A DNA stretch of 64,000 nt from positions 1,922,001 to 1,986,000 of the forward strand of contig NZ_PDJE01000001.1 of NCBI RefSeq assembly GCF_002563955.1, read 5' to 3'. The translations under genes and the position numbers were made by a program. The DNA is from Paramicrobacterium agarici. GTDB taxonomy: Bacteria > Actinomycetota > Actinomycetes > Actinomycetales > Microbacteriaceae. The notes beneath the pieces were generated by a model, which had not been told where the DNA came from, made no database searches, and saw only the letters and a list, made by a program, of their open reading frames with translations. Positions 1 through 64,000 of this stretch are shown piece by piece (positions within the stretch are counted from its first letter, which is position 1; the number at the start of each line of letters is the position of its first letter).

Positions 1-1
1 G

Positions 2-256
2 CATGGCCCCTTTGCGGGCGGCGACGGCCCCGGCTGGTGGTTCCTCCTGATTCCGCTGTTCTGGATCGCCGTCTTCGCTCTGCTGTTCACGTTCGTGTTC
101 CGCCGCCGTCGCGACGCCATGCAGAACTGGAAGGCTCAGCACTCACCACGTCACGCCGCTGAGAAGACGCTCGCACAACGGTACGCGAACGGCGACATCG
201 ACGAGGCCGAGTACCGCGCCCGGCTCGAAGTGCTGCGCGCGAACACCGGCGACTAG
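2..256 (+). CDS. Small SHOCT-like membrane protein (C-terminal part, 5' end outside window)
   Basis: Partial gene: the reading frame is already open at the window edge and ends with TAG at 254-256. The visible 84 residues begin with a Gly-rich stretch, then one hydrophobic segment (WWFLLIPLFWIAVFALLFTF) followed by a basic stop-transfer patch RRRR, a short linker and a C-terminal module RYANGDIDEAEYRARLEVL. That last motif is the typical SHOCT (short C-terminal) domain, which often follows a single membrane helix in actinobacterial proteins and is thought to mediate oligomerisation. The function of the whole protein is unknown. It ends convergent with the thiolase gene, with a hairpin between them. 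Confidence 0.75.
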   Translation, partial: HGPFAGGDGPGWWFLLIPLFWIAVFALLFTFVFRRRRDAMQNWKAQHSPRHAAEKTLAQRYANGDIDEAEYRARLEVLRANTGD

Positions 257-261
257 CCACG

Positions 262-299
262 GGATGCTGTCGGACGACGCTCGTCGGCCGACAGCATCC
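262..299. terminator. Bidirectional hairpin terminator
   Basis: Perfect inverted repeat GGATGCTGTCGG (262-273) / CCGACAGCATCC (288-299), separated by 14 bases that can extend the stem a little. It lies between the convergent SHOCT and thiolase genes. There is no clear U-tract, as is usual for actinobacterial terminators. Both arms contain the GGATGCTG octamer that is over-represented across the window. Confidence 0.65.
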
Positions 300-304
300 T
301 CGTG

Positions 305-1489
305 TCAGCGTTCGAGCAGAAGCGCTTCGCCCTGACCGCCTCCGCCGCACAGCGAAACCGCGGCACGACCAGTGCCTCGCCTGCTGAGCTCGAGGGCGGC
401 GTGCAGCGCGAGCCGCGCTCCCGACGCCCCGATCGGGTGACCGATCGCGATCGCGCCTCCATGAATGTTCACGACGTCGGCGGACAGCGACAAATCGCGC
501 ATCGACTGGATGCCGACAGCGGCAAACGCCTCGTTGATCTCGACGACATCGAGGTCGCCGGTGTCCCAGCCTTCGCGCGACAGTGCATGCTCGATCGCGC
601 GAGACGGCTGCGAGTGCAGCGACGTGTCGGGTCCGGCAACCTGACCGGGGGAGCGCAGCACAGCGAGCCACTCGAGTCCTCGCTCCTCAGCCCACTCCCG
701 ATCGGCGACCACGACGGCTGCGGCCCCGTCGCTGAGCGGCGACGAGTTTCCGGCCGTGATCGTGCCCTCGCTGTCGAACGCCGGGCGCAGTTTCGAGAGA
801 GTCTCGGGCGTCGAGTCGGCGCGCACACCCTCGTCGGCGTCGACGACGGTGACGTCTCCCTTGCGCCCAGGCACCTGGACGGCGACGATCTCGTCATCGA
901 ACACGCCGTCGCGCGCGGCTGCGGCGGCGCGCACGTGCGACTCGGCTGCGACAGCATCCTGCTCCTCTCGCGAGATGCCGAGCGGCTGATTGTGGCGCTC
1001 TGTCGAGATGCCCATCGACACGTGGTCGAAGGCGTCGGTCAGACCATCGTGTGCTGCGACGTCGAGTAGCTGCGTCTCGCCGTATTTGAAACCCTTGCGC
1101 GAGCCGGGGAGCACGTGCGGAGCATTCGTCATCGACTCCTGCCCGCCGGCGACCACGACCGATGCCTCCCCTGAGCGAATGAGCCGAGCGGCGTCGGTGA
1201 TGGCGACGAGCCCCGAGAGGCACACCTTGTTGACCGTCACCGTCGGAACCTGCCAGCCGATGCCCGCGGCGATCGCCGACTGCCTCGCGGGATTCTGTCC
1301 GGCGCCGGCCTGAAGCACTTGCCCCATGATGACGTGCTCGACGTCAGCGGCCTGGACGTCGCTCGAGTGCAGTGCGCCAGCGATCGCGGACGTTCCGAGA
1401 TCGACGGCCGAGAACGAGGCGAGGGCACCGAGCAGTCTTGTGAACGGCGTGCGGGCGCCGCCGAGAATGACGACTTCTTTCTGTGTCAT
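305..1489 (-). CDS. Acetyl-CoA C-acyltransferase (thiolase)
   Basis: 394 residues, the usual length for biosynthetic or degradative thiolases. It catalyses the reversible condensation or cleavage of acetyl-CoA and acyl-CoA or acetoacetyl-CoA in the cytoplasm. Visible active-site features are the acylated cysteine in NKVCLSG (Cys90), the histidine in GHPIGASG (His351) and the second cysteine in SLCGGGGQG (Cys381). The start ATG is preceded on the minus strand by AAAGGGGTC, a plausible ribosome-binding site. It is divergent from the CoA-transferase AB genes, so together they look like an acetoacetate or ketone-body module (transferase makes acetoacetyl-CoA, thiolase splits it). The exact chain-length preference cannot be read from the sequence. 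Confidence 0.93.
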   Translation of the reverse strand: MTQKEVVILGGARTPFTRLLGALASFSAVDLGTSAIAGALHSSDVQAADVEHVIMGQVLQAGAGQNPARQSAIAAGIGWQVPTVTVNKVCLSGLVAITDAARLIRSGEASVVVAGGQESMTNAPHVLPGSRKGFKYGETQLLDVAAHDGLTDAFDHVSMGISTERHNQPLGISREEQDAVAAESHVRAAAAARDGVFDDEIVAVQVPGRKGDVTVVDADEGVRADSTPETLSKLRPAFDSEGTITAGNSSPLSDGAAAVVVADREWAEERGLEWLAVLRSPGQVAGPDTSLHSQPSRAIEHALSREGWDTGDLDVVEINEAFAAVGIQSMRDLSLSADVVNIHGGAIAIGHPIGASGARLALHAALELSRRGTGRAAVSLCGGGGQGEALLLER

Positions 1490-1572
1490 GAAGATGACCC
1501 CTTTGTCACTGGTGGATGTTCAGCCACGTCTAGCTTCGCACGACGCACGTCGATCTACCGAGGCACGAGCGA

Positions 1573-1601
1573 TTGACAGTAGATTGGTGGGCGAAGGTGA
1601 T
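1573..1601 (+). promoter_or_regulatory. Possible promoter of the CoA-transferase genes
   Basis: A perfect -35 hexamer TTGACA (1573-1578) is followed after 17 bases by GGTGAT (1596-1601), which is a poor -10. It lies in the divergent gap between the thiolase and the CoA-transferase. Only the -35 is convincing. Confidence 0.3.
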
Positions 1602-1658
1602 CCGCACGGCACACAATGCAGCGGATCGAGGTGCAGCAACGGAGGTGCTCTCTTGACC

Positions 1659-2438
1659 ATGGACAAAACCGTCGCAACAGCGAGGGATGCTGTCGCGGAC
1701 GTTCCCGATGGCGCGTCATTGGCCGTCGGAGGATTCGGCCTGTGCGGCAATCCGATGGCGCTCATCGAGGCCCTGCTCGACGTCGGCAGCGCAAACCTGT
1801 CTGTCGTCAGCAACAACTGCGGAGTCGACGACTGGGGGCTCGGACTCCTGCTGGGTGCGCGCCGCATCAGCACCATGACGTCGTCGTATGTGGGGGAGAA
1901 CAAGGAGTTCGAGCGGCAGTATCTGTCGGGCGAACTCACCGTCAACCTGACCCCGCAGGGAACTCTTGCCGAGAAGCTGAGAGCGGGTGGGGCAGGAATC
2001 GCCGCCTTCTACACGCAGACGGGCGTCGGCACTCAGATGGCAGAAGGGGGCCTGCCTCGCCGCTACAACCCGGACGGCAGCGTCGCCGAGGCGTCGACAG
2101 CGAAGGGCACCCGCGAATTTTCGGTCGACGGCGTGATGAAGCCGTTCGTTCTCGAAGAGGCCATCACGACGGACTTCTCGTTCGTGCATGCGCTGCGCGG
2201 GGACCGGCACGGAAACCTCGTCTTCAACAAATCAGCTCGCAACTTCTCACCGCTTGCGGCGATGGCGGGCAGAATCTGCGTTGCGCAAGTCGAGCAGCTC
2301 GTCGAGCCGGGTGAGATCGATCCCGATGCCGTACACCTGCCCGGAGTCTTCGTGCACCGGATCGTGGAGGTCGGCTACGACATCGAGAAGCGCGTCGAGC
2401 GACGAACCGTTCGCGAGGCGGAAGGAGCCGCATCATGA
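1659..2438 (+). CDS. 3-oxoacid CoA-transferase subunit A
   Basis: 259 residues. Subunit A of a two-subunit succinyl-CoA:3-ketoacid (or related acyl-CoA:acetoacetate) CoA-transferase; with subunit B it moves CoA between succinyl- or acetyl-CoA and acetoacetate. The N-terminus [18 protein letters not shown] and the Gly-rich GGFGLCGNP motif are typical of subunit A. The ATG at 1659 was chosen because homologues start with MDK; a TTG at 1653, two codons earlier, is actually better spaced from the GGAGGTG at 1641-1647 and may be the true start. It overlaps subunit B by four bases (ATGA), indicating translational coupling. Confidence 0.9.
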
Positions 2439-3073
2439 GCTTGACCCGTACAGAGATGGCGGCTCGCGCAGCGCGCGAACTCACGGACGGATCGTACGTC
2501 AATCTCGGGATCGGCCTGCCGACGCTCGTGCCGAACTACGTTCCGCAGGGTGTCACCGTGACACTGCAGTCAGAGAACGGCATTCTCGGCGTCGGCCCCT
2601 ACCCAGCCGAGGACGCCGTCGACCCCGACCTCATCAACGCAGGCAAAGAGACGGTCACCACCCTTCCGGGCACGGCGTTCTTCGATTCTGCGCTCAGCTT
2701 TGCGATGATCCGCGGCGGCAAGATCGACGCCGCGATTTTGGGAGCCATGCAGGTGTCGGGCACGGGTGACCTGGCGAACTGGATGATCCCGGGAAAGATG
2801 GTCAAGGGACCAGGCGGAGGAATGGACCTCGTGCACGGAGCCCAGCGGGTGATCGTGCTGATGACGCACACGGCGAAGGACGGCAGCCCGAAGATCGTCA
2901 ACGAATGCTCGCTTCCGCTCACGGGCCGCGGCGTCGTCGACAGGATCATCACGGATCTCGCCGTCATCGACGTGTCAGAGCAGGGGCTGACGCTCGTCGG
3001 GACCGCTCCGGGAGTGTCGGTCGACGACGTGATCGCGGCAACGGAGCCGCCGCTCACCGTCGCTCTGCAGTGA
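2435..3073 (+). CDS. 3-oxoacid CoA-transferase subunit B
   Basis: 212 residues, the normal size of subunit B. The family catalytic glutamate that forms the CoA thioester intermediate is seen in [10 protein letters not shown] (Glu47). The start ATG overlaps the subunit A stop in ATGA. The genes sit opposite a thiolase, which supports a role in acetoacetate or short-chain 3-oxoacid utilisation. A hairpin terminator follows at once, so this is the last gene of the two-gene operon. Confidence 0.92.
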
Positions 3074-3075
3074 GC

Positions 3076-3096
3076 GCGCCCGCTCTCAGCGGGCGC
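3076..3096 (+). terminator. Hairpin terminator after CoA-transferase operon
   Basis: Perfect 9-bp stem GCGCCCGCT / AGCGGGCGC with the three-base loop CTC, starting three bases after the subunit B stop codon. It has no T-run. The ispG -10 box begins 15 bases later. Confidence 0.7.
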
Positions 3097-3111
3097 CGAC
3101 ATCGAAGGCCG

Positions 3112-3117
3112 TAGGAT
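3112..3117 (+). promoter_or_regulatory. -10 box of ispG (leaderless)
   Basis: TAGGAT ends six bases before the GTG start codon of ispG, so transcription should begin at or next to the start codon. There is no Shine-Dalgarno sequence in front of this GTG. Confidence 0.6.
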
Positions 3118-3123
3118 TGTCGC

Positions 3124-4278
3124 GTGCCAGCAGTGAATCTCGGTATGCCGAACGTCCCCGAAACTCTTGCTCCCCGTCGCGCGTCGCGGCAGATTGCGGT
3201 GGGCAAGGTGCTCGTGGGCGGCAACGCGCCCGTGAGCGTGCAGTCGATGACGACGACGCCGACGACGAACATCAACGCGACGTTGCAGCAGATCGCCGAG
3301 CTTACGGCAGCGGGCTGCGACATCGTCCGCGTTGCCGTGCCCACTCGCGAAGATGCGGAGGCCCTGCCGGCAATTGCGCAGAAGAGCCAGATTCCCGTCA
3401 TTGCCGATATTCATTTTCAGCCGAACTATGTGTACGCGGCCATCGACGCGGGCTGCGCCGCCGTGCGCGTCAACCCCGGGAACATCCGCAAGTTCGACGA
3501 CCAGGTGGGTGAGATCGCCGCGCGCGCACGCGCAGCGGGAGTCTCGCTGCGCATCGGCGTGAATGCCGGATCGCTCGACAAGCGGCTGCTCGAGAAGTAC
3601 GGACGTCCGACCCCCGAAGCACTCGTCGAGAGCGCCGTATGGGAGGCGAGCCTGTTCGAAGAGCACGACTTCCATGACTTCAAGATCTCAGTGAAGCACA
3701 ACGATCCGATCGTGATGGTGAAGGCATATCGCCTGCTTGCCGAGCGCGGCGACTGGCCCCTGCATCTGGGCGTGACCGAGGCGGGCCCCGCGTTTCAGGG
3801 AACGATCAAGAGCGCGACGGCCTTCGGCATCCTGCTCTCTGAAGGCATCGGCGACACGATCCGCGTGTCGCTCAGCGCGCCGCCCGTCGAAGAGGTGAAA
3901 GTCGGGCTCCAGATTCTGCAATCGCTCAATCTGCGCGAGCGCAAGCTCGAGATCGTCTCGTGCCCGAGTTGCGGTCGTGCGCAGGTCGATGTGTACAGCC
4001 TCGCCGACGAGGTCACGGCAGGGCTCGAGGGCATGTCGGTTCCGCTGCGCGTCGCCGTGATGGGGTGTGTTGTCAACGGACCAGGTGAAGCGCGTGAGGC
4101 CGACCTCGGTGTCGCCTCGGGCAATGGCAAGGGACAGATCTTCGTCAAGGGCGAGGTCATCAAGACGGTGCCGGAGGCCGAGATCGTCGAAACTCTCATT
4201 GCCGAGGCCAACCGTATCGCTGCAGAGCTGCCTGCCTCGGAGAGCGCGTCGGGAACCCCGGTCGTCTCGGTCGGCTGA
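3124..4278 (+). CDS. ispG: 4-hydroxy-3-methylbut-2-en-1-yl diphosphate synthase (IspG)
   Basis: 384 residues. The iron-sulfur enzyme of the MEP isoprenoid pathway, converting methylerythritol cyclodiphosphate to HMBPP. The cluster ligands are visible: CPSCGR (Cys280, Cys283) and [10 protein letters not shown] (Cys315). The N-terminal TIM-barrel part shows [10 protein letters not shown] and VRVNPGNI. The GTG start at 3124 follows a -10 box directly and lacks a ribosome-binding site, so a leaderless mRNA is likely. In many actinobacteria ispG lies just before proS; here a six-gene Bat-type operon separates the two. Confidence 0.97.
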
Positions 4279-4284
4279 ACCGCA

Positions 4285-4312
4285 TTGTTCGTCCAGTCTG
4301 CGCGGATACACT
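4285..4312 (+). promoter_or_regulatory. Promoter of the Bat-type operon
   Basis: TTGTTC (4285-4290), 16-base spacer, TACACT (4307-4312). The transcript would begin near 4319 and carry a leader of about 34 bases with GGGAGAA in front of the GTG at 4353. Confidence 0.5.
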
Positions 4313-4352
4313 GAGTGCCGCACTGCACGCACACCATCGGGAGAAAACGCAC

Positions 4353-5351
4353 GTGAATCAGTCCCAGGACGCCGCTCTGACTCCGAACGAAATGGAGCGC
4401 GCAGGCCGCATCCTCGAGACCATCGTGCGTTCCTACAGCACGAAGGTCGTGGGCCAATCCGGGCTTCGAACGAGCCTGCTCGTCGCGCTGATGACCGGCG
4501 GTCACGTGCTTCTCGAAAGCGTTCCCGGACTTGCGAAGACGACGGCGGCCGAGGCGATCGCGGACGCTGTGCAGGCGAAGTTTCAGCGCATTCAGTGCAC
4601 GCCCGACCTGCTGCCCTCCGACATCGTCGGAACGCAGGTCTACGACCCTGGCGCTCGCGCGTTCTTTACACAGCTCGGGCCCATCCACGCGAACTTCGTG
4701 CTGCTCGACGAGATCAACCGGGCAAGCGCCAAGACGCAGTCGGCCATGCTCGAGGCCATGCAGGAACGCCAGACGTCGATCGGCGGTGAGATTCACGAGC
4801 TTCCTCGCCCCTTCCTCGTGCTCGCGACGCAGAACCCGATCGAGCAGGAGGGAACCTACCATCTCCCGGAAGCGCAGCTCGACAGGTTCCTGATCAAGGA
4901 TGTGCTCGGCTACCCGTCGATCGCCGACGAGGCGGAGATCGTGCGCCGCGTGGGAGCAGGCGTCTACGACGACGAGTCGAACGCCCACGTCACGCTCGAC
5001 GACGTGAACTACCTCCAGCAGCTCACCAGGCGCGTCTATCTGGACCCCGCCGTGCTCAACTACATCGTGCAGGCGGTGTACGTCACCCGTCACGCGAGCC
5101 AGTACCTGCCCGAGTCGCTCGCGCGCTACGTGGAGTACGGCGCGAGTCCGCGTGCGAGTATCGCCTTCGCCTCCGCGGCACGAGCCCTCGCCGTTCTGAA
5201 CGGGCGCGACCACGTGATTCCCGACGACGTCAAGGCATTCAGGCACCACGTGCTCAGGCACCGCATGATCCTCAACTTCGAGGCGGATGCTGACGGCGTC
5301 AGCCCCGAGACGGTCATCGACGCCTGCTTCGCCACCGTGCGGGTTCCGTGA
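4353..5351 (+). CDS. MoxR-family AAA+ ATPase
   Basis: 332 residues. MoxR ATPases act as chaperone-like factors that assemble or activate VWA-domain partners. Seen here: the Walker A variant VPGLAKTT (residues 57-64), Walker B LLDEINRA (117-124), and the sensor region ATQNPIEQEGTYHLPEAQLDRF. The GTG start is preceded by GGGAGAA. It is the first gene of a six-gene run whose other members (DUF58, two VWA proteins, TPR) are the usual partners of MoxR, so the operon prediction is strong. The biological target is unknown; related operons in other bacteria are called Bat (aerotolerance), but that role is not shown for actinobacteria. Confidence 0.93.
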   Translation: MNQSQDAALTPNEMERAGRILETIVRSYSTKVVGQSGLRTSLLVALMTGGHVLLESVPGLAKTTAAEAIADAVQAKFQRIQCTPDLLPSDIVGTQVYDPGARAFFTQLGPIHANFVLLDEINRASAKTQSAMLEAMQERQTSIGGEIHELPRPFLVLATQNPIEQEGTYHLPEAQLDRFLIKDVLGYPSIADEAEIVRRVGAGVYDDESNAHVTLDDVNYLQQLTRRVYLDPAVLNYIVQAVYVTRHASQYLPESLARYVEYGASPRASIAFASAARALAVLNGRDHVIPDDVKAFRHHVLRHRMILNFEADADGVSPETVIDACFATVRVP

Positions 5352-5359
5352 GCTGATCC

Positions 5360-6247
5360 ATGACGGGACTGCTCTACCGTGTGAAATCGAAGCTGTCGAT
5401 CCGCGCGCACAGGCGGGTCCGAGGTGTTCTCGACGGCGAATACGCCTCGGTGATGCACGGCAAGAGCCACGAGTTCGAAGAGCTGCGGCCGTATGTGCCC
5501 GGCGACGAGGTGCGCGACATCGACTGGAAGGCCACGGCGCGAAACGGCACGCCCTACACGCGACTCTACGTCGCGATGCGCAAGCACCTTGTCACCTTTG
5601 TCGTGGACACGGGGCGCAACATGGCGGCGATCGGAGCGTCCGGTGAGCCGAAGCGCGAGACGGCCGTTCTCGTGGCGGGAATCCTCGGCTACCTGGCACA
5701 TCGGCACGGCGATCATGTCTCACTGGTGTGCGGAGACGCCGATGGCGTGCATTCCATGCGGGGAGCGGGAACCGAGTCGCACGTCGAGCAGGTCCTCGGT
5801 CGCATTCAGGCGCGCGCTGTCGCCGACGCCGGTCGCAGCGACCTCACCAGGCTTCTCACGTACGTCGCACGCAGAACGCGCAGGCGCAGCATCCTCGTCA
5901 TCATCAGCGACGACGAGCCCATCGACCCAGACAGATCACGGATGCTGCGGCGACTCCGCGCCCAGCACGAACTTCTGTGGGTCAGCATCGCCGACGCCAA
6001 CCCACTAGACCCGAGCTGGCAGGGCGATGCCGTCATCGACATCGCCGACGGAGAACAGCTTCCCGATTTCGTGAAGCGAAACACGTCGCTCCTCCGCGAG
6101 TTCACACGCGCCGTGACGCAGGCCGAGACGGCGACGATCGATGAGCTGGAGTCCCTCGGCATCACGGGCGTGCGCATCGCGGGCGCGGATGACGCCGTCT
6201 CTGGGATCTTCCGGTTGCTCGAGAGGCACAATCATGGTCGGCGATAA
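5360..6247 (+). CDS. DUF58 domain-containing protein
   Basis: 295 residues. Contains the DUF58 signature VPGDEVRDIDWKATAR near residues 50-65, followed by a degenerate VWA-like fold. The protein is predicted to be cytosolic with no membrane segment. DUF58 proteins almost always lie directly after moxR and before VWA-domain membrane proteins, as here; they are thought to link the ATPase to the VWA partners. The gene starts 8 bases after moxR and overlaps the next gene by 14 bases. The molecular role is not established. Confidence 0.9.
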   Translation: MTGLLYRVKSKLSIRAHRRVRGVLDGEYASVMHGKSHEFEELRPYVPGDEVRDIDWKATARNGTPYTRLYVAMRKHLVTFVVDTGRNMAAIGASGEPKRETAVLVAGILGYLAHRHGDHVSLVCGDADGVHSMRGAGTESHVEQVLGRIQARAVADAGRSDLTRLLTYVARRTRRRSILVIISDDEPIDPDRSRMLRRLRAQHELLWVSIADANPLDPSWQGDAVIDIADGEQLPDFVKRNTSLLREFTRAVTQAETATIDELESLGITGVRIAGADDAVSGIFRLLERHNHGRR

Positions 6248-6686
6248 CGGCTACTACGACCCCGTGGGCTACCACCCCATGTGGCTGTGGATCGCGTGCG
6301 GCATCGTCGCTCTCGTGCTGCTCTGGTACATCGCCGTCTGGTTCTACCCACGAGCGCGCGCGCCCCAGCGCCGTCCCGTCGTGAAGCGCGCGCCAGAAGA
6401 GATCGTTCAGCATTACCTTCGACTGATCGATGAGATCGAGTCTGCCAACGCATCGGGGGAGCTCTCGCTCAGGGAGGCGCATCTCAAACTCAGCGTGCTG
6501 GTACGGCTCTTCGGCGAGGAGCGGTCGGGAACGAGCTTTTCGACCATGACGCTCTCGGACCTCACCGAAGGCAACCACGCGCACATTGCCCATGCCGTCG
6601 CATCGTACTACCCGTTCGAGTTCGGCGCCGCTCCCTCGGGCGACCTCGCGCCATCGCTGCAGCGCGCGCGAGAGGTGGTGCGCTAG
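6234..6686 (+). CDS. Small membrane protein of the Bat-type operon
   Basis: 150 residues. One membrane helix near residues 17-39 (WLWIACGIVALVLLWYIAVW), then a basic Pro/Arg segment and a soluble domain (IVQHYLRLIDEIESANASGE) that looks helical. The position between DUF58 and the first VWA gene, plus the single N-terminal helix, is that of the DUF4381-like proteins of Bat operons, but the match is by context only. The ATG at 6234 lies inside the end of the DUF58 gene; the stop codon abuts the next ATG with no gap. Function unknown. Confidence 0.8.
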   Translation: MVGDNGYYDPVGYHPMWLWIACGIVALVLLWYIAVWFYPRARAPQRRPVVKRAPEEIVQHYLRLIDEIESANASGELSLREAHLKLSVLVRLFGEERSGTSFSTMTLSDLTEGNHAHIAHAVASYYPFEFGAAPSGDLAPSLQRAREVVR

Positions 6687-7676
6687 ATGGAGATGCTCAA
6701 CGCATGGGCACCGCTGGCCTGGGCGGCAGCGGTCGTCGTGACCGTCCTCGTCGCGCTGCTCATCCGTTCGCGGCGCCGCTCCGCGTCGTCAGCGGTGCGG
6801 GTCGCCCACCTCGACCGGGTCACGGAGCTTCCCGGGTTTCGCACGGCACGAGCGCGTCTGCGCGTCGGCCTCGGCATCGCTATCGCGGTGACGGCCGTTG
6901 CTGTCGCAGCATCCGCCGCTCTCACCTCTCGCATTGTCACCGTGCGCACGGTGACGCCAGAGGTGCACAATCGCGACATCGTGCTGTGCCTCGACACCTC
7001 GGGCTCCATGACGGACTACGACGTGGCGATTCTCGACACCTTCATCGAGCTCGTCGACGAATTCGAGGGCGAGCGCATCGGGCTGACCATCTTCAACGCG
7101 TCGGCCGTGACGTACTTTCCTCTGACGACCGACTACGACTACGTCGCCGATCAGATGATCACCCTCCGCGACAACATGGAGGACCCGAACACCGACTACG
7201 CCTATACGGACGGCACGCTTCTGGGAGACGGATCATCGCTCATCGGAGACGGTCTAGCCTCGTGCACAATGCGCTTTGACAACCTCGACGATGACCGGTC
7301 GCGGTCGATCATCTTCGCGACAGACAACTTCGTCGCGGGCAAGCAGCTCGTCTCTCTTCCGCAGGCCGGGCAATACGCGAAAGACAACGGGGTGGTGGTC
7401 TACGGGCTCAATCCGGGGGACTCCACCGCGCAGAATTACATTGAAGAGCTCGCGGCCGAACTCAAGGATGCTGTCGAGATGACCGGCGGCGAGTACTTCG
7501 CCCTGAGCGATCCGCAGGCCGTGCCCGAGATCGTGCACTCGATTCAAGAGCAAGAGGCCTCGGCGATGGACGCCCCCTCGTACGTCGTGCGCTCGGACAA
7601 GCCCGATGTCTTTCTGTGGATCGCCTTCTGCGCGATTCTGGCGCTGCTGGCTCTCGGATGGAGGTTGAGACGATGA
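6687..7676 (+). CDS. VWA-domain membrane protein (BatA-like)
   Basis: 329 residues. N-terminal membrane helices around residues 8-27 and 61-80, a von Willebrand factor A domain with an intact MIDAS motif DTSGS (103-107), and a C-terminal membrane helix (VFLWIAFCAILALLALGW). This is the topology of BatA: an extracytoplasmic metal-binding VWA domain anchored at both ends. MoxR and DUF58 partners are encoded just upstream. The gene starts immediately after the previous stop codon and ends in an ATGA overlap with a second VWA gene. The ligand and physiological role are unknown. Confidence 0.88.
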   Translation: MEMLNAWAPLAWAAAVVVTVLVALLIRSRRRSASSAVRVAHLDRVTELPGFRTARARLRVGLGIAIAVTAVAVAASAALTSRIVTVRTVTPEVHNRDIVLCLDTSGSMTDYDVAILDTFIELVDEFEGERIGLTIFNASAVTYFPLTTDYDYVADQMITLRDNMEDPNTDYAYTDGTLLGDGSSLIGDGLASCTMRFDNLDDDRSRSIIFATDNFVAGKQLVSLPQAGQYAKDNGVVVYGLNPGDSTAQNYIEELAAELKDAVEMTGGEYFALSDPQAVPEIVHSIQEQEASAMDAPSYVVRSDKPDVFLWIAFCAILALLALGWRLRR

Positions 7677-8665
7677 CCTTCCACCCCGTCATGCCCGGAT
7701 TGCTGATGCTCGTCGTGTTCGCGGCGCTGGCGCTGTTCACGGTCGTTCAGGCGGTTCTCGCACCCTCCTCGCGCGTTCGGATTCGCTGGATCTCGCGCAC
7801 GCTACTCGTCGTTCTTCTCGGCGCTATGATGCTGCGGCCCGTCGTGAACGATGGCAGGCCCGTGGATGCTGTCGGAAGCAACGTCGACGTGTACTTCGTC
7901 ATCGACACCACGAGCAGCATGGCGGCAGAAGACTGGGCAGATGACCGGCCGAGGCTCGAGGGTGTGCGCGCCGACGTCGCAGAGCTGACGGACCGGCTTG
8001 TCGGCGCCCGATTCTCTGTCACGACCTTCGACGCCGCGACGGTCGAGCGAGTTCCGCTGACCACCGACGGCGGTGCGATCGAGCAGACCGTCGACGCCAT
8101 GACGCAGGAGATCACGGAGTATTCGTCTGGCAGCAGCATTTCGGCGCCGCTGGCCCACCTCGAAGAGACGCTCGCTGCCGCGGAACCCGGCCACACGACG
8201 ATTCTCTACTACCTGGGCGACGGCGAGCAGACGGCAGACGAGCAGCCCGAGTCATTCGCGTCGATCGCCGAGTACGTCGACGGGGGAGCAGTGCTCGGCT
8301 ACGGCACGGAAGACGGCGGACGGATGCTGGAGAACGGCGGTCTCGACGCGGAGGGCGATCGGGAGTACATCATCGATCCCTCGACAGGCGAACCGGCGAT
8401 CTCGAGCATCGACGAAGGCGCACTCCAGACGATCGCCGAGCAGCTGGGCGTCGAATACCTGCACCGTGACGCCTCGACGAGCGTCGACGACGCAGCATCC
8501 GGCATCTCGGTCGTTCCGCAGACTGACCCCAACCAGGATCCAGCCCCTGAACCCGAACTGTACTGGGTTCTGGCGATACCCTTCGGACTCCTGCTGCTCG
8601 TGGAGCTCGCGGGTCTCATCACAGATCTGCGCCGGCTGCGCACGCGAAGGGAGGGCCGCTCATGA
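7673..8665 (+). CDS. VWA-domain membrane protein (BatB-like)
   Basis: 330 residues. Two N-terminal membrane helices (about 8-30 and 40-55), a VWA domain with the MIDAS variant DTTSS (78-82; Thr in place of the middle Ser), and a C-terminal helix (WVLAIPFGLLLLVELAGLI). It is the paralogue of the preceding gene, as in classical BatA/BatB pairs. It overlaps both neighbours by four bases (ATGA), so translation is coupled through the operon. Confidence 0.87.
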   Translation: MTFHPVMPGLLMLVVFAALALFTVVQAVLAPSSRVRIRWISRTLLVVLLGAMMLRPVVNDGRPVDAVGSNVDVYFVIDTTSSMAAEDWADDRPRLEGVRADVAELTDRLVGARFSVTTFDAATVERVPLTTDGGAIEQTVDAMTQEITEYSSGSSISAPLAHLEETLAAAEPGHTTILYYLGDGEQTADEQPESFASIAEYVDGGAVLGYGTEDGGRMLENGGLDAEGDREYIIDPSTGEPAISSIDEGALQTIAEQLGVEYLHRDASTSVDDAASGISVVPQTDPNQDPAPEPELYWVLAIPFGLLLLVELAGLITDLRRLRTRREGRS

Positions 8666-9381
8666 GCACGCGAGGACCGCGCCGCGTTCGCACGCGGCTC
8701 GTGCTGATCACGCTACCGCTCGTTCTCGTCGCGCTCGTTTTCGCGGCCAAGCTCGTGAGCCTCGGGGTCTTGGCGGACGACGGATCTCGTGATTACGCGA
8801 GCGAAGAATACGAGTCTGCCGCCGAGGCGTACGACGGACTCATGCTGTGGAATGCCTTCGAGTCGTGGATCGCCCTGTTCAACCGCGGGACGGCGTCGGC
8901 AGCTGCCGGAGACTTTCCCGCCGCGACGAAGGACCTGTCCGAGGCCCTTGTGCGCGCCCCAGAGGGAAAGACGTGTGAGATCAGGGTGAACCTCTCGCGC
9001 GCGTGGGAGCAGCAGGGCGACGCGTACGCCGCGGCGGGCTCTGCCGAAGGTGCGACGCGCATGTGGGAGACGGCTCTTGCCGTGATTGAGCAGGGAGCCG
9101 GCGAAGGGTGTGACCAGCCGCAGGAGTCGAAGGCCGACGAAGAGCTCAAGAAGGCCACGGAGCGCATTGAAGAGAAGCTCAATCAGGGTTCGGACTCGAG
9201 CGATGACCAGAACGACGGTGGCGCGGGTGACGACGATTCCGATTCCGGTGGCGACGAGTCAGACGGCGACAATCCCCTCGACGATCTGAACGAGAGGGGC
9301 AAAGACGCCGAGCGCGAGAAGCAGGACGGCGACGCGGATCGCCGGGGCTCCGGAGGAGGCGGCACGGACAAGCCGTGGTGA
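8662..9381 (+). CDS. TPR-containing membrane-anchored protein of the Bat-type operon
   Basis: 239 residues. An N-terminal signal anchor (about residues 12-35), then helical repeats typical of TPR (YASEEYESAAEAYDGL, FNRGTASAAAGDFPAATKDL), then a strongly acidic, low-complexity tail rich in Asp, Ser and Gly (residues about 175-239). It takes the place of BatC/BatE-type TPR proteins in Bat operons and would face the cell exterior. It is the last gene of the six-gene unit; the gap to proS holds the proS promoter. Confidence 0.8.
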   Translation: MSTRGPRRVRTRLVLITLPLVLVALVFAAKLVSLGVLADDGSRDYASEEYESAAEAYDGLMLWNAFESWIALFNRGTASAAAGDFPAATKDLSEALVRAPEGKTCEIRVNLSRAWEQQGDAYAAAGSAEGATRMWETALAVIEQGAGEGCDQPQESKADEELKKATERIEEKLNQGSDSSDDQNDGGAGDDDSDSGGDESDGDNPLDDLNERGKDAEREKQDGDADRRGSGGGGTDKPW

Positions 9382-9443
9382 CGGGCGCGGCGGGCTGCAG
9401 CATGCGCGGCTTTCGCACGTTCGGGGAAGCACGATCGCCCGAG

Positions 9444-9449
9444 TAGCAT
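9444..9449 (+). promoter_or_regulatory. -10 box of proS (leaderless)
   Basis: TAGCAT followed by six bases and the GTG start of proS; no ribosome-binding site precedes the start. Same geometry as ispG. Confidence 0.6.
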
Positions 9450-9455
9450 GGTGTC

Positions 9456-11228
9456 GTGGTAACGCGTCTATCAAACTACTTCGTCCGCACGCTCAGAGAA
9501 GATCCCGCAGACGCGGAGGTCGCCAGTCACCGGCTTCTTGTCCGGGCAGGGTACATTCGCCGCCAGGCACCGGGAATCTTCGCGTGGCTTCCGCTCGGTC
9601 TCCGCGTCAAGGCGCGCATCGAGAAGATCGTGCGTGAGGAGATGGACGCAGCTGGCGCCTTCGAAGTGCACTTTCCCGCTCTCATGCCTCGAGAGCCATA
9701 CGAGGTATCCGGGCGCTGGGAGGAGTACGGGGAGAACCTGTTCCGGCTCGCGGATCGCAAGGGTGCCGATATGCTCTTGGCACCGACGCACGAAGAGGCG
9801 TTCACGCTGCTCGTGAAGGATCTTTACTCGTCGTACAAGGATCTGCCGCTGACCATCTACCAGATTCAGGACAAATACCGCGACGAGGCGCGCCCGCGCG
9901 CGGGGCTTCTGCGCGGCCGCGAGTTCACCATGAAGGATGCGTACTCGTTCGACGCATCGGATGAGGGCCTCGACGCGAGCTATGAGCGACAGCGCGACGC
10001 CTACGAACGGATCTTCACACGGCTCGGCCTCGACTACGTCATCGTGAAGGCCGACGCCGGAGCGATGGGCGGGTCGAAGAGCGAAGAGTTCCTGCATCCG
10101 ACTGTTGTGGGCGAAGACACTTTCGTGCGCACCGCGGGCGGGTACGCGGCGAACGTCGAGGCGTATGAGACGCCTCGCGCCGAACCGCTGCCTGTCGACG
10201 GCCAGCCTGCGGCCCTGGTCTTCGACTCTCCGAATACGCCGACGATCGCCACACTCGTCGATCTTCTGAATGCTGAGCACCCGAGAGACGACGGCCGCGA
10301 GTGGAATGCGTCTGACACGCTCAAGAACGTCGTGCTCGCCCTCAAGCACCTCGACGGCACGCGCGAACTCGTCGTCGTCGCGGTACCGGGCGACCGCGAT
10401 GTCGACATGAAGCGCGTCGAGGTGGCATTTGCGCCGAGCGACGTCGAAGCAGCGACCGACGAGGATTTTGCAGCGCATCCCGCGCTCGTGCGCGGATACA
10501 TCGGTCCGTGGTCTGCCGAGGGCGCGGTTCTGGGCGAGGCATCGACGAGCCGCATCCGCTATTTCGCCGATCCGCGCATCGTCGAGGGCACGGCGTGGGT
10601 GACCGGCGCCAACGCTTCGGAGCAGCACGTGCTCGGCCTCGTCGCCGGACGTGACTTCACGGCTGACGCGGTCATCGAGGCGGCGAACATCGAAGCGGGC
10701 GACCCTGCGCCCGATGGCTCGGGCCCCGTGCAGATCGATCGCGGAACTGAGATCGGGCACGTCTTCCAGCTCGGCCGCAAGTACGCCGAGGCTCTCGGAC
10801 TCCAGGTTCTCGACGAGAACGGCAAGCTCGTCACCGTCACCATGGGGTCGTACGGAATCGGCATCACGCGAGCCCTTGCGCTCATCGCCGAGCTCAACAA
10901 CGACGAGAAGGGGCTCTGCTGGCCCGCCGAGATCGCGCCGTTCGACGTGCACATCGTCGCGACGGGCAAAGACGCGGCGGTCTTCGATGCCGCGGCAGGC
11001 ATTGCGGCAGAGCTCGAGGATGCCGCGCTCGACGTTCTCTACGATGACCGCCCGAAGGTGTCGCCCGGGGTGAAGTTCGGCGACGCCGAGCTCATCGGGG
11101 TTCCCGCGATCGTCATCGCCGGGCGCGGCGTCGCCGACGGGCTCGTCGAGCTGTGGGACCGTCGGTCCGGGGAGCGAACCCAGGTGCCGATCGCGGAGGT
11201 CGCTTCTCGCATCGCCGCCCGTCGCTGA
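9456..11228 (+). CDS. proS: Prolyl-tRNA synthetase
   Basis: 590 residues, the bacterial-type enzyme with an inserted editing domain (about residues 225-400) between class II motifs 2 and 3. Charges tRNA-Pro with proline and hydrolyses mischarged Ala-tRNA. Seen: motif 2 [17 protein letters not shown], the motif 3 region [13 protein letters not shown], and a C-terminal anticodon-binding domain ([27 protein letters not shown]). The GTG start is in a leaderless context. It lies upstream of nusA, a common actinobacterial order. Confidence 0.97.
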
Positions 11229-11259
11229 GGCACCCGTCGTGCGCCCTGCGCACGGTGAG

Positions 11260-11295
11260 GTGACGAATAACGCCACCGTCGGGTAGCCTTAGAGT
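11260..11295 (+). promoter_or_regulatory. Possible nusA operon promoter
   Basis: Two overlapping candidate -10 boxes, TAGCCT (11284-11289) and TAGAGT (11290-11295), lie 55 to 67 bases before nusA, with GTGACG at 11260-11265 as a loose -35. The leader of about 50 bases would carry the GGGAGG ribosome-binding site seen near 11338. Confidence 0.4.
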
Positions 11296-11350
11296 TCGGC
11301 CGGGCGCCGCACCTTCAGCCCGTGCCACATCTGAATAGGGAGGCTCTCTG

Positions 11351-12340
11351 GTGGACATCGATCTGAGCGTGTTGAAGTTGATGGAGCGGGAGAAAGAGAT
11401 CCCCTTCGATGAACTGATCCACATCATCGAGCAGGCCATTCTGACCGCCTACCTCAAGAACGAGGCGCAGCACGGCAATGAAGACGCCGTCGGCCGCGTC
11501 GAGCTCGACCGCAAGACCGGGCACGTGTCGGTGCTGATTCCCGAACGCGACGAAGACGGCAATCTCATCGGCGAGTCCGAGACGATGCCAGAAGACTTCG
11601 GCCGGATCGCCGCGTTCGCTGCCAAGCAAGTGATCAACCAGCGGCTGCGCGACATCGCCGATGACGCTGTCCTCGGCGAGTTCAAGGGGCGCGAGGGCGA
11701 CATCGTTGCGGGAGTCGTGCAGCAGGGGCCGAACCCGAGAATGATCCACGTCGACCTCGGCGCCGTCGAGGCGGTCCTCCCGCCTGAAGAGCAGGTGCCC
11801 GGTGAGGACTACGCGCACGGACGCCGCATCCGCGTATACGTGACGAGCGTTGCGAAGGGGCTCAAAGGTCCGCAGATCACGGTTTCGCGTACGCACCCGG
11901 CGCTCGTCAAGAAGCTGTTCGTTCTTGAGGTTCCGGAGATCGCGTCGGGACTCGTCGAGATCGTGTCGCTCGCTCGCGAAGCGGGACACCGCACGAAGAT
12001 CGCGGTGCTGGCCAAGGACCCGACGATCAACGCAAAGGGAGCCTGCATCGGCGAGCTCGGCCGTCGCGTTCGCGCCGTGACCGAAGAGCTCGGCGACGAG
12101 AAGATCGACATTGTCGACTACTCGAGCGACCTGCCGACGTTCGTCGCGAACGCTCTCTCGCCCGCGCGCGTGTCATCGTCGTTCGTGCTCGACGCCGAGA
12201 CCAAGGCCGTTCGCGCTCTTGTGCCCGATTACCAGCTGTCCCTCGCCATCGGCAAGGAAGGGCAGAACGCGCGGCTCGCCGCAAAGCTCACGGGCGCGAA
12301 GATCGATATTCAGCCGGATTCGATTCTCGACGACGAGTGA
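11351..12340 (+). CDS. nusA: Transcription termination/antitermination protein NusA
   Basis: 329 residues, the short actinobacterial form without the C-terminal acidic repeats of E. coli NusA. Domain order: N-terminal RNA-polymerase-binding domain (1-130), S1 domain (about 135-200, VVQQGPNPRMIHVDLG), and two KH domains (about 205-325; QLSLAIGKEGQNARLAAKLTG is the second GXXG loop). It modulates pausing, termination and antitermination. The GTG start has GGGAGG upstream. It is followed by ylxR, infB and rbfA. The gene usually placed before nusA, rimP, is missing from this position. Confidence 0.96.
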   Translation: MDIDLSVLKLMEREKEIPFDELIHIIEQAILTAYLKNEAQHGNEDAVGRVELDRKTGHVSVLIPERDEDGNLIGESETMPEDFGRIAAFAAKQVINQRLRDIADDAVLGEFKGREGDIVAGVVQQGPNPRMIHVDLGAVEAVLPPEEQVPGEDYAHGRRIRVYVTSVAKGLKGPQITVSRTHPALVKKLFVLEVPEIASGLVEIVSLAREAGHRTKIAVLAKDPTINAKGACIGELGRRVRAVTEELGDEKIDIVDYSSDLPTFVANALSPARVSSSFVLDAETKAVRALVPDYQLSLAIGKEGQNARLAAKLTGAKIDIQPDSILDDE

Positions 12341-12396
12341 TCGCCGCTGGCCAGCATGAGTGTCAGCTGGTCGGGCGACCGCGCGGGGAGTGTAAG

Positions 12397-12642
12397 ATGG
12401 AACCCGTGAGAACGTGCATCGGATGCCGTATGCGCGCCGACCGGTCTTCTTTGTTGAGGGTCGTTGCCCGGGATTCCGAGCTCGTTGTCGATGAGATGGC
12501 GTCGCTTCCCGGCAGAGGGGCGTGGCTGCATCCGACCGTCGCGTGTTGCGAGCAGGCGTTGAAGAGACGAGCCTTCGGGCGAGCACTTCGCGTGAGTTCG
12601 GCACTGGACACGCAAACACTAGAGAACAGGCTGAATGGCTAA
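12397..12642 (+). CDS. ylxR: YlxR-family RNA-binding protein
   Basis: 81 residues. Carries the family signatures RTCIGCRM near the N-terminus and GRGAWLH / FGRALR further on, typical of the DUF448/YlxR fold. Members bind RNA or act as nucleoid-associated regulators, and in Bacillus affect glucose-responsive transcription; RNase P association has been reported. The ATG at 12397 was chosen because it has GGGGAG (12385-12390) upstream and gives the standard start MEPVRTCIGC. It lies between nusA and infB as in most Gram-positive bacteria. Confidence 0.9.
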   Translation: MEPVRTCIGCRMRADRSSLLRVVARDSELVVDEMASLPGRGAWLHPTVACCEQALKRRAFGRALRVSSALDTQTLENRLNG

Positions 12643-12695
12643 TGGACAACTAATGAGCGGCTCGAAATGAGACCCGTCCGTAACTAACGGTCTGC

Positions 12696-12719
12696 CCTGT
12701 CTGGGCAGGCCCAGACAGG
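12696..12719 (+). promoter_or_regulatory. Hairpin over the infB ribosome-binding site
   Basis: Perfect inverted repeat CCTGTCTGGGC (12696-12706) / GCCCAGACAGG (12709-12719) with a two-base centre; in RNA the apex will open to a loop of four or more bases. The 3' arm contains the first bases of the AGGAGAG ribosome-binding site (12717-12723) of infB, whose GTG is at 12726. It could be a translational switch or a weak terminator; no T-run follows. Confidence 0.55.
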
Positions 12720-12725
12720 AGAGAA

Positions 12726-15443
12726 GTGGCTGCAAAACCACGCGTACACGAGATCGCATCTGAGTTCTCGGTAGACAGCAAGGTTGCCCTCGCGAAGCTC
12801 AAAGAACTGGGCGAATTCGTGAAGGGACCCTCGTCGAGCATCGAACCTCCGGTTGCACGCAAGCTTCGTGCGGCCCTTGAGGCTGACGGTGCGAAGCCCG
12901 CGGCAGACGAGAAGAAGGACTCCGGAAAGTCGGCGTCGCCCGCAAAGCCGGGAAAGCCGGCTCCGAAGGCTCCGAAGGCTGATACGTCAGAGAAGGCCGA
13001 GAAGGAGGCGCCGGCAGCGTCGGCTCCCGACGACGGCGTGTCTGACACCCCGGCGCCCGGCGGCGAGAAGACGTCTGCTCCGCGACCCGGTCCTGCACCC
13101 AAGCCGGGTCAGGGACGTTCGCAGGGCGCGCCGCGCCCGGGCAACAACCCGTATTCAAGCGCCCAGGGCATGGGTCAGCGCCCGCAGGGTGCGCCGCGTC
13201 CGGGCAACAACCCGTACTCGAGTTCGCAGGGCATGGGCCAGCGCCCGACTCCTGCGAACATTCCGCGTCCTCCCAAGCCCCAGGCTCCCCGCCCCGGCGC
13301 GCCTCGCCCGGGCGCCCCGCGTCCCGGCGGAGCCGGTCGTGGTCGTCCCGGCGGCGGCGGTGGCGGTCCGCGCCAGGGCGGTTTCCAGCGCCCAGGCGGC
13401 GGCGGTGGCGGCGGCTTCCAGCGTCCGGGTGGAGGTGCTCCCGGTAGCTTCCAGCGCCCGGGTGGCGGCTTCGGCGGTCGCCCAGGCGGCGGCCGCGGTC
13501 GCGGTGGCGGTACCGCTGGAGCATTCGGTCGCGGTGGCGGTCGTGCCAAGTCCCGCAAGTCGAAGCGGGCGAAGAGGCAAGAATTCGAAATGAGGCAGGC
13601 GCCGTCGATCGGCGGCGTGAACGTTCCTCGTGGCGACGGAAACACTGTGCTTCGCCTGCGTCGCGGTGCCTCGATCGGTGACTTCGCCGACAAGATCGAT
13701 GCGAGTCCCGGCGATCTCGTGACCGTGCTGTTCCACCTTGGTGAGATGGCGACGGCAACCGAGTCGCTCGACGAGGGAACGTTCGAGATCCTCGGCGACG
13801 AGCTCGGCTACAAGATCCAGATGGTCTCGCCCGAAGACGAGGACCGCGAGCTTCTCGAGGGCTTCGATATCGATCTTGACGCTGAACTCGATGCCGAAGA
13901 CGATGAAGACCTCATGCCGCGGCCCCCGGTGGTCACCGTCATGGGACACGTCGACCACGGTAAGACGCGCTTGCTCGACGCCATGCGTCACGCGAACGTC
14001 GTCGAGGGAGAAGCCGGCGGCATCACGCAGCACATCGGTGCCTACCAGGTTCACACCGAGCACGAAGGCGCTGAACGCGCCATCACCTTCATCGACACTC
14101 CGGGTCACGAAGCCTTCACGGCGATGCGTGCTCGAGGCGCCCAGGTGACCGACATCGCCATCCTCGTGGTCGCGGCCGACGACGGCATCATGCCGCAGAC
14201 GATCGAGGCGCTGAACCACGCGAAGGCAGCGAATGTGCCGATCGTCGTGGCCGTGAACAAGATCGATAAGGAAGAGGCAAACCCGCAGAAGGTGCGCCAG
14301 CAGCTCACCGAGTACGATCTGGTCGCCGAGGAATACGGCGGCGATGTGATGTTCGTCGACGTGTCGGCGCGAAACAACATCGGCATCCAGGACCTGCTCG
14401 ACGCCGTGCTTCTGACGGCCGACGCCGGACTTGACCTGCGGGCCAACCCGGACAAGATCGCTCGAGGTGTCGCGATCGAGGCGAAGCTCGACAAGGGCCG
14501 CGGCTCGGTTGCAACCGTGCTGATCCAGTCGGGAACCCTGCACATCGGTGACGCCATCGTCGCAGGCACTGCGTACGGTCGCGTCCGCGCCATGATCGAC
14601 GAGACGGGTGCCAGCCTCGACGAGGCCGGTCCCTCGCGCCCCGTACAGGTACAGGGCCTCTCGACTGTCCCGCGCGCCGGCGACACGTTCCTCGTGACGG
14701 AGGAGGACCGCACAGCTCGCCAGATCGCTGAGAAGCGTGAGGCGGCGGAGCGCAATGCCCAGCTGGCGAAGGCGCGCAAGCGGATCAGCCTTGAGGACTT
14801 CACCCGCGCTCTCGAAGAGGGCAAGGTCGAGTCGCTCAACCTCATTATCAAGGGTGACGTCTCCGGTGCCGTCGAGGCGCTCGAGGAGTCGCTGCTCAAG
14901 ATCGAGGTCGACGAGAGCGTTCAGCTGCGCATCATCCACCGCGGTGTCGGAGCCATTACAGAATCCGACGTCAACCTGGCGACGATCGACGACGCAATCA
15001 TCCTCGGCTTCAACGTGCGTCCCGATGCGAAGGCTCGCGATCGTGCAGCCCGCGAGGGTGTGGACATCCGGTTCTACTCGGTCATCTACAACGCGCTCGA
15101 AGATGTCGAGTCGAGCCTCAAGGGACTCCTCAAGCCGGAGTACGAAGAGGTTCAGTCGGGTGTCGCCGAGATCCGCGAGGTGTTCCGCTCCTCGAAGTTC
15201 GGCAACATCGCCGGAGTCATCGTCCGTTCGGGAACGATCACGCGCAACGCGAAGGCGCGCGTTATCCGCGACGGAGTCGTACTGGCCGACGGGCTCGCCA
15301 TCGAGTCGCTCCGCCGGTTCAAGGACGATGTCACCGAGGTGCGCACCGACTTCGAAGCCGGAATCGGACTGGGCAAGTTCAACGACATCCAGATCGGCGA
15401 TGAGATCGAGACCACGGAGCTGGTCGAGAAGCCTCGCGCCTAA
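12726..15443 (+). CDS. infB: Translation initiation factor IF-2
   Basis: 905 residues. Short helical IF2N module at the N-terminus ([31 protein letters not shown]), then about 250 residues of low-complexity Pro/Gly/Arg sequence including a 21-residue tandem duplication, a second IF2N-like segment ([13 protein letters not shown]), and the G domain with GHVDHGKT (407-414), DTPGHEAF and NKID motifs, followed by domains II-IV. It places initiator tRNA on the 30S subunit in a GTP-dependent way. The GTG start has AGGAGAG upstream, partly within a perfect hairpin. A long GC stem-loop follows the gene. Confidence 0.97.
13122..13247 (+). repeat. Two tandem 63-bp repeats inside infB
   Basis: Unit 1 (13122-13184) and unit 2 (13185-13247) both encode [13 protein letters not shown]-x-QGMGQRP. 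They differ at several synonymous positions and at Ala/Ser in one codon, so the duplication is not brand new. They lie in the disordered N-terminal extension of IF-2. Confidence 0.8.
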
Positions 15444-15461
15444 CCGTCAGGATCGAGCGAG

Positions 15462-15495
15462 GCGGCCCGGCGCGGACACTGTCCGGCCGGGCCGC
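15462..15495 (+). terminator. Long GC hairpin between infB and rbfA
   Basis: Outer perfect stem GCGGCCCGGC (15462-15471) / GCCGGGCCGC (15486-15495) and inner stem CGGACA / TGTCCG, with one bulged G and almost no loop. It starts 19 bases after the infB stop codon. It could be a terminator, an attenuator or an RNA-stability element inside the operon; no T-run follows. Confidence 0.6.
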
Positions 15496-15521
15496 GTTGC
15501 TCACAACACAAGGAGAGCACC

Positions 15522-15965
15522 ATGGGCGAGAACCCGAGGGCACGACGACTTGCCGACAGGATCAAGCAGATCATCGCGACGCGCCTCGACAAGGGGCTGC
15601 GCGATCCCCGACTCGGTTTCGTCACGATCACCGACGTGCGCGTGACGGGAGACCTGCAGCACGCGAGCATCTTCTACACGGTGTACGGAACCGACGACGA
15701 GCGCGCAGACTCCGGCAAGGCGCTGGAAGCGGCCAAGGGGATGCTGCGCAGCGAAGTCGGACGCAACATCACGGCCCGCATCACTCCGAGCTTGGAGTTC
15801 ATCGCCGACGCGATCCCCGAGAATGCCCAGCACATCGAGGATCTGCTTCGCGAAGCGCGGGAACGCGACACACGCGTCGCCGATCTCGCGGCATCCTCCG
15901 CCTATGCGGGAGACGAAGATCCCTACGTCAAGCCTCGAGACGACGAGGACGACGACCAGAGCTGA
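15522..15965 (+). CDS. rbfA: Ribosome-binding factor A
   Basis: 147 residues. KH-type fold protein needed for late maturation of the 30S subunit and 16S rRNA 5' processing. The N-terminus PRARRLADRIKQIIATRLDKGLRDPR and the central GDLQHASIFYTVYG match the family. An acidic C-terminal tail (DDEDDD) extends past the core. The ATG follows AAGGAGAGCACC, a strong ribosome-binding site. Its position after infB is standard. Confidence 0.95.
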   Translation: MGENPRARRLADRIKQIIATRLDKGLRDPRLGFVTITDVRVTGDLQHASIFYTVYGTDDERADSGKALEAAKGMLRSEVGRNITARITPSLEFIADAIPENAQHIEDLLREARERDTRVADLAASSAYAGDEDPYVKPRDDEDDDQS

Positions 15966-16048
15966 TCGCCCCCTGGAGAGTCGATAACGATTCGCCGCCC
16001 GACGGCCGGCGCGAACCTACAATGGCCGCACGGGGGATGGGGGAACAC

Positions 16049-16675
16049 ATGCTCGCGGGTTCGAGAATCAGACGCGGAGTCCTGTGCGCTGCGGCGGCAT
16101 CGGCAGTTGTGCTTGCGCTGACCGCGTGCACACGCGCGGCACCGGAGACGACACCGCACACGGGAGAAACGCAGACGACAGCGCCGTCACAGGAAACACC
16201 GGCGAACGGGGACTGGGCGATCGGCGAGTCGGCGATCGGCCCCTTCGAAATAGGGATGCGGTATGCCGACGCGCTGACGACCCCTGACGCCGAGGTCACC
16301 GAACTGTGCGAGGGCGTCGCTCAGATCGACGTGCCTGGCAGCCCCGACGTGACGATGTGGGCGAAAGCATCCGAATTCGACCCGGCGAGCACGCTCTCCG
16401 AGATCTCGATCTCGGTCTCTCCCGACACGACCCGTGCAGCGGAGGACGGACCGATGACCGAGAAGGGAATCGGTCTCGGAGCGACCGTCGACGAGCTCAC
16501 GAGCGCGTACGCGGATGCGCGAGAGCTCGACGATACGGGTGTTCCCGGTCGCTCGATGTATTACGTTCAGGCCGACGGCGGAGGAATCATCTTTACAACC
16601 GGGGAAGGCGCCGACACGATCTGGCAGATCTCCGTGACGACGGGAGAGGTGCCGTCGTACGAGCCGTGCGCCTGA
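16049..16675 (+). CDS. Predicted lipoprotein, unknown function
   Basis: 208 residues from the ATG at 16049, chosen because GGGGGAA lies just upstream; ATGs at 16022 and 16037 are in frame, but 16022 falls within a TACAAT -10 box (16018-16023). Type II signal peptide with lipobox LTAC and Cys27. After a Thr/Glu/Pro-rich linker comes a compact domain containing two short similar pieces (AIGPFEIGMRYADALT and KGIGLGATVDELTSAYA), which may be an internal repeat. I do not recognise the family. It sits convergent with mutY, one base apart, and interrupts the usual rbfA-truB order. Confidence 0.75.
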   Translation: MLAGSRIRRGVLCAAAASAVVLALTACTRAAPETTPHTGETQTTAPSQETPANGDWAIGESAIGPFEIGMRYADALTTPDAEVTELCEGVAQIDVPGSPDVTMWAKASEFDPASTLSEISISVSPDTTRAAEDGPMTEKGIGLGATVDELTSAYADARELDDTGVPGRSMYYVQADGGGIIFTTGEGADTIWQISVTTGEVPSYEPCA

Positions 16676-16676
16676 T

Positions 16677-17549
16677 TCACGGCAGGGCGTAGCCGCCGTC
16701 GCGAGCGACAGCGAGCCCATCGGCGAGCAGACCGGCAAGTGCGCGGTCACGCCGATCGTCGTCGCTCCACACCCTGCCGATCTCCGCGCTCGTGACGGGA
16801 ACGTCAGACGCACGCAACTCCGCCATGATGAGCCCCCGTACGTGACGATCGCTTCCCTCATATCGCTTCTGCACAGGCTTGCGGGGTCCCGTATACGCGG
16901 GCCGTCCCTCCGCAAACCACCGGCACTGCAGACGAATCGGGCACTCAGCGCAGCGCGGGGCCCGTGCCGTGCAGATGACGGCGCCGAGTTCCATCGCCGC
17001 GGCGTTGAAGACACGTGCTTCGCCGTCATCATACGGAAGCAGGGCAGACATGTCGGCGAGGTCGCGGGTGGCAGATGGGGGAGCGGGCTCGCCAGAACCG
17101 TGTACGGCGCGAGCGATGACTCGTCGGGTATTGGTGTCGACGACAGGGTGCCGCGCGCCCCAGGCGAAGACAGCGACAGCTCGCGCCGTGTAGTCCCCGA
17201 CACCCGTGAGCGAGAGCAGGTCGTCGACCTCCGAGGGCACCGTTCCCGCGTGAATCTCGGTGATCTGCTCAGCTGCGCGGTGAAGCCAGAGCGCCCGTCG
17301 CGGGTAGCCGAGGTTCGCCCACTCGCGCACGGCCTCACCCGGCGGCTCTGCCGCGAGATCCCCCGGCGTCGGCCATCGCTTGAGCCAGCGTTCGAGACGC
17401 GGTATCACTCGCACCACCGGGGTCTGCTGCAGCATGAACTCGCTCACGAGTATGCCCCAGGCGCCGAACCCCTCGCGTCTCCACGGCAGATCGCGGGCGT
17501 TCTCGCGATACCACGCGTTGACGCGAGAGGCGAGAGGATGCTGTGTCAC
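16677..17549 (-). CDS. mutY: A/G-specific adenine DNA glycosylase (MutY)
   Basis: 290 residues. Removes adenine paired with 8-oxoguanine. Visible: catalytic Glu37 in SEFMLQQTPV, helix-hairpin-helix LTGVGDYTARA (114-124), catalytic Asp138 in VVDTNTRR, and the iron-sulfur loop Cys193-X6-Cys200-X2-Cys203-X5-Cys209. The C-terminal MutT-like 8-oxoG recognition domain is short compared with the 350-residue E. coli enzyme, as in other actinobacteria. The GTG start follows a TAGGCT -10 box by six bases (leaderless context, although GGAG also lies in that gap). It is divergent from truB. Confidence 0.93.
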   Translation of the reverse strand: MTQHPLASRVNAWYRENARDLPWRREGFGAWGILVSEFMLQQTPVVRVIPRLERWLKRWPTPGDLAAEPPGEAVREWANLGYPRRALWLHRAAEQITEIHAGTVPSEVDDLLSLTGVGDYTARAVAVFAWGARHPVVDTNTRRVIARAVHGSGEPAPPSATRDLADMSALLPYDDGEARVFNAAAMELGAVICTARAPRCAECPIRLQCRWFAEGRPAYTGPRKPVQKRYEGSDRHVRGLIMAELRASDVPVTSAEIGRVWSDDDRRDRALAGLLADGLAVARDGGYALP

Positions 17550-17555
17550 CGCTCC

Positions 17556-17573
17556 AGCCTATGCGGGTAGGCT
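17556..17573. promoter_or_regulatory. Mirror-image divergent -10 boxes (mutY / truB)
   Basis: AGCCTA-TGCGGG-TAGGCT is a perfect inverted repeat. Read on the plus strand, TAGGCT (17568-17573) lies 7 bases before the ATG at 17581. Read on the minus strand, TAGGCT (17561-17556) lies 6 bases before the mutY GTG at 17549. Each arm is thus a -10 box, giving a bidirectional core promoter. Confidence 0.6.
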
Positions 17574-17580
17574 CGAATGC

Positions 17581-17664
17581 ATGACAACTGCCCGCGCTCA
17601 GCTGGTGCGGACGGCGCCTCCGTCACGCGCAACCCTCGATCGGACCAGGGAGGGAGAGCGCTGA
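17581..17664 (+). CDS. Possible leaderless 27-residue upstream ORF coupled to truB
   Basis: An ATG exactly at the predicted transcription start (7 bases after TAGGCT) opens a 27-codon frame encoding a basic peptide starting MTTARAQLVRTAPPS and ending RTREGER, and its TGA overlaps the truB ATG by one base (TGATG). Six arginines and four threonines in 27 residues. This arrangement would let ribosomes that load on a leaderless mRNA reach truB by termination-reinitiation. It is not certain to be translated; an in-frame truB start at 17577 exists but is closer to the -10 box than usual. Confidence 0.45.
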   Translation: MTTARAQLVRTAPPSRATLDRTREGER

Positions 17665-18575
17665 TGGCAACGTCCCCCAGCGGGCTGCTTCTCATTGACA
17701 AACCAGCAGGACACACGAGCCATGACGTTGTCGCTCGCACCAGGCGGCTTGCCGGTACTCGCAAGGTCGGCCACGCGGGGACGCTCGACCCGATGGCGAC
17801 GGGATTGCTCATTCTCGGTCTCGAGTCATCGACACGCTTGCTCACCTATGTCGTCGGGTGCGACAAGGAGTACACCGCGACGATTCGCCTTGGGCAATCG
17901 AGCTCGACCGACGACGCCGAGGGCGAGCTGTCGGCAGCCGCGTCAGCGGACGACCTTCGCGGCGTCGATCAGCGCAGCATCGAGCAGCGGATGCGTGAGC
18001 TCACAGGGGAGATCGAGCAGGTCCCGTCGACGGTGAGCGCGATCAAGGTCGACGGTAAACGCGCCTACGCTCGCGCCCGTGCCGGAGAGCATGTCGAGCT
18101 CGCGGCGCGCCAGGTAACGGTCTCCGAATTCGAACTCGATGCGCTGCGTCGCACGAACGAGCACGTCGACGTCGACGTGCGCGTCGCCTGCTCGAGCGGA
18201 ACCTACGTTCGAGCGCTCGCGCGCGACATCGGCGCGGCACTCGGCGTCGGAGGTCACCTCACCCGCTTGCGGCGCACGAGGATCGGACCGTTCTCGGTGA
18301 GGGATGCCGCAGCGCTTGACGGCCTCGTGGTCGCCGATCGCATCATCGCGCCCGCCGACGCCGCGCGATCGCTGTTTCCGACCGTGAACCTCGACGACGC
18401 GCGCGCTCGCGCCCTCGGGCACGGTCAGCGTATCGATCCAGAGGGTTTTCCAGCTGCTGATGGCCCGATTGCGGCGATCGCGCAGCACAACCGGCTGATC
18501 GGTCTGGTCGAGGTTCGTGGCAGCACGGCCCGCAGCCTCGTGAACTTCCCCGATGACGAGCGGAACCCGTTATGA
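17664..18575 (+). CDS. truB: tRNA pseudouridine(55) synthase TruB
   Basis: 303 residues. Makes pseudouridine 55 in the T-loop of tRNAs. The catalytic aspartate is in HAGTLDPMATGLL (Asp42); KVDGKRAYARARAGE and GTYVRALARDIG are further family motifs, with a small PUA-like C-terminus. The ATG at 17664 was chosen because of AGGGAGAG at 17651-17658 and the standard start sequence SGLLLIDKPAGHTSH. It overlaps the next gene by four bases (ATGA). Confidence 0.95.
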   Translation: MATSPSGLLLIDKPAGHTSHDVVARTRRLAGTRKVGHAGTLDPMATGLLILGLESSTRLLTYVVGCDKEYTATIRLGQSSSTDDAEGELSAAASADDLRGVDQRSIEQRMRELTGEIEQVPSTVSAIKVDGKRAYARARAGEHVELAARQVTVSEFELDALRRTNEHVDVDVRVACSSGTYVRALARDIGAALGVGGHLTRLRRTRIGPFSVRDAAALDGLVVADRIIAPADAARSLFPTVNLDDARARALGHGQRIDPEGFPAADGPIAAIAQHNRLIGLVEVRGSTARSLVNFPDDERNPL

Positions 18576-18931
18576 TCCTCGGCTTCACCGTCGTGCAGGT
18601 GGCCGTTGCCGGTCTCGCCGCCGTGCTCTGCATCGTCCTCGGGCTCGCGGGTCGTGTGCCCAACGACCTGACTATGGGTGCTGTTGCTCTCATCGAGATT
18701 CTGTTGATCGCGCAACTTGTCACAGCTCTCGTCGCGCCGGCCGTGGGCAACTCATCGTCGGGCAGTCTTCTCGAGTTCTACACCTATCTCGTGAGTGCCC
18801 TGCTGATACCTCCGGCGGCCGCCTTCTGGGCGCTCATCGACAGGTCCCGCTGGGCGACGGTGATTCTCGGTGCCGGGTGCCTCACGGTCGCCATCATGGT
18901 GTATCGAATGCAGCAGATCTGGGGCTCCTGA
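18572..18931 (+). CDS. Small four-helix membrane protein
   Basis: 119 residues with about four membrane helices and very little else: residues 5-25, 35-57, 66-88 and 95-112. Translationally coupled to truB through ATGA. Proteins of this kind are found between truB and ribF in related actinobacteria (from general knowledge of gene order), but I know no assigned function. Confidence 0.75.
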   Translation: MILGFTVVQVAVAGLAAVLCIVLGLAGRVPNDLTMGAVALIEILLIAQLVTALVAPAVGNSSSGSLLEFYTYLVSALLIPPAAAFWALIDRSRWATVILGAGCLTVAIMVYRMQQIWGS

Positions 18932-18939
18932 ACCGCGGG

Positions 18940-18945
18940 TAGAAT
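18940..18945 (+). promoter_or_regulatory. Possible -10 box upstream of the second small membrane protein
   Basis: TAGAAT lies nine bases before the ATG at 18955, so a transcript would be leaderless or nearly so. It could give ribF an internal promoter. Confidence 0.4.
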
Positions 18946-18954
18946 CGACAGGTC

Positions 18955-19392
18955 ATGTCTCCCTCCTCCACGAGCCTTACGCACGGCACGCGCCGCACGG
19001 CCATGCCCGGCGTCGGGCGAGCCCTTGTCGCTGTCTACGCTGTCCTCGCCCTCGCCGCGACAGGCAGGTCCTTCGTGCAGATCGCATCGAAGTTCTCTGA
19101 GGCGCCTCTGGCCTATGTGCTCTCGGCGCTCTCCGCCGTCGTCTACATCGTTGCCACCATTGCGCTCGTCAAGCGGTCGCCCGTGTGGCACAGAGTCGCG
19201 TGGGCGACGATCACGTTCGAACTGATCGGCGTGCTCGTGATCGGCACGCTCAGTCTTGTCGAGCCGGCGTGGTTTCCGCACGACACCGTATGGAGCGTCT
19301 TCGGACGCGGATATCTGTTCATTCCGCTTGTCCTGCCCGTACTCGGAATGATCTGGCTGCGATCCCGGCCGCGTGAGGAGGACGCACGATGA
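18955..19392 (+). CDS. Membrane protein, unknown function
   Basis: 145 residues. A short polar N-terminus, then four membrane helices (about 22-42, 53-73, 82-102, 115-135) and a basic/acidic end RSRPREEDAR. Overlaps ribF by ATGA, so the two are co-translated. No recognised domain; the conserved-looking HRVAWATITFELIGVL helix is the best handle for a search. Confidence 0.75.
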   Translation: MSPSSTSLTHGTRRTAMPGVGRALVAVYAVLALAATGRSFVQIASKFSEAPLAYVLSALSAVVYIVATIALVKRSPVWHRVAWATITFELIGVLVIGTLSLVEPAWFPHDTVWSVFGRGYLFIPLVLPVLGMIWLRSRPREEDAR

Positions 19393-20318
19393 TCATCTTC
19401 CACGGCCCAGACGAGGTTCCGGCAGATTTCGGGCCGAGCGCCGTGACGATCGGCAAGTTCGATGGAGTGCATGCGGGTCACCGCGCGATCGTCGCGCAGC
19501 TGCGGGAGATCGCCGCCGAACGTCATCTGGCGAGTGTCGTCGTGACGTTCGATCGCAATCCGCTCTCGGTGGTCGCGCCGCAGGTCTGCCCAGACCCGCT
19601 CGTCAGCCTCGAGCAGAAGCTCGATCTTCTTGCCGGCACCGGTGTCGACGCGTGTCTCGTGCTGAGGTTCGACGCCGAACGCTCTGCTCAGCCGGCCGAG
19701 GAGTTCGTGAGCGAGCTGCTCGTGGCTGCGTTGCACACCGAGGCTGTCTTCGTCGGCGAGGACTTCCGGTTCGGGCACAAAGGGCGCGGTGACGTCGAGC
19801 TGCTGCGCACGATGGCTCCGAGCCACGGATTCGACGTGTTGAGCATCTCCGACGTCGCACCGTTCGGAGACCGCCGCGTGTCGTCGACGTGGGTGCGCGA
19901 ACTTCTGACGTCCGGCGACGTCGCGACGGCTGCGAAGCTCCTCGGCAGGCCGCACTCTGTGCGCGGAGTGGTCGTGCACGGCGCCAAGCGCGGTCGAGAG
20001 CTGGGCTTCCCGACGGCGAATCTCTCTCCCGACGTACAAGGACTGATCCCCGCCGACGGCGTGTATGCCGGCCGAATGTTTGTCGACGGCGACTGGCATG
20101 CCGCCGCAGTGTCCGTAGGCAACAATCCCACGTTCGACGGTGTCGCGCAGCGTCAGGTCGAGGCGCACTTGCTCGATCAAGAACGCGATCTCTATGATCG
20201 TGTCGTCGACGTCGATTTCGTCGAGCGCATTCGCGGAATGGTCGCGTTCGACGGCATCGAACCGCTCATCGCCCAGATGCGCGACGACGTCGCGAGAGCG
20301 CGCACGATCCTCAGCTGA
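19389..20318 (+). CDS. ribF: Bifunctional riboflavin kinase / FAD synthetase
   Basis: 309 residues. N-terminal nucleotidyltransferase (FAD synthetase) domain with TIGKFDGVHAGH near residue 19 and VGEDFRFGHKGRGD; C-terminal flavokinase domain with GRELGFPTANL and GVYAGRMFVDG. Converts riboflavin to FMN and then FAD. The last gene of the truB group; its stop codon abuts the stop codon of the convergent MDMPI-family gene with no gap. Confidence 0.96.
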   Translation: MIIFHGPDEVPADFGPSAVTIGKFDGVHAGHRAIVAQLREIAAERHLASVVVTFDRNPLSVVAPQVCPDPLVSLEQKLDLLAGTGVDACLVLRFDAERSAQPAEEFVSELLVAALHTEAVFVGEDFRFGHKGRGDVELLRTMAPSHGFDVLSISDVAPFGDRRVSSTWVRELLTSGDVATAAKLLGRPHSVRGVVVHGAKRGRELGFPTANLSPDVQGLIPADGVYAGRMFVDGDWHAAAVSVGNNPTFDGVAQRQVEAHLLDQERDLYDRVVDVDFVERIRGMVAFDGIEPLIAQMRDDVARARTILS

Positions 20319-20987
20319 TCAGGCAAAACCCGGTGACGGTGAGCCGGGCTTGAGGGGAGCGACCACGCGCACGGGTCGCGTCGACGGATCGATCGACCGT
20401 CGCCCCGCGAGGTAGAGGATGATGCTCTCGGCGGTTCCGTCGATCTGCTGATCACCTCGCCCGACGGACCAGCCGGCATCGGATGCTGTCAGAACGCGGT
20501 GCCGCAGGAGCGTTCGGACGTCTCGTGCGGCAGTGTGACGCGCGAGGTTCGCGACGACGAGCGTCGACTCGTCGTCGAAACGCAATCGAAGGCCCACCGG
20601 ATGCGCGGCATCGTATCCGTGAACGATCGTCTCGAGCAGTCTCGCCGACGAGCCGTGCTGGTCGCCCGTGCTGAACCGCCGCGAGGCGAGGGTGAGATCG
20701 TCGACGAGCTCTCCCGTCGTCCGCTTCTGCGCGAGTGACCGGGCAATGTCCGCCATCGCGTTCGCCGGATTCAGGTGCCGTCCCGCGAGGCTCGCCATCG
20801 CGATGTCTTCGAACATGACGCGAGTCGGCGCCGAGACGCGCCACAAGAGGTGGGACGCGGCATCCTTGACACTCCATCCCGTGCACAGCGATGGGGCGCG
20901 CCACTGCTCGTCGGTCAATGACGCGAGGCCGTCTCGTACGACGGTGAGAGCGCGCCCGACTGCCTCGTCCGTGTCTCGAGTGGTCAT
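20319..20987 (-). CDS. Maleylpyruvate isomerase family mycothiol-dependent enzyme
   Basis: 222 residues. DinB-like four-helix N-terminal domain of the MDMPI_N type, recognised by LTDEQWRAPSLCTGWSVKD (His/Trp-rich metal site region) and SHLLWR. Family members use mycothiol as cofactor; the substrate here is unknown. The ATG is preceded by TACTCT and then GGAGAC, so both a leaderless and a Shine-Dalgarno start are possible. It shares a divergent promoter with the MFS gene. Confidence 0.8.
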   Translation of the reverse strand: MTTRDTDEAVGRALTVVRDGLASLTDEQWRAPSLCTGWSVKDAASHLLWRVSAPTRVMFEDIAMASLAGRHLNPANAMADIARSLAQKRTTGELVDDLTLASRRFSTGDQHGSSARLLETIVHGYDAAHPVGLRLRFDDESTLVVANLARHTAARDVRTLLRHRVLTASDAGWSVGRGDQQIDGTAESIILYLAGRRSIDPSTRPVRVVAPLKPGSPSPGFA

Positions 20988-20993
20988 GTCTCC

Positions 20994-21003
20994 AGAGTAA
21001 GCT
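20994..21003. promoter_or_regulatory. Overlapping divergent -10 boxes (MDMPI / MFS)
   Basis: In AGAGTAAGCT the minus strand reads TACTCT (20999-20994), six bases before the MDMPI ATG, and the plus strand reads TAAGCT (20998-21003), six bases before the GTG at 21010. The two -10 boxes share the central TA. Confidence 0.55.
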
Positions 21004-21009
21004 GATTTG

Positions 21010-22224
21010 GTGTCGGGTGAGCATCGGAATCTGTGGTCGGGCAGATCGCTGGCGCTCATCGGTCTCGTGCTGTTCACGGTGAACCTTCGTACTGCCGTTG
21101 CGGCGCTGTCGCCTGTGTACGACGTCATTGATGCCGAGCTGCAGGGGGGCGCTTTCGGTCTCGGACTCCTGGGAATGCTCCCGCCCCTCTGCTTTGCGGT
21201 GTTCGGGCTGATCACGCCATCGCTCGCGCGGCGATTCGCTCTTGAAGAACTGCTCGTGGGCGCTCTCGCCGTCATGCTCGCGGGACATCTTCTGCGCGGG
21301 TTCGCGTGGAGCTTCGGCTCGCTGCTGTTCGGCAGCATCCTCTGTTTTGCCGCGATCGGAGCGGGAAACGTCATTGTCCCGGCCATCGTCAAGAAGTATT
21401 TCTCGGATCGCATCGGCCAGATGACGGCCGTGTACACGACGGTCATGTCCATCGCCACCTTCGTGCCGCCGCTCGTCGCCGTGCCGATGGCCCGCGCGGT
21501 GTCGTGGCAGTTCTCGCTCGGCATGTGGGGACTGCTCGTCGTGTTCGCCATCGTGCCGTGGGGTGTGCAGAGCGTGCTCAATCGCCGGGCCGTGCGCGGC
21601 GATCCGGGCATCGCAGAGCTGAAAGACCGTGCGGCCAAGAGAATCGCGCGTTCCCGGACTGCGTGGGCGCTGACACTGACGTTCGCGGCATCGTCATCTG
21701 TTGCTTACACGTCGTTCGCGTGGCTTCCGCAGATTCTCACGGACGTCGCCGATGTCAGTCCCGCGGCGGGGGGAGCGCTTCTGAGCCTCTTCGGCTTCTT
21801 CGGCCTGCCCGCGGCGATCGTCATGCCGCCGCTGGCAACCCGTGTGAAACGTCCGGCGGTTCTCGTGTGGCTTGGAGCGGTGTTCATTCTCGCTGGCGTG
21901 ATCGGGCTCCTCACCGCACCGCACGCCGTCACGTGGCTCTGGGTGTCGCTGCTCGGCTCTGGCCCCCTGCTCTTTCCGCTCGCGCTCACTCTGATCAATC
22001 TGCGCTCTCGCACGCAGCAGACGGTCATCGCGGTCAGCGGGTTCGTGCAGGGGAGCGGCTACATCATCGCGGCGGCTTTTCCACTGCTCGTCGGGGCGCT
22101 GCATGAGCTGAGCGGCGGGTGGACGCTGCCGCTGATCGTTCTCGGACTGGTGGCGCTTCCCACTCTGTGGGCCGGGCGCGTCATCGGCGCGCGCCGCATG
22201 ATCGACGACGAGACTGCCGCCTAG
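21010..22224 (+). CDS. MFS transporter, CynX/NimT-like
   Basis: 404 residues with 12 predicted membrane helices. The early motif TVNLRTAVAALSPVYD is typical of the CynX/NimT (cyanate/nitroimidazole) branch of MFS permeases. The substrate cannot be inferred. The GTG at 21010 was chosen because it lies exactly six bases after the TAAGCT -10 box; a TTG at 21007 is the adjacent alternative. No ribosome-binding site is present, so the mRNA is probably leaderless. Confidence 0.85.
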   Translation: MSGEHRNLWSGRSLALIGLVLFTVNLRTAVAALSPVYDVIDAELQGGAFGLGLLGMLPPLCFAVFGLITPSLARRFALEELLVGALAVMLAGHLLRGFAWSFGSLLFGSILCFAAIGAGNVIVPAIVKKYFSDRIGQMTAVYTTVMSIATFVPPLVAVPMARAVSWQFSLGMWGLLVVFAIVPWGVQSVLNRRAVRGDPGIAELKDRAAKRIARSRTAWALTLTFAASSSVAYTSFAWLPQILTDVADVSPAAGGALLSLFGFFGLPAAIVMPPLATRVKRPAVLVWLGAVFILAGVIGLLTAPHAVTWLWVSLLGSGPLLFPLALTLINLRSRTQQTVIAVSGFVQGSGYIIAAAFPLLVGALHELSGGWTLPLIVLGLVALPTLWAGRVIGARRMIDDETAA

Positions 22225-22254
22225 CCAGCGAACGCGCAGCAGCCGCCGTCGCTG

Positions 22255-22268
22255 TGCTCATATGAGCA
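22255..22268. promoter_or_regulatory. Operator dyad 1 of the deoC operon
   Basis: Perfect 14-bp palindrome TGCTCATATGAGCA, 30 bases upstream of the -35 box. Its half-site TGAGCA recurs in dyad 2. Confidence 0.5.
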
Positions 22269-22284
22269 TGAGTGGCTACGAGTG

Positions 22285-22313
22285 TTGATGTGAGCACGTG
22301 TGCTGTCTACGCT
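22285..22313 (+). promoter_or_regulatory. Promoter of the deoR-deoC-aldehyde dehydrogenase operon
   Basis: TTGATG (22285-22290), 17-base spacer, TACGCT (22308-22313). Transcription would start near 22320, just before the GGAGGAG ribosome-binding site. Confidence 0.6.
22293..22304. promoter_or_regulatory. Operator dyad 2 inside the promoter spacer
   Basis: AGCAC-GT-GTGCT, part of the half-site arrangement TGAGCA...TGTGCT. It lies between the -35 and -10 boxes, so a bound regulator would block RNA polymerase. Confidence 0.5.
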
Positions 22314-22333
22314 GAATGCGGGAGGAGACCGCT

Positions 22334-23329
22334 ATGCCCCGTACTGACACAGCCGACGACGAGCTCCTCTCGATCCGTGCGGCCGAGCTCTACTACGACG
22401 AAGGAAAGACTCAAGACGAAGTAGGCGCGATTCTCGGGCTCACCCGCTGGAAGGTCGGGCGTCTGCTCGCCGCGGCTCGAGAGAACGGCTACATTCGCAT
22501 CGAGATCGTGCATCCGAGGGCGCGCAAGCTCTCACTCGAGCGCCAGCTGCGAGAGCAGCACGGGCTCACGGATGCTGTCGTCGTGCCGGTCGCCGGGGCG
22601 CGAAGCGATGCCGAACTCCGTGAGCGAGTCGCACAAGGTGCTGCAGACTACCTCGCGGCGCTCCGTCCCGTGCCGCGCACGCTCGGCATCAGCTGGGGAC
22701 GAACGCTGCACGACGTCGCGAACGTTCTGAATGAGCACTGGGCGATCGGAGTGAACGTCGTGCAGGTCAACGGCGGCGTGAGCGTGAACCAGCGCGCAGG
22801 AACGGCGGCGGCGACGGCCGTTGAGATCGCACGAAAAGCATCGGGCGAGGCGACGCTGCTCCCGAGTCCGGCGATTCTCGAGCGCGTCGAGACGAAGACC
22901 AGCATCGAGAACGACCGTACTGTTGCAGCGGTTCTCGACGAAGCAGCCGACGCGGCAGCGTACCTGTTCAGCGCCGGTCCTGCCGATCACAGCTCCGCGC
23001 ACATTCAGAGCGGATATCTCTCAACGGGCGATATGGACGAACTCGTGCGCCGCGGGGCCGTCGGCGACGTGTGGGGCCGGTACATCAACGCCGAGGGAAT
23101 GATCGTTGACCCGTCGCTCGATCAGCGGACGCTCGGCCTCGGCCTGACCGCGCTGCGCGAGGCGCAGACCGCGATCCTCGTTGTCTCTGGCGAATCCAAA
23201 CACCCCGTGACCCGTGCCATTGTCAGAAACGGTCTCTGCTCAGCGCTCGTGACCGACGAAGCGACGGCCCGAGACCTCCTCAGCGAGACGATCGATCAAT
23301 CCCGAAACGACAAGGACAGCCATGACTGA
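22334..23329 (+). CDS. SorC/DeoR-type sugar-responsive transcriptional regulator
   Basis: 331 residues. N-terminal helix-turn-helix (YYDEGKTQDEVGAILGLTRW, residues about 20-50) followed by a SorC-type sugar-phosphate-binding domain (LGISWGRTLHDVANVL, VQVNGGVSVNQRAGTA). The ATG at 22334 has GGAGGAG six bases upstream; an in-frame ATG at 22316 lies at the predicted transcription start and is less likely. The next gene, deoC, overlaps it by eight bases, so the likely effector is a deoxyribose or pentose phosphate. Two matching dyads in its own promoter suggest autoregulation. Confidence 0.88.
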   Translation: MPRTDTADDELLSIRAAELYYDEGKTQDEVGAILGLTRWKVGRLLAAARENGYIRIEIVHPRARKLSLERQLREQHGLTDAVVVPVAGARSDAELRERVAQGAADYLAALRPVPRTLGISWGRTLHDVANVLNEHWAIGVNVVQVNGGVSVNQRAGTAAATAVEIARKASGEATLLPSPAILERVETKTSIENDRTVAAVLDEAADAAAYLFSAGPADHSSAHIQSGYLSTGDMDELVRRGAVGDVWGRYINAEGMIVDPSLDQRTLGLGLTALREAQTAILVVSGESKHPVTRAIVRNGLCSALVTDEATARDLLSETIDQSRNDKDSHD

Positions 23330-24314
23330 CGAAACCGCGGTCGCGCCGCGTACGCGCGCGCTCGAGCTTTTCGACGGCCCCGTCAACGACGCGAGCCTTC
23401 GACGTTACCTCGAGGGAATCCCCGGCGTGGACGCCGTCGGTCTCGAACAGCGCGCTGCCTCACTTGGAACGCGTTCGATCAAGACAACCTCGAAAGCGCG
23501 GGCGATCGACACCATCATCTCGATGATCGACCTGACGACGCTTGAAGGTGCAGACACCCCGGGCAAGGTCCGATCGCTCGTGGGCAAGGCGCTCGTTCCC
23601 GACGCCACACACCCCGATTGCCCCCGTCCCGCCGCTGTGTGCGTCTACGGTGACATGGTCGGTGTCGCGATCGAGGCGCTCGGAGCCGCGCACGCGACGG
23701 TCAACGTCGCAGCGGTCGCCACTGCATTTCCGTCAGGGCGAGCCTCGCTGCGGGTCAAGCTGGCCGATACAGCGGATGCGGTTTCAGCCGGAGCCGATGA
23801 GATCGACATGGTCATTGACCGAGGTGCCTTTCTGAGCGGACGATACTCGCAGGTCTTTGACGAGATCGTCGCTGTCAAGCGCGCGTGCCGCCGAGACGAC
23901 GGTTCATTCGCGCACCTCAAGGTCATCCTCGAAACCGGCGAGCTGAACACCTACGACAATGTTCGCCGCGCCTCCTGGCTCGCGATTCTCGCGGGAGCGG
24001 ACTTCATCAAGACGTCGACGGGCAAGGTGTCTCCCGCGGCGACGCTTCCCGTGACGCTTCTGATGCTCGAAGTCGTGCGCGATTGGCACCGGCTGACGGG
24101 TGAGAAGGTCGGCGTGAAGCCCGCGGGCGGCATTCGCACATCGAAAGATGCCATCAAGTTTCTCGTGACGGTCGCGGAGACCTGCGGCGAGGAATGGCTG
24201 ACGCCCGATCTGTTCCGATTCGGTGCGTCGAGCCTGCTGAACGACGTGCTGCTGCAACGGCAGAAACTTGCGACGGGTCATTACTCCGGTCCCGACTACG
24301 TCACGATCGATTGA
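23322..24314 (+). CDS. deoC: Deoxyribose-phosphate aldolase
   Basis: 330 residues. Splits 2-deoxyribose 5-phosphate into glyceraldehyde 3-phosphate and acetaldehyde. Motifs: DFIKTSTGK with Schiff-base lysine near residue 230, VGVKPAGGIRT, and ETGELNTYDNVRRAS. It is longer than the 220-residue bacterial short form and belongs to the roughly 330-residue class with an extra N-terminal part. It overlaps the regulator by eight bases. The following aldehyde dehydrogenase genes could oxidise the acetaldehyde produced. Confidence 0.94.
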   Translation: MTDETAVAPRTRALELFDGPVNDASLRRYLEGIPGVDAVGLEQRAASLGTRSIKTTSKARAIDTIISMIDLTTLEGADTPGKVRSLVGKALVPDATHPDCPRPAAVCVYGDMVGVAIEALGAAHATVNVAAVATAFPSGRASLRVKLADTADAVSAGADEIDMVIDRGAFLSGRYSQVFDEIVAVKRACRRDDGSFAHLKVILETGELNTYDNVRRASWLAILAGADFIKTSTGKVSPAATLPVTLLMLEVVRDWHRLTGEKVGVKPAGGIRTSKDAIKFLVTVAETCGEEWLTPDLFRFGASSLLNDVLLQRQKLATGHYSGPDYVTID

Positions 24315-24334
24315 CTCGGAAAGGCGACAACATC

Positions 24335-25846
24335 ATGAGCTTCCTCGAATACGCCCCGGCTCCCGAGTCGACGGCGATCCTGAATCTGAAAGACGAGTAC
24401 GGTCTGTTCATCGGCGGCGAGTTCGTCGAGGGGTCTGGGCAGCCGTTCCAGACCATCTCACCGGCAGACGAGAGCACGATCGCGACGGTGCAGACCGCCG
24501 ACGCGTCCGACGTCGATCGTGCCGTGGCGGCCGCGCGCACCGCCTACGACCGCGTCTGGTCGAAGATGTCCGGCGCAGACCGCGGCAAGTATCTGTTCCG
24601 CATCGCCCGACTCGTGCAAGAGCGCGCTCGCGAGCTTGCCGTCGCGGAGAGTCTCGACAATGGCAAGCCTATCAAGGAGAGCCGCGACGTCGATGTTCCA
24701 CTTGTCGCGGCCTGGTTCTTCTACTACGCCGGCTGGGCGGACAAACTCGATTACGCGGGGCTCGGCCCGAATCCGCGCTCACTGGGCGTCGCTGGTCAAG
24801 TGATCCCGTGGAATTTTCCGCTTCTGATGCTGTCGTGGAAGATCGCCCCTGCATTGGCCGCGGGAAACACGGTCGTGCTGAAGCCCGCGGAGACGACGCC
24901 GCTGACCGCGCTGCTCTTTGCGGAGATCGTGCAGCAGGCAGGGCTTCCCGCGGGCGTCGTGAACATCATCACGGGCGCTGGCGCGACGGGACAATCGCTC
25001 GTGCAGCATCCTGACGTCAATAAAGTCGCCTTCACCGGCTCGACAGGGGTGGGCCGCGCAATCGCGAAGTCTGTTGCGGGAACAGATAAGAAGCTCACGC
25101 TGGAGCTGGGTGGCAAAGCCGCCAACATCGTGTTCGACGATGCGCCGATCGATCAGGCCATCGAGGGAATCGTGAACGGCATCTTCTTCAACCAGGGACA
25201 CGTCTGCTGCGCTGGCTCGCGTCTTCTCGTGCAGGAGAGCATTCACGACGAGGTCATCGAGCGCCTCAAGTCACGCCTGTCGACCCTGCGACTCGGCGAC
25301 CCGCTCGACAAGAACACCGACATCGGCGCCATCAACTCGTCTGAGCAGCTGGCGCGCATCACCGCTCTCGCCGACGCAGGGGAGGCTGAGGGCGCGGAGC
25401 GATGGACCGCACCGTGCGAGCTTCCGGCGCACGGCTACTGGTTTGCGCCCACGATCTTCACGGGCGTCTCGACGTCGCATCGGATTGCGCGGGACGAGAT
25501 CTTCGGGCCTGTGCTCTCCGTGCTGACATTCCGCACTCCCGCTGAGGCCATCGCAAAGGCTAACAACACCCCGTACGGGCTCTCAGCCGGAATCTGGACG
25601 GACAAGGGCAGTCGGATTCTCGCCGTGGCAGACAAGCTGCGCGCGGGCGTGATCTGGGCCAATACCTTCAATCGGTTCGACCCGGCCAGCCCGTTCGGTG
25701 GCTACAAAGAATCCGGATATGGACGCGAGGGCGGCCGCCACGGGCTCGGGGCGTACCTTGCACCAGCGGGTGCGCCCGCCGCTGCACTGCCGCAGAAGAA
25801 GTCGCGCAGCCTCACGCGCACGTCGACGAAGGAGAACGGGAAATGA
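24335..25846 (+). CDS. Aldehyde dehydrogenase (NAD(P)+-dependent)
   Basis: 503 residues, full length. Canonical residues are present: Asn160 in PWNFP, Lys183 in VLKPAETTP, Glu257 in LELGGK, catalytic Cys291 in NQGHVCC, and the NAD-fold motif FTGSTGVG. The C-terminus has an Ala/Pro-rich tail. As it follows deoC, acetaldehyde is a reasonable substrate (inference). The ATG was chosen at the start of the family homology, 20 bases after deoC, with a weak AAAGGCGAC ahead. It overlaps the half-length paralogue by ATGA. Confidence 0.93.
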   Translation: MSFLEYAPAPESTAILNLKDEYGLFIGGEFVEGSGQPFQTISPADESTIATVQTADASDVDRAVAAARTAYDRVWSKMSGADRGKYLFRIARLVQERARELAVAESLDNGKPIKESRDVDVPLVAAWFFYYAGWADKLDYAGLGPNPRSLGVAGQVIPWNFPLLMLSWKIAPALAAGNTVVLKPAETTPLTALLFAEIVQQAGLPAGVVNIITGAGATGQSLVQHPDVNKVAFTGSTGVGRAIAKSVAGTDKKLTLELGGKAANIVFDDAPIDQAIEGIVNGIFFNQGHVCCAGSRLLVQESIHDEVIERLKSRLSTLRLGDPLDKNTDIGAINSSEQLARITALADAGEAEGAERWTAPCELPAHGYWFAPTIFTGVSTSHRIARDEIFGPVLSVLTFRTPAEAIAKANNTPYGLSAGIWTDKGSRILAVADKLRAGVIWANTFNRFDPASPFGGYKESGYGREGGRHGLGAYLAPAGAPAAALPQKKSRSLTRTSTKENGK

Positions 25847-26694
25847 GCAGACTCGCGGTGCCCAAGACATACAAGCTGTTCATCGGCGGAAAGTTTCCGC
25901 GTTCTGAATCGGGACGCACGTACGAGATCGTAACCGCGAAAGGCGCCTTTCTCGCGAACGCGTCGAAGGCATCGCGCAAAGATGCGCGCGACGCCGTCAA
26001 AGCGGCGCGAACGGCGGTCGCAGGATGGTCAGGAGCGACAGCGTACAACCGCGGGCAGGTGCTCTATCGCATCGCCGAACTTCTCGAAGGGCGTCGAGCG
26101 CAGTTCGTCGACGAGATCCAGCGCGCCGAGGGCGTCTCTGCGAACGCAGCAGAGAAGCAGGTGGACGAGGCGATCGACCGCTGGGTCTGGTACGCAGGCT
26201 GGACCGACAAGTACGCGCAGGTCGCGGGTAACGCGAACCCCGTGGCGGGCCCCTTCTTCAACCTCTCCGTTCCCGAACCCACAGGCGTTGTCGCGATGGT
26301 CGCGCCGCAGGAATCGTCGCTGCTCGGCTTGGTGAGCGTCGTCGCCCCAGCGCTTGTCACGGGAAACTCGGTCGTTGTGGTGGCGAGCGAGCAGTTCCCG
26401 CTTTCGGCGATCACGCTCGCGGAGGTGCTCGCGACGAGCGACGTTCCCGGCGGGGTCGTCAATGTGCTGACAGGGTCGCCCGCCGAGATCGCGCCGTGGC
26501 TCGCGAGCCACTCGGACGTGAATGCGCTTGACCTGGCCGGTGCACAGCAGCTCGACTGGGTCGACCTCCAGATTGAGGCCGCTGACACCCTCAAGCGTGT
26601 TTTGCCGCCCGAGCCGGACGTATGGCCGAGCCTTGACCGCATCACAGCGTTCACGGAAACCAAGACCGTCTGGCACACGAAGAGCATGATTTAG
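25843..26694 (+). CDS. Half-length aldehyde dehydrogenase-like protein (no catalytic cysteine)
   Basis: 283 residues. Matches only the NAD-binding half of aldehyde dehydrogenases (YKLFIGGKF, VPEPTGVVAMVAPQ, GNSVVVVASEQFPL, PGGVVNVLTG). The PWNFP motif is replaced by APQES, the glycine motif FTGSTG is replaced by LAGAQQ, and the protein ends (TETKTVWHTKSMI) before any catalytic Cys domain. No remnant of the missing half lies downstream, so this is not a simple frameshift. Coupled to the full enzyme by ATGA, it may be a structural or regulatory subunit, or a relic under selection. Confidence 0.85.
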   Translation: MSRLAVPKTYKLFIGGKFPRSESGRTYEIVTAKGAFLANASKASRKDARDAVKAARTAVAGWSGATAYNRGQVLYRIAELLEGRRAQFVDEIQRAEGVSANAAEKQVDEAIDRWVWYAGWTDKYAQVAGNANPVAGPFFNLSVPEPTGVVAMVAPQESSLLGLVSVVAPALVTGNSVVVVASEQFPLSAITLAEVLATSDVPGGVVNVLTGSPAEIAPWLASHSDVNALDLAGAQQLDWVDLQIEAADTLKRVLPPEPDVWPSLDRITAFTETKTVWHTKSMI

Positions 26695-26724
26695 CGCGCG
26701 GCCGCCGCACTCTGCCGGTGAACG

Positions 26725-27249
26725 TCATTCAGCGCGAGGCCCGCTGAAAATTCGTGCACGATCAGTGGCGTCCCGTTCGATGGCTCGTTGGAGAACGGAA
26801 GCGGGAATCAGCACGAGACCGGTGTGAGGAACGGCCTGCGAGATGATCGGAAACAGCACCGGCCCCGCGATGAAGAGCACGTCTTGTCCCGTATTCGTCA
26901 GCATCAGCACGTTGCTCAGCCAGGATATGAGCGGAACGGAGAGGAGGCCGACGACGACGCAGCCCACCCCGACCACGAGCAGGAGCGTCGCGAGAGAGCG
27001 CCGGTGACGAACGCTCAACTGTCTTCCGTGCAGCGCACGCAGCGGAAATGACAATGCGATGAAGGCGCATCCGCACACGAGAGCCCACGTCTGAAGCGAA
27101 TGCAGGGGAGCGAAGGCGTCCAGGAGCGCGATGTCGGCCGGCCTGACAGAGCCGAGCACAGCGCGGAGCGGAATCGCGGCGACTGCGCTGACGACGATGA
27201 TGAGTACGCCGACCAACAGCATCCGATTCGCGGTCTTTCTGGCGTTCAT
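26725..27249 (-). CDS. Membrane protein, unknown function
   Basis: 174 residues with four membrane helices (about 12-32, 47-70, 85-105, 125-150) and a short basic tail. The ATG at 27249 is preceded on the minus strand by GAGGAGGGTG; a GTG lies one codon earlier. I recognise no domain. It is divergent from the SNF2 helicase. Confidence 0.7.
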   Translation of the reverse strand: MNARKTANRMLLVGVLIIVVSAVAAIPLRAVLGSVRPADIALLDAFAPLHSLQTWALVCGCAFIALSFPLRALHGRQLSVRHRRSLATLLLVVGVGCVVVGLLSVPLISWLSNVLMLTNTGQDVLFIAGPVLFPIISQAVPHTGLVLIPASVLQRAIERDATDRARIFSGPRAE

Positions 27250-27328
27250 CACCCTCCTCGGTGCATAATGTCACTGTCAGCGTATTGTCATACGCCGTCA
27301 CGAGGGCGGAAGACCGTTCGACGTGTCG

Positions 27329-27334
27329 TAGAAT
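27329..27334 (+). promoter_or_regulatory. Possible -10 box of the helicase gene
   Basis: TAGAAT at 27329-27334; a transcript would start near 27341 and have a leader of about 115 bases before the ATG at 27455. No clear -35. Confidence 0.35.
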
Positions 27335-27454
27335 GACTATGCATTTGCCGTGCGCACAATCTGGCAGGAAGACCGTCGCCGTCCCGCCCCCGCCGCGTGG
27401 CAAGATCTGCTCGACGCCGGTCACGCGCCGGCACTTCGACTGCTCAGGAGGAGC

Positions 27455-29599
27455 ATGCCGCACAACGGTCAACGCCGTGCATCCGGTCGTGGTTCATCAC
27501 GCGCTGCCGCACGCCATGACGACGATGCCCCGATCATTCCGATTCTTGCGCGCAAAGTACGCGAGGTCGAGGCGAAGGCGCAGAAGGGCAAGGTCGGTCC
27601 GACCAACCGTACGAAGTTTCAGGTGATCGCCTTTCTCGTGCGCGAGGAGCGCGCGCGAGTGAAGTCCGACGAGACGCTCAGCGACTCTTCGCGCGCCGAA
27701 CTGCTCAAGCGACTTGACGGTGTTGCGACGATCCTCGCGAAGACAGCGGCGCGAGATACCTCACTCATCAGCCTGCTCGAGGTGGACCAGGCGACAAGTC
27801 CCGTTGCTCAACGTATGCGGCGCGATTGGCTCATTGAGTCCGGCAAGGAGCTCTCGGCCGATGAACTGATCATCACCGTTGAGAAGCCCGCCGTTGAGCC
27901 GACGGTTCCGGCAGAGCTCGCTGAAAAGCAGGTGCTGCCGCAATCAGTGAAGTCGCGGCTTCTTGCCAGTCCGTTTCTCGCACCCGACTTCACGCGTGCC
28001 ACGGCGGCAGATACCGTGCGTCGCCGACTTGACGGCTGGGAGCTCATGGGCCCGCTGTACAAGGCGTTCGAACTGGGTGCCGGCGGCGGCTCCGCGACGA
28101 TGGAGCTTCCGGAAGCGCCCAAGGTGGACAGGCTGGCTCCCAAGGGGCTCGAGATCATGCGGCATCAGGCGCGATTCGTCGAGAGTGTGCGCGACGGACA
28201 CCGCACATTCCTGCTCGCTGACGAGCCGGGCCTCGGAAAGACGGCGCAGTCTGTTCTCGCAGCATCCGTCGCCGACGCCTACCCTCTGCTCGCCGTTGTT
28301 CCCAACGTCGTCAAAATGAATTGGGCCCGAGAGGTTCAGCAGTGGACGCCACAGCGACGCGTCACGGTGATTCACGGTGACGGGCGCGACGTCGATGCCT
28401 TCTCTGATGTCTTCGTCGTCAACTACGCTGTTCTCGATCGCCACCTCTCGTGGCTCGGGAAGCTCGGCTTCCGCGGCATGGTCGTCGACGAAGCGCACTT
28501 CATCAAGAATCTGCACTCCCAGCGCTCCCAGCACGTTCTGTCGCTCGCGAACCGCATTCGACAGAACGCTCCAGGCGGGGACCCGCTGCTCATGGCGCTC
28601 ACGGGTACGCCGCTCATCAACGATGTCGAGGACTTCAACGCCATCTGGCAGTTTCTCGGCTGGGTGAAAGACGGCAAACCGACGAGCGCGCTCATGGAGA
28701 AGCTCGATGCAACGGGCCTGACTCCCGCCGACAACGGCTTCTACCGGGAAGCGCGAGAAGCAGTGATCAGCATGGGGATCGTGCGCCGCCGCAAAGTCGA
28801 CGTGGCAAAGGACCTGCCGTCGAAGCGCGTCGCCGACCTTCCTGTGGAGCTCGACGACGAGGAGGCGCGTTCGATTCGTGCAGCCGAGCGTGAACTCGCC
28901 GAGCGGCTGCTCGCCCGGTACCGACGCATCATTGCGGCTCGCGGAGACGATGCCTCCGTCATTGACGACGACGTCATCAGGCTCGTTGCTCAGTCTGAGC
29001 TCGATGAGTCCAAGGGAGCGCGCGGCACTGAGAACGTCTTCACGATGGTCAGGCGCATCGGAAAGGCGAAAGCCCAGCTCGCCGCCGACTATGCAGGTCA
29101 GTTGGCGCGCTCCGTCGGCAAGGTCGTCTTCTTCGCGAAGCACATCGACGTCATGGATGCTGCTGAGCAGGCGTTCGAGCAGCAGGATATCAAGACCGTC
29201 TCGCTCCGCGGAGACCAGCCTGCCGCCGCGCGGCAGCAGGCCGTCGACGCGTTCAACAACGACCCGACAGTGTCTGTCGCGGTCTGCTCGCTGACCGCCG
29301 CCGGAGTCGGAGTCAACCTGCAGGCGGCGTCGAACGTCGTGCTTGCCGAGCTGTCGTGGACGGACGCAGAACAGACTCAGGCGATCGATCGCGTGCACCG
29401 CATCGGTCAGGAAGAGCCGGTCACGGCATGGCGTATCATCGCGGCGCACACCCTCGACACGAAGATCGCAGAACTCATCGACTCGAAGAAGGGCCTCGCC
29501 GCGAGAGCCCTCGACGGCAGTGACACCGAGATCGGTTCGCAGGACGCTGTTCAGCTGACGGCGCTCATGCAGCTGCTGCGTGAAACGCTCGAGAGCTGA
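27455..29599 (+). CDS. SNF2-family DEAD/DEAH helicase
   Basis: 714 residues. An N-terminal region of about 220 residues without known motifs precedes a SWI2/SNF2 ATPase core: Walker A DEPGLGKTAQS, DEAH box VVDEAHFIKN, LTGTPLIND, and in the C-terminal helicase lobe SLTAAGVGVNLQAAS and QAIDRVHRIGQ. Such proteins remodel DNA-protein complexes or RNA polymerase (RapA-like). The ATG at 27455 was chosen for CAGGAGGAG directly upstream; an upstream GTG at 27350 would add a Pro/Arg-rich tail without conservation signs. Overlaps the next gene by one base. Confidence 0.9.
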   Translation: MPHNGQRRASGRGSSRAAARHDDDAPIIPILARKVREVEAKAQKGKVGPTNRTKFQVIAFLVREERARVKSDETLSDSSRAELLKRLDGVATILAKTAARDTSLISLLEVDQATSPVAQRMRRDWLIESGKELSADELIITVEKPAVEPTVPAELAEKQVLPQSVKSRLLASPFLAPDFTRATAADTVRRRLDGWELMGPLYKAFELGAGGGSATMELPEAPKVDRLAPKGLEIMRHQARFVESVRDGHRTFLLADEPGLGKTAQSVLAASVADAYPLLAVVPNVVKMNWAREVQQWTPQRRVTVIHGDGRDVDAFSDVFVVNYAVLDRHLSWLGKLGFRGMVVDEAHFIKNLHSQRSQHVLSLANRIRQNAPGGDPLLMALTGTPLINDVEDFNAIWQFLGWVKDGKPTSALMEKLDATGLTPADNGFYREAREAVISMGIVRRRKVDVAKDLPSKRVADLPVELDDEEARSIRAAERELAERLLARYRRIIAARGDDASVIDDDVIRLVAQSELDESKGARGTENVFTMVRRIGKAKAQLAADYAGQLARSVGKVVFFAKHIDVMDAAEQAFEQQDIKTVSLRGDQPAAARQQAVDAFNNDPTVSVAVCSLTAAGVGVNLQAASNVVLAELSWTDAEQTQAIDRVHRIGQEEPVTAWRIIAAHTLDTKIAELIDSKKGLAARALDGSDTEIGSQDAVQLTALMQLLRETLES

Positions 29600-29961
29600 T
29601 GGCTGCGTCGAGGGGGCGCTACCCCGAGAAGTCGTTCACCCGGCCCGCTCTCGCGCCGGCAATACTGGCGGCGATGGCGCTCATGGCCGGAGCCGCCCTG
29701 CTGGGAAGCGAATGGTTCATCGTCGTGCGCTTCGCCGTGGCGATTCTCGTTGCCGTCATGGGCGTTTTCGCCGTTCAGGCGCGCGCCTACGCGTGGCTCG
29801 TGGTCATCGTCCCCGTTGTCGTCGCGTGGAATCCCGTATTTCCGCTCACGATGGGAGGAGCGGGCTGGGCGGCCGCCCACTTGATCGCACCCATCGCCCT
29901 TGTTATCGCGGGGTTCCTCATCAAAGTGCCCGCGACGTCGTCTGACCGGTCTCGCCGCTGA
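29599..29961 (+). CDS. Small membrane protein (DUF6804-like)
   Basis: 120 residues, four membrane helices (about 17-36, 41-61, 63-80, 88-108) with basic ends. It starts within the helicase stop codon (TGATG), so it is co-translated with it. It resembles small actinobacterial membrane proteins of the DUF6804 type, by memory only. Function unknown. Convergent with mycoredoxin, four bases apart. Confidence 0.7.
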   Translation: MAASRGRYPEKSFTRPALAPAILAAMALMAGAALLGSEWFIVVRFAVAILVAVMGVFAVQARAYAWLVVIVPVVVAWNPVFPLTMGGAGWAAAHLIAPIALVIAGFLIKVPATSSDRSRR

Positions 29962-29965
29962 GTGC

Positions 29966-30232
29966 TCAGCGGCCCTGTGCGGCGAGTGCCTTCTGCACCT
30001 CGGCGAGTGAGGGGTTCGTCGCCGCGCTGCCGTCGGGATACAGAACCGTCGGCACCGTCTGGTTGCCGTCGTTGACCTTCTCCACCAGCGCTGCTGCACC
30101 CTCGACCTCTTCGATGTTGACCTCTGAATAGCCGATTCCGGCGCTCTGCAACTGGGCCTTGAGGCGCTGACAGTATCCGCACCAGGTCGTGGTGAACATC
30201 GTGATGGAGCCGGTCTCCGGTGTGTAGTCCAT
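29966..30232 (-). CDS. mrx1: Mycoredoxin (glutaredoxin-like)
   Basis: 88 residues. Thioredoxin-fold protein with the active-site motif WCGYC (Cys18, Cys21), the cis-Pro motif TVPTV and a short C-terminal helix. Mycoredoxins reduce mycothiol mixed disulfides in actinobacteria, which supports the organism assignment. Its ATG lies six bases after a TAGGCT box on the minus strand, a leaderless context without ribosome-binding site. Confidence 0.9.
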   Translation of the reverse strand: MDYTPETGSITMFTTTWCGYCQRLKAQLQSAGIGYSEVNIEEVEGAAALVEKVNDGNQTVPTVLYPDGSAATNPSLAEVQKALAAQGR

Positions 30233-30238
30233 GTGCCC

Positions 30239-30244
30239 AGCCTA
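30239..30244 (-). promoter_or_regulatory. -10 box of mycoredoxin (leaderless)
   Basis: Minus strand TAGGCT, six bases (GGGCAC), then ATG. Same geometry as ispG, proS and mutY. Confidence 0.6.
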
Positions 30245-30345
30245 ATCCGAGCGTGCCGTCGAAGGGACTGTGTTGCCGCTGCGCAGAATCCCGAGTGACT
30301 CCGCGACGCGGCTCGCTCGCTGCCCGACAGCATCCTGAGTCCCTC

Positions 30346-30351
30346 TATACT
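30346..30351 (+). promoter_or_regulatory. Possible -10 box of metNIQ
   Basis: TATACT at 30346-30351, close to consensus, about 43 bases before metN. I looked for a SAM-type riboswitch in this short leader and saw none. Confidence 0.4.
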
Positions 30352-30393
30352 TGGACGCGGCCCATTATTCATACACCAGGGATCGGAGGCGGG

Positions 30394-31137
30394 ATGCTGC
30401 AGGCAACGCCCGTCGCCGTGCTCGACGCCGTCACCGTGCGGTTCGGAGCGACGACGGCGCTCGACAATGTGGATCTGACGATCAAACGTGGCGAGATTCT
30501 CGGCGTCATTGGCGAGTCTGGAGCAGGCAAGTCGACGCTTCTCGGGCTGCTTGACGCTGTCGACCATCCGACGGCGGGGCGGGTGCTGATCGAGGGTACG
30601 GATCCGACGCAACTCAAGGATCGCGAGCGTCGTCAGCTGCGGCGGCGCATCGGGATGGTCTTTCAGAACTTCAATCTGCTGTCGAACCGTACGGTGTGGC
30701 AGAACGTTGCGCTGCCGCTCAAGCTGCAGCGTCGCTCGGACCCCGCGCTCATCGGGGAACTGCTCGAGTACGTCGGCCTCACCGAGTTCTCAGAGCGGTA
30801 TCCGGCGCAGCTATCGGGTGGACAGAAGCAGAGAGTAGCGATCGCGCGCTCGCTCGTCACACGGCCGGCGCTTCTGTTGTGCGATGAGCCGACAAGCGCT
30901 CTCGACACACGAACGACAGCAGACATCCTCGAGCTGCTCGCCGCCACGCGCCGCGACTTCGGCACGACGATCGTGCTGGTCACGCATGAGCTCGACGCCG
31001 TAGGCGCGACCTGCGACCGCGCCGCCGTGTTGGAAAACGGGGCTCTCAAGAGCGTGCTCGACGTCGCTCCGACAGCCCGAGACCGCGTTGCCGAGAGCAG
31101 CTATCTGGCTCATGCGCAGAGAGTTCTCGGCACCTGA
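30394..31137 (+). CDS. metN: Methionine-type ABC transporter, ATP-binding protein
   Basis: 247 residues. Complete ATPase domain: Walker A GESGAGKST, Q-loop FQNFNLLS, signature LSGGQKQR, Walker B LLLCDEPTSALD, H-loop VTHE. Standard MetN proteins are about 340 residues because of a C-terminal NIL domain that binds methionine and inhibits transport; that domain is absent here. The ATG at 30394 follows GGAGGCGGG. Next genes encode the permease and binding protein, overlapping by one base (TGATG). Assignment to methionine rests on the permease and MetQ-like protein. Confidence 0.88.
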   Translation: MLQATPVAVLDAVTVRFGATTALDNVDLTIKRGEILGVIGESGAGKSTLLGLLDAVDHPTAGRVLIEGTDPTQLKDRERRQLRRRIGMVFQNFNLLSNRTVWQNVALPLKLQRRSDPALIGELLEYVGLTEFSERYPAQLSGGQKQRVAIARSLVTRPALLLCDEPTSALDTRTTADILELLAATRRDFGTTIVLVTHELDAVGATCDRAAVLENGALKSVLDVAPTARDRVAESSYLAHAQRVLGT

Positions 31138-31805
31138 TGGATGTTATCGAGTCGATCTCGGCGAACATCGACGAGATCGGCGTCGCGATGGCCGAGACGG
31201 GGTTCATGCTCGCGTTCTCGCTCGCGGCGGCCGTCGTGTTCGGTCTGCCGCTCGGCGTGCTCATCTATCTCACGCGTCCCGGCGGCGCGCAGCAGAACAA
31301 GCCTGTCTGGACTGTCGCGAATCTCTACGTGACTGTCGTGCGCTCGTTCCCGTTTCTGCTGTTCGTCGTCTTTCTCATTCCGCTCACGAGGATTCTTTAC
31401 GGAACCACGTTCGGCACGGGAGCAGCGACGTTTCCCCTGTGCTTCGTCGGCGTCGCCCTCTATGCGCGGCTCGTCGAGCAGATCCTCCTCGAGGTGCCTC
31501 CGGGCATTCTGCACGCCGCCCGCTCCATGGGCGCGAGCGCGGCTCAGACTGTCATGAGCTTTCTGCTCGTCGAAGCACGCTCCGGGCTGGTGTACGCGCT
31601 CACGTCGGCGGCGATCAGCCTGATCTCGTACTCGACGGTTCTGGGCATCGTCGGCGGGGGCGGCCTTGGCGACTTCGCTCTGCGCTACGGGTACCAAGAG
31701 TACGACTACGCGCTCATGTATTCGACGATCGTCATCGTCATCGCCTGCGTTCTGCTTGTGCAGATGGCCGGCGAGAAGGTGTCGGCCGCCCTCGACAAAC
31801 GTTGA
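31137..31805 (+). CDS. metI: Methionine-type ABC transporter, permease
   Basis: 222 residues with five or six membrane helices, the usual MetI size. It carries the EAA-like coupling motif around ARSMGASAAQTVMSFLLVEARSG and the family sequence SAAISLISYSTVLGIVGGGGLGDFALRYGYQEY. Starts in the metN stop codon. With metN and metQ forms an importer, probably for D/L-methionine. Confidence 0.93.
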   Translation: MDVIESISANIDEIGVAMAETGFMLAFSLAAAVVFGLPLGVLIYLTRPGGAQQNKPVWTVANLYVTVVRSFPFLLFVVFLIPLTRILYGTTFGTGAATFPLCFVGVALYARLVEQILLEVPPGILHAARSMGASAAQTVMSFLLVEARSGLVYALTSAAISLISYSTVLGIVGGGGLGDFALRYGYQEYDYALMYSTIVIVIACVLLVQMAGEKVSAALDKR

Positions 31806-31824
31806 TCTCACCAGAAAGGCACTC

Positions 31825-32625
31825 ATGAAACTGCGTTCCCTTGCCGCGCTGACTGTCGCGTCGCTCGCGCTCATCACAACGGGCTGCAGCGCCGCCGCCG
31901 GCAGCGCTGACGGCGGCACGGTCACCATCAAGGTTGCCGCGACGGTGACGCCGATGACGGATGCTGTCGAAGCCGCCGCCGAGGTCATTGACGATGGGTA
32001 TGAGATCGAGCTTGTGCCCGTCTCCGACTACGTGCAGCCGAACATCCTGCTCAAGAACAAGGAGATCGACGCGAACCTCGTGCAGTTCCCCTCATTCATG
32101 GAGGAGTTCAACGAGAAGAACGACGCCAACCTCGTCGCCGTGCAGCCCGTGTACAAGACGGTCGTTGCGTTCTACTCGAAGTCGCTCTCGTCACTCGACG
32201 AACTGCCCGAGGGTGGGAGCGTCGTGATCCCCAATGACAAGGCAAATGCGGGGCGCGCGCTGCAGATGCTCGCCGACGCCAAGCTCATCACTCTCGATGA
32301 GAACGTGGAGCGCTTCACGGCGAAGGTCGGCGACATCACCGAGAACCCGCGCGACCTGGAGATCACGCAGGTGGGGCTCATGCAGCTCAATACGGCGTAT
32401 GACGAAGCGGATGCCGTCTTCAATCTGCCCTCGTTCGCCCGGCAGCTCGAGCTGACCCCAGAAGACGACGGGCTCATGGTCGAACAGGACAAGGCGTTCG
32501 AGGTGACGATGGCTGCTCGGCCCGACAACCACGACTCACCGGAGATCACGGCTCTCGCGAAGGCGCTGACGAGCGAGCACGTGCGCGAGACCCTGACCGA
32601 ACTCGGCGTGCCCGCAGCGTTCTGA
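31825..32625 (+). CDS. metQ: Methionine-type ABC transporter, substrate-binding lipoprotein
   Basis: 266 residues. Signal peptide with lipobox-like TTGC and Cys21, then a NlpA/MetQ-type binding domain (KVAATVTPMTDAVEAA, SDYVQPNILLKNKEIDANLVQ, VIPNDKANAGRALQML). It captures substrate outside the membrane. AGAAAGGC precedes the ATG. Ends 11 bases from the convergent ketosynthase gene with no visible hairpin. Confidence 0.92.
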   Translation: MKLRSLAALTVASLALITTGCSAAAGSADGGTVTIKVAATVTPMTDAVEAAAEVIDDGYEIELVPVSDYVQPNILLKNKEIDANLVQFPSFMEEFNEKNDANLVAVQPVYKTVVAFYSKSLSSLDELPEGGSVVIPNDKANAGRALQMLADAKLITLDENVERFTAKVGDITENPRDLEITQVGLMQLNTAYDEADAVFNLPSFARQLELTPEDDGLMVEQDKAFEVTMAARPDNHDSPEITALAKALTSEHVRETLTELGVPAAF

Positions 32626-32636
32626 GGCGCATCGCG

Positions 32637-33866
32637 TCACACGGCGCGAAGCACGAGCGAGGCGTTATGCCCGCCGAAGCCGAACGAGTTCGTCACGAGC
32701 GTGCTGACACGCTCAGACCGTGCCTCGTGCGCCACGACGTCGAGCTCGGGAAACTCCGGGTCGTCGAGATTGATGGTCGGCGGTATCGCGCCGTCTCGCA
32801 TGCCGAGTAAGGAGAGAGCGGCCTCGAGCGTGCCGGCGGCACCGAGCAGATGACCCGTCGTCGACTTGGTCGACGTGACAGGGATGCTGGCGAGGGCGTC
32901 ACCGAAGACGTGTTGAAGGGCGTATGCCTCCATCGCGTCGTTGAGCGGCGTCCCCGTGCCGTGCGCGTTCACATGGTCGACAGATTCGGGCGTGACGCGC
33001 GCGTCGTCAAGGGCACCGCGCATGGCCGAGATCGCACCGCGACCGTGCGGATGAGGGGCAGTAGGGTGGTGGGCGTCAGAGGAGACGCCGTATCCGGCGA
33101 TCTCTCCGAGAGCAACGGCTCCGCGGCGGCGGGCGTGTTCGTCCGATTCGACAAGGAGCGCGGCGGCGCCCGCGGACATGACGAATCCGCGACGTGCGCG
33201 ATCAAACGGCCGGCTCGCTTGCGACGGGGCGCTCTCGTACCCCGGGGCGAGAGCGCCGAGGCTCGAGTTCACAGCCAGGTTCACCCGATTGAGACAGTCA
33301 TCCGCTCCGACAACGAGGATCGCATCGGCGTAGCCGTGACGCACGGCGCGCAGAGCTTCGCCGAGCGCCGCGGTGCCGCTTGCACACGTTGCGGAAAGCC
33401 CGGCGCTCGCGCCGCGAGCATCGTACTTCTGGCTCAGGTAGGCGGCGGCAGCATCCGGACCGCCATAGACCACGACCCCGGGCGGAACGCGACGGGGTCC
33501 GCTGCGATCGAGCGTGCGCACGGCCTCCTGCGTCAGCGAGACGGCGCCCGACCCCGTGGCGACCGTGACGCCGAAACGGTCGGGATTGAGCGGCTCGACA
33601 CCGCTCATGGCCTCGTGCGCAGCCGCGATCGCGTAGAGAGCGTGAGCGTCGAGGCGTTTCGCGTCTGAACGTGAGACAAAGGCGAGCGGATCGAAGTTGC
33701 GCACCTCGCCTCCGACGGAAACCGCGAGGTCCGAGACGTCGACATGCTCGAAAGCACGGATTCCGCTTCGGCCGGAGACGACGGCATCCCACGTCGATTC
33801 CGCGTCGAGACCGCACGGGGTCACTGCACCGATCGCGGTGATGACCGCGCGTCGTCCCGCGCTCAC
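32637..33866 (-). CDS. Beta-ketoacyl synthase (KAS II / FabF-like)
   Basis: 409 residues. Condensing enzyme with the full Cys-His-His set and lysine: Cys161 in SATCASGTAAL, His302 in NAHGTGTPLND, Lys334 and His339 in STKSTTGHLLG. It is coupled by a four-base overlap to an upstream AMP-forming ligase and there is no acyl carrier protein, ketoreductase or malonyl transferase nearby, so it is not the housekeeping fatty-acid gene set. It may extend an acyl group activated by its partner. The product is unknown. Confidence 0.88.
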   Translation of the reverse strand: MSAGRRAVITAIGAVTPCGLDAESTWDAVVSGRSGIRAFEHVDVSDLAVSVGGEVRNFDPLAFVSRSDAKRLDAHALYAIAAAHEAMSGVEPLNPDRFGVTVATGSGAVSLTQEAVRTLDRSGPRRVPPGVVVYGGPDAAAAYLSQKYDARGASAGLSATCASGTAALGEALRAVRHGYADAILVVGADDCLNRVNLAVNSSLGALAPGYESAPSQASRPFDRARRGFVMSAGAAALLVESDEHARRRGAVALGEIAGYGVSSDAHHPTAPHPHGRGAISAMRGALDDARVTPESVDHVNAHGTGTPLNDAMEAYALQHVFGDALASIPVTSTKSTTGHLLGAAGTLEAALSLLGMRDGAIPPTINLDDPEFPELDVVAHEARSERVSTLVTNSFGFGGHNASLVLRAV

Positions 33867-35371
33867 AGTCTCTCGCCTCCTCCGTCGGCGATGAGCTCCG
33901 TGACAGCAGTGCGCCGAATTTTTCCTCCCGCGGTTCGCGGAAGTTCATCGACGCGGTAGTACCGGTGCGGAACGAATTGCGGTGCGAGCATCCGCTTGAG
34001 TTCTGCCTGCATCGTCGCTTTGGCCGGCAGCTCGTCACCCTCGATGGCGACGGCGATGATCGATCCGAGTGACGGGTCAGGCAGGGCAACGGCGCAGCAG
34101 GTCTCACAGCCGGGAATCGTCGCGAGCGCCCTCTCGACCTGCGGAAGCGATACCTTGTGTCCTCCCGAAACTGCGATGTCGCCGGCGCGCCCGGCGAGCT
34201 CGATCATGCCGTTCGCGAAAGACGCCTGATCGTCGACGCTTGACCAGCCGTCAGCACCGGTGATCCGCTGAGAACTCGTCGACGCAAGGTAGCGCTCGAC
34301 GGCGGACGCGACGCGAATGTAGAGGGTGCCGATCTCGCCCTCGGGCAGGGGAGTGTCCCCATCGCGCACGCTCACCTCGACGCCGTCGAAGGGAATGAGC
34401 CGCGTGCCGTCGCCCGAATCGCTGTACCCGATGAAGCCGATCTCAGACGCCCCGTAGTAGCTGCGCAGATGCGCGTCAGGCGCGGCGGTCTCGAATGCGG
34501 TGCGAATGCTCTCGTTCTGGTTCGCCCCGCCCGTGATCACCTCGCGTAGCGACGTCAGCGAGAGCCCCGCGTGCTCGGCCGCCCGAACGAGCGCGAGCAG
34601 CATTGACGGCACTCCGACGAAACGCTCGATCTGCTCGGCGTCGATGGCGCGTGCCGCTGCGATCGCGTCGAATCCTGACTGCAGGTACAGGGAGCCTCCC
34701 GTCGCCATCACCTCGACGAGGGCGTAGAGAGTGAGGCTGTACGAGACGGGGCCTGGCGCGATCGTCGCGTACCCATCTTCGGCGCCGAGGTACGCGCGAC
34801 TGATGGCGACGTTGTGATCCCAGCTCTCACGCGTGCGCACGAATCCCTTGGGCAGGTCTGTCGTTCCCGACGTGAACAGCAGAAGGAAGGGCTCATCGCG
34901 AGGGCGCACCTCGGGCCCCGCGGAGACCGGGGCGGATGCTGCAAGCTCGTCGAAACGCTCGAGGGAGAGCGCCGTGCCGCTCCACGCGTCGTGCGCGAGT
35001 AGCGCGTTCTCGAATGCGGCGTCGTCGGTGATGACGAGCGCGGCATCGACGCGCCTGATCGTCTCGACACGGTGCGATTCGGGCCACAGCGGATCGAGCA
35101 CGGCGATGATCGCGCGAAAGCCGTTCGCGCCGCAGAGAAACCGCGCGACGTCGATGGAACGCGTCAATGAGACCGCGATAATGGGCACGCCCCTGGTTTC
35201 GTCTGTGCGGGTCGTGTCGTGGGACGTTCCGAGAAGGTGCTCGACGCCGCTGCGCACGAGCGTGCATGCTGTGCGGAGCTCGTCGTACGTATAGCGCTCG
35301 CCATCTCCTGCGAGCGCGAGACGTGCCGGATCGGTTTCGGCGACCTCGAGAATAGTGCGAGTGAACGGCAT
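33863..35371 (-). CDS. AMP-forming acyl-CoA synthetase/ligase-like enzyme
   Basis: 502 residues. ANL-superfamily adenylating enzyme. Motif A3 reads LLFTSGTTDLPKG (residues 164-176; Asp where Gly is usual after TT), motif A5 YGASEIGF, A7/A8 region GRAGDIAVSGGHKV and C-terminal lysine motif ELPRTAGGK (Lys484). It activates a carboxylic acid as acyl-AMP and passes it to CoA or a carrier. Its ATG lies six bases after a TAAGCT -10 box and has no ribosome-binding site. First gene of a two-gene operon with the ketosynthase. Confidence 0.88.
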   Translation of the reverse strand: MPFTRTILEVAETDPARLALAGDGERYTYDELRTACTLVRSGVEHLLGTSHDTTRTDETRGVPIIAVSLTRSIDVARFLCGANGFRAIIAVLDPLWPESHRVETIRRVDAALVITDDAAFENALLAHDAWSGTALSLERFDELAASAPVSAGPEVRPRDEPFLLLFTSGTTDLPKGFVRTRESWDHNVAISRAYLGAEDGYATIAPGPVSYSLTLYALVEVMATGGSLYLQSGFDAIAAARAIDAEQIERFVGVPSMLLALVRAAEHAGLSLTSLREVITGGANQNESIRTAFETAAPDAHLRSYYGASEIGFIGYSDSGDGTRLIPFDGVEVSVRDGDTPLPEGEIGTLYIRVASAVERYLASTSSQRITGADGWSSVDDQASFANGMIELAGRAGDIAVSGGHKVSLPQVERALATIPGCETCCAVALPDPSLGSIIAVAIEGDELPAKATMQAELKRMLAPQFVPHRYYRVDELPRTAGGKIRRTAVTELIADGGGERL

Positions 35372-35377
35372 GATTCG

Positions 35378-35383
35378 AGCTTA
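35378..35383 (-). promoter_or_regulatory. -10 box of the ligase-ketosynthase operon (leaderless)
   Basis: Minus strand TAAGCT, six bases (CGAATC), then ATG. No Shine-Dalgarno sequence. Confidence 0.55.
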
Positions 35384-35445
35384 GTTCTGCCCGCACGAGT
35401 CTGCGGGGTACGTCCGCCGATGCGTAACCTGAGGTTCGGTCGCGC

Positions 35446-35451
35446 TATTGT
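35446..35451 (+). promoter_or_regulatory. Possible -10 box of pfkA
   Basis: TATTGT about 65 bases before the pfkA start; -35 not clear. Confidence 0.3.
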
Positions 35452-35515
35452 CGTGTGGTGAAGCAACGGCGCTGACCCTGTTCATTCCCCCGATCAAGAG
35501 GAACGAGAGTAATTC

Positions 35516-36544
35516 ATGAGAATCGGCGTACTCACCAGCGGTGGCGACTGCCCGGGCCTGAATGCGGTGATCCGCGGTGCCGTGCTCAAGGGCACGAAGA
35601 TTCACAATCAGGAGTTCGTCGGCATCCGTGACGGCTGGAAGGGCGTCGTCGAAGGCCTCACGATGCCCCTCGACCGGCACAGCGTGCGCGGACTGAGCAA
35701 GCAGGGCGGCACAATCCTCGGCACCAGCCGCACAAACCCCTTCGAGGGCCCGCACGGCGGCCCCGAAAACGTTCAGGCGACGCTTGACCGCATCGGCGTC
35801 GACGCTCTGATCGCGATCGGCGGCGAAGGCACACTCGCCGCAGCGAAGCGACTCACCGATGCAGGACTCAAGATCGTTGGCGTTCCCAAGACGATCGACA
35901 ACGACCTCGACGCCACCGACTATTCGTTCGGCTTCGACACCGCGGTTGAGATCGCAACCGAGGCGATCGACAGGCTTCGCACCACGGGCGAATCGCATAA
36001 GCGCTGCATGGTCGTCGAAGTCATGGGCAGGCACGTGGGCTGGATCGCGCTGCACGCGGGAATGGCAGCAGGCGCGCACGCGATTCTGGTGCCCGAGCGG
36101 CCCCAGTCCATGGACCAGATCGTTCAGTGGGTGCAGTCGGTCGCCGACCGCGGTCGGGCCCCCGTCGTCGTGGTTTCCGAGGGGTTCACTCTCGACACCA
36201 TGGAGACGCCGCATTCAGAGAAGGGACTTGACGCGTTCAATCGCCCGCGTCTGGGCGGCATCGCTGATGTTCTTGCTCCCGAGATCGAAGCGCGCACGGG
36301 TATCGAGTCCCGTGGGACGGTCCTCGGGCATCTGCAGCGGGGCGGCGTCCCGAGCGCATACGACCGGGTGCTCGCGACGCGTCTCGGCATGGCCGCGATC
36401 GACTCGGTCATGGAGGGCGAGTGGGGAACCATGCTCGCGCTGAACGGCACCGACATCGTCAACGTCCCGTTCGAACACGCTCTCGGCGGGCTCAAGACCG
36501 TGCCGCAGCACCGTTACGACGAAGCGGCCATTCTCTTCGGTTGA
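35516..36544 (+). CDS. pfkA: 6-phosphofructokinase
   Basis: 342 residues. Phosphorylates fructose 6-phosphate in glycolysis. Motifs: TSGGDCPGLNAVIRG at the N-terminus, GGEGTLAAA (glycine at the ATP/PPi discriminator site, which favours ATP), and PKTIDNDLD (lysine typical of the mixed-substrate actinobacterial group). So it belongs to the group III type, probably ATP-dependent. AAGAGGAACGAG precedes the ATG. A strong hairpin follows. Confidence 0.96.
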   Translation: MRIGVLTSGGDCPGLNAVIRGAVLKGTKIHNQEFVGIRDGWKGVVEGLTMPLDRHSVRGLSKQGGTILGTSRTNPFEGPHGGPENVQATLDRIGVDALIAIGGEGTLAAAKRLTDAGLKIVGVPKTIDNDLDATDYSFGFDTAVEIATEAIDRLRTTGESHKRCMVVEVMGRHVGWIALHAGMAAGAHAILVPERPQSMDQIVQWVQSVADRGRAPVVVVSEGFTLDTMETPHSEKGLDAFNRPRLGGIADVLAPEIEARTGIESRGTVLGHLQRGGVPSAYDRVLATRLGMAAIDSVMEGEWGTMLALNGTDIVNVPFEHALGGLKTVPQHRYDEAAILFG

Positions 36545-36556
36545 CCGTCGCAGAAA

Positions 36557-36588
36557 GACGCCGGCCCGAAGCTGGCAGGGCCGGCGTC
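36557..36588. terminator. Hairpin terminator between pfkA and the S9 peptidase
   Basis: Perfect 11-bp stem GACGCCGGCCC (36557-36567) / GGGCCGGCGTC (36578-36588) with a 10-base loop. It serves the two convergent genes. Confidence 0.75.
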
Positions 36589-36616
36589 GTGACGTCGCGG
36601 CGCTTTGGAGCCGCTG

Positions 36617-38725
36617 TCAGCCAACCACCTTTGCGTCTGCGCAGCCGAGCACGTCAAGAATCCACGCGAGCTCCCATGCGCGCTCTCGCCATCCCGAGTA
36701 GCGGCCGCTTACGCCTCCGTGACCCGCGTGCATCTCGGTGCGCAACAGCACAGGAGCGCCCGCCTCCCGCAGGCGAGCAACCCACTTCGCGGGTTCGGCA
36801 TAGAACACTCGAGTGTCATTGAGACTCGTCGTCGCGAGAATCCGCGGGTACGCCACGTCGTCTCGCACGTTCTCATATGGAGAATAGGACTTCATATACG
36901 CGTACACGTCCGGGTCGTGAAGCGGATCGCCCCATTCGTCCCACTCGATGACCGTGAGCGGAAGCTCGGGATTGAGAATGGTGGTCAGCGCATCGACGAA
37001 GGGAACCGCCGCGTGGACGCCCGCGAAGAGCTCGGGAGCGAGGTTCAGCGCTGCTCCCATGAGCAGGCCGCCAGCGCTTCCGCCCTCCGCGACGAGCTGT
37101 TGCGGTGTCGTCAACCCGGCCGCGATGAGGTGCTCGGCGCAGTCGACGAAATCGGTGAACGAGTTCTTCTTGTTCATGAGCTTGCCGTTCTCGTACCAGG
37201 ATCGTCCGAGCTCGCCACCTCCCCGGACATGCGCGATCGCGAACGTCACTCCGCGGTCCAGCAATGTCAGCCGCGCGATCGAGAATCCCGGGTCCATGCT
37301 GTGCTCGTACGAGCCGTAGCCGTACAGAAGCAGGGGGCCGGATGCCGCGTCGCGACGCCGAACGATCGAGATGGGAACCCGGGCTCCGTCGCGAGCCGTC
37401 GCCCACTCCCGTGACTGAACATACTGGTCCGGGTCGAAGCCGCCGAGCACGGGCTGCTGTTTGAGAAGCGTGAGCTCGCTTGTCACCGGATCGAGGGCAT
37501 AGACGGTTCCGGGCGTCACGAGCGACGTGTAGCTGAGCCGCAGAGTCGGCTGTGCCCATTCCGGGTTGCCGCCGAAGCCGACGGTGTAGAGCGGTTCGTC
37601 GAACTCGACGGGGGAGAGCGTGAGGTCCTCGGGCGTCGAATCGTCGTCGAGCTCGATCGTCCCGATACGTGTCATGCCGCCCTCGCGGTACTCGACGGCG
37701 AGTCGATCGCGGAACGCCTCGACGGACTCGAGCCGAATCTCGCTGTCGTGCGCCAGCACCGTCACTCCCGCGCGCGAGTCCCCGAGCGACTCGGGATCCA
37801 CGGCGACGAGCTCGAAGTTCATGGCATCCCGGTTGTGCAGCACGAGCAGCGTCGAGCGCCCGCCGATGATCGCGTGCTCGACTTCGTACTCGACGCCTTC
37901 GCTGCGGGGCCAGACGGTCTTCGGTTCTCCGTCGGGCTCGTCAGCGTCGATGAGCAGCCACTCGCTCGTGACGTTCGAGCCGAGCGCGATCACAATGTAG
38001 CGGCCGCTGCGCATGACGCCAACCCCCGCCCAGAACCGGTCGTCCGGCTCATGGTAGACCCGCTGATCCTGATCGGCCGTGGTGCCGACCCTGTGCCGCC
38101 ACACGGTGTCGGGCCGCCACGCATCGTCGACGGTCGTGTAGAACACCCAGCGGCCGTCAGGGGAGAACACGGCACCCGAGAACGTTCCGGGCACCTCGTC
38201 TGCGAGGTCGTGCCCCGCGGCCAGGTCTCGAATGCGCAGTGTGTAGCGCTCGTCTCCGACCGTGTCGGTGGCATACAGCATCCGGGTACCGTCTCTGCTG
38301 ACGTCGAACGAGCCCAGCCGATAGAACTCGTGGCCGTCTGCTGCAGCGTTGTCGTCGAGCACGACCTCTTCGCCGTCGACGTGTCCCGAGCTCGTGTCCG
38401 GAGGTGTCCAATCGTCGGTAGGCGCGCGCATATGACTCGCGTACTGCTTTCCCTCGAACGTGCGCGAGTAGTACCACCAGTCGCCCTCGCGAACGGGCAC
38501 AGACAGATCCGTCTCCTGCGTGTGAGCCTTGATCTCGTCGAACAGTCTCTGCCGCAGAGGAGCGAGATGCTCGACAGAGGAATCGGCGAACGCATTCTCG
38601 TGATTGAGGTAGTCGAGCACCTCCGGATCGTCTTTGTCGCTCAGCCAGTGATACGGATCGTTGACGCTGTCGCCGTGATGTGTTCTCACATGATCACGAC
38701 GCGACGCGCGAGGTGCAACTGTCAT
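36617..38725 (-). CDS. ptrB: S9-family oligopeptidase (protease II-like)
   Basis: 702 residues, the usual length of oligopeptidase B. N-terminal beta-propeller, then an alpha/beta-hydrolase domain with the nucleophile in EGGSAGGLLMG (serine near residue 545) and the catalytic histidine in HAGHGG near the C-terminus. Cleaves short peptides after basic residues in the cytoplasm. The ATG lies six bases after a TAGCGT -10 box on the minus strand and lacks a ribosome-binding site. Divergent from the aldo/keto reductase. Confidence 0.93.
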   Translation of the reverse strand: MTVAPRASRRDHVRTHHGDSVNDPYHWLSDKDDPEVLDYLNHENAFADSSVEHLAPLRQRLFDEIKAHTQETDLSVPVREGDWWYYSRTFEGKQYASHMRAPTDDWTPPDTSSGHVDGEEVVLDDNAAADGHEFYRLGSFDVSRDGTRMLYATDTVGDERYTLRIRDLAAGHDLADEVPGTFSGAVFSPDGRWVFYTTVDDAWRPDTVWRHRVGTTADQDQRVYHEPDDRFWAGVGVMRSGRYIVIALGSNVTSEWLLIDADEPDGEPKTVWPRSEGVEYEVEHAIIGGRSTLLVLHNRDAMNFELVAVDPESLGDSRAGVTVLAHDSEIRLESVEAFRDRLAVEYREGGMTRIGTIELDDDSTPEDLTLSPVEFDEPLYTVGFGGNPEWAQPTLRLSYTSLVTPGTVYALDPVTSELTLLKQQPVLGGFDPDQYVQSREWATARDGARVPISIVRRRDAASGPLLLYGYGSYEHSMDPGFSIARLTLLDRGVTFAIAHVRGGGELGRSWYENGKLMNKKNSFTDFVDCAEHLIAAGLTTPQQLVAEGGSAGGLLMGAALNLAPELFAGVHAAVPFVDALTTILNPELPLTVIEWDEWGDPLHDPDVYAYMKSYSPYENVRDDVAYPRILATTSLNDTRVFYAEPAKWVARLREAGAPVLLRTEMHAGHGGVSGRYSGWRERAWELAWILDVLGCADAKVVG

Positions 38726-38731
38726 GCAACA

Positions 38732-38737
38732 ACGCTA
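38732..38737 (-). promoter_or_regulatory. -10 box of ptrB (leaderless)
   Basis: Minus strand TAGCGT, six bases (TGTTGC), ATG. Confidence 0.55.
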
Positions 38738-38741
38738 TCCG

Positions 38742-38770
38742 TTCAACGGGCGCGGCCGACCGTCTACGGT
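38742..38770 (+). promoter_or_regulatory. Promoter of the aldo/keto reductase (leaderless)
   Basis: TTCAAC (38742-38747), 17-base spacer, TACGGT (38765-38770), then six bases and ATG at 38777. The six bases contain GGAG, which is too close to the start to be a good ribosome-binding site once transcription starts at the ATG. Confidence 0.55.
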
Positions 38771-38776
38771 GGAGTT

Positions 38777-39616
38777 ATGACTGAGATTCCCGTACGCCAG
38801 CTTCGCGATGAAACCTCACTTCCCGCCATCGGCTTCGGCACGTACCCGCTGCGCGGCGACGAAGGCACTCAGGCTGTGCTGTCCGCGCTCGACACCGGCT
38901 ATCGGCTCATCGACACCGCCGTGAACTACAAGAACGAGGATGCTGTCGGGCGAGCGCTCGCCGAGACCGACGTTCACCGCTCGGACATCACGGTCACGAC
39001 GAAGCTTCCCGGCCGCCAACACGGATACGAGGAGACCCTCGCGTCGTTCGAGGATTCTCGACAAGCGCTCGGCGTCGACACGATCGACCTGTATCTCATT
39101 CACTGGCCCAACCCGAGCGTCGACAAGTATGCCGACGCGTGGCGCGCCATGATCGACCTGCAGAAGGATGGCCGGGTGCGCTCGATCGGGGTCTCCAACT
39201 TCACCATCGACTTTCTCACGCGCCTGGCCGCCGAAACCGGCGTGCTGCCCGCCGTGAACCAGGTGGAGGTTCACCCCTACTTTCCGCAAGACGATCTCAT
39301 CGCCTTCCACGCAGACCACGACATCGTCACCGAGGCATGGAGCCCGCTCGGCAAGGCAGCTGCGCCGTATAACGAGCAGGTCATCGTCGACATCGCCGCC
39401 CGGCACGGCGTCACTCCAGCCCAGACCGTGCTTCGGTGGCATCTCGAACGCGGCGTCGTCCCGATTCCCAAATCGGGAAACGCTGACAGGCAGCGGCAGA
39501 ATCTGGATGTCTTCGGGTTCTCGCTCGACGCTGACGAGGTGGCGGCGATCTCGGCGCTCGGCACGCCGGACGGACGCCTGTTCGGCGGAGACCCGACGGT
39601 GCACGAAGAAATGTGA
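38777..39616 (+). CDS. Aldo/keto reductase
   Basis: 279 residues. NADPH-dependent oxidoreductase with a TIM barrel. Catalytic tetrad visible: Asp and Tyr in LIDTAVNYKNED, Lys in TTKLPG, His in LIHWPNP; NADPH-binding VPIPKSGN. Most like 2,5-diketo-D-gluconate reductases, but substrate range in this family is broad. The ATG starts at the predicted transcription start. Confidence 0.93.
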   Translation: MTEIPVRQLRDETSLPAIGFGTYPLRGDEGTQAVLSALDTGYRLIDTAVNYKNEDAVGRALAETDVHRSDITVTTKLPGRQHGYEETLASFEDSRQALGVDTIDLYLIHWPNPSVDKYADAWRAMIDLQKDGRVRSIGVSNFTIDFLTRLAAETGVLPAVNQVEVHPYFPQDDLIAFHADHDIVTEAWSPLGKAAAPYNEQVIVDIAARHGVTPAQTVLRWHLERGVVPIPKSGNADRQRQNLDVFGFSLDADEVAAISALGTPDGRLFGGDPTVHEEM

Positions 39617-39630
39617 TCGTCCGCGGCGCG

Positions 39631-39670
39631 ACCGAGTTGACCGACGAGGCACGCCGGTGCGAGACTCGGT
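39631..39670. terminator. Weak stem-loop after the aldo/keto reductase
   Basis: ACCGAGT (39631-39637) pairs with ACTCGGT (39664-39670), enclosing a small GCAC/GTGC hairpin. It lies in the 151-base gap before the phosphate transporter and might be a terminator or part of a leader. Confidence 0.35.
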
Positions 39671-39767
39671 AGCGTCCGCCTTAACCGCGGGTGTCCACAA
39701 GCCGACGTCCTCGTTGCCCGACGGGGAGCCACGTTCGCGCTCCGGCTAAGACTCAGAGACTCTACTG

Positions 39768-40946
39768 GTGGAAATAACCTCCCTCGTCGTCATTCTCGTT
39801 ATCGCGTTCGCGTTGTTCTTCGACTTCACGAACGGCTTCCACGACACCGCAAACGCGATGGCCACCCCGATTGCCACGGGAGCGATGAAGCCGAAGGTCG
39901 CGGTCACCGTCGCGGCGATCCTCAACCTTGTCGGTGCCTTCCTCTCGACGGAAGTGGCGCGAACGATCTCCGGCGGCATCATTCGCGAGGGCGAGGCGGG
40001 AGTGCTCATCACACCCGCGCTCATCTTCGCCGGGCTTCTCGGCGCCATCGTCTGGAACATGGTGACGTGGCTGCTCGGCCTTCCATCGAGCTCATCGCAC
40101 GCCCTGTTCGGCGGCCTCATCGGTGCAGCCCTCGTCGGGGTGGGCATTCACGCTGTGGACTTCTCGGTCATGCTGTCGAAGGTCATCCTTCCGGCTCTGA
40201 TCGCACCGCTCACCGCCGGCATCATCGCCTTCGTCGCGACGAGAATGGCGTATGCGTTCACACGTCGGTATGACAAGAAGGCCGACGGGCGAAGCGGCTT
40301 CCGCTACGGTCAGATCTTCACGTCGTCCCTCGTCGCGCTCTCGCACGGCACGAATGACGCACAGAAGACGATGGGCATCATCACACTGACCCTCATCGCC
40401 GTCGGATCTCAGCCCTCCGATTCGGGACCGCAGTTCTGGGTCATCGTCGTGTGCGCGCTGGCGATCGCCCTTGGCACGTACATCGGCGGATGGCGCATCA
40501 TCAAGACGCTGGGCACGGGTCTTACCGAGGTCAAGCCGGCGCAGGGTTTCGCCGCCGAGACATCGACAGCGGCGACGATCCTCGCGTCGAGTCACCTCGG
40601 CTTTGCCCTGTCGACGACGCAGGTAGCCTCCGGTTCTGTCATCGGCTCCGGTCTGGGCCGACGCGGATCGAAGGTGCGGTGGGGAACCGCGGGCCGCATC
40701 GGAATCGGCTGGCTGATGACGCTCCCGTCCGCAGCCATCGTCGGTGCGGCGGCAGCGCTCCTCGCGGGCCTCGGACCCGCCGGTCTGCTCATCGACACGA
40801 TCCTCGGAGTCGCGATCATCCTCGGCCTCTATCTCTGGTCGCGACGCGACAAGGTCGATCACAGCAACGCCGTTGCCGATGTCGCCGCGTCGGGTAGGGC
40901 CGTCAAGATCTCTAAGAAGAAGCGCAAGAATAAGGTGAAGAAATGA
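39768..40946 (+). CDS. pit: Low-affinity inorganic phosphate transporter (Pit family)
   Basis: 392 residues, about 10-12 membrane helices. Both Pit signature repeats are clear: FTNGFHDTANAMA at the N-terminus and ALSHGTNDAQKTMG in the second half. It imports phosphate (with divalent metal) using the proton gradient. The basic Lys-rich C-terminus (SKKKRKNKVKK) is cytoplasmic. GTG start at 39768 gives the standard N-terminus MEITSLVVILVIAFALFFDF. It overlaps the next gene by ATGA. Confidence 0.94.
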   Translation: MEITSLVVILVIAFALFFDFTNGFHDTANAMATPIATGAMKPKVAVTVAAILNLVGAFLSTEVARTISGGIIREGEAGVLITPALIFAGLLGAIVWNMVTWLLGLPSSSSHALFGGLIGAALVGVGIHAVDFSVMLSKVILPALIAPLTAGIIAFVATRMAYAFTRRYDKKADGRSGFRYGQIFTSSLVALSHGTNDAQKTMGIITLTLIAVGSQPSDSGPQFWVIVVCALAIALGTYIGGWRIIKTLGTGLTEVKPAQGFAAETSTAATILASSHLGFALSTTQVASGSVIGSGLGRRGSKVRWGTAGRIGIGWLMTLPSAAIVGAAAALLAGLGPAGLLIDTILGVAIILGLYLWSRRDKVDHSNAVADVAASGRAVKISKKKRKNKVKK

Positions 40947-41272
40947 TCGATTGGCTGGCGTTCCTCGTCGTCTTCGTCTCGGCGCTTCTCGCCGCCGTCA
41001 TCGTCGTGGGTCTGTACGCTCTCGGGCTCAGACTCCTCGTCTCCGCAGGGCGGGCGCCTCTTGTCGCACCCGCGGAATTCACCGACGCCATCACGGTCAT
41101 GTCCGAGAAGAAGCGCCTTCGTGAAGAGAAGCGCGTCGAGAAGGCGGTCAAGAAGAACCCGCTGACTCCCGCGCAGCGAATGGCCGCGCGTATCGGCGCA
41201 TACGTGTGCTTCGCGGGCTGCGCCGGCGCCGTGTTGTATGGAATCTACTTGATCGTCCCGCTCTTCCACTGA
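40943..41272 (+). CDS. Small membrane protein coupled to Pit
   Basis: 109 residues. Two membrane helices (about 7-27 and 85-107) separated by a highly charged segment (MSEKKRLREEKRVEKAVKK). Translationally coupled to the phosphate transporter. The location suggests an accessory protein, but no function is known. Note that many actinobacterial pit genes pair with a Pit accessory protein (PhoU-like), which this is not. Confidence 0.75.
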   Translation: MIDWLAFLVVFVSALLAAVIVVGLYALGLRLLVSAGRAPLVAPAEFTDAITVMSEKKRLREEKRVEKAVKKNPLTPAQRMAARIGAYVCFAGCAGAVLYGIYLIVPLFH

Positions 41273-41291
41273 CCGGGCGCGGTGCGACTGG

Positions 41292-42572
41292 TCAGTTCGT
41301 TCCCCGCCAGCGACCGATCCAGTTCATCACGTGGTAGATCACGATCGCCGCAATCGTGCCGAACGCGATGCCGTTGAACGTGACCCCTGACGCCTCGTCG
41401 CTCCAGATGAAGTTTGCGATTCCGATGATGAGCGCCGTTGCCGCCGTGAACTGATTGACCGGCTTGTTGAAGTCCACGTGATTGTCGAGCCAGATCTTGA
41501 CGCCGATGATGCCGATCATCCCGTAGAGCGCCGTGGTGACACCGCCGAGAACCCCGGCGGGGATGGTGTCGATGACGGCTCCGAACTTGGGTGAGAGCGA
41601 CAGCAGGATCGCGACGATACCCGCGACCCAGTAGGCCGCTGTCGAGTAGACGCGCGTCGCCGCCATGACGCCGATGTTCTCGCCGTACGTTGTCGTGGCC
41701 GAGCCTCCGCCGGCTCCCGCGAGCACAGTTGCGATTCCGTCTGCGAGAAGACCGCGGCCCGTCTGAGCGTTCACAGAGGAATCGGTCATCTGGGCGACCC
41801 CTCGAATGTGTCCGACATTTTCGGCCACGAGCACGAGCACGACGGGAAGGAACGCCGGAAGCAGTCCCCAGAGCCCTGGGTCAGCCAGGGGATTCGCCGG
41901 AAACGAGAATGTCGGAAGCCCGAACCACGGCGCCTTCTCAATCGCCGCGAAATCGACTTCGCCCAGAAGTGTCGCGCACACGTATCCGACGACGACGCCG
42001 ATGAATATCGAAAGCCGGCCGAGGATGCCGCGAAACAGCACAGACGATACGACAACGGCGGCGAGTGTCACCGTCGCGCTCACGGGAGCCTGCTGGTAGT
42101 TGTTCCATGCCTCTGGACCGAGGTTGAATCCGATGAGTGCGACGATCGTGCCGGCGACCACGGGCGGCATGACCGCATCGATCCACCCCGATCCGACCCA
42201 TTGCACGAGAGCCCCGATAGCGGCCAGAAGCACGCCGACGGCGACGATCCCGAACTGTGCCGCGCCCATGCTGTGCGTTGCCGTCGCGGCTGTAATGGGC
42301 GCGATGAAGGCGAACGACGAGCCGAGGTAGCTGGGAAGCCGGTTCTGCGTGATCAGAAGAAAGAGAATCGTTCCGACGCCGGAGAACAGCAGCGTCGTGC
42401 TCGGGCTGAATCCCGTGAGTACGGGTACGAGAAAGGTGGCGCCGAACATGGCGACCACGTGCTGAGCCCCGATTCCGATCGTCCTCGGCCAGCTCAGGCG
42501 CTCGGCCGGTCCGACAACGGCCCGGGAGTCGATGTTCTTGCCGTCGCCGTGCAGGGTCCAGGGAAGTCGCAT
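41292..42572 (-). CDS. Uracil-xanthine permease (NCS2, UraA-like)
   Basis: 426 residues and about 14 membrane segments. NCS2 features: QHVVAMFGATFLVPVLTG near the start, VLVAENVGHIRG (conserved Glu and Gly) and GGGSATTTYGENIGVMA, which together are typical of UraA-type uracil permeases. The ATG at 42572 was chosen to give MRLPWTLHGDG; upstream in-frame sequence (to 42698) lacks family likeness. Imports uracil or a related base by proton symport. Divergent from a second nucleobase permease. Confidence 0.9.
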   Translation of the reverse strand: MRLPWTLHGDGKNIDSRAVVGPAERLSWPRTIGIGAQHVVAMFGATFLVPVLTGFSPSTTLLFSGVGTILFLLITQNRLPSYLGSSFAFIAPITAATATHSMGAAQFGIVAVGVLLAAIGALVQWVGSGWIDAVMPPVVAGTIVALIGFNLGPEAWNNYQQAPVSATVTLAAVVVSSVLFRGILGRLSIFIGVVVGYVCATLLGEVDFAAIEKAPWFGLPTFSFPANPLADPGLWGLLPAFLPVVLVLVAENVGHIRGVAQMTDSSVNAQTGRGLLADGIATVLAGAGGGSATTTYGENIGVMAATRVYSTAAYWVAGIVAILLSLSPKFGAVIDTIPAGVLGGVTTALYGMIGIIGVKIWLDNHVDFNKPVNQFTAATALIIGIANFIWSDEASGVTFNGIAFGTIAAIVIYHVMNWIGRWRGTN

Positions 42573-42743
42573 TCGCGCTCGCTCTCGCTCATGGGGACAC
42601 CTCGTGCAACCCCGAAGACACCGTACCGGAAGGGCCGGCCTGTGCTTCGAAAGGCGCGGTGCGGCAATAGGATATCCGTCGGCGGCTCTTGGCCGCACTT
42701 CGAGCGAATCGAATGGCTGACGTCATTCAGAAGGGAGCGCCGC
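42573..42743. promoter_or_regulatory. Shared control region of two nucleobase permeases
   Basis: 171 bases. For the rightward gene a possible promoter is TTCGAA (42646-42651), 16 bases, TAGGAT (42668-42673). A perfect TGACGTCA octamer (42718-42725), flanked by GAATG and CATTC, lies just downstream and could be an operator. No purine riboswitch is recognisable. Confidence 0.35.
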
Positions 42744-44168
42744 GTGGGCACCGAGACCGCGACGCCTGGCCGTCTTGACCGCTTCTTCGAGATCACCAAG
42801 CGAGGGTCCTCCGTCGGCGCCGAGCTGCGCGGCGGTCTCGTGACGTTTGTGGCAATGGCCTACATCGTCGTTCTGAACCCGATCATCCTGTCGTCGGGAA
42901 CGGATATCGACGGCGCAACGCTCGACTTTGCGCAGCTCTCGGCCGTGACGGCATTCACGGCCGGATTGATGACGATTCTCTTCGGCGTCATCGCCCGGCT
43001 TCCCTTCGCATTCGCTGCTGGACTCGGAATCAATTCCTTCCTCGCGTTCAGCGTTGTGGGCGAAGTCACGTGGGCAGAGGCGATGGGGCTCGTCGTGATC
43101 AACGGCGTCATCATCGTCGTGCTCGCCGCGACGGGCCTCCGACGCATGATCTTCGACGCGGTGCCCATGCAGCTCAAGATCTCGATCACGGTCGGCATCG
43201 GAGTCTTCATCGCGTTCATCGGGCTCGTGAACGCGGGCTTCGTGACGGCCACGGGGGAGCAGTCGCCTCCCGTCGGGCTCGGTATCAACGGCTCCGTCGC
43301 CACGGGCCCCACGACCGTGTTCGTTGTGACGCTGCTCATCTCGGGAGTGCTCGTCGCACGCCGGGTGAAGGGCGGTCTGCTCATCGGCATCCTGGTTGGA
43401 ACCGTTATCGCACTCATCGTCGAGGCGATCTTCCACCTCGGCTCGTCCGCGGATGCGCCAGGAGGATGGAGCCTCGCCGTTCCCGCGATGCCCTCCAGCA
43501 TCTTCAGCCTGCCTGACCTCGGCCTCATCGGTCAGGTGTCGTTCGGAAGCTTCGAGCGTATCGGGGTGCTGGCTGCGCTGATGCTCGTGTTCACTCTTGT
43601 CTTCACCAACTTCTTCGACGCCATGGGCACCATGACGGGCCTCTCGAAAGAGGCGGGGCTCGCCGACGACCGCGGAACCTTTCCTCGTCTGAAATCAGCG
43701 CTCGTCGTCGAGGGAGTCGGAGCGATTGCCGGAGGACTGACCTCTGGATCGTCGAACACGGTATTCGTCGAGTCGGGTGCCGGAATCGGCGAGGGGGCAC
43801 GGACGGGGCTCGCCAACGTCGTCTCCGGCGTGCTCTTCCTTCTCGCGATGTTCCTCACTCCGCTCACGAGCATTGTGCCGAGCGAAGTGGCCGCCGCGGC
43901 TCTTGTCGTGGTGGGAGGCATGATGATGTCGCAGATCCGAGAGATCGAGTGGACGGATTTCTCGATCACGCTGCCCGTGTTCCTGACCGTCGCCATCATG
44001 CCGCTCACGTACTCCATCGCAAACGGCATCGGCGCTGGATTCATCGCGTGGGTGGTTGTCCGCTCCCTCTCGGGGAAGGCCCGTGAGATCAGCCCGCTGC
44101 TCTGGATCGTCGCTGTCGGATTCTTGGTGTACTTCGCCCGCGGTCCGATTGAGGCGCTGCTCGCCTGA
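42744..44168 (+). CDS. NCS2-family nucleobase permease (AzgA/PbuG-like)
   Basis: 474 residues from the GTG at 42744, which has AAGGGAG upstream and gives the normal N-terminus of this group (LDRFFEITKRGSSVGAELRGGLVTFVAMAYIVVLNP). Other motifs: GLGINSFLAFSVV, FTNFFDAMGTMTGLSKEAG, and GLTSGSSNTVFVESGAGIGEGARTG. AzgA/PbuG members import adenine, guanine or hypoxanthine. A much longer in-frame opening exists upstream but it runs antisense through the neighbouring permease gene and is not coding. Confidence 0.9.
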   Translation: MGTETATPGRLDRFFEITKRGSSVGAELRGGLVTFVAMAYIVVLNPIILSSGTDIDGATLDFAQLSAVTAFTAGLMTILFGVIARLPFAFAAGLGINSFLAFSVVGEVTWAEAMGLVVINGVIIVVLAATGLRRMIFDAVPMQLKISITVGIGVFIAFIGLVNAGFVTATGEQSPPVGLGINGSVATGPTTVFVVTLLISGVLVARRVKGGLLIGILVGTVIALIVEAIFHLGSSADAPGGWSLAVPAMPSSIFSLPDLGLIGQVSFGSFERIGVLAALMLVFTLVFTNFFDAMGTMTGLSKEAGLADDRGTFPRLKSALVVEGVGAIAGGLTSGSSNTVFVESGAGIGEGARTGLANVVSGVLFLLAMFLTPLTSIVPSEVAAAALVVVGGMMMSQIREIEWTDFSITLPVFLTVAIMPLTYSIANGIGAGFIAWVVVRSLSGKAREISPLLWIVAVGFLVYFARGPIEALLA

Positions 44169-44197
44169 GTGCCGCCCGGGCGGGGCGCAATCGCCGG

Positions 44198-44203
44198 TAG
44201 AGT
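44198..44203 (+). promoter_or_regulatory. -10 box of aspA (leaderless)
   Basis: TAGAGT, seven bases, ATG at 44211; no ribosome-binding site. Confidence 0.55.
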
Positions 44204-44210
44204 CGCTGTC

Positions 44211-45686
44211 ATGAGCGAACGTCCGACACGAACGGAAACCGACTCTCTCGGATCGATGGAGATCCCCAGCGACGCGTACTGGGGCATCCATACCGCGAGG
44301 GCATTTGAGAACTTCGACATATCGAAGCGTCCGATCTCGGTGTACCCGCATCTGATCGTCGCGCTGGCGTCGGTGAAGCAGGCCGCCGCTCGAGCGAACG
44401 CCGAACTGGGGTCGCTGAATCCCGAAAAGGCCGAATTGATCGACCGTGCGTGCCAGCGGGTCATCGACGGCGAGTTCCACGACGAATTCTGCGTCGGCGT
44501 CATCCAGGGCGGGGCAGGAACCTCGACGAACATGAACGCCAACGAGGTCATCACGAACATCGCTCTTGAGATGGCCGGGCGCGAGAAGGGCGACTATGCC
44601 TTCATCTCGCCGTACGATCACACAAACCGCAGCCAGTCGACGAACGACGTGTACCCGACAGCCATCAAGATCGCTCTCGCGCGATCCCTGACCGACCTGC
44701 TCGATGAGCTGGAACTGCTGCGACAGTCGTTCGCGGCGAAGGGTCAGGAGTTCCGGCACGTACTCAAGGTCGGGCGCACGCAGCTTCAGGATGCTGTGCC
44801 GATGACGCTCGGGCAGGAATTCCACGGCTTCGCGACAACGCTCGGCGAAGACCACGGGCGGCTCTCCGAGACGATCTGGCTGCTGGCTGAGATCAACCTC
44901 GGCGCAACAGCGATCGGCACCGGAATCACAGCGGACCCGCGGTATGCGTCCGTCGTCGTCCGGCACCTCAACGAGATCACGGGACTCAAGCTCGAGACCG
45001 CTCCCGATCTCGTCGAATCGACGAGCGATGCCGGTGCATTCATGTCGTTCAGCAGCGCGTTGAAGCGCTCGGCCATCAAGCTCTCCAAGATCTGCAATGA
45101 TCTGCGCCTGCTCTCCAGCGGGCCGCAGGCGGGATTCGGCGAGATCAATCTGCCGGCCAAGCAAGCCGGCTCGTCGATCATGCCGGGCAAGGTCAACCCC
45201 GTCATCCCCGAGGTCATGAACCAGATCGCGTTCTCCGTGGTCGGGGCCGATACCACCGTCACCATGGCTGCTGAAGGCGGACAGCTCCAGCTCAACGCTT
45301 TCGAGCCCGTCATCGCGCACTCGCTCCTGCAGAGCATTCTCTGGATGGCCCGCGGCTGCCATACTCTGCGGGTCAACTCGGTCGATGGCATCACCGCCAA
45401 CGAAGACCGGCTGGAGACCATGGTGGGGACCTCTGTCGGCGTTGTCACGGCCCTGACGCCGTTCATCGGCTACACGGCGGCGGCCGCGCTTGCGAAGACC
45501 GCATTGCTCACCAACCGCAATATCGCGGATCTCGTTGTCGAGGCGGACCTCATGACGCGGGAGGAAGTGACGAAGCAATTGTCGCCCGCGCGACTGTCCG
45601 GGCTCGAAGCGATCACAACGGCGATCCCGGTCATCGATGGCGACGCGGAGCACACGCCGGTGGGCCGCGAAGCCACAGAATCCTGA
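44211..45686 (+). CDS. aspA: Aspartate ammonia-lyase
   Basis: 491 residues. Aspartase/fumarase superfamily: TRTETDSLGSMEIPSDAYWG at the N-terminus, GGAGTSTNMNANEV, the catalytic loop GSSIMPGKVNP. Deaminates L-aspartate to fumarate and ammonia. The TETDSLG start and length near 490 favour aspartase over fumarase C (usually 460-470 residues). The ATG at 44211 sits seven bases after a -10 box; an upstream in-frame start at 44169 would begin right after the previous stop codon and is less likely. Confidence 0.9.
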   Translation: MSERPTRTETDSLGSMEIPSDAYWGIHTARAFENFDISKRPISVYPHLIVALASVKQAAARANAELGSLNPEKAELIDRACQRVIDGEFHDEFCVGVIQGGAGTSTNMNANEVITNIALEMAGREKGDYAFISPYDHTNRSQSTNDVYPTAIKIALARSLTDLLDELELLRQSFAAKGQEFRHVLKVGRTQLQDAVPMTLGQEFHGFATTLGEDHGRLSETIWLLAEINLGATAIGTGITADPRYASVVVRHLNEITGLKLETAPDLVESTSDAGAFMSFSSALKRSAIKLSKICNDLRLLSSGPQAGFGEINLPAKQAGSSIMPGKVNPVIPEVMNQIAFSVVGADTTVTMAAEGGQLQLNAFEPVIAHSLLQSILWMARGCHTLRVNSVDGITANEDRLETMVGTSVGVVTALTPFIGYTAAAALAKTALLTNRNIADLVVEADLMTREEVTKQLSPARLSGLEAITTAIPVIDGDAEHTPVGREATES

Positions 45687-45708
45687 GACAGTGACGCGTT
45701 AACGTCCT

Positions 45709-45754
45709 CATCGCCCGGTGTTCGCGGCTTCACCTGCGAATCGCCCGGGCGATG
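45709..45754 (+). terminator. Long stem-loop terminator after aspA
   Basis: Outer stem CATCGCCCGG (45709-45718) / CCGGGCGATG (45745-45754), inner stem TTCGCGG / CCTGCGAA with one G-T pair, followed by AGTTTGT. A compound hairpin in the 167-base gap before the FKBP gene. Confidence 0.65.
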
Positions 45755-45853
45755 AGTTTGTCCATTAAGGATGCATCCGTGTGTGAGATAAATCAAGCAT
45801 TGCGATCCACTCTCAGCTTGCCGCCGTCCCCCTCCGTCGGCTTGGATAGTTCT

Positions 45854-46228
45854 ATGACCGATTCGAACAAGACAAAGCCAGAGGTCGACGCGCCCGTCGG
45901 CCCCGCTCCTGACACGCTGCAGATCGTGGACATCGAGGTTGGCGACGGCGACGAAGCACAGGCATCGTCGACGGTGAACGTGCACTACTTAGGTGTGTCC
46001 TACGACAGCGGCGAGGAGTTCGACTCGTCGTGGAGCCGCGGCGAGAGCATCAACTTCCCTCTCCGCAACCTGATCGCCGGATGGCAGGAGGGCATCCCGG
46101 GCATGCGCGTCGGTGGCCGGCGCCAGCTCACGGTACCTCCGCACCTCGCGTACGGCCCCGCGGGAGGCGGACACCCACTTTCCGGTCAGGCACTGATCTT
46201 CGTCATCGACCTGCTCGGGGTGCAGTAG
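45854..46228 (+). CDS. FKBP-type peptidyl-prolyl cis-trans isomerase
   Basis: 124 residues. Single FKBP domain with VNVHYLGVSYDSGEEFDSSW, INFPLRNLIAGWQEGIPGM, LTVPPHLAYGPAG and the C-terminal LIFVIDLLGVQ. No signal peptide, so cytoplasmic; it speeds proline isomerisation during protein folding. The ATG at 45854 follows a possible TTGGAT box by six bases and has no ribosome-binding site. Five bases separate it from apt. Confidence 0.92.
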   Translation: MTDSNKTKPEVDAPVGPAPDTLQIVDIEVGDGDEAQASSTVNVHYLGVSYDSGEEFDSSWSRGESINFPLRNLIAGWQEGIPGMRVGGRRQLTVPPHLAYGPAGGGHPLSGQALIFVIDLLGVQ

Positions 46229-46233
46229 TCACG

Positions 46234-46773
46234 GTGGATGCTGCTGCCCGAGTTCTTGAACTCAGCGAGACGATCCCGGACTTTCCGAAGCCCGGGATCG
46301 TGTTTCGTGACCTGACACCCGCGTTTGCCGACCCCACGACGTTTCGCGCCGTCGTCGACGAGCTCGCTCACAGTATTGATGGCGGGTTCGACGTGGTCGC
46401 GGGAATCGAGGCGCGTGGTTTTCTCCTGGCCTCGGCGCTGGCGTACTCCACGAACACGCATCTTCTCGCGATCCGCAAGGAGGGCAAACTTCCCGGCGAT
46501 GTGATTCGGGAGGAATATGCTCTCGAGTACGGCACGGCGGCGCTCGAGCTGAAGCCGTCGAGCATCCCGGCGCGGTCTCGCGTCCTGGTCGTCGACGACG
46601 TTCTCGCCACTGGAGGCAGCTGCCTTGCCGCTGCGCGGCTCATCGAACGAGCCGGTTCTGACATCGCCGGTTTCGGAATTGTCATGGCGCTCGACGGGCT
46701 CGGCGGAGTCGAGGCTCTCACCGGGTACGAGCTGCGCGTCCTGCTTCACGAGCCGACCGATCCGCTCGCGTGA
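46234..46773 (+). CDS. apt: Adenine phosphoribosyltransferase
   Basis: 179 residues. Salvages adenine with PRPP to AMP. Family motifs: IPDFPKPGIVFRDLTP at the N-terminus, GIEARGFLLASALA, and the PRPP loop VLVVDDVLATGGS. The GTG at 46234 (GTGGATGCT) gives the right N-terminus; there is no clear ribosome-binding site so translation may depend on coupling with FKBP, five bases away. The combination with a nucleobase permease region 2 kb upstream is in line with purine salvage. Confidence 0.93.
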   Translation: MDAAARVLELSETIPDFPKPGIVFRDLTPAFADPTTFRAVVDELAHSIDGGFDVVAGIEARGFLLASALAYSTNTHLLAIRKEGKLPGDVIREEYALEYGTAALELKPSSIPARSRVLVVDDVLATGGSCLAAARLIERAGSDIAGFGIVMALDGLGGVEALTGYELRVLLHEPTDPLA

Positions 46774-46778
46774 GTGGA

Positions 46779-46791
46779 GGGCGTGACGCCC
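46779..46791 (+). terminator. Short hairpin after apt
   Basis: GGGCG-TGA-CGCCC, a 5-bp stem six bases after the stop codon. Weak. Confidence 0.3.
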
Positions 46792-46961
46792 GTTGATCAG
46801 GGATGGCCGGGTGAGCCGTGACCGTCACCGCCGCGGATGGCAATGGTCACGCTGTGATTTGAGCAGAATCTGTGGCAATCTTCAGAGGAACGCGAAGTTT
46901 CGTTGATGCAGCACGGTGAGTAGCAAGAAGCTTCGGAAGGTGTTCGCGAGAGGTTCTGCCA

Positions 46962-47438
46962 ATGACGCAAAAATCCCAGCTCGACAAGACAGACAGAGCG
47001 CTTCTCAAGGCGCTCTCGGTGAATGCTCGGGCTTCGGGGTCGCAGCTTGCCGCTGATCTCGGCATCGCGGAGTCAACCGTGTCCCTTCGCCTTAAGCGGC
47101 TGCAGCGCTCAGGCGACATCACGGGGTACTACGCGGATATCGATCTGTCGGTGCTCGGCGCGCCGATTCAAGCCGTGATCGCCATCCAGCTGACGCAGCA
47201 CGACCGCTCAGACATCGAGGCTTTCCGCCGCGAAGTGACGACGTGGCCGGGGGTCCTCTCGCTCTTTCACCTGGGCGGACGGGACGATTATCTTCTGCAC
47301 GTTGCAGCCCGAAGCACGACGGAATTGCGAGACTTCGTCGTGAAGTACGTCACAGGGCACGCCGTCGTCGCCCACTCGGAGACGAACATCGTCTTCGAGC
47401 ACGTCAAGGGAACGGGCTGGCAGGAGTTGCTCGGCTGA
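46962..47438 (+). CDS. Lrp/AsnC-family transcriptional regulator
   Basis: 158 residues. N-terminal winged helix-turn-helix (LLKALSVNARASGSQLAADLGIAESTVSLRLKRLQ) and a C-terminal RAM ligand-binding domain (VIAIQLTQHD, PGVLSLFHLGGRDDYLLHVA). It probably senses an amino acid. The gap upstream (46792-46961) holds a small dyad CGAAGTTTCG (46893-46902) that might be a binding site, not proven. The next gene is a luciferase-family enzyme 45 bases away, possibly a target. Confidence 0.9.
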   Translation: MTQKSQLDKTDRALLKALSVNARASGSQLAADLGIAESTVSLRLKRLQRSGDITGYYADIDLSVLGAPIQAVIAIQLTQHDRSDIEAFRREVTTWPGVLSLFHLGGRDDYLLHVAARSTTELRDFVVKYVTGHAVVAHSETNIVFEHVKGTGWQELLG

Positions 47439-47483
47439 CGTGTCGCGTACGGGAATGAACCGGCAGCAATCACGTTGCATTTG

Positions 47484-48527
47484 ATGATGAAACTCTCAGT
47501 GCTCGATCTCATTCCCGTCCGATCGCGACAGTCCACCGCGCAAGCCCTTCATGCGACGACGACGCTCGCGCAGAAGGCTGACAGCCTTGGCTACACGCGC
47601 TACTGGGTTGCAGAGCATCACAATATGAAAGCTGTCGCGTCGACAAATCCCGCAGTGCTTATTGGACTGCTGGCGTCGCGCACGCAGAGAATCAAGGTCG
47701 GATCGGGTGGGGTGATGCTGCCCAACCACTCTCCGCTCGTCGTCGCCGAGCAGTTCGCGCTTCTCGAGGCCGCAGCGCCGGGGCGCATCGATCTCGGTAT
47801 CGGCCGGGCACCGGGGAGCGATCCCGTGGTCACGGCTGTTCTGTCGCAGTCGGGCGCGACGAGCGACGTGAACCGCTTCCCGTCTCACGTGAGCGACATC
47901 ATCGCCCTCCTCAGTGATGAGGGTGCGAATGTGGAGCTGACGAGCGGTAAAGAGTACGCGCTGCGATCCACGCCGAAGGCGGATTCCGCGCCACCGGTCT
48001 GGCTTCTGGGTTCGAGTGACTACTCAGCATCTCTCGCCGCCTCATTTGGACTCCCGTACGTGTTCGCGAACCACTTCGCCGGTACAGGAGCCGAGCGCGC
48101 ACTCGACCTCTATCGCACAGGTTTTCGGCCATCGGCTTACGCAGAGGAGCCGGTGACGTTCATGACCGCGAACGCCGTCGTCGCCGAAACCGCCGACGAG
48201 GCATACGCCCAGGCCGTCCCTCAGCTTCTGCAGATGGCGCGCTTGCGCACGAACAAGCCCATGGGCGCCCTCGACACGATCGAGGAGGCGGCTGCTGCCG
48301 AAACGGACGCACTCACGCAAGAATTCATGCAGCAGTCGCTCAGCGGCTATATCATCGGCGACCCGAGCACTGCCGCGGCGAAAGCGCGCGCCCTCGCTGC
48401 TCAGCACGACGTCGACGAGCTCATGATCTCACCGGTCGCGGGAGCTCACGACGCGGATCCTCTGGATTCCGTCCCCGCTCGTGAACGGACACTGGAGCTT
48501 CTCGCCCGCGAGCTGCTCGAGCACTGA
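47484..48527 (+). CDS. LLM-class flavin-dependent oxidoreductase (MsnO8-like)
   Basis: 347 residues. Bacterial-luciferase fold. The N-terminus KLSVLDLIPVRSRQS and motifs RYWVAEHHNM, VGSGGVMLPNHSPLVVAEQF and GRIDLGIGRAPGSD match luciferase family group 1 proteins (MsnO8 type). Such proteins oxidise unknown substrates with FMNH2 or F420. ATG at 47484 or 47487 (ATGATG) are equally possible; ribosome-binding site is weak. Confidence 0.87.
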   Translation: MMKLSVLDLIPVRSRQSTAQALHATTTLAQKADSLGYTRYWVAEHHNMKAVASTNPAVLIGLLASRTQRIKVGSGGVMLPNHSPLVVAEQFALLEAAAPGRIDLGIGRAPGSDPVVTAVLSQSGATSDVNRFPSHVSDIIALLSDEGANVELTSGKEYALRSTPKADSAPPVWLLGSSDYSASLAASFGLPYVFANHFAGTGAERALDLYRTGFRPSAYAEEPVTFMTANAVVAETADEAYAQAVPQLLQMARLRTNKPMGALDTIEEAAAAETDALTQEFMQQSLSGYIIGDPSTAAAKARALAAQHDVDELMISPVAGAHDADPLDSVPARERTLELLARELLEH

Positions 48528-48538
48528 CGCAACGCATC

Positions 48539-49906
48539 TTACGCGGAATCCGACTCGCGCACGCGCTCGATGAGCTCGCGCCATGTCGTTGTCAGCTCCG
48601 ACTCGGCTAGCTGTGCTTCGAGGACGCAGGTCTGAGATGAGGTTAAGCAGCGGATGCGGTAGCGAAAACCGTCAGCTCCGGCTTCGCCCACGCGCAGCCC
48701 TCGTGCCCAATCGACGGTCTCGATGAGCGTTCTGAGGCGCGCGCCTTCGGGGCGCTCGTCAAGCTCTGCGCGCCATGAGCGGCGAACTCCCGCAACGCCG
48801 CCGGAACGTTCGACCACGATGCTGCGTGGGCTTGAATCCTGCTCGAGCGGCACGCTGTGCTCGGGTGTCACCTCGACACTCGTCCACGCATCGCGCACGG
48901 CCGCAGCTGTCCCTGCCCCGAAGAGCGCGCGTGCTGAGTCGATCGTCGCGGTCGCGAACTCGGCGAACGTTGCGTCGTGGGCGAGCGTGCCATGTGTGAG
49001 GGCGTCGTACCAGATTCGCCCGGCGACCTCCCACGCGTGACCGCCCAGCGTTGTCGCAAGAAGATAGAAGGCGTGATTGGGGATGCCGGAATTGATGTGC
49101 ACGCCGCCGTCATCGTCGTCAGTCTCGACGTAGTCAGTCATTGTCGCCGGCTGCGGATCTTTGCCCAGCACGTCGTCGTCATACGCCGTGCCCGGCGCCT
49201 TGAGCGATCTCAGCGCGGTGCCGCGAACCTGATCGGTGAACAAGCCCTCGCCGACGAGCCAACTGGCGCCATCCGACGTCTCTTGCCGAGAGTACTGTTC
49301 AACAAGACAGCCGAAGACGTCAGAAACTGATTCGCTGAGAGCTCCTGACTGCCCGACGTACCGCAGCGCCGCCGTGTGGCCCGTCACGCCGTGAGTGAGC
49401 TCGTGCCCGATGACCGAAAGCGAGATCGTGAAGCGCCGGAACACCTCGCCGTCTCCGTCCCCGAAGACCATCTGCGTGCCGTTCCAGAACGCGTTGTCGT
49501 AGTCATTGCCGTAGTGAACCGTCGCGTGCAGCGGCATCCCTTGCCCATCGATCGATGAGCGAGAGAATGCCTCGTCGAAGAGTCGGTACGTGTCTCCGAG
49601 CCCTGAATAAGCCTCGTCAACGGCGGCGTCGCCCGTTGCCGGCTCTCCCTCTGATCGCGCGAGTGAGCCGGGAAGCTGCTCGTGCTCATGCCCGTCGTAC
49701 ACGGCTCGCTCGAGGCCCCCGTTAGGCTCAGCCGCGAGCACACGCTGCTGCCGAGATCCCGACGCCTCGATGGCCGCCCGTCGACCGGGCTCTTGTGCGT
49801 TGAGTGTTGCGCGCGCCGCTCGCGGGGCCGAACCGGGCCCCGTTGCGCGGGCGATGCGATCGAGGAGGAACGGAGGAACGACACCGCGCCGTTGAGACCT
49901 GGCCAT
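48539..49906 (-). CDS. Protealysin-like M4 metalloprotease with C-terminal emfourin-like domain
   Basis: 455 residues. No signal peptide. Residues 1-60: short propeptide with VVPPFLLDRIAR, matching the PPL motif of protealysin-type precursors. Residues about 65-350: thermolysin-fold catalytic domain with HELTH (168-172), zinc ligand Glu192 in GALSESVSD and His270 in GGVHINSG. Residues about 361-455: an extra domain beginning SIVVERSGGVAGVRR and containing DGFRYRIR, which closely resembles emfourin, the small protein inhibitor normally encoded by a separate gene beside protealysin genes. The ATG follows GGAG by seven bases. The fusion suggests built-in control of an intracellular or atypically secreted protease. 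Confidence 0.88.
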   Translation of the reverse strand: MARSQRRGVVPPFLLDRIARATGPGSAPRAARATLNAQEPGRRAAIEASGSRQQRVLAAEPNGGLERAVYDGHEHEQLPGSLARSEGEPATGDAAVDEAYSGLGDTYRLFDEAFSRSSIDGQGMPLHATVHYGNDYDNAFWNGTQMVFGDGDGEVFRRFTISLSVIGHELTHGVTGHTAALRYVGQSGALSESVSDVFGCLVEQYSRQETSDGASWLVGEGLFTDQVRGTALRSLKAPGTAYDDDVLGKDPQPATMTDYVETDDDDGGVHINSGIPNHAFYLLATTLGGHAWEVAGRIWYDALTHGTLAHDATFAEFATATIDSARALFGAGTAAAVRDAWTSVEVTPEHSVPLEQDSSPRSIVVERSGGVAGVRRSWRAELDERPEGARLRTLIETVDWARGLRVGEAGADGFRYRIRCLTSSQTCVLEAQLAESELTTTWRELIERVRESDSA

Positions 49907-50022
49907 GTCTCCATCGTCGCACCGCGTTCAGCAATGCGGAAGGGAACGGGAATACTGTGCAGAAGACGCCTGTTGTCGCTCATATCCATTCATTTGCATA
50001 GAAAATTCAGGAGCGCTCGATC

Positions 50023-51153
50023 ATGCAGTTCGGAATCTTCAGCGTCGGCGACATCACTCAGGACCCGACAACGGGGCGAACGCCGACTGACGCGTCGCGG
50101 CTCAGCGACGTTCTCACCATTGCGCAGCATGCCGAAGATGTCGGTCTCGATGTCTTCGCGATGGGGGAGCACCACAACCCGCCGTTCTTCCCCTCGAGCC
50201 CTGTCGCGATCAACAGCTATCTCGCCGCGAAGACCTCACGCATCATCCTCTCGACGGCAACAACGTTGATCACGACGAACGACCCGGTGCGACTTGCCGA
50301 GGACTACGCGATGCTCCAGCATCTCTCGGGCGGGCGCATGGACCTCGTGCTGGGGAGGGGTAACACGGGCCCCGTATACCCCTGGTTCGGCGAGGACATC
50401 CGCCAGGGCATTCCGCTCGCCATCGAGAAGTACGGTCTCCTGCACAAGCTGTGGCGCGAAGAGTACGTCGACTGGGAGGGGCAGTTCCGAACACCGCTAC
50501 AGGGGTTCCAATCGACGCCGAGGCCGCTCGACGGCGTGCCGCCGTTCGTGTGGCACGGCAGCATTCGCTCGCCTCAGATTGCCGAACAGGCGGCGTACTA
50601 CGGCGACGGCTTCTTCGCGAATCACATCTTCTGGCCTGCATCGCACACTCAGCGCATGATCGGGCTCTATCGCCAGCGTTTCGAGCACTACGGGCACGGG
50701 TCGGCGGATCAGGCGATCGTGGGTCTGGGCGGTCAGGTGTTCATGCGCAAGAACTCGCAGGATGCTGTCAGAGAGTTCCGCCCCTACTTCGACAATGCCC
50801 CCGTGTACGGGCACGGTCCGAGCCTCGAGGAATTCACCTCGCAGACTCCGCTGACGGTCGGCAGCCCGCAGGAGGTGATCGACCGCACGCTGGGGTTCCG
50901 CGACTACGTCGGCGACTACCAGCGGCAGCTGTTCCTCATGGATCACGCGGGGCTGCCGCTCAAGACGGTTCTCGAACAGCTGGATCTGCTTGGCGAGGAG
51001 GTCGTGCCCGTGCTCCGCCGGGAGTTCGCACGCGTGCGTCCCTCTCACGTGCCCGAGGCGCCGACTCACGCTGCCCGGCTCGCTGCGGGGAATTCTCAGC
51101 AGCAGGAACCGGTTACACTGAGCGCGTCACCAGCAGGATCGGAGAACGAGTAA
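50023..51153 (+). CDS. CE1758-family FMN-dependent luciferase-like monooxygenase
   Basis: 376 residues. Luciferase fold with MQFGIFSVGDIT, FAMGEHHNPPFFPSSP, GRMDLVLGRGNTGPVYPWFG and GQVFMRK. It is followed in a one-base overlap (TAATG) by an FMN reductase of the partner family, which together form a two-component flavin monooxygenase whose substrate is unknown. CAGGAGCG lies upstream of the ATG. Divergent from the M4 protease. Confidence 0.9.
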   Translation: MQFGIFSVGDITQDPTTGRTPTDASRLSDVLTIAQHAEDVGLDVFAMGEHHNPPFFPSSPVAINSYLAAKTSRIILSTATTLITTNDPVRLAEDYAMLQHLSGGRMDLVLGRGNTGPVYPWFGEDIRQGIPLAIEKYGLLHKLWREEYVDWEGQFRTPLQGFQSTPRPLDGVPPFVWHGSIRSPQIAEQAAYYGDGFFANHIFWPASHTQRMIGLYRQRFEHYGHGSADQAIVGLGGQVFMRKNSQDAVREFRPYFDNAPVYGHGPSLEEFTSQTPLTVGSPQEVIDRTLGFRDYVGDYQRQLFLMDHAGLPLKTVLEQLDLLGEEVVPVLRREFARVRPSHVPEAPTHAARLAAGNSQQQEPVTLSASPAGSENE

Positions 51154-51782
51154 TGACAACGCGCAAGCTCGCGGTTGTGACGTCGGGGCTCAGCACCCCG
51201 TCGTCGACACGAATGCTGGCGGACCGGCTCGCGGAGGCGACGAGGGAAAAGCTCGTCGCGACGGGTGCCGATGTGGACGTCACGACGATCGAAGTCCGCG
51301 ACCTCGCGCATTCGATCACGAACAATATGCTCACGGGCTTTGCCGACGACGCGCTGCAGGGCGCGATCGACGCGGTGACGGGAGCAGATGGTCTCATCGC
51401 CGTCTCGCCCGTCTTCAAGACGAGTTACGCGGGACTGTTCAAGTCGTTCATCGACGTGATCGATAACACGGCGCTCACGGATCTCCCGGTCGTGGTCGGC
51501 GCAACAGGAGGTACCCCGAGGCACTCGCTCGCCCTCGACTTCGCGATGCGACCGCTCTTCACCTACATGCACTCCGTCGTCGTGCCGACGGGAGTGTATG
51601 CGGCGAGCGACGACTGGGGCGCCGGTGCAGAAACGGTGAAGGCCCTGCCCGAGCGAATCGACAGAGCGGCGCGCGAACTGGCGGCGCTCATGGAACATTC
51701 AACGCGCTCAGAGAACGTCGTGGATCCCTTCGCACTCGATGAGAACTTCGACCAGCTGCTCGGAGGCTTCCAAGGCAACTGA
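51153..51782 (+). CDS. CE1759-family FMN reductase
   Basis: 209 residues. Flavodoxin-like NAD(P)H-dependent FMN reductase: LAVVTSGLSTPSSTRML near the N-terminus (FMN phosphate loop), VSPVFKTSYAGLFKSFID, VVGATGGTPRH. Supplies FMNH2 to the monooxygenase encoded just before it. Starts within the stop codon of that gene. Strong hairpin follows. Confidence 0.9.
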   Translation: MTTRKLAVVTSGLSTPSSTRMLADRLAEATREKLVATGADVDVTTIEVRDLAHSITNNMLTGFADDALQGAIDAVTGADGLIAVSPVFKTSYAGLFKSFIDVIDNTALTDLPVVVGATGGTPRHSLALDFAMRPLFTYMHSVVVPTGVYAASDDWGAGAETVKALPERIDRAARELAALMEHSTRSENVVDPFALDENFDQLLGGFQGN

Positions 51783-51798
51783 CCTTCTCGCGCAGAAC

Positions 51799-51836
51799 GA
51801 GGGCGGACGAATCGGCACGTCGATTCATCCGCCCTC
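51799..51836. terminator. Hairpin terminator between FMN reductase and DUF5302
   Basis: 16-bp stem from 51799-51814 (GAGGGCGGACGAATCG) and 51821-51836 with one mismatch, loop GCACGT; flanking GCAGAAC / GTTCTGC can extend it. It serves convergent genes. Confidence 0.75.
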
Positions 51837-51855
51837 GCGGCGTGTTCTGCGGTGC

Positions 51856-52050
51856 TCAGCCGGTCTTGCGCCGGAAGTCGCGCTGATGATCAGCGCGCCC
51901 CTGCGCGTGGTCGACAGGTGAATTGTCGCGCAGATGGTCGTCGCCGTCGATCGGCCCCTTCTGCTGGTTGTTCTTGCGGTCGAGCGCCTCTCGGAACTTG
52001 CGCTTGACGTCTTCTGGCGGTCCCTGTGGTGTTGAATCGTCGGAGCTCAT
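51856..52050 (-). CDS. DUF5302 domain-containing protein
   Basis: 64 residues, very polar and rich in Asp, Lys, Gln and Gly. The core PPEDVKRKFREALDRK is the DUF5302 signature of small actinobacterial proteins; function unknown. GAGGAGGA precedes the ATG on the minus strand. Confidence 0.82.
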   Translation of the reverse strand: MSSDDSTPQGPPEDVKRKFREALDRKNNQQKGPIDGDDHLRDNSPVDHAQGRADHQRDFRRKTG

Positions 52051-52170
52051 CGTCCTCCTCGCATGCAGCGGCGATGATCGCCGCAGGTTTACCGGTTCGA
52101 CTCAGACTAGGCGACAGCGTGCGCGACCACCAGAGCAGGAGCAGCGACGGCCGTGCGACACAATAGAGGG

Positions 52171-52629
52171 ATGCTGCGCAGGCGAACTCTCTTCGGTGTC
52201 CTGACGCTTGTCTACGCGATGTTCATCGCAGCGATAACGCTGACACCCGAACCGTTCGGCGACGGCGTTGAAGGCACGATCGACCGGGCGCTCCAGGCCC
52301 TTTCGCAGCATCCGCTGACCTCGTGGATCACGTACACCCTCGTGGAGTTCGTGGCGAACATTGGAATGCTCGTGCCGTTCGGCCTGTTCGTTGCGCTGTG
52401 CGCAGGCCGACGACTTTGGTGGGTCGGCGCCGTTGCGAGCCTCGCGTACACCGTCTTCATCGAGTCGTTTCAGGCGCTCGTGCTGTCGGCGACGCGTTAC
52501 GCGACCATCAGCGATGTCATCGCAAACAGCGTCGGCGGCCTTGTGGGAGCGCTTGTCGTGTACCTGGCGGCAACCGCGACCGATGCCCGAACTCGCCGTC
52601 GTTCAGCCTCCTCCACGAGCGGCACGTGA
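52171..52629 (+). CDS. VanZ-like family membrane protein
   Basis: 152 residues, four membrane helices. Family features: an early ITLTPEPFG segment, VEFVANIGMLVPFGLFVAL and SVGGLVGALVVYL. VanZ-type proteins have been linked to teicoplanin resistance and envelope functions, but most members are uncharacterised. CACAAT ends six bases before the ATG, so this gene too may be leaderless. Confidence 0.82.
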   Translation: MLRRRTLFGVLTLVYAMFIAAITLTPEPFGDGVEGTIDRALQALSQHPLTSWITYTLVEFVANIGMLVPFGLFVALCAGRRLWWVGAVASLAYTVFIESFQALVLSATRYATISDVIANSVGGLVGALVVYLAATATDARTRRRSASSTSGT

Positions 52630-52642
52630 CTGTCGAGGGTTC

Positions 52643-52651
52643 TGCTAACAT
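52643..52651 (+). promoter_or_regulatory. Extended -10 promoter of rpsO
   Basis: TGCTAACAT: an extended -10 box (TGN TAACAT). The transcript would start near 52658, giving a leader of about 80 bases before the rpsO ATG; such leaders often carry S15 autoregulation sites. Confidence 0.5.
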
Positions 52652-52740
52652 TGTTCAGTTGCCGTATACCGGCCGCGGATAAAGAGAGCTCGCACAACGG
52701 GTGACGGGCACCGCGCAACGACAGGAAGGGGATCGATTCT

Positions 52741-53010
52741 ATGGCACTTGATGCAGAGACCAAGAAGGCGATCATCGAAGAGTACGCAACCCACCCCGGT
52801 GACACTGGATCCCCTGAGGTCCAGATTGCCGTGATGACCGAGCGCATCAAGGGGCTCACCGAGCACCTGAAGGATCACAAGCACGACCACCACTCGCGTC
52901 GTGGTCTGCTCCTTCTCGTCGGTCAGCGTCGTCGCATGCTGGGCTACCTGTCCGATGTTGACATCAACCGCTACCGCAAGCTCATCGAGCGTCTTGGTTT
53001 GCGCCGATAA
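52741..53010 (+). CDS. rpsO: 30S ribosomal protein S15
   Basis: 89 residues, exact family length. Helical protein that binds the central domain of 16S rRNA; motifs [42 protein letters not shown] precedes the ATG. In most bacteria pnp follows directly; here a terminator and four genes intervene. Confidence 0.98.
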
Positions 53011-53032
53011 GCGTATATCGCACTTCTTCCAG

Positions 53033-53060
53033 ACGGCCGTCACCTTTTGGTGGCGGCCGT
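53033..53060 (+). terminator. Terminator of rpsO
   Basis: 12-bp stem ACGGCCGTCACC (53033-53044) / GGTGGCGGCCGT (53049-53060) with one G-T pair, TTTT loop, followed by TTT. Confidence 0.8.
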
Positions 53061-53105
53061 TTGACGTAGGCTGACTGTCGGAAACATTGAGTGAAAGGAC
53101 GTCAC

Positions 53106-53288
53106 ATGAGCCGTGCGCTCAAGCTGATTCTCGCGATCGTCATTTTCATCGTCGCGATCGTGATCGTCTGGAACGTGATCGGTGCCCTCTTCCACGTTGC
53201 CGTTTTCCTCATCAAGGCGCTCTTCGCGATCATCATCGCGGCGATTGTCGTCGGTATCTTCTATTTCGCCGTGCGGAGTCGTGATTGA
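53106..53288 (+). CDS. Small two-helix hydrophobic membrane protein
   Basis: 60 residues, nearly all hydrophobic: two membrane helices (about 7-27 and 31-54) with a basic N-terminus and RSRD at the end. AAAGGAC lies upstream of the ATG. Its stop codon overlaps the TTG start of the next gene (TTGA). Too simple to classify. Confidence 0.7.
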   Translation: MSRALKLILAIVIFIVAIVIVWNVIGALFHVAVFLIKALFAIIIAAIVVGIFYFAVRSRD

Positions 53289-54052
53289 GCGACAACGTCG
53301 TCGTCAAGCAGGACGCCGCGGCACCAACCGGATTCTTCGAGGCGGAGGCCGCGGGGCTGCGCTGGCTCAGCGCGGCGAACGGGGTTCGCTGTGCTGAGGT
53401 TGAGGGAGTGTCGCCGGGCAGAATCGAGCTGCGCCGCATCATCGAGACGTCTCCAAGCAGAGCTGCGGCCCGTCGATTCGGAACAGAGCTGGCTGTCACG
53501 CATGATGCCGGCGCCGCCTCGTTCGGCGCTCCGCCCGACGGCTGGGACGGGCCGCTCTTCATCGGCAGCCGAAGAATGCCCTCCGAGACGTCAGAGCACT
53601 GGGGCGACTTCTACGCGAGCGCGCGCGTTCTGCCGTTTCTCGATGTCGCCGAGCGCGCCGGCAACCTCACCGGGGCAGAGCGTGAAACGGTTGAGGCCGC
53701 GTGTGAGGTGATCTCTCGCGGCGCATTCGACGACGGCGAGACGCCAGCGCGCATTCACGGAGACTTGTGGAACGGAAACGTGCTGTGGGCAGAGCACGGC
53801 GTGGTTCTCATCGATCCCGCCGCCCACGGCGGACATCGGGAGACTGATCTCGCGATGCTCGCTCTCTTCGGGTGTCCGAATCTCGCTGATGTTCGTGAAG
53901 GCTATGAAGCCACGCATCCGCTCATGCCGGGGTGGGAGGAGCGCATCCCCGTTCACCAGCTGCATCCTCTCGCCGTGCACGCTGCGGGACACGGGCGCGG
54001 GTACGGCGTGGAGCTGGCACGTGCTGCGCGCGCTGTGCTTCAGCTCGGCTGA
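53285..54052 (+). CDS. Fructosamine kinase family protein
   Basis: 255 residues. Aminoglycoside phosphotransferase-like kinase fold: catalytic loop RIHGDLWNGN with Asp160 and the metal-binding LIDPAAHGGHRETDLAML with Asp177. Bacterial members phosphorylate ribulosamines or related glycated amines and are thought to repair glycation. TTG start overlaps the previous gene by four bases (TTGA). Ends one base from the convergent acyltransferase gene. Confidence 0.9.
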   Translation: MSDNVVVKQDAAAPTGFFEAEAAGLRWLSAANGVRCAEVEGVSPGRIELRRIIETSPSRAAARRFGTELAVTHDAGAASFGAPPDGWDGPLFIGSRRMPSETSEHWGDFYASARVLPFLDVAERAGNLTGAERETVEAACEVISRGAFDDGETPARIHGDLWNGNVLWAEHGVVLIDPAAHGGHRETDLAMLALFGCPNLADVREGYEATHPLMPGWEERIPVHQLHPLAVHAAGHGRGYGVELARAARAVLQLG

Positions 54053-54053
54053 T

Positions 54054-55214
54054 TCACCGTTCGGCGTCGTCAGACTTCGGTGGCACAGTCGGGACGCTCT
54101 CGGTCTTCGGTCGCTTCGATCCCGTTGGGTCGGTGCGGCTCGGCCCCGCAGGGAGACGATCGTCGCGCGTGAAGAGCCAGTGCGGTTTTGGCTCAATGAG
54201 CGGGCGGAAGAACCGGCGAACTGGGGACGTCGACAACAGAACCGCGAGCAGAAAGCTCACGGCAATCATGACGGGCAGCAGGAAGTCAGCGAGTGCCTCG
54301 TGCTTGAGAAGCCCAGATTCGCGGATCGGATAGAGCGCGAAGCTGTGCAGCAGATAGACGTACATCGTCGCTTGACCGAACCCAGTGAACATGTTGTGAC
54401 GGCGGGGAATCAGCGCAAGGAACGCGACGATCAGCACGGCATTCAGAGCAATCACTGCAAGACGCACGGCGCCTGCCCACCACGCGTCTTGACCGAGCCC
54501 GTCGTACGACTGGTCGTAGAAGAACCAGTACCGCAGGTCGATCGCACGCCAGACGTCGATGAAGGTCCAGACCGCTGCCGTCCACACGGCGAACACTGCG
54601 AGCGCGGCGAGGCGGAGCCACCAGGGAGTGTGCGCATCAAGCTTCAGGCGGGTGACGAGGTCCCACTTCTTCACGCGCCAGCCGAGCACGAAAAACGGCA
54701 GAATGCCGAACAGCCGCGCCAGCGAGAACGTGCTGTCGACGTTATCGAGGTAGCCGACACCGACCGAGAACACGATGGCCCAGAAGAGCGGCCAGCGAAC
54801 GAGTGCAAGGTACGGCAGCACGAGACGGAAGATCGCGAGAGCGAGAAGAAACCACAGGGTCCACGACGGCTTCGTGGGATTAAGCGTCTCGTCACCTTCG
54901 GCGAAGAACTTGACGACCGTCCAGATCGTCTCCATGAAGACATACGGAAGAACGATGTCGGTGATCACGCGCTTCATCTGCCTGATCGACGGAGGACCGG
55001 ACTTCGAGAAGTAGCCGCTGATGAACGCGAACGCCGGCATGTGGAACGAATAGATCACGAGATACACCGTGAGCGCAGCATCCGAGTCGCCAACGAGCCT
55101 TTGGATGCCGTGGCCCACGACGACCAGCACGATGCACGCGAACCGAGCGTTGTCCCACAGGGGCACACGCTTGCTGCGAGTCGGAACGGATCCGGTTTCG
55201 GGTGCACTCGGCAT
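54054..55214 (-). CDS. Membrane acyltransferase (acyltransferase-3 family)
   Basis: 386 residues, about 10 membrane helices. N-terminal helix with the catalytic-type histidine VVVGHGIQRL (His35), FAFISGYFSK, and a basic C-terminal tail. Family members O-acetylate or O-acylate extracellular polysaccharides and lipids. AAGGACA is upstream on the minus strand. It starts 15 bases after the end of the patatin gene and so is likely the second gene of that operon; both are predicted to act on lipids or glycolipids. Confidence 0.88.
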   Translation of the reverse strand: MPSAPETGSVPTRSKRVPLWDNARFACIVLVVVGHGIQRLVGDSDAALTVYLVIYSFHMPAFAFISGYFSKSGPPSIRQMKRVITDIVLPYVFMETIWTVVKFFAEGDETLNPTKPSWTLWFLLALAIFRLVLPYLALVRWPLFWAIVFSVGVGYLDNVDSTFSLARLFGILPFFVLGWRVKKWDLVTRLKLDAHTPWWLRLAALAVFAVWTAAVWTFIDVWRAIDLRYWFFYDQSYDGLGQDAWWAGAVRLAVIALNAVLIVAFLALIPRRHNMFTGFGQATMYVYLLHSFALYPIRESGLLKHEALADFLLPVMIAVSFLLAVLLSTSPVRRFFRPLIEPKPHWLFTRDDRLPAGPSRTDPTGSKRPKTESVPTVPPKSDDAER

Positions 55215-55229
55215 GATTGTCCTTTGCGA

Positions 55230-58200
55230 TCAGGGGGCGGAGGGGCGGCGAGCATCGTCATCGGTGAAGCGGTCACGTGTGCTCGGTGGAAGCTCGGGAA
55301 GCCACCACAGCACCGATCCCCAGAGGAGGATGGCGAGGACGACAGTCGAGAGCGTCGTGAGAGTCGGGAAGGGAGTGTCGGTGACGCGGGTGGCGATCCA
55401 GACGGGGGCGGATCCCGCCAGCGCGGAAAGCATGCTCGTCGCGAGAGGATTGGCGAGAAGACCGCGCATCGTCGGCGCTGCCCTCAGCCATCCGACCGTG
55501 AGCAAGGCGGAGACAACGGCTCCCGTGAGCACCACAGTGACAGGCGTCGTCCACCGATGGCTGAGTTGCAAGGGGCCGAGAACCGCGGGGGCGGCAATGA
55601 CGCTCGCTGCCCACGCGGCAAAGACGCTGATGCTCAGCACGTAGTGTCTCCCCGGCGACGGTGACGGAGAAAGCGAGCGCGCCCGTGAACAGCCTGCGAC
55701 GATTGCGGCAGCCACGGAGAGAATCCACCACGTGGCATCGAGCCCGCGAAGCGCCACGGTAGCTGACCCAGCAGCCGCCGTAACACTCGCGAGAACGCAC
55801 AGAACGGCACCCTGCGCCCGCGCGCTCCTGCGAAGCATGACCATGTCGGGAATCGTGTCGCGGGGCAGCGGAATCGATACGTGATGCAAGCGCCGGATGA
55901 CGTGCCGCCACCGTTTCGAGGCGTTGATGAACCCCGCGCACGCCGCCGCGATAATCACCGCCGAGATGACGTGGGCCGGCCACGTCATCGAGAGTTCAGT
56001 GGGCCCGATCAGCCCGTTGAGACCGGCGATGACCGCGGCGGCCAGCCCGACCGTCGCCCCGATCAGGGCAGCGCGCACCGGTATCGCCGCGGCGGGCAGA
56101 CCGACGGCGAACGGGCGAGCGAGTGCCACGAGAACGCGTCCGATCGGACCCACCGATCTCGTGAGAGCGCGCGATGCCACGCGAAGGCTGCGCGAGGCGA
56201 TGGCGAGACGATACTGACCCGCGAGGTTGTTCAGCGTGTCGCCGCCGAACTCGAAGGCGTCACGGATCTCCTGCGTCGTTCGAGGCTTCTCGGCGGTGTC
56301 AGAAAGCGGAGCATCGTCTGAGGCGGCGAGTTCAGCGAAGAGCGACGACTGAACCTCGTCGACGTCGTCGGGTACGGCGCGGCGCGAGGAAGGGGAGCTT
56401 GTTGACCGTTCTGCAAGGATCCGCACGATCGCCGCGGCAGCGTCGAGCCGTCCCCACCACCAGTCGTTTGCTCTCCACTTTCTGCTGAGGAAGCCGCCGA
56501 AATTGAACAAAAGCGAGCCGGAGAGTTTGTCATCTGACGACAGGGACGGAGCGTGAAAGAGGCGCTCTGTCGTCTCATCAGTGACGTCTGCGGGATCGAG
56601 AGAGAGGGCGATTCGGGCTCGACGCCTCTGGCGCCGACGTATGAGAGCACCGAACTGCTCAGGGTGCGCGGGTGGCTCATCTGCCGTGAGACGATCAAAC
56701 GTCAGCGAGCTGATCGGCTCAGGGATTCCGCGCGGGGCGAGAAACGGCGCGAGGTCGCGCGCACCGGCGTCTTTGCGGGGGAAGGCGCTGAATGGGCTGT
56801 GCGCCCACGTCTCATCTGCTTCGGCGGGCGGAGACGCGTTGCGGAGCATCGTGACGACGTCGTCGAGCTGTCGCCAGAGTGCATCGACGTCGGCGTTGCC
56901 CTGCGCCTCGATCCAGGCATCGATGGCGCGCTGAGCAATTCTCGGCCGTGCTTCACCCGCGTCGAGCACGCGAACTGTCGATGCATCGCGCAGGTCGGTT
57001 GCTCGACCGAGCACCGTATAGAGCCTGAGCCGAATGTCGGCGACGGGCGGGTCGGAGCGCCGGAGAGCGGGCGGCAGCTGCTCGATCGCGCGCACCCAGG
57101 ACAAGCCGCACAGGGCGGCGTCGAGTGCGGCCTGGGGCCCGCAAGCAATGGCGCGGATACCGGGCGATGTCAGACGAGGCTGGTCAGACACTCGCGAATA
57201 GCGGTCGTCGGCGACGCGCTCAAGATCCTCGCGGTCTCCGGCATCCCATGGAGCCCATACGGAGCGTGAGTCGAGATTTGCGGAGCTCTGCCAGGCCGAC
57301 GGGTCGGTCGTGACAGCGCTGAGATGCTCCACGTCTGCAGAGGCTCGATACCTGACATATGCACGCGTGGCAGCATCCCGATCGAATCCGGCTGCTGTAC
57401 GAGCCGCGGCATAAGCGTCGCCCCTGGCAATCTCGCGGAGCAATGCCAAGCGGAACCGTTCAATGCGAGCGATCTCCTCGGAGCCGGGCTCGCGCTCCTC
57501 GGCTGACCAGCTGTCTGCTCTGAGCACGTTGAGGATGCGCGATTGTCTGTCCGAAAAGCGCCGCAGCACAGAGAGCGGTCCGCGAGCGGGCTCGGGCGGA
57601 CCATAGTGCGTGGGGCGGATCGTGCGCGGAGAAGGAGCCAGCGGGCTCGGATCGAGATAGAGCACAAGGCGCGACGACCGCGTCGTCGACGCGGACCGTC
57701 GAGCGGCCTTGAACGCCTGGTCGATGGGCACCTCGTCGAGGATGCTGCCATCAATCACGCGAAACGGATGATTCCACGTCGGCCGATGTCCGCTGAACGC
57801 GTATGACATGTCGATGTGCGTTTCGTCGCCTTCGACCCGTTCGTCTGGACGCTTCGTCTTCGAGAAGATGAGCGCAGGTTCGAACGCTCCCGGGTACGAG
57901 GACGTTGACCGCGCGGCGTAGGAGAGGCGCGCGAGGTCGACGCCGTCGCCGATCTCGCGTGGAATGCCCCGGCCGGCTTCGGAGCCTTCGTCAGTTTCGT
58001 CCCCGACGAAATGAAAGTAACCGCGACTGTCGCGCGCACCGGGCACGCTCCTGTCCGCGCTGTCGATGACTGTTGCCGCGAGGTCAATGCTCACACGAGG
58101 CGCTCGGTGCCCGTGGTTTCGAGGAACATCGTCAGCTGTATGCAGATCGTGAAGAGCGCGAGTGACGCGCGGCCAGAAGTAGTAATCCCCGCGCAGCAGG

Positions 58201-58700
58201 GAGTCGACGCGGCCGAAGCCTGGCGGCTGCAGGAGCTGCCGGATGTCCGCGGCATCCTGCCATGTCTCGAGAAGAGTGTTGACGCTCGCGCCCGCTCGCT
58301 GCGCGACGGCATAGACGACGGCGTTGAGGCCGCCCGCGCTTGCCCCAGCAAGCACGTCGATCTCAACGGCGTCAAGGCCGGCGTCCGCGAGAAGGCGCGC
58401 ATACACGCGCGCTCTCGCGATCTCGGGCGCGTCGAGCGAGGGCGGGTCGGTTCCCGACGGGGGAGTGTAGAAGCCGTCCCATCCGTCTGACGTTCGGCGA
58501 AGACTCACGCGCCGGGCAACATCGAGTTCTGCGATGGCCCCGCCGATCCAGACGGCAAGGCTGACGCCGCCCCGCAGGGCAAGGGCGACCCGCAGGACGT
58601 GCCCGTTCGGGCCGGCACCGACTCCGTCGGGCGACTGAAGGCTGAGGGATGCTGGAGAACCGATGCCGAGGGCGACGATGTATTGCGACGAATCCGTCAT
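55230..58700 (-). CDS. Patatin-like protein with DUF3376 and membrane C-terminus
   Basis: 1156 residues. N-terminal patatin phospholipase domain: glycine-rich oxyanion loop RGGVSLAVWIGGA (43-55), nucleophile GASAGG with Ser121, and catalytic Asp317 in VIDGSILDEVP. A long middle region of DUF3376 type follows, and the C-terminal 260 residues hold about eight membrane helices. Likely a membrane-bound lipid acyl hydrolase; the substrate is unknown. GGAGGGG precedes the ATG. It is followed by a membrane acyltransferase, so hydrolysis and re-acylation could be paired. Confidence 0.88.
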   Translation of the reverse strand: MTDSSQYIVALGIGSPASLSLQSPDGVGAGPNGHVLRVALALRGGVSLAVWIGGAIAELDVARRVSLRRTSDGWDGFYTPPSGTDPPSLDAPEIARARVYARLLADAGLDAVEIDVLAGASAGGLNAVVYAVAQRAGASVNTLLETWQDAADIRQLLQPPGFGRVDSLLRGDYYFWPRVTRALHDLHTADDVPRNHGHRAPRVSIDLAATVIDSADRSVPGARDSRGYFHFVGDETDEGSEAGRGIPREIGDGVDLARLSYAARSTSSYPGAFEPALIFSKTKRPDERVEGDETHIDMSYAFSGHRPTWNHPFRVIDGSILDEVPIDQAFKAARRSASTTRSSRLVLYLDPSPLAPSPRTIRPTHYGPPEPARGPLSVLRRFSDRQSRILNVLRADSWSAEEREPGSEEIARIERFRLALLREIARGDAYAAARTAAGFDRDAATRAYVRYRASADVEHLSAVTTDPSAWQSSANLDSRSVWAPWDAGDREDLERVADDRYSRVSDQPRLTSPGIRAIACGPQAALDAALCGLSWVRAIEQLPPALRRSDPPVADIRLRLYTVLGRATDLRDASTVRVLDAGEARPRIAQRAIDAWIEAQGNADVDALWRQLDDVVTMLRNASPPAEADETWAHSPFSAFPRKDAGARDLAPFLAPRGIPEPISSLTFDRLTADEPPAHPEQFGALIRRRQRRRARIALSLDPADVTDETTERLFHAPSLSSDDKLSGSLLFNFGGFLSRKWRANDWWWGRLDAAAAIVRILAERSTSSPSSRRAVPDDVDEVQSSLFAELAASDDAPLSDTAEKPRTTQEIRDAFEFGGDTLNNLAGQYRLAIASRSLRVASRALTRSVGPIGRVLVALARPFAVGLPAAAIPVRAALIGATVGLAAAVIAGLNGLIGPTELSMTWPAHVISAVIIAAACAGFINASKRWRHVIRRLHHVSIPLPRDTIPDMVMLRRSARAQGAVLCVLASVTAAAGSATVALRGLDATWWILSVAAAIVAGCSRARSLSPSPSPGRHYVLSISVFAAWAASVIAAPAVLGPLQLSHRWTTPVTVVLTGAVVSALLTVGWLRAAPTMRGLLANPLATSMLSALAGSAPVWIATRVTDTPFPTLTTLSTVVLAILLWGSVLWWLPELPPSTRDRFTDDDARRPSAP

Positions 58701-59014
58701 TACCGCCCCTCCGTTCTCGGTGAGTCCACGCTAGCGCTCGCCGCCGGCGGCGTGCCAGAGCGGGAGAATACGGGCTCTGAACAGGCGACTCTGATAGCAT
58801 CGTGCTTAATCGATCGATTGATCGATATGCAAGAACGGAGCAGGCCGGCAGGAAGCTGGTCCTCGGTGGTGGATTTCTCTCAGCGGCAGGGTGAGAGCGA
58901 TTTTCTACTGGAGATCAGCCATGACGACCTCGACTGTGGTCATGAGTATGTACTGCCTGTTCTGCTCCGTGAACGTCGGGCGTGCGCGCCCGCGGACACA
59001 TAAGGAGAGTGACC
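58701..59014. other. Divergent gap between patatin and pnp, no gene
   Basis: 314 bases. Contains the palindrome CGCCGCCGGCGGCG (58739-58752) near the patatin start, an AT-rich operator-like dyad (58809-58826), and the AAGGAG ribosome-binding site for pnp (59002-59007). A frame opening at 58921 runs into pnp in another phase and has no ribosome-binding site, so I do not call it. No convincing -10/-35 pair for pnp was found. Confidence 0.5.
58809..58826. promoter_or_regulatory. Operator-like dyad built of ATCGAT units
   Basis: ATCGATCGATTGATCGAT differs from its own reverse complement at two positions only. It stands out in a GC-rich gap between the divergent patatin and pnp genes and could be a repressor site (TetR- or GntR-sized), but no regulator gene is adjacent. 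Confidence 0.4.
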
Positions 59015-61288
59015 TTGGAAGGTCCAGAAATCACTGCTGCCGAGGCCGTCCTCGACAACGGACGCTTTGGAAAGCGCACCGTGCGGTTCGAGACCGGCCG
59101 TCTCGCCCAGCAGGCACAAGGCTCCGTCGCCGCCTATCTCGACGACGAAACAATGCTTCTCTCGGCGACCTCTGCAGGCAAGCATCCGAAAGACAACTTC
59201 GACTTCTTCCCGCTCACGGTGGACGTCGAGGAGCGCAGCTACGCCGCGGGAAAGATTCCCGGATCGTTCTTCCGTCGCGAGGGTCGCCCCTCGACCGACG
59301 CGATTCTGGTGTGCCGGCTAATCGACCGGCCTCTGCGCCCGTCGTTCGTTGACGGTCTCCGCAATGAGGTGCAGATCGTCGTGACGGTTCTGTCGATTGC
59401 GCCTGGCGAGTTCTATGACGCTCTCGCCATCAACGCAGCATCCGCCTCGACCCAGATCTCGGGACTCCCGTTCTCTGGCCCGATCGCCGGCGTGCGCCTC
59501 GCGCTCATTCCAGGCAATGGGCAGAACGAGGACCAGTGGGTTGCGTTCCCGAACGCTGAGCAGGTCGAGCAGGCCGTCTTCGACCTCATGGTCGCCGGTC
59601 GCGTCGTGACGAACGACGACGGCACCGAAGACGTCGCGATCATGATGGTTGAAGCTGAGGCCACAGAGCACAGCTTCGATCTGATCAAGGCTGGTGCCGT
59701 CAAGCCGAACGAGGAGATCGTCGCGGCGGGGCTGGAAGCGGCAAAGCCCTTCATCGCCGAACTCGTGCGCGCACAGGCCGAGATGGCATCGCACGCGGCC
59801 AAGGAAGTTCAGGACTACCCGGTGTTCCTGCCCTACACCGACGAGGTCTTCGCGGCTGTGGATGCACTCGCGGCCGAGGAACTCACGTCTGTGTACCAGA
59901 TCGCTGACAAGCTCGAGCGTCAGAATGCCGACGATGCTCTCAAGGAGCGCGTCAAGGAGCAGATCGCGGCAAAGGCCGAATCCGGCGAACTTCCGGCGGA
60001 TGCGGCCAACCAGGTGTCCGGCGCGTACAAGGCGCTCACCAAGCGCATCGTCCGCGGCCGCATTCTCACCGAGGGCGTTCGCATCGACGGGCGCGGACTC
60101 GCCGACATCCGCCCGCTCGACGCGGAGGTGCAGGTCATTCCGCGTGTTCACGGCTCGGCGATCTTCCAGCGCGGTGAAACCCAGATCATGGGCGTCACCA
60201 CGCTCAACATGCTGAAGATGGAGCAGCAGATCGACTCGCTGTCTCCGCAGACGCACAAGCGGTACATGCACCACTACAACTTCCCGCCGTACTCGACGGG
60301 TGAGACGGGGCGCGTCGGATCGCCCAAGCGCCGCGAGATCGGCCACGGCTTCCTTGCGGAGCGCGCTCTCGCGCCGGTGCTGCCGAGTCGCGAGGAGTTC
60401 CCGTACGCGATCCGCCAGGTCTCTGAGGCTCTGGGATCGAACGGTTCGACGTCGATGGGATCCGTGTGCGCCTCGACGCTCTCGCTGCTCAACGCGGGTG
60501 TTCCGCTCAAGGCGCCCGTCGCGGGCATCGCCATGGGTCTTGTCTCCGACGAGGTCGACGGTCAGACCCGCTATGCAGCGCTGACCGACATTCTCGGCGC
60601 CGAAGACGCACTGGGCGACATGGACTTCAAGGTTGCGGGTACGAGCGAGTACGTGACCGCGATCCAGCTGGACACCAAGCTCGACGGCATTCCCGCGTCG
60701 GTGCTTGCCGCCGCACTTACGCAGGCGAAGGATGCACGCACGCAGATCCTGCAGGTTCTGAACGCCGCCATCGACACGCCAGACGAGATGGCTCCGACGG
60801 CCCCGCGCGTGATCAGCGTGCAGATTCCCGTCGACAAGATCGGTGAGCTCATCGGTCCGAAGGGCAAGACCATCAACGGAATCCAGGACGAGACGGGAGC
60901 CGACATCTCGATCGAAGACGACGGCACCGTCTTCATCGGCGCCGTCGATGGCCCCTCGGCCGAGGCCGCGCGTGCTCAGGTCAACGCGATCGCGAACCCG
61001 ACGAACCCGGAGGTCGGCGACCAGTTCCTCGGAACCGTCGTCAAGATCGCCGCGTTCGGAGCGTTCATTTCGCTGCTTCCGGGCAAGGACGGCCTTCTGC
61101 ACATCTCTGAGGTGCGCAAGCTGGCCGGAGGCAAGCGCGTGGGTGCTGTTGAAGACGTGCTGAGCGTCGGCCAGAAGATCCTCGTCGAGGTCACGAAGGT
61201 CGACGACAGGGGCAAGCTGTCGCTTCAGCCCGTCATCGCTGATGAGGATGCTGCATCGGGCAGCGAATCCGAGTCAGACGAAAGCTGA
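59015..61288 (+). CDS. pnp: Polyribonucleotide nucleotidyltransferase (PNPase)
   Basis: 757 residues. 3'-5' phosphorolytic exoribonuclease and component of RNA decay; in actinobacteria also acts in polyadenylation-like tailing. Two RNase PH domains ([52 protein letters not shown]), a KH domain with [14 protein letters not shown] and a C-terminal S1 domain ([25 protein letters not shown]). The TTG at 59015 was chosen: it gives the standard MEGPEI start and lies seven bases after AAGGAG; a GTG at 59009 is too close to the ribosome-binding site. Strong terminator follows. Confidence 0.96.
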
Positions 61289-61300
61289 TCGATTCTCGAC

Positions 61301-61341
61301 GCAGAATGGCTCGTCCCGCACCGCGGGGCGAGCCATTCTGC
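61301..61341 (+). terminator. Strong terminator of pnp
   Basis: 19-bp stem, GCAGAATGGCTCG-T-CCCGC and its complement, with one G-T pair and a three-base loop ACC. Ends at 61341. The strongest hairpin in the window. Confidence 0.85.
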
Positions 61342-61366
61342 GTCTGTGAGCCGCGTGCGAGTCTCG

Positions 61367-61395
61367 TTGAGAGCTGACGCTGGGTGACGTAGTCT
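61367..61395 (+). promoter_or_regulatory. Promoter of the pdh operon
   Basis: TTGAGA (61367-61372), 17-base spacer, TAGTCT (61390-61395); start near 61402, leader of about 78 bases before pdhA. Confidence 0.6.
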
Positions 61396-61479
61396 CGAGG
61401 TAATCCGGCAACGAGGCCGGGGCTGCTCGGTGAGCCACAAGCGAACCGCGCGGAACACGAGAGAAAGACGCGTGTCACA

Positions 61480-62595
61480 GTGTCCACAACACATGGTCCG
61501 ACGATGCTCCTCACACACTCAGGGGAGTATGTCCAATTGCTCACGCCGCGCGGAGAGCGCGTGGATGCGCCCGGGTTCGACCCCTGGGTCGCCGATATTG
61601 ACGCGGAAGAGCTGCGTTCCCTCTACGACGACATGGTGATCAGCCGTCGTCTCGACACCGAGGCGACAGCGCTGCAGCGACAGGGCGAGATCGGTCTCTG
61701 GCCGCCGCTGCTCGGACAAGAGGCCGCTCAGGTCGGTTCTGCCCGCGCACTGCGCGACAGCGACTTCGTGTTCGGCAGCTATCGCGAGAACGCCGTCGCC
61801 TACTGCCGGGGCGTCGACCTCACGACGATGATCTCCGTCTGGCGAGGAAACGCCAATGCCGGGTGGAATCCGTACGACATCAACATGGCAGCACCAGCCA
61901 TCATCATCGGCGCTCAGAGCCTCCACGCCGTCGGCTACGCCATGGGATGCGACTTCGACGGCTCCGACGACATCTCCATCGCCTACTTCGGTGACGGTGC
62001 GACCAGCCAGGGCGATGTGAACGAGGCGATGGTCTTCGCCGCGAGCTACAAGGCTCCCGTCATCTTCTTCTGTCAGAACAATCAGTACGCCATCTCCGAA
62101 CCCGTGGGGGTGCAGACGACGAAGCCGATCGCCGACCGAGCACCCGGGTTCGGCATCCCCAGCATCCGCGTCGACGGAAATGATGTTCTCGCCGTGTATG
62201 CCGCGACCGCCATCGCCGCGGACCGAGCGCGGTCGGGTAACGGGCCGACGTACATCGAAGCGGTGACGTATCGCATGGGAGCGCACACGACGAGCGATGA
62301 TCCGACGCGGTATCGAACAGAAAGCGAGCTTGACGAGTGGCGGGAGAAGGATCCCCTCGACCGGGTCAAGCACTACCTGACGAGCATGGGTGCTCTCGAT
62401 GCCGACCAGTCCGCACAGATCGATGAGCATGCAGATCGGGTCGCGAGAGAGCTCCGCGCGGCGATTCGAGCCCTGCCGGAGCCAGAGCCGCTATCGTTCT
62501 TCGACACCGTTTTCGCTGAGCCCAACGCTCACCTCGCGAGACAGCGCAGCCAGCATGCCGCGTACCTCGCGTCGTTCGACGGGGGTGAGAGCTGA
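61480..62595 (+). CDS. pdhA: 2-oxoacid (pyruvate or branched-chain) dehydrogenase E1 alpha
   Basis: 371 residues. Thiamine diphosphate motif GDGATSQGDVNEA...FCQNNQ, the phosphorylation-loop-like YRMGAHTTSDDPTRYR and substrate loop YRENAVAYCRGVD. With E1 beta decarboxylates a 2-oxoacid and passes the acyl group to lipoyl-E2. Pyruvate versus branched-chain substrate cannot be settled from sequence alone. GTG start; alternative codons exist nearby. TGATG overlap with the next gene. Confidence 0.9.
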   Translation: MSTTHGPTMLLTHSGEYVQLLTPRGERVDAPGFDPWVADIDAEELRSLYDDMVISRRLDTEATALQRQGEIGLWPPLLGQEAAQVGSARALRDSDFVFGSYRENAVAYCRGVDLTTMISVWRGNANAGWNPYDINMAAPAIIIGAQSLHAVGYAMGCDFDGSDDISIAYFGDGATSQGDVNEAMVFAASYKAPVIFFCQNNQYAISEPVGVQTTKPIADRAPGFGIPSIRVDGNDVLAVYAATAIAADRARSGNGPTYIEAVTYRMGAHTTSDDPTRYRTESELDEWREKDPLDRVKHYLTSMGALDADQSAQIDEHADRVARELRAAIRALPEPEPLSFFDTVFAEPNAHLARQRSQHAAYLASFDGGES

Positions 62596-63641
62596 TGCCC
62601 GAACAGCAGACCGCAGGCACGAGTGAGAGCGTGACGACGCTCACGATGTCGAAGGCGATCAACGAGGGATTGCGACGCTCGCTCCGAGACGACGAGAAGG
62701 TCGTGATCATGGGGGAGGACATCGGGGAGCTCGGAGGCGTTTTCCGCGTGACCGATGGCCTCAAGTCTGAGTTCGGACCGTCGCGCGTGATCGATACACC
62801 GCTGGCAGAAGCCGGGATCATCGGAACCGCCGTCGGACTCGCCTACCGCGGATACCGCCCGGTATGCGAGATCCAATTCGACGGCTTCATCTACCCGGGG
62901 TTCGACCAGATCGTCGCGCAGGTCGCGAAGCTGCACGCACGAACGCGAGGCGACGTGCGCATGCCGCTCACGATCCGCGTGCCGTTCGGGGGAGGCATCG
63001 GCTCCGTTGAACACCACTCGGAGTCGCCGGAAGCATATTTCGCACACACGGCCGGACTGCGCGTGATCAGCTGCTCGAACCCGCAAGACGCGTACTCCAT
63101 GCTGCGCGAGGCGATCGCGAGCGACGACCCTGTCATGTTCTTCGAGCCGAAGCGCCGCTACTGGATGAAGGGAGACGTCGACCTCGAGCTCGCCTCCGAG
63201 ACGCGTATGGACCGCGCGCGCGTGCTGACGAGCGGAAACGATGTCACGCTCGTCGCCTATGGGCCGCTTGTTCCCACGGCCCTCGATGTCGCTGCCGCAG
63301 CAGCCGATGACGGCGTGTCGGTTGAAGTCATCGATCTGCGCTCGCTGCAGCCCGTGGACTTCGACGCTGTCGCCGCGTCGGTGCGCGTTACCGGGCGTCT
63401 CGTTGTTGCTCACGAGGCGCAGCGCTTTGGCGGCATGGGCGCTGAGATCGCGGCGACGATCACGGAGCGGTGCTTCGAGTATCTGGAGGCAGCACCCGAA
63501 CGCGTCACAGGATTCGACACGCCGTACCCACCCGCTGCATTCGAGGACCATTTTCTGCCCGACCTCGATCGCATTCTGGATGCTGTCGACCGCGCGATGG
63601 GCCGCAGAAACTCTCTGAGCGACTGGAGGTTCGACGGATGA
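62595..63641 (+). CDS. pdhB: 2-oxoacid dehydrogenase E1 beta
   Basis: 348 residues. Transketolase-like pyrimidine-binding domain ([55 protein letters not shown]) and C-terminal domain ([14 protein letters not shown]). Pairs with E1 alpha in a heterotetramer. ATG sits in the stop codon of the E1 alpha gene and its own stop overlaps the E2 start. Confidence 0.93.
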
Positions 63642-64000
63642 GCGTCAAGGACTTTCTGCTGCCCGACCTCGGTGAGGGGTTGACCGAGTCGGAGATTGCC
63701 AGTTGGAAGATCGCCGAAGGCGACACAGTGAGCGTGAATCAGGTGATCGCCGAGATCGAGACGGCCAAGGCCCTTGTGGAGCTGCCGTCGCCGTTCGACG
63801 GGACGATCCGCACGCTCTACGCCGAAGAAGGGGCGACCGTGCAGGTCGGCGAGCCCCTCATCGCATTCGAACTCGACGGCGACGATGATGAACCTGGTGA
63901 CGCACCGCCGGAACGCGAACCTGTGCTCGTCGGGTACGGACCGAAGAAGGAGCGCAGCGCAGCGCCGCGACGCAGACGACGTTCGTGGGAGGGCGAAAAG
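63638..64000 (+). CDS. pdhC: Dihydrolipoamide acyltransferase (E2), N-terminal part
   Basis: First 121 residues only; the gene runs past the window end. Complete lipoyl domain, [15 protein letters not shown] and lipoyl-lysine Lys44 in [12 protein letters not shown], then an acidic linker (GDDDDEPGD) and a basic stretch (PRRRRRSW). E2 carries the acyl group to CoA. ATGA overlap with E1 beta. Confidence 0.92.

Follow-up and report, generated by a model that had tools for sequence, protein, structure and literature searches.

The best-described counterparts of the protein considered here are protealysin from Serratia proteamaculans (precursor structure 2VQX) and its inhibitor emfourin, or M4in (6ZYG), which are encoded by two genes of one operon (PMC9505478). 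According to the portions of that article covered here, free inhibitor and enzyme bind 1:1 at the active-site region of the latter, and deletion of the inhibitor gene in Serratia lowers the cellular level of FtsZ, a protealysin substrate; the pair has been proposed to act as an enzyme/immunity system in interbacterial competition (PMC9505478). The covered portions of PMC6778150 describe the PPL motif of protealysin-type propeptides and report that protealysin accumulates as an inactive precursor, which is processed and activated after lysis. Its first self-cleavage, still inside the cell, cuts Arg-Ser/Val-Ile immediately ahead of the PPL motif (PMC6778150).

The window, i.e., the whole 64,000-nucleotide stretch of Paramicrobacterium agarici DNA that was analysed, carries a gene whose product is best read, from its sequence, as a single-chain form of this pair. 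The ORF list and its translation give one open frame that begins with ATG and contains no internal stop codon, and the encoded features are collected in Table 1. Two alignments define the conservation values used below: A4 comprises 52 proteins, 7 of which are fused, and includes 17 tails (7 fused and 10 split, with genus g49 of the same family represented), whereas A5 comprises 43 actinobacterial emfourin domains, 4 fused and 39 split.

Table 1. Features of the fused gene and its product, in window coordinates.
Feature	Coordinates	Strand	Description and evidence
Whole gene	48539..49906	-	455 aa + stop; propeptide, M4 protease, linker and emfourin domain (ORF/translation, Pfam)
Protealysin-type propeptide region, residues ~1-60 (end approximate)	49727..49906	-	Alignment with the 2VQX precursor starts at residue 6
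PPL-type motif VVPPFLL, residues 9-15	49862..49882	-	P11, P12, L14 and L15 in 52/52 rows of A4
Peptidase_M4 catalytic domain, residues 91-175	49382..49636	-	Pfam PF01447, 3.3e-29
HELTH zinc site, residues 168-172	49391..49405	-	Sequence; H168, E169 and H172 in 52/52 (A4)
Ser191-Glu192; Glu192 is the third zinc ligand	49331..49336	-	Alignment A4
His270, equivalent of the catalytic histidine	49097..49099	-	52/52 (A4)
Peptidase_M4_C domain, residues 179-346	48869..49372	-	Pfam PF02868, 9.2e-52
Linker, residues 347-362, 16 aa	48821..48868	-	pLDDT <50 at 351-355; 15-50% identity among genus members
Arg361-Ser362/Ile363-Val364, candidate self-cleavage site at the linker/inhibitor junction (putative)	48815..48826	-	Resembles the Arg-Ser/Val-Ile site of protealysin (covered portions of PMC6778150)
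Emfourin domain, residues 365-449	48560..48814	-	Pfam PF20242, 2e-10, 41.4 bits against a cut-off of 27; best Foldseek match 6ZYG
RSGGVAG loop in the emfourin domain, residues 367-373	48788..48808	-	R367, G369, G370 and G373 in 43/43 (A5) and 17/17 tails (A4)
Asp412 in the ADGFRYRI stretch	48671..48673	-	43/43 (A5) and 17/17 tails (A4)

The protease part resembles protealysin both in sequence and in predicted fold. Its best PDB match by sequence is the protealysin precursor 2VQX (2.6e-110, residues 6–346), which is also the best fold match of the protease model (TM 0.97 on the target, 341 columns, rmsd 2.9). Because 2VQX is a precursor, the propeptide region should sit in the model much as it does in the crystal. 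The PPL motif blocks the S' sites. Its PP.LL pattern is invariant throughout A4; PLN_propep, the curated Pfam propeptide model, stayed below its cut-off of 28.1 (E 0.14, 12.4 bits). The preliminary description had claimed a PPL-type motif and a complete thermolysin-type zinc site for this protein, and both hold; His168, Glu169, His172, Glu192 and His270 are invariant in all 52 proteins of A4, including the 7 fused ones. Residue 191 (window 49334–49336) is Ser in the window protein alone, with Asn in 50 of the 52 rows and Ala in one; this substitution might weaken catalysis. Inspection of the N terminus by eye revealed no hydrophobic stretch of the signal-peptide type, and the protease is probably an intracellular, protealysin-like metalloprotease.

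The C-terminal domain had been assigned to emfourin, an assignment that is upheld by the Pfam search and, at modest scores, favoured by fold comparison. The window protein and all eight other fused proteins scanned passed the cut-offs for M4, M4_C and Emfourin; these include four of the seven fused loci from named genomes and one of the three g49 proteins, which are all that were scanned of those two groups. In the PDB, the tail alone found no match by sequence, and a 29-sequence profile of actinobacterial emfourins retrieved only an unrelated chain at E 0.4. The AlphaFold2 model of the tail (mean pLDDT 89.5) was compared by Foldseek with 350,542 PDB chains, among which 6ZYG ranked first (probability 0.96, E 0.011, TM 0.44/0.40), with no match reaching E 0.001. 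A chance match to emfourin is unlikely, given that curated cut-offs are passed and that 6ZYG is the top fold match. In the full-chain model (mean pLDDT 90.7, pTM 0.78), confidence is high within the domains.

In the same Foldseek comparison (tail model, window 48542–48853), ranks 2, 4, 7, 25 and 32 went to Streptomyces subtilisin inhibitor-type proteins, the entries being 3sic, 2sic, 4hx2 and 4hx3, with probabilities of 0.25–0.80 and E of 0.05–0.32. A distant kinship of the folds is possible, although the resemblance may be due to chance, since viral p19 proteins rank among the same matches.

The emfourins of Klebsiella aerogenes and Caballeronia both pass the same Pfam Emfourin model; the Klebsiella protein, whose gene adjoins a protealysin-like gene, matches 6ZYG, the Serratia protein, at 5.8e-32. 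Alignment of A5 with a profile of two proteobacterial sequences by hhalign was weak (probability 16%), with the GG and Asp motifs in register, and the four fused chains (A2) aligned with the proteobacterial emfourins over the wrong region. Emfourin employs an Asp on the zinc as well as a hydrophobic loop. The equivalent of Asp412 is Asp in both proteobacterial emfourins aligned and in 6ZYG, aligned to one of them, with the register to the window resting on the weak 16% match. In A5, Arg367, Gly369, Gly370, Gly373, Trp378, Asp412 and Trp442 are invariant in 43/43 domains. The two tryptophans are absent from three of the 17 tails of A4, in which the other five residues are retained throughout. 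The Caballeronia emfourin lacks the Arg, which is thus not shared by all of the wider family. Directly after GG, the window protein has Val, a residue that 14 of the 43 A5 domains have there, against Phe in 22.

The survey of Microbacteriaceae that had been suggested for split and fused forms covered 199 genomes, with M4_C matched in 91 and PF20242 in 61; the latter number is an undercount, because the PF20242 search of the window's own genome missed the window tail. The 92 M4_C places, together with one from the genus member G001, make up 93 M4 places, 79 of which are directly followed, on the same strand, by an emfourin gene. Fusion is seen at another seven, of which four belong to the window's genus (g1) and three to genus g49; in five the inhibitor lies further off, in one none was found, and one is not protealysin-like. 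The view of the window gene as a one-chain form of a two-gene system thus agrees with a family in which the partners are mostly adjacent genes. The frame changes between the genes in 66 of the 79 split pairs and is the same in 13, in 11 of which a single stop codon separates the genes (examples among the split loci are L043, L065 and L079). Within the window's genus, four of five genomes carry the fused gene, and the fifth (G004) is without it. The window's own genome has a single M4_C match, and searches with two emfourin profiles (13/72, then 70/70 candidates scored) returned the tail itself only, so that no free inhibitor gene was found.

Beyond the family, a scan of named genomes yielded at least 542 relatives, of which 80 were taken: 55 are split, 7 are fused, 2 carry the inhibitor at a greater distance, and for 16 no inhibitor was found. 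The last group consists entirely of Pseudomonadota, in which the actinobacterial model may miss inhibitors. Of 396 genomes sampled across the phylum, 52 have an M4_C match and 25 a match to the tail profile, and a shared frame marked only the window and G284 as fused. Among 149 genomes of the family of G284, identified from named records as Intrasporangiaceae, 83 emfourin matches were found in 78 genomes. At least 36 of these share a frame with an M4 match, another 35 lie in frames of at least 450 aa, and all 19 that were fetched from the latter group proved to be fused. At least 55 of the 83 matches are therefore fused, a count outside which lie 16 long-frame and 12 short-frame matches. The survey does not support a singular form: a second genus of Microbacteriaceae also has fused genes, and in a second family they are common. 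A sequencing error or frameshift artefact is excluded by the open fused frame in four genus members, three g49 genomes and seven named loci; the fusion is neither an artefact nor unique. Two other candidates were set aside. The emfourin-like match in G512 (L215) lies at a contig end in frame with SelB-type domains and is probably due to chance, and a match on a Pseudomonas plasmid that extended into the tail (from 91 matching records, one with coverage of at least 80%) is a split pair.

The window gene is flanked by genes for luciferase-like monooxygenases (window 47475–48527 and 50023–51153), and an FMN reductase-type gene comes after the second of these. The three other fused genus members have the same gene order, and all four fused genes are open from end to end. 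In G004 (L211), some 165 bases separate the two monooxygenase genes, and neither protease nor tail is matched between them; protease and tail are thus absent together. The four fused genus genes form six pairs, over which dN/dS is 0.27–0.39 for the tail and 0.09–0.19 for the protease, and for the linker, computable in two of the six pairs, it is 0.92 and 1.11; these values are rough, as pS (0.48–0.96) is near saturation. Purifying selection seems to act on the tail, which is less conserved within the genus than the protease (40–61% against 71–85% identity).

Identity between the window tail and the split inhibitors of the family is 24–45%, with a median of 36% (77 of 79, two partial sequences being dropped), compared with 25–35% for the tails of the seven fused named loci and 22–31% for the three from g49. 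For the protease domain, the corresponding medians differ little, at 65% to split proteins, 64% to the seven named fused ones and 60% to g49. On the tree of 69 chosen protease rows, the fused state changes four times (3–4 in the bootstrap, which is not settled), and on a quick tree of all 92 family rows it changes twice. In a 62-row inhibitor tree, a branch supported at 98/95 separates the genus tails from the other fused tails. A single origin is not rejected by the AU test for either the inhibitor (p 0.559, with the constrained tree scoring higher) or the protease (p 0.214). The trees lean towards separate origins of the fusion, but one origin is compatible with both AU tests.

The best overall explanation, to which we assign a probability of roughly 0.6, is a tethered emfourin on a protealysin-like protease that is held by two successive locks and released by linker cleavage or loss of the tail. 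A flexible linker of 16 residues would attach the emfourin domain to the C-terminal end of the protease. Freshly made precursor would be restrained by the N-terminal propeptide, as inferred for protealysin; once the propeptide had been removed, the tethered emfourin would bind the active site and keep the mature enzyme switched off in the cell. Each enzyme would thereby carry one inhibitor copy at a high local concentration. A free inhibitor can be diluted after lysis and so can free its enzyme, whereas a tethered one would not be freed by dilution, and useful activity would therefore need cutting of the linker or degradation of the tail. The putative cut might fall, e.g., at Arg361-Ser362/Ile363-Val364, although this is a short motif and other residues occupy the place in the three other genus members. 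The analysis establishes the identity of the domains, the intact catalytic residues, the conserved inhibitor residues, the selection on the tail and the recurrence of the fusion; what we infer is inhibition in cis, the order of the two locks and linker cleavage. The self-inhibition proposed in the preliminary description is plausible.

Other roles of the fusion deserve consideration. It could serve only to equalise the amounts of enzyme and inhibitor, with the linker being cut soon after synthesis, whereupon the parts would behave as in the two-gene system. We regard this as unlikely; it would suit a linker that varies in length and sequence, a cut at RS/IV would leave an inhibitor beginning near the start of the free ones, and protealysin is described in the covered portions of PMC6778150 as cleaving itself at Arg-Ser/Val-Ile. 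Against it, the other three species do not conserve the candidate site as a motif. Distinctly less likely is an action between molecules, in which the emfourin of one chain would occupy the active site of another in an inactive dimer or larger assembly. Four of 14 fused proteins, among them that of the window, have linkers of 13–16 aa, which may be too short to reach the protein's own cleft, but those of nine other fused proteins (L181 left out) span 21–44 aa.

The tail might also act without inhibition, by serving stability or folding, or be a tolerated leftover of stop-codon loss. That some split loci are one mutation away from fusion (the 11 single-stop pairs among the 13 of 79 in the same frame) and that the tail diverges faster than the protease would both agree with such a role. 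However, four species keep the tail at dN/dS 0.27–0.39, the residues that never vary in the actinobacterial set are retained in it, and fusions are also common in a second family, all of which makes this explanation very improbable. An internal start that yields free inhibitor alongside the fused chain, so that both forms are present in the cell, would be compatible with the other readings and is slightly less probable still. The linker of the window gene does contain in-frame GTG codons, and in 5 of 14 fused genes a start lying within 20 codons of the domain has a Shine-Dalgarno match of 4–5 bases. Yet none of the four in-frame starts of the window gene has a Shine-Dalgarno match, whereas 47 of the 79 split inhibitors have a start with one, and the stretch scanned is devoid of ATG in all 14 genes and of any start codon in three of them. 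Judged from these codons, extra free inhibitor from an internal start in the window gene is not supported.

A broader proposal may be formulated: Actinobacteria would have repeatedly and independently fused the protealysin–emfourin pair into a self-immune protease, a single-chain toxin/antidote whose release would depend on cutting an evolvable linker and not on dilution of the inhibitor. We consider this generalisation doubtful; against several origins, neither AU test rejects a single one.

The fused form finds no mention in the portions of the emfourin and protealysin literature covered here (PMC9505478, PMC7311988, PMC6778150). A natural fusion fixes the ratio of enzyme to inhibitor at 1:1 and removes dilution as a route of release, and it thus offers a clean test of how such proteases switch on. 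It also provides a ready-made single chain for determining the structure of the enzyme–inhibitor complex, 6ZYG, with one chain, being the only emfourin entry found in the PDB. Furthermore, the presence of split and fused forms within one family allows the two locks to be compared directly.

Compared with the protealysin and emfourin of Serratia, the window protein belongs to the same protease subfamily with a short propeptide carrying the PPL motif, and its tail falls into Pfam Emfourin and, at modest scores, leans towards the fold of 6ZYG; however, it is one polypeptide with a linker, and no free emfourin gene was found in its genome. The split pairs of other Microbacteriaceae, Micrococcaceae, Streptomyces, others and the Pseudomonas plasmid contain the same domains in the same order, but have at least one stop codon between the genes, plus a change of frame in 66 of 79. 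The fused proteins of Intrasporangiaceae (Phycicoccus, Knoellia, Pedococcus, Nostocoides and Janibacter), of a Propionicimonas MAG and of genus g49 share the architecture of the window protein, although their tails resemble its tail less (25–35% and 22–31%) than the split inhibitors of its own family do (median 36%).
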